Assembly (NCBI GenBank): GCA_018401355.1
Contig: JAGYLD010000020.1
Coordinates: 1-34,202, forward strand
Direction: 5' to 3'
Length of the DNA stretch: 34,202 nt
Source: Bacteroidales bacterium
Lineage (GTDB): Bacteria; Bacteroidota; Bacteroidia; Bacteroidales; B18-G4
In this document: piece after piece, positions 1 to 34,202 of the stretch
Numbering within the stretch: position 1 is the stretch's first letter
Layout of the letters: each line of letters opens with the position of its first letter
Notes under the pieces: model-generated
What the model saw: only the letters and a program-made list of their open reading frames with translations
What the model was told of the DNA's origin: nothing
Databases searched by the model: none
Program-made: the position numbers and the translations under genes

Positions 1-3000
1 GATTTCAGCCGCCCAAACTCAGGAAGCAGAACACCAGACTATGAATATGTCATCATTACCCCCGATGACCCTGTGTTTGTAAGCTGGGCAGATTCACTGA
101 AGCAATTTAGAAACAAACAAGGTATCAGTACCGGAATTTATACTACAGAAGATCTTGGTGGAAACACAGTAGCCGCCATTGAAGGTTTTGTTGATGACGC
201 CTATAACAACTGGGATTATCCACCAGCCGCTGTTCTTCTTATGGGTGATTATGGTACATCTGGCAGTACGGTTATTTCTCCCATCTGGAATGGATACTGC
301 GTTTCTGACAACATTTTTGCAGATGTTGCTGGTGTCGGTTTCGAGGATATGCCTGATGTTGTCTTTGCCAGGATGACTGCACAAGATGAAACAGACCTCG
401 AAACCATGGTTACCAAAGTCCTTGATCATGAACGAAACCCACCAACCAATCCTGACTTTTATAACCATCCCATCACAGCACTCGGCTGGCAGACCGAACG
501 TTGGTTCCAAATCTGCTCTGAGACGGTTGGTGGTTACTTCAAACATAAACATGGAAAAGACCCTGTTCGTATTAATGCGATTTATTCCGGTTCACCAGGA
601 TCAATCTGGTCTTCAAATGATAACACCGACCAGGTGGTTAACTACTTTGGGCCAAGCGGACAGGGCTATATTCCACAAACACCTGCTGAACTGGGTGGAT
701 GGTCCGGCGGAACAGCCCAGATGGTAATAGATGCCATCAACGATGGAGCCTTCATCTTGCAACACCGCGACCATGGTGGTGAAACAGGCTGGGGAGAACC
801 CGATTTCAGTAATACCCATATCAACAGCCTTGAAAACGAAGACCTATGCTTTATTTTTTCAATAAACTGTCTTACAGGAAAATATAACTGGTACAATGAA
901 TGCTTTACTGAAAAATTCCACCGCCATACCAAGAACGGACATAATGCCGGAGCATTAGGACTCATCGCTGCATCAGAAGTATCTTACTCATTCGTGAATG
1001 ATACCTACGTATGGGGTATGTTTGACAATATGTGGCCCGATTTCATGCCCGACGAACAAACACCTCCCGATCCACGTGGATTGCTTCCTGCTTTTGGAAA
1101 TGCGGCTGGTAAATATTTCCTCAGACAATCCAACTGGCCATATAATCCAAACAGTAAAGAGGTTACTTACCACCTTTTCCACCATCATGGTGGTGCATTT
1201 ATGACACTGTACTCTGAAGTACCACAAAACCTTACAGTCAACCATGACAATGTATTGCTTGCCGGCCTTGAAGAATTTACTGTTCAGGCTGATGATGGTG
1301 CCTTTATTGCTTTGTCTGTTGAAGGAGAGATCATAGGTACAGCAACCAGCAACGGTTCACCAGTAAACATTCCGATCGCTCCTCAGTATCCGCCAACAAT
1401 GGTCGATATCGTGGTTACCAAAACAAACTATTACAGGTACGAAGCAGAGATACAAGTCATTCCGCCTACCGGACCATATGTGATCAAAGAAGATCATGCC
1501 ATCAATGATGGAAATGGAAACGGTAATGGTGAAGTAGATTACGGTGAATCCATTCTCATGGGCCTTACCATGAAAAATGTAGGATCTGAAGATGGTGAAG
1601 ATGTAGTTGTAAATATTTCAACATCAGATCCATATATTACAATCAACACAGCTTCAGCTGATTTCGGTACGGTGCCATCCAACCAGTCCGTTACAGTCGA
1701 TGATGGTTATGCATTCGACGTAGCAGGAGACATTCCTGACAATCATCAGATAACTTTTGATATAGTGGCAGAGGACAATGCAAGTAATTCATGGAACAGT
1801 ACCCTCACCATTATGGCACATGCTCCGAACCTTGAGTTGTTTGAGGTCGTTGTTGATGATGCATCAGGAAATGGAAATGGCAAACTGGATCCGGGTGAGA
1901 CAGCCGACCTCATCGTAACTGTGGAAAATAATGGTTCTGCAGATGCACTGGAGATCTGGGGAGAAGTGTTATCCAGCGATCCTTATGTTACCATCAATTC
2001 CGATCTGATGGAATATGGTAATATCACAAATGGCGAAACAGGACAGCAATCCTTCAACATTACTACATTGGTTACAGCTCCTCCAGGATATAATGCCACC
2101 TTTGACCTGAACCTGACAGGATATGCTGGTTACACGGGATCCGGACAGTTCAACCTGACCATCGGACAAATTCCTGTACTTGTTCTTGACCTTGACGGCA
2201 ATCAAAACTCAGGACCTTATGTTTACGAGGCGATTGATAATGTGGGAGTCTCTGCAGAATATGTCACAACATGGCCCGATGATCTCAATCTTTATGCTTC
2301 TATCTTCCTTAGTCTTGGAGTCTACAGCACAAACTACATCCTTAATGATACGGAAGGACAAGCTTTGGCTGACTTCCTGGATAACGGAGGAAGGTTATAT
2401 ATGGAAGGCGGAGATACTTGGTATTACGATGACGCGACTCCGGTTCATCCTTACTTCAAAGTCAACGGCACAGATGATGGTTCAAATGACCTTTTAAGTA
2501 TACTTGGACAAGACGGAACCTTCACAGAGGATATGATCTTTACATATTCAGGCGACAATAACTGGATCGACCGTATCGAACCCATCTTCCCTGCCATGAT
2601 GATCTTCAAGAACAGCAGCCCCAGCTATGGCAATGCTGTTGCCCATGATGGAGGTGATTATAAAACAATCGGCTCATCATTTGAATTTGGTGGTCTGGCC
2701 GATGATGAATCCACTAAAGATGAATTGATGGGAGAATATCTCAATTTCTTCGGGTTTTATGGATTGCCCCTTGCTCCTCCTTGTCCGGTTGGAGAAACAG
2801 AAGCATGTGCTGGAAACATATCATCAGATTATACGACCCATAGTGTCGAAGGTGCTGATGTCTATATCTGGGCCGTTGATCCTGTTGACGCAGGTACAAT
2901 CACTGCCAGCGATACAGTTGCTACGGTTGAATGGAGTGCAGACTACTCTGGTATGGCAAGCCTCACCGTTTGTGCCATGAACGCTTCCGGTGTTGGTCCA

Positions 3001-3840
3001 CAGTCAGAACCTCTCGATGTAATGCTTCATGAACAGCCCACCGCGGAAATATCAGGCGATGCAAGCATTTGTGAAGGTGACAGTGCAATGGTAACCCTGG
3101 AGCTTACCGGAACTGCACCTTGGCACCTGGTTATGAATGATGGAAGCATGAGCATGGATGTTCCAAACTCACCCCATAATATGTATGTGAAACCTACAGA
3201 AACAACGGAGTATACCATTACCTCCGTACAGGATGCCAACAGCTGTCTGAACAATGGTTCAGGAAGTGCAATGATTTCAATAGATCCTATGCCAGGAACA
3301 CCAGAACAACCTGATGGTATGACATCGTTTGACAACTACCTGGTTGATACAACTGAATATTCAACTGGTACAACTGCCAATGCCATTGATCATGTGTGGG
3401 CACTGAATCCAGCAAATGCCGGGCAATTGATACAAAACAACAATACATGTAAGGTGGTTTGGGATGATACTTATACAGGAAACGTAACCCTGACAGTACA
3501 AGGCTCCAATGATTGTGGTGAAGGACCAGAAGCATCACTTGATATTGTTGTCGAAAGTACTTTCGGAGTCATAGAAAATGACCTTGGACTTGGAATCAAT
3601 ATTTATCCCAATCCAACTAAAGGACAATGTGTTGTTGAACTTGTTTCAGATAAGAAAAATGAAGTAAATATAACCGTACTCAATGCATTGGGCGTTGCAG
3701 TATATACATCTGAAAACATAACATTCAATGGCACCTATAGTGGAGATATTGACCTTTCCGGTGAAGCTGAAGGAATGTATTTCATCGTCATAGAAAATGA
3801 CCTTGGAACTCATTTCCAAAAGGTTATTATCCAAAGGTAA
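1..3840 (+). CDS. C25 (gingipain-like) cysteine protease, T9SS cargo, 5' truncated by window edge
   Basis: The frame is open from base 1, and the residues before the first in-frame GTG (73) already form the first strand of a C25 domain (EYVIITPDDPVFVSWADSLK), so the true start, signal peptide and propeptide lie upstream. Numbering residues from base 1: the C25 catalytic domain spans about 1-400, with probable catalytic His258 (HRDHGG) and Cys290 (SINCLTG). Then come an Ig-like tail (405-495), two CARDB-like repeats starting near 494 and 611 (both with GNGNG...D.GE loops), an alpha/beta module (724-918), PKD/Ig-like modules (920-1190), and a T9SS type A sorting domain (YPNPTKG near 1200, ending in KVIIQR). 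The usual C25 GDPS tail motif is replaced by HHHGGAF. It lacks the jelly-roll module of the next four copies. It is a probable secreted or surface endopeptidase; the S1-pocket Asp of RgpB is not evident, so specificity is unknown. Confidence 0.93.
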   Translation, partial: DFSRPNSGSRTPDYEYVIITPDDPVFVSWADSLKQFRNKQGISTGIYTTEDLGGNTVAAIEGFVDDAYNNWDYPPAAVLLMGDYGTSGSTVISPIWNGYCVSDNIFADVAGVGFEDMPDVVFARMTAQDETDLETMVTKVLDHERNPPTNPDFYNHPITALGWQTERWFQICSETVGGYFKHKHGKDPVRINAIYSGSPGSIWSSNDNTDQVVNYFGPSGQGYIPQTPAELGGWSGGTAQMVIDAINDGAFILQHRDHGGETGWGEPDFSNTHINSLENEDLCFIFSINCLTGKYNWYNECFTEKFHRHTKNGHNAGALGLIAASEVSYSFVNDTYVWGMFDNMWPDFMPDEQTPPDPRGLLPAFGNAAGKYFLRQSNWPYNPNSKEVTYHLFHHHGGAFMTLYSEVPQNLTVNHDNVLLAGLEEFTVQADDGAFIALSVEGEIIGTATSNGSPVNIPIAPQYPPTMVDIVVTKTNYYRYEAEIQVIPPTGPYVIKEDHAINDGNGNGNGEVDYGESILMGLTMKNVGSEDGEDVVVNISTSDPYITINTASADFGTVPSNQSVTVDDGYAFDVAGDIPDNHQITFDIVAEDNASNSWNSTLTIMAHAPNLELFEVVVDDASGNGNGKLDPGETADLIVTVENNGSADALEIWGEVLSSDPYVTINSDLMEYGNITNGETGQQSFNITTLVTAPPGYNATFDLNLTGYAGYTGSGQFNLTIGQIPVLVLDLDGNQNSGPYVYEAIDNVGVSAEYVTTWPDDLNLYASIFLSLGVYSTNYILNDTEGQALADFLDNGGRLYMEGGDTWYYDDATPVHPYFKVNGTDDGSNDLLSILGQDGTFTEDMIFTYSGDNNWIDRIEPIFPAMMIFKNSSPSYGNAVAHDGGDYKTIGSSFEFGGLADDESTKDELMGEYLNFFGFYGLPLAPPCPVGETEACAGNISSDYTTHSVEGADVYIWAVDPVDAGTITASDTVATVEWSADYSGMASLTVCAMNASGVGPQSEPLDVMLHEQPTAEISGDASICEGDSAMVTLELTGTAPWHLVMNDGSMSMDVPNSPHNMYVKPTETTEYTITSVQDANSCLNNGSGSAMISIDPMPGTPEQPDGMTSFDNYLVDTTEYSTGTTANAIDHVWALNPANAGQLIQNNNTCKVVWDDTYTGNVTLTVQGSNDCGEGPEASLDIVVESTFGVIENDLGLGINIYPNPTKGQCVVELVSDKKNEVNITVLNALGVAVYTSENITFNGTYSGDIDLSGEAEGMYFIVIENDLGTHFQKVIIQR
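2170..2753 (+). other. ~195-aa alpha/beta module shared with the papain-like protease
   Basis: This segment replaces the jelly-roll module found in the other four C25 copies. It begins PVLVLDLD and contains DFLDNGGRLYMEGGDTW, TPVH and DYKTIGSSFEFGGL. The same blocks occur, in the same order and over the same length, in the C1-like protease at 30632-31216. A beta-strand followed by LDLD, and later a GG.LYMEG stretch, fit a flavodoxin/ThuA/GATase-like Rossmann-type fold, but that fold is inferred and no catalytic residues are claimed. Confidence 0.7.
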
Positions 3841-3860
3841 ATTCATACCAATAAAACATA

Positions 3861-3894
3861 AAATGCCCATTCAATAGGATGGGCATTTTTTTAT
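3861..3894 (+). terminator. Rho-independent terminator after the first C25 gene
   Basis: A perfect 10-bp stem (AAATGCCCAT / ATGGGCATTT, 3861-3870 and 3879-3888) encloses an 8-nt loop and runs into a T tract. It lies 21 nt after the stop codon, so this gene is probably transcribed separately from the next C25 copy. Confidence 0.9.
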
Positions 3895-3960
3895 CTTACA
3901 ATATATTATTTTAAATCATTATAAATAAACCTTTGCAGGAAGGTTTGCAGCTACATATGA

Positions 3961-3991
3961 TTTACAATCATTAGATTTGACCTTAACTTTG
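3961..3991 (+). promoter_or_regulatory. Bacteroidota-type promoter for the second C25 gene
   Basis: A perfect -7 element TAACTTTG (consensus TAnnTTTG) at 3984-3991 lies 19 nt downstream of a TTTA (-33 consensus TTTG) at 3961-3964. It sits 28 nt before the ATG at 4020 and after the preceding terminator. Spacing and sequence match the sigma-ABfr-type promoter of this phylum. Confidence 0.75.
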
Positions 3992-4019
3992 TATTCATGT
4001 CTTCTAAAATCATTCCATC

Positions 4020-7000
4020 ATGAAAAAGCTGAACCCGGCCATCTTAATGGCATCATTATTACTTGTTTCAATCTGGACATTTGGTCAGGCCAAATGGGTC
4101 GGATTTACCAGTGAAAATCCGGAAGTACCTCAAATTAATGTTCTGGAACAAAATGAATCCTTTGTCATCCTGGACATTTATGTCCCCGGAGTATTTGTCA
4201 ATGAAATTGAAGCAGAAGGAAAAACCTTCCAGCAGGTAGAGATCTTTGCCTGGCAAACGACACAGGAAATTGGAAAACCTGCCCTCCCCCTGCTGCATGA
4301 AATAATAGGCATCCCCTCCGAAAGAAATGTGAAGGTTAACATACTGGAAACTGAAAAAATAGAACTTGAAAATTACCACATATTTCCTTTTCAGACACCT
4401 TCAAAAGATATCAAAGGCGGACAGCCGGAAGGATTTGATTATAATGAGGGATTCTATGCCAAAAACTTGAACTACCCTGAAAACAATGCCTTGATGAGTA
4501 AACCCGGCATTTGGAGGGATGTGAAGATCTCAGGAATGCACCTGATCCCCTTCTCATACAACCCATCAACCAAAAAGCTTATCGCATTCAAACACATAAA
4601 AGTAAAAATTGAATTCTATGGTATTGATACTGAAACGAATGTTTTCCGCGATAAGACCGTCTCCCCGGTATTTTATAAAATGTATGGTTCGAAGATCAAG
4701 AACTTTGAGTCCATGGGTTTCATGAAAGGAACAAGGAGCAGTGATGACATTAAATATCTGGTCATTACCAATACCAATACCTTATCCACGATTCAACCCC
4801 TGGTCGACTGGAAAAACCAGCAAGGATTTAAGGTTGAAGTAAGAACCATGGAATCAGGCTTTAACATCCCCGAAGATTTTAAAGATTATATTTCTGATTT
4901 ATATGATTCAGATGGACTCGAGTATGTGTTGATGGTTGGTGATGCATATCCCAATGGTGGAAACACCGGAGATCCGGACGATGTTCCAATGTATTGGTGG
5001 GATCCTGCCGGAGAAGACCCCTCTTACTCCGATTCATGGTATACTTGTATGGACGGACCTGATGACCATTATGCGGACCTGGCCATTGGCAGATTTACTT
5101 ATGACAACCTTGACGAACTTGAGCTGCAGATAGAAAAGACCCTGGATCACTATAAAAATCCCGATGCCAGTACCAACTGGGCAGAAAATACCATCCTGGT
5201 AGCCCATAAGGAAAATTATCCTTCAAAATACACTCAGTGTAAGGATGAGATCAAGACATACAGTTACCCCTTACAAACACCTATTTTTGAGGAATGTTAC
5301 GGTGGTGCCGGTGCCACAAACGATGATATAATCAACTACATCAATGCAAATTCCTGTGGTATATTTAATTACCGAGGACATGGAAGCGCCACTGAATTCT
5401 GGGAATGGTGCAATTCAGGAAGTTTTACGGCAGCCCATGTTGCACAGTTCACCAATGAAGACAGGCTGTTCGTATTGTTTGATGTCTGTTGCGACAATAT
5501 GGATATTGTGGCACATCCTGGCGACTGTTTGTGTGAAACTTTTATGAAATCACCGGTAGCTTCCGTGGCTATCAATGGTGCAATCATACCTTCATATACG
5601 GTCCCGAACCATGACTATGACAAAGAGATGTACAAAGCCGTATTTGAAGAAGGCATCTCGAACATCGGCTATGTGACCAACTTTGCAAATGTTACAGTAT
5701 TAAATGTTCACGGTACAATTGGTCGCTCCAATGTCAGGACTTATCTGTGGCTGGGTGATGCTTCACTTGAACCATGGACCCTTCAACCGGAAAATTTAAC
5801 TGTCACCCATGAACCCATCCTTTTCCTGGGAATGGATGAATTCACCTTGAACGTTGAAGGTACTGATGGTCCTGTTGAAGATGCCAGGGTATGTATCATG
5901 AATGAAGACATGTCAATCTACTCAGTTGCTTTTACTGATGCATCAGGAGATGCAACCATTGATTTCGGATCTCCATTGATAAATCCGGGAGAAGCCATTC
6001 TCACAGTGACTTACCATAATCACCTGCCCTATGAATTTACCTTGCCCATCATTCCGTTAGACGGTTCTTATCTGGTGTTGAATGATGTGGACATTGATGA
6101 TGAAACTGGAAACAACAATGGTTATGCCGATTTCGGAGAGCACATCAAACTGGATGTTACCCTCGAAAATATTGGTACCGATTCGGCGTCAAATGTCATC
6201 GGAAGGATCTCATCTTCAGATACCATGATCACCATTCTCGACAGCATCCATGAATGGGGCATTATACCCGGACAATCCCTGGCCCTTGCTGATAGTGCGT
6301 TTGCACTTGACATTTCTGCCCAGGCTCCTGACCAGTATATTGCCATGATCGACATGCAATTCGAAGATGACTCTGAAGAGGTCTGGATCGAATCATATGA
6401 ACTGTTGCTAAATGCGCCAGTCCTTGACATCCTGGAAATGGTTATTGATGACAACACCTTAGGAAACGGCAACGGAAGGCTGGATCCCGGTGAAACTGTT
6501 ACCTTGAAGGTTAAAAACAAAAACCTTGGACATTGTCCGGCTGAAAATTCCACAGGCACCTTAACCACTGAATCGCAATACATCAACATGACCAATACGA
6601 CGTATGATCTGGGTGCCCTGGGTCTTCTCGGGTTCAAATGGTCGGAATACGAAGTCACGGTAGATCCCGATGCACCTGACGGATGTGTGTTTGCTTTCTT
6701 TGACTATGAACTGGAATCAGGCCAGTTTACAGAAGAAAAAACGTTCAGGAAAAAGATCGGATTACTCCTGGAAGATTTTGAAACCGGAAACTTTAACAAG
6801 TATAGCTGGGTGCTGGGAGGCAATGTACCATGGACTACAACTTCACTCTATCCTTACGAAGGTGTCTACAGTGCCAAGTCGGGAAATATTGACCACAGCC
6901 AGAAGAGCCAGTTGGAAATTACAATGGAGATCATGACGGCAGATACCATTTATTTTACCAGAAAAGTATCATCTGAACCGCAGGATAAACTGAAATTCTA

Positions 7001-7988
7001 CATTAACAACAACCTTAAGGGAGAATGGTCAGGTGCAGGTGAAGGATGGAAAGAACAAAGATACCATGTTGGCACAGGCATGAAAACATTTAAATGGGTA
7101 TATCAAAAAGATAACTCCGTATCCGGGGGTTCTGATTGCGCATGGCTCGATTACATCATCTTTCCTCCATGGATGACCCTGACATGTTATGCCGGCCATG
7201 ATGACCACATCTGTGCAGGAGAGGATTACCAGTGCCAGGGAGAAGCTACAGACTGGGTATCTGTTGAATGGTCTGCTTCAGGTACCGGTACATTTGATGA
7301 TCACACAATCCTGGAACCAGTCTATACACCAAGTGCCGATGATATTGCTGCAGGATCCGTTGAACTTTCCATTATGGCCATGGACGATGAAGGTGCAACC
7401 ACAGATGATGAAATGATATTAAGCATTATCTCTGAACCTGATATTCCAGGTATGCCTTCAGGACCAGATTATGTAGACCTTTTCTCAATACAAACATCAG
7501 AGTATAACACAGAGCCAGTGATTGGGGCAACCTCTTACTTGTGGGACCTCAGCCCTGAAACTGCAGGAACCATTACCGGAACCCAAAACACAGGAATGAT
7601 TGAATGGAATGAGAGCTATCTTGGAATGGCTGAAGTCTCCGTAAAAGCTATGAATGAGTGCGGACAAAGTGAGTATTCTGAAGTTTTTGAAGTCACTGTT
7701 GATAACACAGTGAGTATCCAGGAAAAACTCAATGATCTGGGCATTCAGGTATATCCCAATCCTAATAATGGAACTTTCGTTGTGGATATGATCTCACCAA
7801 ACAAAGAAAAGGTGCAGATCTCAATATTCAGTGCCGTCGGAAACAGAATCTATGAAAGATCCGGAATCAATTTTACAGGTAAATATATCCACAACGTTAA
7901 TATTGACAACTATTCTGAAGGACTATACTTCCTGCAAATAATATCCGGCTCAGGTAAAATGACCAGGAAGATAATTATCAGGAAATAG
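4020..7988 (+). CDS. C25 (gingipain-like) cysteine protease, T9SS cargo, full length
   Basis: 1322 aa. Signal peptide about 1-22 with Gln at the predicted mature end (TFG/QAKW). A C25 propeptide (about 24-235) shows GKPALP and PFSYNP, motifs shared by all four complete copies, and ends near an Arg (KGTR/SSDD) suited to Arg-specific processing. The C25 domain spans about 242-580, with His454 (YRGHGS) and probable Cys491 (DVCC; Cys490 is adjacent). Then follow an Ig-like tail, CARDB-like repeats (about 687 and 801), a jelly-roll module (916-1050, EDFETGNF to WLDYIIFPP), PKD-like modules (1051-1230) and a T9SS type A sorting domain (YPNPNNG near 1243, ending in KIIIRK). The start is supported by a promoter 28 nt upstream. 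The residue aligned with the RgpB S1 Asp163 does not appear acidic, so Arg specificity is not predicted. Confidence 0.95.
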   Translation: MKKLNPAILMASLLLVSIWTFGQAKWVGFTSENPEVPQINVLEQNESFVILDIYVPGVFVNEIEAEGKTFQQVEIFAWQTTQEIGKPALPLLHEIIGIPSERNVKVNILETEKIELENYHIFPFQTPSKDIKGGQPEGFDYNEGFYAKNLNYPENNALMSKPGIWRDVKISGMHLIPFSYNPSTKKLIAFKHIKVKIEFYGIDTETNVFRDKTVSPVFYKMYGSKIKNFESMGFMKGTRSSDDIKYLVITNTNTLSTIQPLVDWKNQQGFKVEVRTMESGFNIPEDFKDYISDLYDSDGLEYVLMVGDAYPNGGNTGDPDDVPMYWWDPAGEDPSYSDSWYTCMDGPDDHYADLAIGRFTYDNLDELELQIEKTLDHYKNPDASTNWAENTILVAHKENYPSKYTQCKDEIKTYSYPLQTPIFEECYGGAGATNDDIINYINANSCGIFNYRGHGSATEFWEWCNSGSFTAAHVAQFTNEDRLFVLFDVCCDNMDIVAHPGDCLCETFMKSPVASVAINGAIIPSYTVPNHDYDKEMYKAVFEEGISNIGYVTNFANVTVLNVHGTIGRSNVRTYLWLGDASLEPWTLQPENLTVTHEPILFLGMDEFTLNVEGTDGPVEDARVCIMNEDMSIYSVAFTDASGDATIDFGSPLINPGEAILTVTYHNHLPYEFTLPIIPLDGSYLVLNDVDIDDETGNNNGYADFGEHIKLDVTLENIGTDSASNVIGRISSSDTMITILDSIHEWGIIPGQSLALADSAFALDISAQAPDQYIAMIDMQFEDDSEEVWIESYELLLNAPVLDILEMVIDDNTLGNGNGRLDPGETVTLKVKNKNLGHCPAENSTGTLTTESQYINMTNTTYDLGALGLLGFKWSEYEVTVDPDAPDGCVFAFFDYELESGQFTEEKTFRKKIGLLLEDFETGNFNKYSWVLGGNVPWTTTSLYPYEGVYSAKSGNIDHSQKSQLEITMEIMTADTIYFTRKVSSEPQDKLKFYINNNLKGEWSGAGEGWKEQRYHVGTGMKTFKWVYQKDNSVSGGSDCAWLDYIIFPPWMTLTCYAGHDDHICAGEDYQCQGEATDWVSVEWSASGTGTFDDHTILEPVYTPSADDIAAGSVELSIMAMDDEGATTDDEMILSIISEPDIPGMPSGPDYVDLFSIQTSEYNTEPVIGATSYLWDLSPETAGTITGTQNTGMIEWNESYLGMAEVSVKAMNECGQSEYSEVFEVTVDNTVSIQEKLNDLGIQVYPNPNNGTFVVDMISPNKEKVQISIFSAVGNRIYERSGINFTGKYIHNVNIDNYSEGLYFLQIISGSGKMTRKIIIRK

Positions 7989-8045
7989 CCCTTCGGCTTC
8001 GCTCGGGGTGGATTTGCTTTTAAAATTATACTGTTACCGTTTTTG

Positions 8046-8125
8046 CATACCCATCCCCTAACCCCCTCCCTGCCAGCAGGGAGAGCCTGTCACGCCTCAA
8101 GCAAAAGGGACAGGGTGTGGGTATG
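8046..8125. repeat. Nested inverted-repeat element (MITE/REP-like)
   Basis: The outer arms CATACCCATCCCCTA (8046-8060) and CAGGGTGTGGGTATG (8111-8125) are imperfect inverted repeats. Inside lies a perfect 8-bp inverted repeat, CTCCCTGC-CA-GCAGGGAG (8066-8083). The C-rich composition differs from the AT-rich surroundings, which fits an inserted non-autonomous repeat. No transposase is present. Genome-wide copies would be needed to confirm it. Confidence 0.5.
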
Positions 8126-8240
8126 AAAAGTCAAGTATTGGTTTAATGCTAAACTTCAGCACTATAATAATGTCGGTCTGGCATGAATCACCAGGATGAG
8201 TTTATTTATAACTCGTCTAAATAATCTGATTTACAACCAT

Positions 8241-8289
8241 TTTAGACAACAAATTGTCTTAAAAACGTATAATTGTATGTAATTTTACA
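8241..8289 (+). promoter_or_regulatory. Palindromic upstream region of the third C25 gene
   Basis: It contains an interrupted palindrome, TTTAGACAA-CAAA-TTGTCTTAAA (8241-8263, one unpaired A), and a perfect 12-bp palindrome, TGTAATTTTACA (8278-8289), whose TAATTTTA resembles the -7 element TAnnTTTG. The same 12-mer recurs before the lipoprotein gene at 21519. No good -33 TTTG is seen at 19 nt, so the promoter call is tentative; the leader would be about 170 nt. Confidence 0.35.
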
Positions 8290-8461
8290 TCGCAGAGAAA
8301 CAGGTATTTAAACCTATATGCTCCTGAAAACCAAAACCAAATCTTATCAATTGCAGGGAATCCGGCTACATTGATGAAATTGTAGCAGCATAATATGACA
8401 ATCTATCAACTCTCAAAAACATTTAATTAAAGTAAATAATCAACAACAAATAAGCTTAGTT

Positions 8462-11400
8462 ATGAAAACCAGTTTGACTTACCTAATAACGATACTGATA
8501 ATACTCAGTAGTATTTGCAGTTTCTCTCAAGATTTCAAAAATAGCAACCAGCCACAGGCAAATATCGACCTGGTCTATTCAGACATTAACAAATCTGTTC
8601 TGAAGTTCACGGTCGATCAGTTTTCATTATTACCAATTGAAACGATGTATGGAAAAGAATGGGTTGTAAAGATAAACGATGCGACACAAATTCTGGAAAA
8701 GGGATCTCCCGACCTTCCAAAATTAACTTCTTCTGTCATCATTCCTGACAAAGCCAGGATGGAAGTGAAAATAGTATCAACATCTTTCAAAGAATACACC
8801 GGGCATTCCATTGCACCTTCAAAGGGAAACCTTTACAGGGATGTTGATCCATCAACTGTTCCATTCACTTATGGTGAAGTATATGACAAAAATGCCTTTT
8901 TCCCCGGAAAGATAGCTGAATTAAGAGATCCTCATATTATCAGGGATTTCAGAGGCCAGACTGTTCTTGTTTATCCGGTTCAGTACAATCCTGTGACGCA
9001 AACATTGCGTGTTTATGAAGAGATCACTATAGAAGTCACTATGGCTGATAATAATGGGATCAATCTGCTTCACAGGGGAAAGGAAGTCGACAAGGTTGTT
9101 CAGGAATTCGGAAGAATATATGATCATCACTTTATCAATTATCATTCAGCATTGAACCGTTATACTCCGGTTGATGAACATGGTAATATGCTGATCATTT
9201 CTTATGGAAGCTTTATTCCCAATATTCAACCACTGGTTGACTGGAAAAAAATGACTGGAACACCTGTTGAAGTAGTTGATGTGGCAACCATCGGAGGATC
9301 ATCACAGATCAAATCATACATTGCTAATTATTATAATACAAACGGCCTTACGTTCGTGCTCCTTGTCGGGGATGCTGCACAGGTGCCGACTTCTCAATCA
9401 AACGGAGATTCAGACAACGATTACACCTATGTGGTGGGTAATGACCACTATCCTGATCTTTTCATCGGACGTTTTTCAGCAGAAAACACGAATCATGTTG
9501 ACATACAGGTTAACAGAACCATTGAATACGAAAAAAACCCTGATTTAAATTTCGATTGGTATACCAGAGGCATTGGGATTGCATCGAATCAGGGCCCCGG
9601 TGATGACGGGGAATACGACTACGAGCATATCCGTAACATCAACACCGACCTGCTCAACTTCACCTACACTTACTGTGCAGAATTGTTTGACGGTTCACAA
9701 GGTGGAAATGATGATCCCGGTAATCCTTCTCCATCCCAGGTAGCCGCCGAGATCAACACCGGCTCAAGCATTATTAATTATACAGGGCATGGAAGCACCA
9801 CCTCCTGGAGTACTTCAGGATTTTCCAACAGCGATGTCAACAACCTCACCAACGAGCACATGTGGCCTTTCATTTGGTCAGTAGCCTGTGTGAATGGTAA
9901 TTTTGTCGGGACAACCTGTTTTGCTGAAGCATGGTTAAGGGCAGAAAACAATGGAAATCCGACCGGAGCTGTTGCAACCCTGATGTCCACCATAAACCAA
10001 AGCTGGGACCCGCCAATGTGCGGCCAGGATGAAATGGTTGATGTGTTGGTTGAAACATATCCTGATAATATTAAAAGAACTTTTGCAGCAATATCTATGC
10101 ATGGTTGTATGCAAATGAATGATGAATATGGTTCAGGTGGAGATGAAATGACCGATACCTGGACTGTTTTTGGCGATCCTTCTGTAATGGTAAGGACAGC
10201 TTTTCCACAAAATATGACCGTTAGTTATAATCCAAATATCTTTATCGGCTCTACTTCTTTTACAGTCCAGTGTGATGCTGAAGGTGGCGTTGCATGTCTC
10301 ACTGAAAACGGTGAGATCCTTGCTGCTGCTTTCGTCAACGGAGGAGAAGCTACACTGACCTTCCCCCAACTCAATCAACCTACAACGCTGGAGCTCACCA
10401 TCACCGGATTTAATTTCCTTCCGCATTTGGCCCAGTTGTCTGTAATTCCTGCCAATATCCCATACCTGCTTTATGAATCTCACGATATAAACGATCCGGA
10501 AGGAAACAACAATGGGTACCTTGACTTTGGCGAGACTGTTTACCTGACAATAGCCCTGGAAAACCTTGGTGGCGTTGATGCAGAAGATGTGGATGTAACC
10601 ATCAGTACCAATGACACTTATGCAACAATCCTTGATACTGAGGAGTTTTACGGCACAATCCCGGCAAATCAAACATTATCGGTACCGGATGCATTTAAGG
10701 TTTATGTTGCTGATAATGTTCCCGACGAACATCAAATTCCAATCGAAGTTACTGCTACAGACAGCCAAAATGAAACCTGGACCATGAACTTCATCCTGGA
10801 AGCTTATGCGCCAATCCTTCATATTGCAGAGATAGTTATCGATGATAACCAAAGTGGTAATGGGAACGGCAGGTTAGATCCTGGTGAAGATGCCATCATT
10901 AAGATCAAAAACCAGAACCTTGGACATTGTCCTGCCGATAACAGCGTTGCCACTCTAAGCACCGATTGTCACTATCTTACTCTTAACAACAGCATTGATT
11001 CATTGGGAAGCATAGGACTTATTGGTGCCAAATGGGCGGAATACAGTGTGAGTGTTGATCCGGACGCACCCAATGGAGTGATCCTTGCCGATTTCTATTA
11101 CGAATTGGTCTCAGGTGGTTTTGTTGAAAATAAAGCCTTCACCAGGAAGATCGGCCTTATCTTCGAAGATTTTGAAACAGGAAACTTCAACAAATTTGAA
11201 TGGACACATGGTGGTGAACTGCCATGGACAGTTTCCCCGGTTTATCCTTATGAAGGCGTTTACAGCGCAAGATCCGGTGCCATTGACCATGGCCAGACTT
11301 CTGAGCTGAAGATCACATTGGAGATCATGACTGCTGATACTATTTATTTTATTAGAAAAGTGTCATCACAAGCAGGTCAAGATAAACTAAAGTTTTATAT

Positions 11401-12385
11401 TGACAACAACATGAAAGCTGAGTGGTCAGGAACAACCCAGGGTTGGAAGAATGAAAAATTCTATGTATCAACAGGATGGCACACTTTCCGCTGGGTTTAC
11501 CAGAAAGATGGACAAGGCAGCTCTGGCAGTGACTGTGCCTGGCTTGACTATATTATCATGCCTCCTCTGATGACTTTGACATGTTATGCTGGTCCGGATG
11601 ATACCAATTGCGGAACGAATGATTATGCATGTAGCGGAGAAGCAACCAACTGGCAAACTGTTGAGTGGACAACATCAGGAACAGGAGCTTTTGATAATTC
11701 AGTAATTCTTGACCCGATATACTCTCCAAGTGAAGATGATGTAAGCAGTGGTTCTGTACAACTGACGATGACAGCAACTGATGATGAAGGTGGCACCGTG
11801 GTAGATGAGATGGTATTAAACTTCATTGAAACCCCTGATTCACCATCAACACCAAACGGGCCTGATTACGTTGACATCCTCACCACCCCTGTCAGTGAAT
11901 ACTCTATTGATCCTGTTGAATTTGCATCATCTTATGAATGGAAACTGGATCCAACTGAAGCAGGAGACATCACCGGTGATGGAACAAGTGCAACTGTTAC
12001 CTGGAATCTTTCATATGTTGGCACTGCAACAGTTTCAGTAAAAGCCATTAATGATTGTGGAGAAAGTGATTTCTCCGAAGAGCTTGATGTAACGGTTGAC
12101 AACACCGTTTCTGTTGCTGAAATCCCTTCAGGATGGGGCCTTGAAGCATACCCAAATCCAACTAATGGTGAATTGAACATCAGGATTTCAGGAAATGATA
12201 GCAGAAACATTCAGATGAAGATTGTCAGTATGGTAGGAAAAGTTTTCATGAAAGAAGAATTTAATGCGACAGAAGGATCATTTAACAAACAAATGAACCT
12301 GAGCAATCTTCCTGATGGCATCTACTTCCTGATCCTGGAAGGCAATGACATTATGATAACAAAGAAAGTGCTAATCAACAAATAA
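8462..12385 (+). CDS. C25 cysteine protease closest to Arg-gingipain (RgpB-like), T9SS cargo
   Basis: 1307 aa. Signal peptide about 1-22 with Gln at the mature end (SFS/QDF). The propeptide carries GSPDLP and PVQYNP and ends ALNR/YTPVDE, matching the Arg/YTPV processing site known for gingipain R. The C25 domain (about 228-573) has catalytic His443 (YTGHGS) and Cys476 (SVACVNGNF), spaced 33 residues apart as in RgpB (His211, Cys244). Asp386 (GEYD) aligns with S1-pocket Asp163 and Trp515 (TINQSW) with Trp284, so Arg specificity is the best guess. Downstream are an Ig-like tail, CARDB-like repeats (about 667 and 786), a jelly-roll module (900-1037), PKD-like modules and a T9SS type A domain (YPNPTNG near 1229). 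An extended leader lies upstream and a hairpin follows. Confidence 0.96.
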   Translation: MKTSLTYLITILIILSSICSFSQDFKNSNQPQANIDLVYSDINKSVLKFTVDQFSLLPIETMYGKEWVVKINDATQILEKGSPDLPKLTSSVIIPDKARMEVKIVSTSFKEYTGHSIAPSKGNLYRDVDPSTVPFTYGEVYDKNAFFPGKIAELRDPHIIRDFRGQTVLVYPVQYNPVTQTLRVYEEITIEVTMADNNGINLLHRGKEVDKVVQEFGRIYDHHFINYHSALNRYTPVDEHGNMLIISYGSFIPNIQPLVDWKKMTGTPVEVVDVATIGGSSQIKSYIANYYNTNGLTFVLLVGDAAQVPTSQSNGDSDNDYTYVVGNDHYPDLFIGRFSAENTNHVDIQVNRTIEYEKNPDLNFDWYTRGIGIASNQGPGDDGEYDYEHIRNINTDLLNFTYTYCAELFDGSQGGNDDPGNPSPSQVAAEINTGSSIINYTGHGSTTSWSTSGFSNSDVNNLTNEHMWPFIWSVACVNGNFVGTTCFAEAWLRAENNGNPTGAVATLMSTINQSWDPPMCGQDEMVDVLVETYPDNIKRTFAAISMHGCMQMNDEYGSGGDEMTDTWTVFGDPSVMVRTAFPQNMTVSYNPNIFIGSTSFTVQCDAEGGVACLTENGEILAAAFVNGGEATLTFPQLNQPTTLELTITGFNFLPHLAQLSVIPANIPYLLYESHDINDPEGNNNGYLDFGETVYLTIALENLGGVDAEDVDVTISTNDTYATILDTEEFYGTIPANQTLSVPDAFKVYVADNVPDEHQIPIEVTATDSQNETWTMNFILEAYAPILHIAEIVIDDNQSGNGNGRLDPGEDAIIKIKNQNLGHCPADNSVATLSTDCHYLTLNNSIDSLGSIGLIGAKWAEYSVSVDPDAPNGVILADFYYELVSGGFVENKAFTRKIGLIFEDFETGNFNKFEWTHGGELPWTVSPVYPYEGVYSARSGAIDHGQTSELKITLEIMTADTIYFIRKVSSQAGQDKLKFYIDNNMKAEWSGTTQGWKNEKFYVSTGWHTFRWVYQKDGQGSSGSDCAWLDYIIMPPLMTLTCYAGPDDTNCGTNDYACSGEATNWQTVEWTTSGTGAFDNSVILDPIYSPSEDDVSSGSVQLTMTATDDEGGTVVDEMVLNFIETPDSPSTPNGPDYVDILTTPVSEYSIDPVEFASSYEWKLDPTEAGDITGDGTSATVTWNLSYVGTATVSVKAINDCGESDFSEELDVTVDNTVSVAEIPSGWGLEAYPNPTNGELNIRISGNDSRNIQMKIVSMVGKVFMKEEFNATEGSFNKQMNLSNLPDGIYFLILEGNDIMITKKVLINK

Positions 12386-12410
12386 GTTCTTTATAAATAT
12401 TTACTTAAAT

Positions 12411-12471
12411 AAACTGCAGATTAGCATGATAACATCAATACAGATAATCAGGCTGGTCTGCAGTTTGTTTT
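12411..12471 (+). terminator. Possible terminator: perfect 10-bp stem with long loop
   Basis: AAACTGCAGA (12411-12420) and TCTGCAGTTT (12457-12466) are perfect inverted repeats separated by 36 nt and followed by GTTTT. The long loop is unusual for a terminator, and an operator role for the gene at 12485 is possible. If it terminates, the third C25 gene is a separate unit from the next two. Confidence 0.45.
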
Positions 12472-12484
12472 AAAAATCGTAAAA

Positions 12485-15400
12485 ATGATATATCCTCTTC
12501 AATATTTTCTTTTTTGTGTTTTGTTCCTGATTGGTATTTCAGGAACTTCCCAGGAAATTATGGTTAATCCTGCCAATGAAAACCAGCTTGATATATTATC
12601 CAGTGATTTTTCGTCCCTGGAAGCAGTTAATACCATTGAAACCATAAAAGCCTATCCAGTATTAACTGAAAAAGGCCAGTTTACCAGGCTTTTCCTGCCC
12701 AAATACAGCAAAAGCCTTACAACCGGGTTGCCTGAATTTCCGGTTAACCGCGAACTCATTGAGATCCCGGCAAGTGCCGTTCCTGTGATCAGGATCATTG
12801 AAGCAACATATACTGAAATTGATCTTGACTTGCAGGGTTTTCAGGATCATTTATATCCTGTCCAGCCTCCCCGCATCAAAAGCCAGGATGAACATGATTT
12901 TGAGATCAATGAATCAGCTTATAAAAAGGATATTTTCTACAAGGAAGATCTTGTTTCAATAGACATACTGGGCTACCTGAGAAGTGTCCGGATTGCACGG
13001 ATGAACATTGCTCCTTTGCAATATAATCCTGTTACAAACACCCTTAAAGTATATGATAAAGTTCGCTTTGAAATTATTTTCACTGGTGCAGATATTCAAA
13101 AAACCCTTGAACTGAAAAAAAAATATGCCTCTCCATTCTTTGAGTCAATTTACAAGACCTTACCAAACCATATTGAAGGGCCATCAAGGGAAAACTTAAC
13201 CAGATACCCGGTTAAATATGTAATTATTTCAGACAGAATGTTTGAAGATCAGCTTCAACCTCTGATCGATTGGAAAACCAGAAAGGGATTCACCATCGTT
13301 GAGGCTTATACTGACCAGCCAGAAGTCGGAACAACAACAGCCTCCATTAAAGCATATATTCAAAACCTTTATAATACCGGCACACCCGAAGACCCGGCTC
13401 CATCATTTATTTTGTTTTGTGGGGATATCCAGCAGATACCTGTCTGGAACAATGGAAATGGCGCAACAGACAGAAATTACTGTGAATTCACCGGTGACTT
13501 GATGCCCGAGATTTACTATGGAAGGTTTTCAGCTCAAAACACAAACCAGTTTCAGCCATATATCGACAAAACCATTCAATATGAAGAATACACCATGCCG
13601 GATCCTTCCTTCCTGGATGAGGTTGTAATGGTGGCCGGAATGGACGCCGGCCATGGGCATGACTGGGGAAACGGACAAATCAACTATGGCACCATCAATT
13701 ACTTCAATGAAGACCATGACATATATTCCCACACCTATTTATATCCTGAATCCGGAAGCCATAGCGCTGACATCATACAGAACATCAGTGATGGTGTTAG
13801 TTATGGAAACTATACTGCGCATTGCAGCCCTAATGGCTGGAGCGACCCTTCATTCACGATAGGGGATATTCCTTCGCTGGAAAACCAGGACCAGTATTGC
13901 CTGCTTGTCGGAAATTGCTGCCTTTCAAGCAAATTCGATGACAATGAATGCTTTGCAGAAGCCATAGTAAGGGCTGAAAACAAAGGAGCAGTAGGCTATA
14001 TCGGTGCTTCCAACAGTACCTATTGGGATGAAGATTATTACTGGGGAGTAGGCGTAGGGGAAATTTCAGAAAACCCACCACCGTATGAAGAAACTACCCT
14101 TGGGATGTACGACAGGGCATTTCATGACCATGGCGAGCCCTTTGGGGATTGGTATATGACCGGAGATCAAATGGTTTTTGCAGGTAATATGGCCGTTGAA
14201 GAAGGAGCACCCGGATCAGCAGAATATTACTGGGACATTTATAATATGATGGGGGATCCTTCACTGATGGTATATTTCTCGGAACCAATTATGGTATCTG
14301 TAACATATATCGAGCTTTTGCCTCTAATGACCACTAACTTTATCGTCAACACAGAGCCATACGCCTATGTTGCCATTTCAAGGAACGGAATTTTGCATGG
14401 CGCCATGCTGGCTGATGAAGACGGTCTGGCTGAGCTTGAAATCACCCCCTTTGAAGAACCTGGGGAAGCTGATGTGATCGTAACCAAACAAAACCGGGAA
14501 CCATACATTGGAACAGTGCTCGTTGCCAACCCTGAAGGAGCATATCTCAGACTCAATGATTTCATCATCGAAGACTCTCTCGGAAACAATAACCATGTTG
14601 CAGATTATGATGAATTAATATGCCTCACGGTAGAACTTGAAAATCTTGGGAACTCAGATGCACTAAATGCCAACGCAACCATTTCAGCCAATGATCCTTA
14701 CATCATATTAACCGATGATTACCAGGAATGGGGCAATGTCCCTGCCCAGGGCACTACTTGGCAGGAAAATGCATACACCTTTATGGTTCAGGAAGACATT
14801 GAAGACCAGCATGTCGTGGAATTTATCATGACCATCGAAGCAGAATCCAAAGAAACCTGGAATACGGACTTTTCCATTACACTTAACAGACCTGTATTAA
14901 GTATCCTCGACATGGTTATCGATGACAACCAATATGGAAATGGAAATGGAAGGCTTGATCCTGGTGAAACAGCTACCATCAAAATCAAAAACAAGAACAT
15001 CGGTCATTGTGATACCAAAACAGCCGTAGGCTCGCTGGTATCCAATAACCCATATATGACATTTGAGAATTTGACAGACACTGTGGGTGTTCTTGGCCTG
15101 CTGGGCTTTAAGTATGCCTCTTTTACAGTTCACGTTGATGATGAGGCACCCAATGGAGCCATCATCGCAGAATTCGATTATACGCTAAATGCAGAACCAT
15201 TCAGCAAAAGCAAGACCTTTAAACGAAAGATAGGACTCATATATGATGATTTTGAAACTGGTGACTTCACTAAGTTTGACTGGCAGATGGGTGGCGATGC
15301 ACCATGGACCATTACTAGCCAGTTCCCATATGAAGGAATTTACTCTGCGAAATCAGGTGTTATTAATGATGGAGAAACAAGTGAACTTATGCTGACATTA

Positions 15401-16465
15401 AATGTGATGACGGCCGATAGCATATATTTTGTAAGGAAAGTGTCGAGTCAACCCAATCTGGATAAGTTGCGGTTCTACATTGACAACAACCTCAAAAATG
15501 AATGGTCAGGTACTTCCCAGGGATGGAAAAATGCTGCTGTAGCAGCACCTTCTGGCAACCATACATTTAAATGGATATACAAAAAAGACAGCCAGGGAAG
15601 TGCCGGTAGTGACTGTGCATGGCTCGATTTTGTTGTCATGCCACCACTGATGACATTGACATGCTATGCCGGACCGGATGATCTTAACTGTGGAGCCAGT
15701 CCTTACCAATGCAGCGGTGAAGCTACAGCCTGGCAGACTGTTGGCTGGACTACTTTCGGAACAGGAAGCTTCGATGATCATACAATCCTGGATCCCATTT
15801 ATATCCCAAGTGATGATGATATAGCGGCTGGGTCGGTAACACTGACCATGACTGCCACAGGATCCCAGGGAGGCAATACGCAGGACAATATGGTGCTTTC
15901 TTTCATTGATGCACCTGCTGTACCTCAGCAACCCCAGGGGCCTGAAAACATAGACTGGGTCAGCATGCCTGCATGTCATTATCAAACAAATAATGTGCCT
16001 TTTGCCAGTTCATACTCCTGGTCGCTAGAACCTGAAGAAGCAGGAACCATCAGTGGAACCGGGACCATCAGCAGAGTGGTTTGGGAACAAAACTTTTCGG
16101 GATATGCAACCATAAAAGTCAAAGCACTGAATAAATGCGGGGAGAGTGAATACTCAGAAAGCCTTACTGTTGCTGTTAACAATCCTGTGGGCATAGTTGA
16201 CCAGGAATTAGGAAAAGAAATTTCCGTTTATCCAAACCCCAGCAATGGCGTGTTCAGTCTGAACTTTAACTTAAACCATAAAGAAAAGGTTATTATAAGG
16301 ATGTATGATGCCATGGGAAACACTATTTATCGTTCCGGTTCATTCACAGCGCAAGGGGTTTCCAGCAAGAACCTTTCTTTCAACCACCTGCCATCAGGGA
16401 TATATTACCTTGTAATTGACAGTGAATCAGAACGTCATACAGAAAAAATACTGATCAGGAAATAA
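12485..16465 (+). CDS. C25 (gingipain-like) cysteine protease with altered His motif, T9SS cargo
   Basis: 1326 aa. Signal peptide about 1-22 (GTS/QEIM). The propeptide shows GLPEFP and PLQYNP and ends near an Arg (NLTR/YPVK). The C25 domain spans about 240-595, with His446 and Cys479 spaced 33 residues apart as in RgpB. The usual GHG around the His is AHC (YTAHCS), and the Cys sits in a CC pair (GNCCLSS; Cys478-Cys479). The position matching the RgpB S1 Asp appears to be Asn (GQIN). Then follow an Ig-like tail, CARDB-like repeats (about 686 and 804), a jelly-roll module (919-1055), PKD-like modules and a T9SS type A domain (YPNPSNG near 1249, ending in KILIRK). The next copy starts only 15 nt downstream, so the two are probably co-transcribed. 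Activity is likely but less certain than for the neighbouring copies. Confidence 0.94.
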   Translation: MIYPLQYFLFCVLFLIGISGTSQEIMVNPANENQLDILSSDFSSLEAVNTIETIKAYPVLTEKGQFTRLFLPKYSKSLTTGLPEFPVNRELIEIPASAVPVIRIIEATYTEIDLDLQGFQDHLYPVQPPRIKSQDEHDFEINESAYKKDIFYKEDLVSIDILGYLRSVRIARMNIAPLQYNPVTNTLKVYDKVRFEIIFTGADIQKTLELKKKYASPFFESIYKTLPNHIEGPSRENLTRYPVKYVIISDRMFEDQLQPLIDWKTRKGFTIVEAYTDQPEVGTTTASIKAYIQNLYNTGTPEDPAPSFILFCGDIQQIPVWNNGNGATDRNYCEFTGDLMPEIYYGRFSAQNTNQFQPYIDKTIQYEEYTMPDPSFLDEVVMVAGMDAGHGHDWGNGQINYGTINYFNEDHDIYSHTYLYPESGSHSADIIQNISDGVSYGNYTAHCSPNGWSDPSFTIGDIPSLENQDQYCLLVGNCCLSSKFDDNECFAEAIVRAENKGAVGYIGASNSTYWDEDYYWGVGVGEISENPPPYEETTLGMYDRAFHDHGEPFGDWYMTGDQMVFAGNMAVEEGAPGSAEYYWDIYNMMGDPSLMVYFSEPIMVSVTYIELLPLMTTNFIVNTEPYAYVAISRNGILHGAMLADEDGLAELEITPFEEPGEADVIVTKQNREPYIGTVLVANPEGAYLRLNDFIIEDSLGNNNHVADYDELICLTVELENLGNSDALNANATISANDPYIILTDDYQEWGNVPAQGTTWQENAYTFMVQEDIEDQHVVEFIMTIEAESKETWNTDFSITLNRPVLSILDMVIDDNQYGNGNGRLDPGETATIKIKNKNIGHCDTKTAVGSLVSNNPYMTFENLTDTVGVLGLLGFKYASFTVHVDDEAPNGAIIAEFDYTLNAEPFSKSKTFKRKIGLIYDDFETGDFTKFDWQMGGDAPWTITSQFPYEGIYSAKSGVINDGETSELMLTLNVMTADSIYFVRKVSSQPNLDKLRFYIDNNLKNEWSGTSQGWKNAAVAAPSGNHTFKWIYKKDSQGSAGSDCAWLDFVVMPPLMTLTCYAGPDDLNCGASPYQCSGEATAWQTVGWTTFGTGSFDDHTILDPIYIPSDDDIAAGSVTLTMTATGSQGGNTQDNMVLSFIDAPAVPQQPQGPENIDWVSMPACHYQTNNVPFASSYSWSLEPEEAGTISGTGTISRVVWEQNFSGYATIKVKALNKCGESEYSESLTVAVNNPVGIVDQELGKEISVYPNPSNGVFSLNFNLNHKEKVIIRMYDAMGNTIYRSGSFTAQGVSSKNLSFNHLPSGIYYLVIDSESERHTEKILIRK

Positions 16466-16480
16466 AAACACCTTTAAGTT

Positions 16481-19400
16481 ATGAAAAGAATAATTCTTCT
16501 CTTCACGTTAGCTTTTTTAGGTTTTGGCCTCACTGCACAGACCATAACCAGAACGTATCATTTCAGCCAGCCTGTCCTGGAGGAAACTTCAGACGGATAC
16601 ACGATTATAAACTATGATGGTTGTTTTAACTACGGACCGGAAGGCCATCCGTTGCTCCCGCACAAGGGGGTGAACTTGTTGTTGCCCCAGGGACAAAGCA
16701 TCGCTGAAGTAAAGATCCTTTCTGAAAACTATTATGAAACAAAGGAAAACATCCGTATCAAGCCGGCTGAAAGACAATTTCCATTGTCCCGGAAGCCCGA
16801 TCGCTATAAGGTTGTTCCCGATGAGGAAATATACAGTTTCTCCGGCATCTATCCTGAAAATATCATAGAAGATGATGCAACTTACTTTCTATCAGGCCAT
16901 GGTATCGGATCATTTACCATTTGCCCCGTGAGGTACAATCCTGCGAAAAGTGAAGTGACTTTTTTAGAATCTATTACTGTTGAAGTAATAACACAGTCCT
17001 CAGGAAAGGCAACAGACGCATCAGCCTTTCTGAATAATAAGAAAGCCACAACATCCAGGATCAGCAAGATTGTTGAAAATCCTGAACTGCAGAAGGAGTA
17101 TGAATATCCTGAACTTCGGTCCAGTGATGAAGCAGACATCCTTCTGATCTCTGATCAGACATTGCTTCCCGAATTTAATACGTATATCAGTTTCAAAGAG
17201 TCTACAGGTTTTATTGTAAAAACTGAAACTACAGAGGACATTTATGCCAATTATTCCGGCGACGACTCCCAGGATAAAATCAGAAACTGCATCATCGATT
17301 ACGTGCAAAATTATGGCATCACCTGGGTGATTCTGGGAGGCGATGCCGATCCTGACAATGCTGCTGAGATGATCATCCCACACCGGGGATTTTATTGCAA
17401 TGCCTACGGTACAGTTGACGAAGATATTCCTGCAGATATATATTATTCTAACCTTGATGGTACATGGGACAGCGATAATGACAACAAATATGGTGAACCA
17501 GGGGAAGAAGACCTTTATGCTGAGGTCAGCATTGGCAGGTTTTGCATTGATAGTCCGGAGGAGGTCAGTAATATGACCCAGAAACACATCCGCTATCAGG
17601 ATGCACCAGTTCTTGAAGACATTGAAAAATCCCTTTTTCTGGGTGAAATGCTATGGCCAGAACCTACCTGGGGTGGGGATTATAAAGATGAAGTTGCCTT
17701 TGGAAGCTCCAATCATGGTTATACAACTGTAGGATTGTCAACGAATTTTAACATCACATTCTTATATGAGCGGGATGGTTATTGGGATAAAAACGATGTC
17801 TTCGACCAGTACAGCAACGTGGGAGTAAACCTTAGAAATCACCTGGGTCACTCAGGCACAACATATAACATGCTGATGAACAACCCTGACCTGACCACCA
17901 CCAATTTTACCAATGACGGTATTTCCCGCGGGCTTGTTATAGGCTACTCTCAAGGGTGTTACAATGGTGCTTTCGACAACAGGGAGACATACGCTGGTAT
18001 GTATGTGGAAGATTGTTTTTCTGAAAAGATCACCACCATTGAAACAGCTGAAGTAGCCAACATAGGTAATTCACGTTATGGATGGGGACAGCATATGAGC
18101 ACCAATGGTGCATCACAGTATTTCGACCGCCAGTTTTTTGATGCCATCTTCGGAGAAGACATCACCATGATCGGAGAAGCCAACAGGGATTCGAAGGAAG
18201 ACAATGTATCGTATATCAACTCACTCAGTGGTGCCATCAGATGGTGTTTTTATGAACTAACACTTTTTGGAGATCCTACAATGGATATCTGGACTGCACA
18301 GCCTACACCAATCGTTGCATCATATCCGATGGCCCTGGCGGTGGGAACACAATCTGTCAACTTCCAGACCGATGCTCCCGGTGCACGTATCGGCCTTGTC
18401 CAGGATGGCGTGCTGATTGGCAGAGGTCTGGCCGACAATAGCGGAAACCTGAATCTCCAGCTGTTCGACATGATATCCAGCCTGGAACCCATCCAGGTAT
18501 CTGTGATTGCCCACAACAGGTCACGACACCTTGGAAACATCATCGTAATTGATGATGAACCGTACGTTGTTTATGAAAGTCATATCATTAATGATTCTGC
18601 AGGTAACAACAATGGTGTTATCGAATTTGGTGAAACTATCTTCATGGAGATGACAGTTAAAAATGTTGGCATGGTAGATGCCAGCAACGTGATGGTCGCC
18701 CTCAAAACCAATGAGATATATGTTGCGATGAACGACAGCCTGGAAGATTTCGGCACCATACCATCAGGCGAAACAAAAACAATTTACAATGCCTTTTCCA
18801 TTAACATTTCCAACAACGTGCCTGATAATTACCTCCTGGATTTTGAAGTCGTAGCAGAGTCAGACACATCATGGAGCAGCTACTTCAGCAACCTGGCATT
18901 TGGTCCCGAGCTGAACATCCTTGATATGGTCATCGATGACAGTCAGGGTAATAACAATGGACGACTTGACCCGGGAGAAACCGCTCTCATTAAAGTAAAG
19001 AACAAGAACACCGGCCATTGCCTGGCTGAAAACTGTATCGGATCCATGAGCTCTAACTGCTACTTCCTTGAATGGCAAAACGTTATTGATACTATTGGGA
19101 ACATGTCGCAGCTTGGTCATTACTGGGCGGAATATGAGGTCACTGTTGACCCGGAAGCTCCAAATGGAGTGATCATAGCAGATCTTAACTATACCCTTAC
19201 TTCCTGCGCTTACCAGGCGAACAAATTGTTCAAAAGAAAGCTTGGATTGCTCGTGGAAGATTTTGAAACAGCAAATTTCTCAAAATTCAACTGGCAATTT
19301 GCAGGAGATGTACCTTGGGAAATCACCAGCAGCTATCCCTATGAAGGCATTTACAGTGCAAAATCTGGTAATATAGGACATGCTGAAGAATCAGAAATTT

Positions 19401-20470
19401 ACATCAGTATGAAAATTATGACTGCCGACAGCATCTCTTTCATTAAAAAAGTTTCATCTGAGCAAGATTTAGATAAACTCCGGTTTTATATTAACGACAA
19501 CCTGAAAGCTGAATGGTCGGGTAATTATCAGGGATGGACAAGAGAATCGTTTTATGTACCAGTGGGACAACATGAGTTTAAATGGGTATATTCCAAAGAC
19601 GGGGCCAACAGTGCCGGTGCAGATCAGGCCTGGCTGGATTTTATCATTTTTCCACCTGAAGCTACACTCACATGTTATGCCGGACCAGATGATTCCAGCT
19701 GCATCCCTGATCCTTTCCAATGTGAAGGACAAGCTACATCATGGACATCCTGTACATGGAGTACCAGCGGCACAGGCACATTCAGTAATCCAAATATATT
19801 ACGCCCACAATACACTCCAAGCCAGGAGGATGTTGATGCCGGAAATGTGGAACTCACAATCACAGTGGTTGGAGAAGGAACACAGGAAGATGACGAAATG
19901 ACCCTTACCTTCACTGATGTACTGCCAGCCCCAACTCAACCGGAAGGCCCGGAATATGTTGATGTTTACTCAACACCGATAAGCGAGTATACAACCACTG
20001 AAGTGACAGGTGCCTGGGCTTATGAGTGGTATATTTATCCGGAAGATGCCGGCATCATAGAAGGAACAGGATTATATGCCAGCGTCAAATGGAATGCATC
20101 ATATCTTGGGGAGACCATGATCAGCGTATCCTCCGTAAATGAATGTGGTGCGGGCTTCCCTTCCCAGGAACTCGAAGTAATCGTGGACAATACAGTTGGC
20201 ATTGTCAATGATACTAAAGGAGAAAACGAGTTGGCCATCATACCTAATCCCAACAATGGTCAATTTCTTGTGGAATTTGGCTCAAATGATGGCTCGGAAA
20301 GATTATTCAATGTTGTCAATATTCTTGGTGAAGTTCTGTTAAATGAAAAGATTGGAAGCAACGTGGATTCCAGGATTATGAATTTAACCGGACTGGAAAA
20401 TGGCATTTACTTTGCCATTATGCAAACTGGAAATAACAAGATTGTAAGAAAGATTATCATCAACAAATAA
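16481..20470 (+). CDS. C25 (gingipain-like) cysteine protease, last of the tandem array, T9SS cargo
   Basis: 1329 aa. Signal peptide about 1-19 (LTA/QTIT). The propeptide shows GHPLLP and PVRYNP and ends near PELR/SSDE. The C25 domain (about 217-605) has His457 (LGHSG) and Cys493 (YSQGCYNGAF), spaced 36 residues apart. This clade has a longer insertion in the first half of the domain (EPGEEDLYAEV and TWGGDYKDEV), so it is more distant from RgpB than the copy at 8462. Then follow an Ig-like tail, CARDB-like repeats (about 695 and 810), a jelly-roll module (925-1060), PKD-like modules and a T9SS type A domain (PNPNNG near 1256, ending in KIIINK). It lies 15 nt after the previous gene with no promoter seen between. 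Its stop codon is 3 nt from the stop of the convergent LuxE-like gene, and no terminator lies between them. Confidence 0.95.
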   Translation: MKRIILLFTLAFLGFGLTAQTITRTYHFSQPVLEETSDGYTIINYDGCFNYGPEGHPLLPHKGVNLLLPQGQSIAEVKILSENYYETKENIRIKPAERQFPLSRKPDRYKVVPDEEIYSFSGIYPENIIEDDATYFLSGHGIGSFTICPVRYNPAKSEVTFLESITVEVITQSSGKATDASAFLNNKKATTSRISKIVENPELQKEYEYPELRSSDEADILLISDQTLLPEFNTYISFKESTGFIVKTETTEDIYANYSGDDSQDKIRNCIIDYVQNYGITWVILGGDADPDNAAEMIIPHRGFYCNAYGTVDEDIPADIYYSNLDGTWDSDNDNKYGEPGEEDLYAEVSIGRFCIDSPEEVSNMTQKHIRYQDAPVLEDIEKSLFLGEMLWPEPTWGGDYKDEVAFGSSNHGYTTVGLSTNFNITFLYERDGYWDKNDVFDQYSNVGVNLRNHLGHSGTTYNMLMNNPDLTTTNFTNDGISRGLVIGYSQGCYNGAFDNRETYAGMYVEDCFSEKITTIETAEVANIGNSRYGWGQHMSTNGASQYFDRQFFDAIFGEDITMIGEANRDSKEDNVSYINSLSGAIRWCFYELTLFGDPTMDIWTAQPTPIVASYPMALAVGTQSVNFQTDAPGARIGLVQDGVLIGRGLADNSGNLNLQLFDMISSLEPIQVSVIAHNRSRHLGNIIVIDDEPYVVYESHIINDSAGNNNGVIEFGETIFMEMTVKNVGMVDASNVMVALKTNEIYVAMNDSLEDFGTIPSGETKTIYNAFSINISNNVPDNYLLDFEVVAESDTSWSSYFSNLAFGPELNILDMVIDDSQGNNNGRLDPGETALIKVKNKNTGHCLAENCIGSMSSNCYFLEWQNVIDTIGNMSQLGHYWAEYEVTVDPEAPNGVIIADLNYTLTSCAYQANKLFKRKLGLLVEDFETANFSKFNWQFAGDVPWEITSSYPYEGIYSAKSGNIGHAEESEIYISMKIMTADSISFIKKVSSEQDLDKLRFYINDNLKAEWSGNYQGWTRESFYVPVGQHEFKWVYSKDGANSAGADQAWLDFIIFPPEATLTCYAGPDDSSCIPDPFQCEGQATSWTSCTWSTSGTGTFSNPNILRPQYTPSQEDVDAGNVELTITVVGEGTQEDDEMTLTFTDVLPAPTQPEGPEYVDVYSTPISEYTTTEVTGAWAYEWYIYPEDAGIIEGTGLYASVKWNASYLGETMISVSSVNECGAGFPSQELEVIVDNTVGIVNDTKGENELAIIPNPNNGQFLVEFGSNDGSERLFNVVNILGEVLLNEKIGSNVDSRIMNLTGLENGIYFAIMQTGNNKIVRKIIINK

Positions 20471-20473
20471 TAC

Positions 20474-21481
20474 TCATAAAACCAACAGGTTGCATCCACG
20501 GATATCACTGGCGTCTGTTCTTCCAAGGACCTCAAAAGAACCGTCGTGATGCAACCTGCCCAGATCCTGGGTTCCAATGAAACAACAGGAATATAAATTG
20601 GCCAGGTCGATGATGTTAATGGCTCCAGTCTTATTGAAACCTTTATAGGATTTTGGATCATAGATGTCCCTGATCATTACTTTCATCCACGAGGGGGTGC
20701 GAAACCTTCCCTCCCCTTTCGAATAAGCCTGTGACAACAATTCTGTCATGCCATATTCACTGTGAATGGCAGAAACCCCAAACCTCCCACATAAGATGCT
20801 ATGCAGGTTTTCACGTATCATCTCCTCCCGCCTGCCTTTCATGCCCCCCGTTTCAATTATGGTAAGTCCGGGAAAAGATGTGTTCAGGATCTCCGAAAAA
20901 TCAAGCAAGGCAAATGTAACACCGAAGAGAATTACCGGCTTTTTCTCTGATTGTTTTTTGAAAAGGATTTCCAATAATCGGTTGTGATCATAAAGGAAAA
21001 AGCCACTGTCAGGGTCATCCCCCCCCCTGATCAACTTATCAACCATATATACAAGGGAAGAACCCTTGCGTTCCAGATAGGAGGGTAGCAATCCCAGAAT
21101 GCAATATCCGGACTCATGGCCATAAAAATGCCTGAAGCATTTTTTAAAACTCCTATGATACAGATCCGGGTCAGTAACAAAATGTCTGCTCGTTACCATC
21201 CCTGTTGTGCCACTTGACGAAAACACCAGGTCTGGCCGGAAAGAACCGGAAATAACCTTGTTACTTTTATAAACCTCAACAGGCAAAAAGGGAATTTCTT
21301 CAATGGAATTCACGTTGCATGGCGAAGGACAAACAGTGTCAACAAATACTTTATAAACAGGACAGGTTTCATACTGGAAACGAAATATTTCCAATGCCAA
21401 CCCGTTAAAATCATACTGGCCTTGAACATTGAAAATTTGTTCCTTCAAATGATTAAAGAATGAATCCGGATATTCCTTCAT
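20474..21481 (-). CDS. LuxE/PaaK-type acyl-protein synthetase-like protein
   Basis: 335 aa, cytoplasmic, no signal peptide. A nucleotide-binding motif, SSSGTTG (88-94), is followed by SEYGMTELLSQ (241-251), the adenylate-forming-enzyme signature in LuxE-like form. The C-terminus, DIRGCNLL with Cys330, resembles the region near the acylated Cys of bacterial LuxE. The family activates a carboxylic acid as acyl-AMP and transfers it to a Cys. No luxC reductase or luciferase is nearby, so bioluminescence is not implied; activation of some acyl or aryl acid for an unknown product is an inference. A 9-G run lies in the coding strand near residue 152. It is convergent with the C25 array and divergent from the lipoprotein at 21519. 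Confidence 0.85.
   Translation of the reverse strand: MKEYPDSFFNHLKEQIFNVQGQYDFNGLALEIFRFQYETCPVYKVFVDTVCPSPCNVNSIEEIPFLPVEVYKSNKVISGSFRPDLVFSSSGTTGMVTSRHFVTDPDLYHRSFKKCFRHFYGHESGYCILGLLPSYLERKGSSLVYMVDKLIRGGDDPDSGFFLYDHNRLLEILFKKQSEKKPVILFGVTFALLDFSEILNTSFPGLTIIETGGMKGRREEMIRENLHSILCGRFGVSAIHSEYGMTELLSQAYSKGEGRFRTPSWMKVMIRDIYDPKSYKGFNKTGAINIIDLANLYSCCFIGTQDLGRLHHDGSFEVLGRTDASDIRGCNLLVL
21019..21027 (-). repeat. 9-G homopolymer tract inside the LuxE-like gene
   Basis: Nine consecutive C on the plus strand (G on the coding strand) encode the end of Arg plus Gly-Gly in IRGGDDP. One inserted or lost base would frameshift the protein a little under halfway. It is the longest G/C run noticed in the window. 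Confidence 0.9.
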
Positions 21482-21490
21482 GAAGAATAT

Positions 21491-21504
21491 TTGTAATTTT
21501 ACAA
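21491..21504. promoter_or_regulatory. Palindrome in the 37-nt divergent intergenic region
   Basis: TTGTAATTTTACAA is a perfect 14-bp palindrome between the divergent LuxE-like and lipoprotein genes. Its plus-strand TAATTTTA resembles the -7 element TAnnTTTG and would give a very short leader for the gene at 21519. It could equally be an operator for both genes. No clear -33 element is seen. Confidence 0.35.
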
Positions 21505-21518
21505 GGATTCCTATATAA

Positions 21519-22058
21519 ATGAAATCATCATCAAAAATAAGCTATATTATCCTTTTTCTGGTTTTTACAGCCATAACATCCTGTAGAAAAAAGGAGTCAT
21601 TCCCTGATATACCTTCCATTCGATTCGAAGACATCGTTAAAATATATAATCCTTCGCTTGAACTTAGCGACAGAGGGGTGATTACCATTTCGTTCAAAGA
21701 TGGAAACGGCGATATCGGACTGAATCCGGGCGATACTTTTCCACCTTTTAACAAAGAAAGCAGGTACTATTACAACCTGATCATCGACTATTTTGAATTG
21801 CAAAACGGCGTGCTGACAAAGGTCCCTATCACCGTATATAATCCCCAATCGCAAAAATATGATACGCTCTCCCTAAGTGCACGCGTGCCTGTTCTGACTC
21901 CAACAGGAAAAAATAAAGCCATCGAAGGGGAAATCAAGGATACCATCTTCATTTATAATTTCAATTCCACTTTTGACACCATCAAGTTTGAGATCACACT
22001 GGTGGACCGTGCGCTGAACGAAAGCAATACAGTCAGCACCCCTCTTTTCATCCGATAA
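21519..22058 (+). CDS. Predicted lipoprotein of unknown function
   Basis: 179 aa. A type II signal peptide is followed by a lipobox ending at Cys22 (TAITSC/RKKE). The basic residues after the Cys lack the acidic surface-export signal known in some Bacteroidota, so a periplasm-facing location is more likely, but this is an inference. The rest is predicted beta-rich, with FKDGNGDIGLNPGD (about 60-73) resembling a calcium-binding or turn-rich loop, and repeated strand-like segments to the end (STPLFIR). I do not recognise a functional family beyond the small Bacteroidota lipoproteins that share the GNGDIG stretch. It is divergent from the LuxE-like gene, with 37 nt between starts. Confidence 0.8.
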   Translation: MKSSSKISYIILFLVFTAITSCRKKESFPDIPSIRFEDIVKIYNPSLELSDRGVITISFKDGNGDIGLNPGDTFPPFNKESRYYYNLIIDYFELQNGVLTKVPITVYNPQSQKYDTLSLSARVPVLTPTGKNKAIEGEIKDTIFIYNFNSTFDTIKFEITLVDRALNESNTVSTPLFIR

Positions 22059-22067
22059 GCTGACCAC

Positions 22068-22106
22068 TTAACAATTCCTTAACATACATTTAACACATAT
22101 TTAAAC
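22068..22106 (+). promoter_or_regulatory. Four TTAACA-type direct repeats at exact 11-bp spacing
   Basis: TTAACA begins at 22068, 22079 and 22090, and TTAAAC at 22101, each separated by 5 nt, so all lie on one face of the helix. The array ends 31 nt before the -7 element TAACTTTG (22138-22145), where an activator would sit. The layout matches OmpR/PhoB-family operators; TTAACA-like repeats with about 5-nt spacers are known for Bacillus PhoP. The regulator here is not known. Confidence 0.65.
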
Positions 22107-22137
22107 TGATATAAAAGCTTGCTATTGTTGATGCCAT

Positions 22138-22145
22138 TAACTTTG
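22138..22145 (+). promoter_or_regulatory. -7 element of the CarboxypepD_reg-like gene promoter
   Basis: TAACTTTG matches TAnnTTTG perfectly and lies 19 nt before the ATG at 22165. No TTTG is found at the -33 position, which together with the upstream TTAACA array suggests activator dependence. Confidence 0.6.
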
Positions 22146-22164
22146 CAGCAAATCTTATAAGCTT

Positions 22165-22521
22165 ATGAAAATAAAGCTGCTTTTCACATTCATTCTCATG
22201 ATTTTATTTTCCTGGCAAGGGTTTTCAGATGGCAATGAGCCTCTATCAGAGGAGACATCATCTGAAGCTTCCATTTCAGGAATGGTTGTAGATAAAAGTA
22301 CCGGAGAAGAACTGGTTTGTGCAAATATCCTTATTGATGAAATCGATTATAAAACTTGTACTGACATCGGTGGTAAATTTAAGTTTAAAAGCCTTCCCCC
22401 AGGAACATACACGATCAGAATCAAGTACATTTCTTATCAGGAAACCATTCTTAAAAAGATCACGGTTAAGAAAAACAAACCTGCAAATTTGAAGATTGAG
22501 TTGGAGCAAATCACTCTTTAA
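22165..22521 (+). CDS. Small secreted CarboxypepD_reg-like (beta-sandwich) domain protein
   Basis: 118 aa. An N-terminal signal peptide (about 1-21, ending GFS) is followed by one domain with ISGMVVDKSTGEELVCANI, DIGGKFKFKSLPPGTYTI and YISYQETI. This is the transthyretin/carboxypeptidase-regulatory-like fold that usually forms the N-terminus of SusC/TonB-dependent receptors. Here it stands alone: the protein ends after this domain and no TonB receptor follows. Its role is unknown; a periplasmic or surface binding module is the safe description. Upstream lie a perfect -7 element and a four-unit TTAACA array, and the last codons overlap another such array. Confidence 0.85.
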   Translation: MKIKLLFTFILMILFSWQGFSDGNEPLSEETSSEASISGMVVDKSTGEELVCANILIDEIDYKTCTDIGGKFKFKSLPPGTYTIRIKYISYQETILKKITVKKNKPANLKIELEQITL

Positions 22522-22554
22522 TACTCTTTAACACTCCTTAACAATTTCTTAATA
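22518..22554 (+). promoter_or_regulatory. Second TTAA(C/T)A direct-repeat array, forward orientation
   Basis: TTAATA (22518), TTAACA (22528), TTAACA (22538) and TTAATA (22549) are spaced 10, 10 and 11 bp apart. The array overlaps the stop codon of the preceding gene. A possible -7 element, TATTATTG (one mismatch to TAnnTTTG), lies 26 nt further on at 22581-22588. Confidence 0.5.
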
Positions 22555-22567
22555 CCTCACACCCCAA

Positions 22568-22603
22568 ATAGCTATTTATATATTATTGATGTATAGCTAT
22601 TTA
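22568..22603 (+). promoter_or_regulatory. Two copies of ATAGCTATTTA, 25 bp apart
   Basis: ATAGCTATTTA occurs at 22568-22578 and 22593-22603. Each contains the palindrome ATAGCTAT, extended to AATAGCTATT in the first copy. The pair brackets the candidate -7 element TATTATTG (22581-22588), which would suit a repressor site. Function unknown. Confidence 0.4.
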
Positions 22604-22643
22604 CCGCCAATGGCGTAAAATAATCACACATGACTATTGCTTT

Positions 22644-22687
22644 TATGTTAATTTTATGTTAACTTTGTGTTAAATTAATATTAAAAC
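22644..22687 (-). promoter_or_regulatory. Third array: four TGTTAA (reverse TTAACA) repeats at exact 11-bp spacing
   Basis: TGTTAA begins at 22646, 22657 and 22668, and TATTAA at 22679, giving an imperfect 4 x 11-bp tandem repeat. Read on the minus strand these are TTAACA units, opposite to the two upstream arrays. A TAACTTTG (22660-22667), which could be a -7 element for the MORN-repeat gene (with ATTG at 22636-22639), lies inside the array, so a bound regulator would probably block it. Confidence 0.55.
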
Positions 22688-22756
22688 ACATCATTTTTAC
22701 TGATGGACAATTTGACTTAATTATCTAATAATCAACAAAGAAATTGGGGGTGTGAT

Positions 22757-23212
22757 ATGAAAAAGCTCATTTTAACAGGATTTGTAATGATGTTTGCCAC
22801 GTTTATATGGGGGCAGGAAATTAAAATTGAAGATGGTAAATATTTTCAGGGAAGCGAGCCTTTGACCGGACAATGCATACAATATTACGATAATGGCAAT
22901 ATTAAATGCGAAATCAATGTTCAAAATGGCATCCCGGACGGACTGATGTATATTTACTATAACAATGGCAAACTCAAAGAGCAGAGATCCTATAAAAACG
23001 GTATGAAAGATGGAGTATGGATCCAATGGGATGAGAACCAGAACAAAATTGCTGAGGCCAGTTATAAAAATGATAAAAAACATGGATACTGGTTCATGTG
23101 GGATAAAGATGGCAACAAAAGGTATGAGTTATATTATGCCAATGGAGAAAAACAAGGCAACTGGTATCAATGGGATAATAACGGCAATCTTGCTATGGAA
23201 AAAGAGTTTTAA
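22757..23212 (+). CDS. Secreted MORN/YwqK-type repeat protein
   Basis: 151 aa. Signal peptide about 1-19 with Gln at the mature end (IWG/QEIK). The rest is about five repeats of roughly 23 residues, each with a G.W..W...G/N or YY.NG core (for example KDGVWIQWDENQN, HGYWFMWDKDGN, QGNWYQWDNNGN). This is the MORN-variant pattern of YwqK-like proteins, which form extended beta-hairpin stacks. Some databases label the family an antitoxin, but nothing here supports that; no toxin partner is adjacent. A scaffold or surface-binding role is possible. A G-rich stretch (GGGGG, 22746-22750) precedes the ATG. A strong terminator follows, so it is a single-gene unit. Confidence 0.85.
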   Translation: MKKLILTGFVMMFATFIWGQEIKIEDGKYFQGSEPLTGQCIQYYDNGNIKCEINVQNGIPDGLMYIYYNNGKLKEQRSYKNGMKDGVWIQWDENQNKIAEASYKNDKKHGYWFMWDKDGNKRYELYYANGEKQGNWYQWDNNGNLAMEKEF

Positions 23213-23237
23213 AAATAATATCTTTCTTATTACATTC

Positions 23238-23264
23238 AACGGGGCAAACAGCCCCGTTTTTTTT
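23238..23264 (+). terminator. Rho-independent terminator after the MORN-repeat gene
   Basis: A perfect 8-bp stem (AACGGGGC, 23238-23245; GCCCCGTT, 23251-23258) has a 5-nt loop, AAACA, followed by further T residues to 23264. It separates the MORN gene from the downstream operon. Confidence 0.95.
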
Positions 23265-23298
23265 GCAATATTTCAGGCCTATCAGCAACCTGCGGGTA

Positions 23299-23343
23299 TT
23301 AACTTATCTTAACAAATGTCTTTTGATATTATTAGTATTTTTG
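23299..23343 (+). promoter_or_regulatory. Promoter of the envelope operon with a TTAAC(A/T) repeat pair
   Basis: A -7 element TATTTTTG (perfect TAnnTTTG) at 23336-23343 lies 44 nt before the ATG at 23388. TTAACT (23299-23304) and TTAACA (23309-23314) lie 10 bp apart just upstream, covering the place where -33 would be; no TTTG is found there. This is the third consecutive intergenic region with such repeats. Confidence 0.5.
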
Positions 23344-23387
23344 CCTCGGCTTGCATAGACATATCACCCGTAAAATCAATTTATAGC

Positions 23388-24389
23388 ATGAACATCATCA
23401 TCCCTATGGCCGGAAAGGGCAAAAGAATGAGGCCACACACCCTTACAATCCCAAAACCTTTGATTCCTGTTGCAGGCAAAAGCATTGTTCAACGTCTCGT
23501 TGAAGAAATTGGCAAAGTTGTTACAGAAAATATTGATGAAATTGGATTTGTCATCGGTAATTTTGGGCCAGAGGTTGAATCCAGGCTTATAGCAATAGCC
23601 GAAGAAATTGGAGCAAAAGGGAAAATATTCTATCAGCATGACCCTTTGGGAACGGCCCATGCCATACTTTGCGCTGCAGAATCGCTTGATGGGAAAGTGA
23701 TCGTAGCATATGCCGACACCCTTTTTAAGGCAGACTTTTCTATGGATGATTCCAGGGACGGCATCATTTGGGTGAACAAGGTTGAAAATCCAAACTCTTT
23801 TGGTGTTGTGGAGCTAAATTCATCAGGAAACATCATAGCATTCCATGAAAAACCCAGTGAGTTTATCTCTGACAAGGCCATAATAGGCATTTACTATTTT
23901 AAGGATGGTGCCTACCTTAAAAACGAGTTGCAATACTTAATAGATAAAGGCATCAAAACAGGAGGTGAATATGGTATCACTGATGCCCTGCAGAACATGA
24001 TGAACAAAGGCACAGCTTTTTTTGTCGATTCTGTAACCGAATGGCTTGATTGCGGAAACAAAGATGCCACTGTTTATACCAACCAAAGGATACTTGAACA
24101 CCACAGGGATGAATCTTTGATATCAGATGACCTCGAATTAAATAATTCAATGATTATTGAACCCTGTTTTATCGGCCCCGATGTTAAGATCGATAACTCT
24201 GTGATCGGTCCACATGTATCGATTAGTAAAGGCTGTACAATTAAGAAAAGCATCATCAGAAACAGCATAATACAAGCTCATAGCACACTGATAAACCTTA
24301 ACCTGGACAATTCCATGGTTGGAAATCACGTTCAGGTTGAAAGAAAACCGGAAGACCTTAGCGTAGGCGATTATAATACTTTAAAATGA
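23388..24389 (+). CDS. Sugar-phosphate nucleotidyltransferase with left-handed beta-helix tail
   Basis: 333 aa from the chosen start. The nucleotidyltransferase domain opens directly with MNIIIPMAGKGKRMRP...T and IPKP (about 1-24), the RmlA/GalU-type NTP-binding signature; YADTLFKADF and GGEYGITDAL follow as metal- and sugar-binding stretches. From about residue 250, hexapeptide-like repeats (IGPDVKIDNSVIGPHV and on) form a left-handed beta-helix. The enzyme joins a sugar-1-phosphate to an NTP to make an activated sugar for envelope polysaccharide or lipopolysaccharide; the exact sugar and nucleotide cannot be read from sequence. An in-frame ATG at 23316 is rejected because it lies upstream of the -7 element. 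Its stop overlaps the next start (ATGA). Confidence 0.9.
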   Translation: MNIIIPMAGKGKRMRPHTLTIPKPLIPVAGKSIVQRLVEEIGKVVTENIDEIGFVIGNFGPEVESRLIAIAEEIGAKGKIFYQHDPLGTAHAILCAAESLDGKVIVAYADTLFKADFSMDDSRDGIIWVNKVENPNSFGVVELNSSGNIIAFHEKPSEFISDKAIIGIYYFKDGAYLKNELQYLIDKGIKTGGEYGITDALQNMMNKGTAFFVDSVTEWLDCGNKDATVYTNQRILEHHRDESLISDDLELNNSMIIEPCFIGPDVKIDNSVIGPHVSISKGCTIKKSIIRNSIIQAHSTLINLNLDNSMVGNHVQVERKPEDLSVGDYNTLK

Positions 24390-26137
24390 TCATTATGAAT
24401 TTTAAGAAATGTTTTGCTTTTATAATACTCTTTCTGATTGGCATGTTCTTTATTCATCCCATTGCCCATGGCCAGGAAGAAGAAATTATAACCAACACCG
24501 GGAACAAAAGCAAGGAGAGACAGGATAACGCACAGCTTTTCATCGACGCAAAAAAAAACATGATCCTGGGTGATTATGAAAAAGCGGAAAAACTTTTTCT
24601 CACATGCACAGATAGGGATCCGTATGACGGAGCATCCTGGTATGAGCTCTCCAGGATCAGGTTAAATGATAATGATCCTGTAACAGCCATTGAATACGCT
24701 AAAAAAGCCTACAGTTCCGATCCGGAAAATATCTGGTACATGATCCATCTTTCGAATATATATAAAAGGACTTCACAGTTCACTGAAGCATCAGAAGTAC
24801 TGGAAGACCTCTTAGCCAAATATCCTGACCGTTATGAATATTACAATGATCTTGCCGTTGCTTATCTTTTCAGCAGGGAATATGGCAAGGCAATTGATCT
24901 TTACAACACCCTTGAAGATAAGTTTGGTGTTACTGAAGAAACATCTTTGCAAAAACATAAAATTTATTTACTTCAAAACGATCAGGAGAATGCAATAAAG
25001 GAAATTGAAAAAGTTATTGAGACATCGCCCTCAGAGGCCAGGTATTATTCCATCATTGCAGAACTCTATATTTCATCCGGACAGGATAAAAAAGGGCTTG
25101 AAGCTTATAAAAAAGTCCTGGAGCTTGATCCTGCCAATCCGTACATTCATATCTCCCTTTCAGACTTTTACCGGAAAGATGGAGACCAGAAAAAGGCATA
25201 CGACTATTTAAAGCAAGGTTTCGCCAATTCTGAGCTTGAGATTGACACCAAGATCAATATTTTACTTGCCTATTACACCGCCAATGAATTCTATGACGAA
25301 AAGAAGGATGAAGCCTTTGAGCTGTCAGATATCCTTGTGGAAACCCATCCTGACAACCCAAAAGCCCATTCCATCAGGGCAGATCTGCTATTTCAGGCAA
25401 AAGAATTCAACAGTGCCAGGGTCGCACTCAGGAAGGTGATCTCCCTTGATAGCAGCAGATACCTGGTATGGGAACAACTGCTTTTTACCGAGTCGGAATT
25501 AAAGGATTTTGATGCCATGGCCAAAGAAAGTGAAAGAGCAATAGGGCTCTTTCCACAACAACCACTTCCCTATCTCTTTTCTGCAGTAGCAAATTTTCAA
25601 AACAAAGAATTCGACAAAGCTGTTGAAGTTTTGGAAAAAGGCGTCAGGTTTGTGGTCGACAATGAATTGCTAAAGGCACAGTTTTATTCATACCTTGGAG
25701 ATGCTTACCATGAGCTGGATGAAGATGAAAAAGCATTTAACTACTATGAGAAAACATTGAAGATAGATCCGGATAATTCCATCGTCCTGAATAATTACGC
25801 ATATTACCTTTCATTGCAGGATAAAGATCTCGAAAAGGCCCTGGAAATGGCTCAGCAAGCCGTGGAGCTTGACCCGGAAAATGCTTCAAACCAGGATACT
25901 TATGGCTGGATCTTTTATAAACTTGGCCGCTATGAAGAAGCAAAGGAATGGGTTGGAAAATCATTAAAAAACCACAATGAAGATAATGGCGTTATCCTGG
26001 AACATTATGGTGATATTTTATTTAAACTCGGGGAAAAGGAAAAAGCATTAAGACACTGGAAAAAAGCCAAAGAGGCAGGCGGAGATGTGACAGAATTCCT
26101 GGATAAAAAAATTAATGACAAGAATCTCTACGAATAG
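24386..26137 (+). CDS. Exported tetratricopeptide-repeat (TPR) protein
   Basis: 583 aa from the ATG that overlaps the previous stop; a second ATG at 24395 (MNFKKCF) is equally plausible and leaves a tidier signal peptide. The mature end has Gln (AHG/QEEE). The body is a near-continuous array of TPR units (such as YEKAEKLFLTCTDRDP, GLEAYKKVLELDPANP, AFNYYEKTLKIDPDNS, ALEMAQQAVELDPENA), roughly 12-14 by eye, forming a superhelical protein-binding scaffold in the periplasm or at the outer membrane. Order and spacing (4-nt overlap before, 10 nt after) place it in one operon with the DUF4292 lipoprotein and the EnvC-like gene, a neighbourhood I recall as common in Bacteroidota. Partner proteins are unknown. 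Confidence 0.92.
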   Translation: MIIMNFKKCFAFIILFLIGMFFIHPIAHGQEEEIITNTGNKSKERQDNAQLFIDAKKNMILGDYEKAEKLFLTCTDRDPYDGASWYELSRIRLNDNDPVTAIEYAKKAYSSDPENIWYMIHLSNIYKRTSQFTEASEVLEDLLAKYPDRYEYYNDLAVAYLFSREYGKAIDLYNTLEDKFGVTEETSLQKHKIYLLQNDQENAIKEIEKVIETSPSEARYYSIIAELYISSGQDKKGLEAYKKVLELDPANPYIHISLSDFYRKDGDQKKAYDYLKQGFANSELEIDTKINILLAYYTANEFYDEKKDEAFELSDILVETHPDNPKAHSIRADLLFQAKEFNSARVALRKVISLDSSRYLVWEQLLFTESELKDFDAMAKESERAIGLFPQQPLPYLFSAVANFQNKEFDKAVEVLEKGVRFVVDNELLKAQFYSYLGDAYHELDEDEKAFNYYEKTLKIDPDNSIVLNNYAYYLSLQDKDLEKALEMAQQAVELDPENASNQDTYGWIFYKLGRYEEAKEWVGKSLKNHNEDNGVILEHYGDILFKLGEKEKALRHWKKAKEAGGDVTEFLDKKINDKNLYE

Positions 26138-26147
26138 ATAGTGCGCA

Positions 26148-26981
26148 ATGAAAACTATTTATCTTTCATTAACAGCCAAATCACTGGTGGCAATTTTATT
26201 GCTGGCACTGATGCTGGGATCCTGTAAAACAAAAAGATATATTTACAAAGAACCCATTAAAGAAGAAGGACCTGAATACCTGTTTGACCAGTTATCAAAA
26301 AATGAATTGAAATTTGAATCCTTTGCAGCAAAATTCAACATTGATTACATCCACGATAAGAAAAAAACAGAGTTCAAAGGCCAGATAAGAATACTTAAAG
26401 ACAGCGTCATATGGGTTTCCTTCAGCCCAGCCCTTGGAATAGAAATGGCCAGACTGATGATCACGAATGATTCTGTGAAGTTTATGAACAGGTTAGATAA
26501 AACCTATTTTATCGGCGACTATGAATTTGTTAATGATTTCCTGGAAACAAATATTGATTTCGACATCCTGCAATCATTTATCATTGGTAATGACTTTCAG
26601 TTTTACGATAAGACAAAATTCAAAGCCTCCATCGATGGTATGAAATACCGGCTGACTACAATGGAAAGAAGCCAACTGAAAAAGTATGTCAGAAAAAAAG
26701 AAAAGTACCCAAAAGTTTTTATCCAGACCATCTGGCTTAATCCGGCCACATTTAAAATATCCCGGATTATGATCAAAGAGATAAAAAAACAAAACAAAAA
26801 ACTGGAAGCCAATTACAGTGATTTCGAAAACATCCATGAACAACTGTTTCCCCTTGAATTGAAGTTTGACCTGACAGCTGAAGAAAAATTTGAGGTTTTT
26901 GTCAAATACTCCCGGATCAACCTCAACGAGGATCTTAAATTCCCTTTCAGGATACCAGGGAAATATCAAAGAATTTATTAG
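26148..26981 (+). CDS. DUF4292-family outer-membrane lipoprotein
   Basis: 277 aa. The lipobox ends at Cys26 (MLGSC/KTKR) after a hydrophobic segment. The mature part fits DUF4292: an early FAAKFNIDYIHDKKK strand pair, then ILKDSVIWVSFSPALGIEMARLMIT, NRLDKTYFIGDYEFVNDFL, and a C-terminal beta-rich half ending YSRINLNEDLKFPFRIPGKYQRI. The pattern of an amphipathic half-barrel resembles LolA/LolB-like lipoprotein carriers, but that role is an inference. It lies between the TPR gene (10 nt) and the EnvC-like gene (10 nt), so the three probably act together in envelope assembly. Confidence 0.88.
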   Translation: MKTIYLSLTAKSLVAILLLALMLGSCKTKRYIYKEPIKEEGPEYLFDQLSKNELKFESFAAKFNIDYIHDKKKTEFKGQIRILKDSVIWVSFSPALGIEMARLMITNDSVKFMNRLDKTYFIGDYEFVNDFLETNIDFDILQSFIIGNDFQFYDKTKFKASIDGMKYRLTTMERSQLKKYVRKKEKYPKVFIQTIWLNPATFKISRIMIKEIKKQNKKLEANYSDFENIHEQLFPLELKFDLTAEEKFEVFVKYSRINLNEDLKFPFRIPGKYQRIY

Positions 26982-26991
26982 TTTCGTATCC

Positions 26992-28239
26992 ATGACAAGC
27001 GGGTCAGCATATATCGCCGGGATCAGGTCAGCAATCATTTTATTTCTGCTTATTTCAGGAATAGCTGCATTGGGTCAAACTAAAGAACGTACACAGCTGG
27101 AGGATCAGAAAAAAAAGATAGAGCAGGAAATATCTTACAACAACCAACTGCTTGAGGAGACCCGAAAATCAAAGAAATCCTCCCTGAACGAGCTTGTATT
27201 GCTGGATAAGCAGGTTGAAAAAAGGGAACAACTAATCACCGCGATCAACAGGGAGATCCGGTATTTTGAAAAACAGATCAGGCAAAACAACGACAGCATA
27301 AGAAAGCTAAAATCCGACCTTAAAAAGCTAAAAGAAGAATATGCAAGGATGATATACCATGCATACAAAAACCGGAACATATATAACCGCCTGATGTTTA
27401 TTTTTTCCGCAGAAGATTTTAATCAGGCTTACCGCCGCCTGAAATATTTCCAGCAATATAGTTCATACCGTAAAACACAGGCCAATTTGATCCTGATGAC
27501 ACAAAAGGCTTTATCTGTTAAAACAGAAGAGCTTTCCCTGCAAAAAAAGCAAAAAGAAGAACTCCTGCAGGACCAGGAGGAAGAAATAAACCAGCTTTCA
27601 AAAGAAAAAAATTTAAAAAACAAGACCATCAACCTGCTTTCCAGGAAAGAAAAAGAATTAAAAAAAGAACTTGCTGATAAACAGAAGGCTGCAGCAAACC
27701 TTCAGGAAGCCATCGAAGCCATCATAGCTGAGGAGATACGCCTTGCAAAGGAAAAGGCAAAGAGAGAAGCCAACATGACCAAAAAGGAAGATATGTCACT
27801 GACCCCTGCTGAGCTGGAATTGTCTTCCAGTTTCGAAGAAAACCGTGGCAAACTTCCCTGGCCTACAGACAAAGGGGTTGTATCAAGCAGGTTCGGAAAA
27901 CATGACCATCCGGTTTTAAAAAGGGTACAGGTTAACAATAATGGAATAGACATTGTAACCTCCAGAGGAACCAGTGCAAGAGCCATTTTTGATGGAACGG
28001 TCACCCGGGTCATTTCTATTCCAAGTTATCACAATGGTGTAATCATCAGGCATGGTGAATACCTGACGGTATATCTTAACCTCGACAAAGTTTTTGTCAG
28101 CAAAGGCGATAAGATCAGCACCCTCCAGGAAATCGGAACGATACATACCAAAGAAGATGAAGGGAAAACAGAATTGCATTTTGAGATCTGGAAGTCGAAA
28201 AACTTGCAAAATCCCATAAACTGGTTATTGCCTCGTTAA
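26992..28239 (+). CDS. EnvC-like murein hydrolase activator (coiled coil + degenerate LytM/M23)
   Basis: 415 aa from ATG 26992, chosen because it gives a clean signal peptide (AALG/QTKE) and a 10-nt gap; the frame is open further upstream, overlapping the DUF4292 gene. Residues about 30-250 form long charged coiled coils. The C-terminal LytM domain starts near LPWPTDKGVVSSRFG. Two zinc ligands appear lost: the first His is Asn (NNNGIDI instead of H.GIDI) and the first His of H.H is Glu (ELHFEIW). As in E. coli EnvC, this predicts an inactive domain that activates cell-wall amidases during division instead of cutting peptidoglycan. It ends the operon; its stop overlaps the stop of the convergent subtilisin. 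Confidence 0.9.
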   Translation: MTSGSAYIAGIRSAIILFLLISGIAALGQTKERTQLEDQKKKIEQEISYNNQLLEETRKSKKSSLNELVLLDKQVEKREQLITAINREIRYFEKQIRQNNDSIRKLKSDLKKLKEEYARMIYHAYKNRNIYNRLMFIFSAEDFNQAYRRLKYFQQYSSYRKTQANLILMTQKALSVKTEELSLQKKQKEELLQDQEEEINQLSKEKNLKNKTINLLSRKEKELKKELADKQKAAANLQEAIEAIIAEEIRLAKEKAKREANMTKKEDMSLTPAELELSSSFEENRGKLPWPTDKGVVSSRFGKHDHPVLKRVQVNNNGIDIVTSRGTSARAIFDGTVTRVISIPSYHNGVIIRHGEYLTVYLNLDKVFVSKGDKISTLQEIGTIHTKEDEGKTELHFEIWKSKNLQNPINWLLPR

Positions 28240-30209
28240 CGGTCTAAAATCACTTTTTTACTTACCGAACCTGAGCCTGTTAAAAGCCTGCAAATGTAAA
28301 CTCCATTGGGAAGGTCTTTCCCATGTATATCACTGCCATCCCATGTCAGACTTAATTTTTCTGCCTTCTGTAATCCATTGTACAGTTGGGTTATTACTTT
28401 ACCTTTCAAATCATAAATGTAAATCGAAATGTGCTGATAATCAAAATTACTAACCTGAATATTTAATGTGTTGGAAAACGGAACCGGATAACATGAAAGC
28501 AGGTCCTGACTATCTCTACCCTCTTCAATAATAGAAACCGGCAATACCTGCAATTCTATCTCTACAAAGTATTCTTCACCTTTAAGACTGGTCATTCTTA
28601 TGTTGGAACTATATGCTCCCGGGTTCAGGCTCGAAGGGTCGTAAATAATGTGCAATGAATCTGTTTCATTGGGCAACAGGTTGCCACTGTCAGGGTCAAT
28701 ATCGATCCAGTATGGCAGTGAAGATGGATCAATTTCATATATCATATCTACTGGTCCAATATTACTGATGCCGAAGATACTGCTATCCTGTTTATTCTGC
28801 ATTAGCGAAAGGCTGAAATTGTCGGGATTTATTTCCAGGGAAGCCTGGGACATAAAGAACACCGGATTATAAACATTCAGTCTTCCTCCTGTAACTGTGA
28901 TCCCTTCCAGGTCGGGCAACTCGTCGACGCCTGTAAATATATAATCCCTGACCAGCAATGATAATTCGGATGGATTTTCCTTATAGGCATTAATAAATCC
29001 TAAGTCTCCGGCGGCCATTATCAAAGCTACTGCACCTGAAACATGCGGGGCAGCCATGGATGTTCCTGTCTTCAGACCATAATTATTAAACCAACGGGTA
29101 GATAAAACACCTGTTCCAGGAGCACCAAGATCGATGGTTTCCATACCATATCCTGCACTGGAGTTTTTAACATCGTATTGTGTAGTGTTTGTTACGCTGA
29201 TTAAATATTCACTTGGGAAAGCCGTTGGGATATCACCCACCTCATCAATGTTCCAGTTGGCATTGGCAGTGGCCCCTGCACTCAGGATGCCGATCTGTCC
29301 TAGGGAATCATACATGGAGCCCCAGATGGGATAATCTTCCGGTTGCCCCATATTCACCCCAAATGAAGCATTGGTTGCCACCACAAAAGCACCTTTCTCA
29401 CCATTGGTTTCATCATAGGTGGACCGGATCTCATAAATATAACCATAAGCTTCAACAACAGGAGCCTCCACTGTCGAAGAACCCAAAACAGGGAGGATCT
29501 TGATTCCCCAGTTAACACCGGAAACGCCTTTTCCATTATTCCCCACGGCTCCTGCAATCCCTGTTACATGCGTGCCATGGTCCTGGGAGGTGATATTGCC
29601 ATTGCTGAAACGGGAATTCCAACCATCATAGTCGTCAATATATCCATTCGTATCATCATCAATTCCATTGCCTGGAATTTCATGGTAATTTTTCCAGAAA
29701 TTGAGGTCTTCATGTGTAAGATCAAAACCATCATCCACGATGGCTACAACAATGGTATCACCTGATGCTGACAATCCGCCTGTTATAATATCCCAGGCGT
29801 CAGGTGCATCGATATCGGCATCTGTAACCCCTCCGCTTTGTTGGGTATTTTTCAGTGCCCATTGATCCTCAAAGCGTGTGTCATCAGGAATGTTTTCCCG
29901 TAAACCGATATAATGATTGAACTGCACAGCAAGAACGCCTTTGGCGTGCTGAACATCCATGAGGACTTCCTGATCTGTCCTTTGCCCTTCCTGGAATGAA
30001 ATAAGCCATATATTCATACGAGGCACAAGACATTTGACAGGTGATATCATAACAGAATTGTCGTCCTGAACAAAATCCTCAATGGTCATATTCCGCTGAA
30101 GCTGTATGATCAACTCTCCCGGCACATGTTTCCCTTCATCCTGTGCAATAGAATGACCGGAGAAAAGAAACAAAACACATAACAAGGGCAGTAATAAATA
30201 AATTTTCAT
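28236..30209 (-). CDS. Subtilisin-family (S8) serine protease, T9SS cargo
   Basis: 657 aa. Signal peptide about 1-22 (SIA/QDEG). An N-terminal propeptide-like region (about 23-110) precedes the S8 domain. The catalytic triad is intact: Asp159 (IVDDGFD), His211 (DHGTHVTG) and Ser384 (GTSMAAPHVSG), with oxyanion Asn280 (TNASFG). EIPGNGIDDDTNGYIDDYDGW is a typical acidic, probably calcium-binding insertion. After residue 450 come an Ig/BACON-like beta domain and a C-terminal T9SS type A/FlgD-like domain (CYPVPFSN, GVYICRLL, KKVILDR). It is predicted to be a secreted or surface-attached endoprotease. Its own promoter lies at 30275-30305. Stop codons of this gene and the EnvC-like gene overlap in TTAA, and no terminator separates them. 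Confidence 0.95.
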   Translation of the reverse strand: MKIYLLLPLLCVLFLFSGHSIAQDEGKHVPGELIIQLQRNMTIEDFVQDDNSVMISPVKCLVPRMNIWLISFQEGQRTDQEVLMDVQHAKGVLAVQFNHYIGLRENIPDDTRFEDQWALKNTQQSGGVTDADIDAPDAWDIITGGLSASGDTIVVAIVDDGFDLTHEDLNFWKNYHEIPGNGIDDDTNGYIDDYDGWNSRFSNGNITSQDHGTHVTGIAGAVGNNGKGVSGVNWGIKILPVLGSSTVEAPVVEAYGYIYEIRSTYDETNGEKGAFVVATNASFGVNMGQPEDYPIWGSMYDSLGQIGILSAGATANANWNIDEVGDIPTAFPSEYLISVTNTTQYDVKNSSAGYGMETIDLGAPGTGVLSTRWFNNYGLKTGTSMAAPHVSGAVALIMAAGDLGFINAYKENPSELSLLVRDYIFTGVDELPDLEGITVTGGRLNVYNPVFFMSQASLEINPDNFSLSLMQNKQDSSIFGISNIGPVDMIYEIDPSSLPYWIDIDPDSGNLLPNETDSLHIIYDPSSLNPGAYSSNIRMTSLKGEEYFVEIELQVLPVSIIEEGRDSQDLLSCYPVPFSNTLNIQVSNFDYQHISIYIYDLKGKVITQLYNGLQKAEKLSLTWDGSDIHGKDLPNGVYICRLLTGSGSVSKKVILDR

Positions 30210-30274
30210 AACAGGAATATTAATTTCTATGGAACTTAATATGGCCTGTACCTGGCATACCGGCCATCATGGTA

Positions 30275-30305
30275 CAAATATAAGGATTAATGAGGGCGAG
30301 GAAAA
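30275..30305 (-). promoter_or_regulatory. Bacteroidota-type promoter of the subtilisin gene
   Basis: On the minus strand, TATATTTG (30275-30282) matches TAnnTTTG perfectly, with TTTT (one mismatch to TTTG) 19 nt upstream at 30302-30305. The leader would be about 60 nt and includes an ATGGCC...GGCCAT inverted repeat (30241-30267). Confidence 0.6.
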
Positions 30306-30319
30306 GAAAAGGAAACAAA

Positions 30320-33300
30320 TCACTTTGTATGTATCATCTTACCCGTTACAAAGCCTTTCCCGTCACTCAGGGTGAAAAAATACAATCCTCCCGGCAATCC
30401 TGAAGGGACTTTCCAGGATAATTCATGATCACCACAAGGCAATTTTTCTGAAGAAAGAACATGGCCAACAAGCTGACCATGTATATTATAGATTTTTAAG
30501 TCAACCAACGCGCTTTCACTAAGGCTAAAGGAAATGGTCGAATTTTGTGTAAAAGGGTTCGGATAACAAATAACTTCATCAATACCCATATCAGTGACAG
30601 GATTATTGATGGATGCAATGGAATACTGAACTTCAAAAAAATCCAATAACTTCGACATCAAATCAGTCTTTGAAAAACTGCTATCCACCAGACTGCCAAA
30701 TTCAAAAATGGAAGCAATGGTCTTATAATCGGATGTTTCATATGCTACTCCACAGGGGTAATGATTAACCGTATCAGTGAACAAAGTATATGCAGGAGGT
30801 GAAGGATTTAAATAATAAAATGCAAATGCTGGATCGGCAGTATTCGCAAATTCCATTCCTTCTGCAAAAGTACTGTCAGCGCCCTTGATGTTTTCAAACA
30901 TTGACGGCTGTTCAACAATTCCAAGGCTAAACATTCCGTGAACGGGTGTCCATTCATCCTGCCATGTTACCATACCCTCCATGTATAAGTTTCCTCCGTC
31001 GCTTAAAAAATCTGACAGAAGACTACCCTGTTGCCAGGAAAGAACATGATTGGCAAAAAGTTTGCCAAGGCAAAGGAAAACAAGCTGATTTTCAGAAAGA
31101 TCATTTTCCGGGAATCCCATATTATATTGATAAGGCACTCCAAGATCCTCAAGACTTTTTCTTAAAGAAGGTCCTGAAAGGTTGTTCGGATCCAGATCCA
31201 GGATCAAAACCGGCATCCTTCCCACCATGATCTTAATGGTATCCCTTGTGGTCACACCTTTCTGGTCGTTCATTTCGACTTCCAATTCAATAAAATATCC
31301 GTTCGGGATATTCGCATCAGCAGTTATGTCAAAATATAATGGAATGCTCTTGCCGGGATCTACCGGTCCCATTTCTACTCCGGGTAAGCCATGGACCTCA
31401 ATATAAGGATCCAGGGGCAATAATTTTACATACATATTGCCAGTTGAAGCATGGCCATTATTTTGAAGAAATAACTTTAACTGACAACTCTCTCCGGAAT
31501 CAAGCCGCTGGTTATCCCCATCCACAATTTCAATATTCTTTGACACCAACTTGGGTGCCTTTATGTTTTTGTTGATGTTTCTTTCCCAGGAAATGCTTTC
31601 ATCTGTAGCTCTAATTTCAAAACAAATCGTATAACTATCCGGAATTTCATGACTTACTTTGTATCGGAAAGCATTTTCAATAAACTTCATTTGTCCTGGT
31701 GAAATGGTACTGATCGAATGTGAATCATCAAGGATTTCAATGTAAGGATCATCAATCTCATTTATTATGCTCAGGTTGCTTATAGATGCAGAAGAAATGT
31801 TTCTCAGGATCAAATCACCCCACAAGGTTTCACCATATTCGATGATGGTATCATTGTTATCATGAAATTGAATGTCAACAATGAGATCATCAGCAAAAAA
31901 CAGGGATTTTTTTGCTGAAATACCTTTTTTGTCGGTCAACAAGACATCTAAGTCGTATGAAATATGTTCATCTTCAGAGAATAGCTCAAGTACACCATCT
32001 TCATTAATTTCATAAACAGGGGGATAATCTTTCTGACTGAACACAACCTTTGAGTTCATTGCAATATCTCTGGGATCATCATAATCGACAAATTGATAAT
32101 TCATGGCATTACCTTCAGATATGCCGCCGGCCCATTCCATTTCAACTTCAAAACGGATGTCTCCGTAATAAAATTCAATTTCTCCGCTTTTATGAATTTT
32201 AAGGGCGAAAATCAAATCTGAGCTGTATGGTTTCTCCCGGGTGGAATTATCCCAAACAAAAATCGCTTCCTGGTTATTGGATTCATACCATAATCCATCA
32301 TTCAAGTCAGGAAAAGCAGCCAGTGACTTGCTTTTTAGTGGTGCAATGCACTTGATATCCTTGAAAAACTCCTTTTGTTTCCAGGTATAAGGCCAATAAT
32401 CTATTCCTTCATCAAAATACAAGAATCCAAATGCACTGGCGTAGATTGTATCATAAACTTCACCATAAAATGGGAACTCAAAACCCAGTGGAATTTCAAA
32501 TACCGTATCATTCTGGGTGTTGGGGAAAATTTGATTGGCGGGGTAATCCGGAAACTCTTCCTGGTCATAACTTTCGAAATAATTTCTTTCCAATTGCCAT
32601 TTATAAGGTGGCAGACCACCACCTGCCTGAAGCTGGTATTCATATGCAATGCCAGGGATAAAAGCAGGTACCTGAGCAGTGGTAATCTCCGGCTTATCAA
32701 AGTCGATTGTAGCAGGAATGGACAATATGGTTGTGTAATTGTTGTTCAGTGGAACATTGGTTTCCTGGCAAATGATCTCACTGTTTCCATCCAAATGGTT
32801 TATCAGGGAAAAAGAGACTATTTCTCCCATTCCCAAGTTTTTGTCGTCATTTTCATCAACCATCAGAAAGAAATTAGCAAATTCACCAGGTTCAATATAG
32901 CTGAGCAGCGGTGTAACATCTAGTCCAAACTCAATGAATTGGTTTGATTCCAGTGAATCATTGCCTTGCATATAATTATTGCCTCCCTGGTAATTAAAAA
33001 TCGGAAATTCTTTGATCATTGCAGGAAAGGCCATGTTGGTGTCATAAGAAACCCCCGCTCTAACACGTATCATTTCCCTTGAATTGTGTTTTAATTCAAC
33101 TTTCAGGGTCACATCCGGCATATAATTTTCAATTGGCTTCACAACATGAACGACATTGCCCCAGATACCGCCAAGGCTTAAGGGATCTGCCAGAGTTTTG
33201 TACATCATATAAGAAAAGCCCTGATCCGCCCAGTTTGTATCATAGCTGTTGGCAAACTTAAATCCCCCGATTTCCCAGTCTCGAACATTCAACTTACCAT

Positions 33301-34129
33301 CCATATTAATATCCACATCGTTGGTATACTTGCCATCGCCATTGTAATCGTATCTTATGGAATCATTATACCCAATGATGGTCATGCCATGCAATGCCAT
33401 GTCGCACCACTGAGCAATAACATATTTATTTTCTTCAGGAGTTCCCTCGGGAAGCCTGGACAACGACCAGGGGCTGCAAGCTATAAAGCTGGCAACACCG
33501 CCTGCTTCAGCACCTTCATGATGGTCATAAATCCATTGCTTAAGGGCCAGGATGCCTTCTTCTGTATCAACCGGTATGGCATAAATCCCATCAATCCTGT
33601 TTTCCATTGCAGAAAGGTAATTATCATAACCGGTCATCCAACGTTCGCCACCACCAGCATAAAAGCCACCATAAGTTTGGCTGCTTGGCGTTCCACATGC
33701 CTTCAGAACATCGAAAGTATGAAGATAATTAACCCCAAACCACCCATGGCCACCATTGTAAAAATTCCATGCAAAATGAGTAACATACTGATTTTCCGGT
33801 AGATCTGCGGACAAATCACGCAGTCTGTTTATCTCGTATGTAAAATTGTATGCTATACTTGTAGATTGCATGCAGTTAGGAAATGATTGCTGGCTGAAAA
33901 TGGGACGGAAGTATTTCTTCGTTGAATTATCAACAACAGCAGGCAAATCATCATTTCCATAATTTTCAGGTATTGGCAATAAAGGTATATTTCGAAGCAT
34001 GGCAATATCATCAGAATTTATTTCATAACCAATTGATTGCTGGAAAGTGTAATCATTGAATGGATGTTCCTGCGAAAATAAGAAGAGGGCAGAAAGTAAG
34101 AAAGTTCCAATAGTAAGAATCGTTTTCAT
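30320..34129 (-). CDS. Papain-like (C1) cysteine protease with EF-hand insertion, T9SS cargo
   Basis: 1269 aa. Signal peptide about 1-19 (LFS/QEHP). A papain-like fold spans about 72-330: Gln80 and Cys86 (SQQSFPNCMQS) have papain-type Q-to-C spacing of 6, His247 lies in LHGMTIIGYND and Asn294 in GGFKFANSYDTNWADQG, matching the papain His and NSW...G regions. Between His and Asn sits a pair of EF-hand/dockerin-like calcium loops (DYNGDGKYTND and DINMDGKLNVRD, 261-284). Then come an Ig-like segment (about 490-530), a beta-rich segment, two CARDB-like repeats (near 756 and 870), the alpha/beta module shared with the first C25 gene (972-1166) and a T9SS type A domain (CYPNPFTQN near 1187). Papain's CWAF is CMQS here, so this is a divergent member; activity is likely but unproven. 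Confidence 0.88.
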   Translation of the reverse strand: MKTILTIGTFLLSALFLFSQEHPFNDYTFQQSIGYEINSDDIAMLRNIPLLPIPENYGNDDLPAVVDNSTKKYFRPIFSQQSFPNCMQSTSIAYNFTYEINRLRDLSADLPENQYVTHFAWNFYNGGHGWFGVNYLHTFDVLKACGTPSSQTYGGFYAGGGERWMTGYDNYLSAMENRIDGIYAIPVDTEEGILALKQWIYDHHEGAEAGGVASFIACSPWSLSRLPEGTPEENKYVIAQWCDMALHGMTIIGYNDSIRYDYNGDGKYTNDVDINMDGKLNVRDWEIGGFKFANSYDTNWADQGFSYMMYKTLADPLSLGGIWGNVVHVVKPIENYMPDVTLKVELKHNSREMIRVRAGVSYDTNMAFPAMIKEFPIFNYQGGNNYMQGNDSLESNQFIEFGLDVTPLLSYIEPGEFANFFLMVDENDDKNLGMGEIVSFSLINHLDGNSEIICQETNVPLNNNYTTILSIPATIDFDKPEITTAQVPAFIPGIAYEYQLQAGGGLPPYKWQLERNYFESYDQEEFPDYPANQIFPNTQNDTVFEIPLGFEFPFYGEVYDTIYASAFGFLYFDEGIDYWPYTWKQKEFFKDIKCIAPLKSKSLAAFPDLNDGLWYESNNQEAIFVWDNSTREKPYSSDLIFALKIHKSGEIEFYYGDIRFEVEMEWAGGISEGNAMNYQFVDYDDPRDIAMNSKVVFSQKDYPPVYEINEDGVLELFSEDEHISYDLDVLLTDKKGISAKKSLFFADDLIVDIQFHDNNDTIIEYGETLWGDLILRNISSASISNLSIINEIDDPYIEILDDSHSISTISPGQMKFIENAFRYKVSHEIPDSYTICFEIRATDESISWERNINKNIKAPKLVSKNIEIVDGDNQRLDSGESCQLKLFLQNNGHASTGNMYVKLLPLDPYIEVHGLPGVEMGPVDPGKSIPLYFDITADANIPNGYFIELEVEMNDQKGVTTRDTIKIMVGRMPVLILDLDPNNLSGPSLRKSLEDLGVPYQYNMGFPENDLSENQLVFLCLGKLFANHVLSWQQGSLLSDFLSDGGNLYMEGMVTWQDEWTPVHGMFSLGIVEQPSMFENIKGADSTFAEGMEFANTADPAFAFYYLNPSPPAYTLFTDTVNHYPCGVAYETSDYKTIASIFEFGSLVDSSFSKTDLMSKLLDFFEVQYSIASINNPVTDMGIDEVICYPNPFTQNSTISFSLSESALVDLKIYNIHGQLVGHVLSSEKLPCGDHELSWKVPSGLPGGLYFFTLSDGKGFVTGKMIHTK
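30632..31216 (-). other. ~195-aa alpha/beta module, second copy
   Basis: It is the counterpart of the module at 2170-2753. Shared blocks in order are PVLILDLD, SGP, FLCLG, DFLSDGGNLYMEG..TW, TPVH, DYKTIASIFEFGSL and a final FF. Module length is the same in two otherwise unrelated proteases on opposite strands. In both it follows two CARDB-like repeats; the sorting domain follows directly here, and after PKD/Ig-like modules in the C25 protein. Confidence 0.7.
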
Positions 34130-34147
34130 CCGTAGTCAAATTTTGTT

Positions 34148-34155
34148 AAAAGTTA
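34148..34155 (-). promoter_or_regulatory. Possible -7 element of the papain-like protease gene
   Basis: TAACTTTT on the minus strand differs by one base from TAnnTTTG and lies 18 nt before the ATG. No -33 TTTG was found at the usual distance. The rest of the right edge (34156-34202) shows no gene. Confidence 0.35.
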
Positions 34156-34202
34156 GCTTTGCCACAGATACATAATGTATCATCTCAGGTAAGCTCCATA
34201 AA

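Follow-up and report, generated by a model that had tools for sequence, protein, structure and literature searches.

Arrays of TTAACA-type direct repeats around a small CarboxypepD_reg gene and a MORN gene of a Bacteroidales bacterium are, with a probability that we put at roughly 0.7, Pho boxes of a Bacteroidota type, in which TTAACA half-sites arranged head-to-tail every 11 bp would be recognized by the PhoB-like regulator encoded on another contig (C204) of the same genome. As judged from the sequence, this assignment concerns the arrays termed 1 and 3 below and, less certainly, array 4.

The TTAACA arrays and their conservation

The window, i.e. the whole stretch of 34,202 nucleotides that was analysed, is contig C113 of a draft genome of 2.93 Mb in 205 contigs that is 83% complete, and the intergenic DNA around the arrays is 70% AT. 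T9SS sorting domains, the gene content and the close relatives of its PhoB point to a genome of the Bacteroidota. At positions 73-20470, the window encodes five gingipain-like Peptidase_C25 proteins in a row (1255-1329 aa), which carry Por_Secre_tail (T9SS) domains. The repeat units of all four arrays were found where the first-pass annotation had placed them, and the features of the region are the following:

22068..22106, plus strand: array 1, four TTAACA-type units with 11-bp period, 5' of the CarboxypepD_reg gene
22138..22145, plus strand: −7 element TAACTTTG, 31 bp past array 1, in phase
22165..22521, plus strand: small CarboxypepD_reg-like protein, 118 aa, apparent signal peptide (Pfam PF13715/PF13620)
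22518..22554, plus strand: array 2, four TTAAYA units, spacing 10, 10, 11 bp
22637..22667, plus strand: complete MORN promoter, TTG (22637-22639), 20 bp, TAACTTTG (22660-22667), overlapped by array 3
22646..22684, minus strand: array 3, four TTAACA-type units with 11-bp period, conserved in three species
22757..23212, plus strand: MORN_2 protein, 151 aa, apparent signal peptide (PF07661)
23299..23314, plus strand: array 4, two units, TTAACT (23299) and TTAACA (23309), 10 bp apart
23336..23343, plus strand: −7 element TATTTTTG, 21 bp past array 4, same in all three species
23388..28239, plus strand: envelope operon 3' of array 4 (sugar-nucleotidyltransferase, TPR, DUF4292, M23 peptidase)

The units of array 1 start at 22068, 22079, 22090 and 22101 (three times TTAACA, then TTAAAC), and positions 22089-22095 within it read TTTAACA, i.e. 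a half-site of the RprY type is present. This array is kept in the congener G002, where the counterpart of its −7 element is TACTTTTG, while the contig of the congener G001 stops short of the position. Array 3, with minus-strand units at 22646, 22657 and 22668 (exact TTAACA) and 22679 (TTAATA), is almost identical in both congeners. Array 4 is present in three species of the genus, G001 and G002 included, and is missing upstream of the envelope operon in the next genus and in other genera, so that its conservation is restricted to the genus. Array 2, whose units start at 22518, 22528, 22538 and 22549 and which begins within the last bases of the CarboxypepD_reg gene (end at 22521), is absent from both congeners in the alignment, and no phased −7 element follows it. 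As a working box it is thus unsupported, and it is probably no functional box, or a weak one.

Could the repeats simply be a product of AT-rich intergenic DNA? The base composition of the region and the lack of conservation of array 2 would agree with this, but simulations, reversed-pattern controls, conservation and the phase lock described below all oppose it, and as a general explanation it is extremely improbable. When the 519 intergenic bases were simulated 1,500 times with a Markov model and both strands were scored, a 3-unit score of at least 17 of 18 never occurred (0/1,500), and arrays 1, 2 and 3 score 18, 17 and 18. The level of array 4, with 11 of 12 for two units, was found in 2.4% of the simulations, and array 4 is therefore weak on score alone. 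Chance is still a possible origin of array 2, but it is refuted as that of arrays 1 and 3.

Occurrence of the motif in the genome and in relatives

The exact pair TTAACAN5TTAACA has 11 matches in the draft genome versus none for the reversed control, and all 11 are intergenic, as judged by the ORFs read. One of them precedes the gene of a PiT phosphate transporter (C162), which lies near a PhoU-bearing Na/Pi transporter gene, the only clear PhoU-bearing one in the genome. The PhoB-like gene on C204 has an exact pair just 3' and a weaker array just 5', and on C79 another pair separates the gene of an RprX-like kinase from that of a small Cys-rich protein. Further exact pairs precede genes for a HYC-type small protein, a thioredoxin-like protein and a sortilin-like exoprotein, as well as a tiny ORF beside pckA. 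For the HYC-type protein, the sortilin-like exoprotein and the likewise boxed moxR, a role in phosphate metabolism is not obvious, which counts against PhoB as the regulator, and searches of the genome, as far as it is complete (83%), found neither PstS nor an alkaline phosphatase of PF00245. At moxR, the array (C127, 27265-27292) lies 32 bp before the −7 element. A further phased array (L048, 4598-4760, on C7) lies between a dnaN-like gene and pckA, in front of an ORF of some 33 aa that has a single hydrophobic segment.

In eight genomes of the same family (G001-G008), the exact pair occurs 54 times versus 7 times for the control. Orthologous sites lie before PiT in G001, G004 and G006 and before a Na/Pi cotransporter in G005, and the genes of the HYC and sortilin-like proteins, as well as the one divergent from rprX, are likewise preceded by orthologous sites. 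In six genomes from other families of the order, the exact pair lacks genome-wide enrichment; outside the family, its enrichment is confined to Pho loci, which is a point against the Pho-box reading. An exact triple pattern, searched over 60 relatives, was too strict, and few genomes matched.

Phasing relative to the promoter

A fixed spacing is characteristic of the arrays on their downstream side. The −7 element TANNTTTG clusters 9-10, 20-21 and 31-32 bp after the last array unit, with 24 family sites in phase and 18 off (p=2e-8), and with 24 sites of PhoB islands in phase and 10 off (p=3e-11), whereas on the opposite side of the arrays, which served as control, 3 were in phase and 21 off, without any phase lock. 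The arrays are therefore phase-locked to the promoter. Array 1 obeys the rule with 31 bp (32 bp in G002), and array 4 with 21 bp in three species, while array 3 is off phase relative to the −7 element. Such a geometry would be that of an activator that always contacts sigma from the same side of the DNA, and the phased spacing supports the activator architecture that the first-pass annotation had proposed. Its description of −7 elements that lack a proper −33 element applies to arrays 1 and 4; it does not apply to array 2.

Linkage of the genes and of the motif to phosphate loci

Orthologs of the MORN protein are present across the order, and the small CarboxypepD_reg protein usually accompanies them. 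Within about 5 kb, 16 of 20 MORN ortholog loci contain a PhoB-like regulator, the lipoprotein that accompanies PhoB, a Na/Pi or PiT transporter, or a porin, and none of 20 MORN paralog loci have such neighbours (Fisher p=7e-9 with 18 orthologs scored, as L143 and L149, which have no callable MORN ORF, were excluded from this comparison and counted as negatives in the 16/20). The BLAST references were partly drawn from the counted loci, and the proteins of the analysed genome alone give the same 16 loci. The CarboxypepD_reg protein, as the neighbour of the MORN orthologs, is linked to PhoB islands across the order, and 7 of its 14 orthologs have arrays upstream. This agrees with the earlier suggestion that both genes are connected to phosphate. 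In the loci of the order, arrays with a score of at least 15 of 18 were detected upstream of 14/68 Pho-island genes versus 1/63 control genes. One Bacteroidales locus (L211) comprises the complete island of porin, CarboxypepD_reg, MORN, TonB receptor, lipoprotein, PhoB and PiT.

A scan of genome contigs with the MORN protein gave no relatives; as the MORN alignment is too variable for scanning, PhoB was used as query. In 67 Bacteroidota PhoB-like loci from named genomes, which were fetched by protein and without reference to the motif, the hexamer with the strongest enrichment upstream of Pho genes is TTAACA with a repeat distance of 11 bp (29/104 versus 4/348, p=2e-16), and no hexamer approaches this enrichment at spacings of 7-10 or 12-14 bp. 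Together with the exact pairs in the own genome, this enrichment at PhoB loci argues for the OmpR/PhoB-family regulator that had been postulated. The PhoB-like gene of the genome (C204, 6220-6906) encodes a regulator whose best NCBIfam models are those of PhoB, with scores that stay below the equivalog thresholds (206 bits against 296, and 202 against 270), and the ranking of the models and the gene context indicate that it is PhoB-like. The gene has no adjoining histidine kinase. A DUF4301-like ORF lies upstream of it, and a homolog of this ORF is also found near PhoB in L148.

PhoB or RprY as regulator

A second OmpR-type candidate has to be considered. In Riemerella anatipestifer, the motif TTTAACA of a regulator termed ‘PhoP’ is supported by DAP-seq and EMSA (PMC9603813), and the qPCR primers published for this ‘PhoP’ (PMC5399024) encode the peptides DGEEGLK and GYQLGAD (DGEEGLK..GYQLGAD), which match the RprY ortholog of Chryseobacterium (L233) and not its PhoB (L239). 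This indicates that the Riemerella ‘PhoP’ is an RprY ortholog, and RprY therefore appears to recognize TTTAACA and has to be taken seriously as a candidate, especially where array 4 and the envelope operon are concerned. An array between the gene of an RprX-like kinase and that of a small exported Cys-rich protein was observed in the analysed genome (L047, 6715-6760 on C79) and at L083, L094, L098, L100, L110, L117 and L121, mostly with a −7 element 20-21 bp downstream, and it is probably an autoregulatory site of RprXY.

It is thus conceivable that the arrays in the window are RprY sites that act in the response to envelope or oxidative stress, and that the phosphate linkage is incidental. 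Besides the Riemerella motif, the family-wide position of TTAACA arrays between rprX and the small Cys-rich gene, the phased array at moxR, which is a validated Riemerella target, and the envelope operon that follows array 4 speak for this possibility. However, the sites on the rprX side of the family mostly have the layout 11,10,11, which arrays 1 and 3 do not share: both are 11,11,11, and this uninterrupted 11-bp arrangement is the commonest layout in PhoB islands (17/28). Moreover, the genes for CarboxypepD_reg and MORN are found in association with PhoB and not with RprXY. Because of the gene linkage and the uninterrupted layout, PhoB is favoured, and an assignment of all arrays to RprY appears quite unlikely; for array 4, the regulator could be RprY.

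An intermediate solution, in which PhoB and RprY share or compete for the arrays and the window is a node of phosphate and envelope-stress cross-regulation, would make use of the half-site that the two regulators seem to have in common and of the fact that both layouts occur in one genome, but the layouts differ between the PhoB and RprY site sets, and we regard it as a somewhat doubtful possibility. In the most far-reaching reading, which we put forward tentatively and consider to have a minor chance of being correct, one TTAACA half-site would serve PhoB and RprY in Bacteroidota, the two would be distinguished by layout, and the sites would be phase-locked to the unusual −7 element. The MORN gene would then be a switch point at which the inverted array silences the housekeeping promoter and the upstream array drives expression. 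The earlier view that a single OmpR/PhoB-family regulator, perhaps of phosphate starvation, controls the CarboxypepD_reg and MORN genes and the envelope operon was largely right and yet too uniform, as array 2 is not conserved, array 3 is inverted and array 4 possibly belongs to RprY.

Proposed mechanism and the inverted array 3

If PhoB is the regulator, we infer that phosphorylated PhoB would line up along a single side of the helix at array 1, and probably at array 4, as a chain whose end lies 9-10, 20-21 or 31-32 bp upstream of the −7 element, and this chain would substitute for the missing −33 contact of sigma. Under phosphate scarcity, the small CarboxypepD_reg protein would thereby be switched on, and the MORN protein with it.

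The situation at array 3 is probably different. The MORN promoter is complete, and its TTG-N20-TAAYTTTG arrangement is fully conserved in the three-species alignment. Since array 3 lies inverted over this complete promoter, it may repress rather than activate, and PhoB bound across the −33/−7 promoter would more likely block or redirect it. Repression is the simplest reading, albeit one in which our confidence is low. Alternatively, array 3 could belong to a minus-strand promoter that generates an antisense transcript across the CarboxypepD_reg gene, and would then be no MORN operator. A TATTTT-like minus-strand −7 element is indeed conserved 23 bp past array 3 in three species, but this distance does not agree with the phase of 20-21 bp, the match of the element is limited to 4-5 of 6, and it is the promoter on the plus strand that is fully conserved, which together make an antisense role unlikely.

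Comparison with known systems

In Escherichia coli, the Pho box sits upstream of the −10 element and replaces a poor −35 element. This box, to which PhoB binds, consists of direct repeats of 11-bp units (reviewed in PMC4415409). The arrays described here resemble it in the 11-bp direct repeats and in the apparent replacement of a poor sigma contact, but the half-site is TTAACA instead of TGTCA-like, the partner element is the Bacteroidota −7 element TANNTTTG, and the distance upstream is often larger by one or two 11-bp steps. The Pho box of Bacillus subtilis PhoP is composed of TTAACA-like repeats with spacers of about 5 bp. Half-site and period are thus nearly those of the arrays here, but B. 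subtilis belongs to another phylum and uses another sigma, and the regulator here is nearest to PhoB models. The Riemerella ‘PhoP’ shares the half-site and the phylum, but it is an RprY ortholog by the above-described comparison, and a deletion of its system leads to an increase, not a decrease, in pstS (PMC5399024).

In the literature searched, no TTAACA Pho box was found for a Bacteroidota PhoB, and such a box is apparently new for the phylum. The rule of TTAACA-N5 repeats with a −7 element at 9-10, 20-21 or 31-32 bp could make the phosphate regulons of Bacteroidota readable from sequence, gut and soil species included, and the small CarboxypepD_reg protein and the MORN protein, both of them conserved envelope proteins that are uncharacterised, would be placed in the phosphate-starvation response. 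Another related system is the PhoBR-TBDT-lipoprotein island of Flavobacterium johnsoniae. The passages searched in PMC8115612 give no box sequence for this island and mention no MORN partner, and they describe a strong induction of the island, with its TBDT and FII lipoprotein, by phosphate depletion, which speaks for the assignment to PhoB. The PhoBR operon/PUSIV (Fjoh_0542-0549) combines PhoB, a TonB receptor, an FII lipoprotein and an OprP-type porin, which, at the level of gene order and domain description and not of sequence comparison, is the combination seen in many of the loci analysed here.
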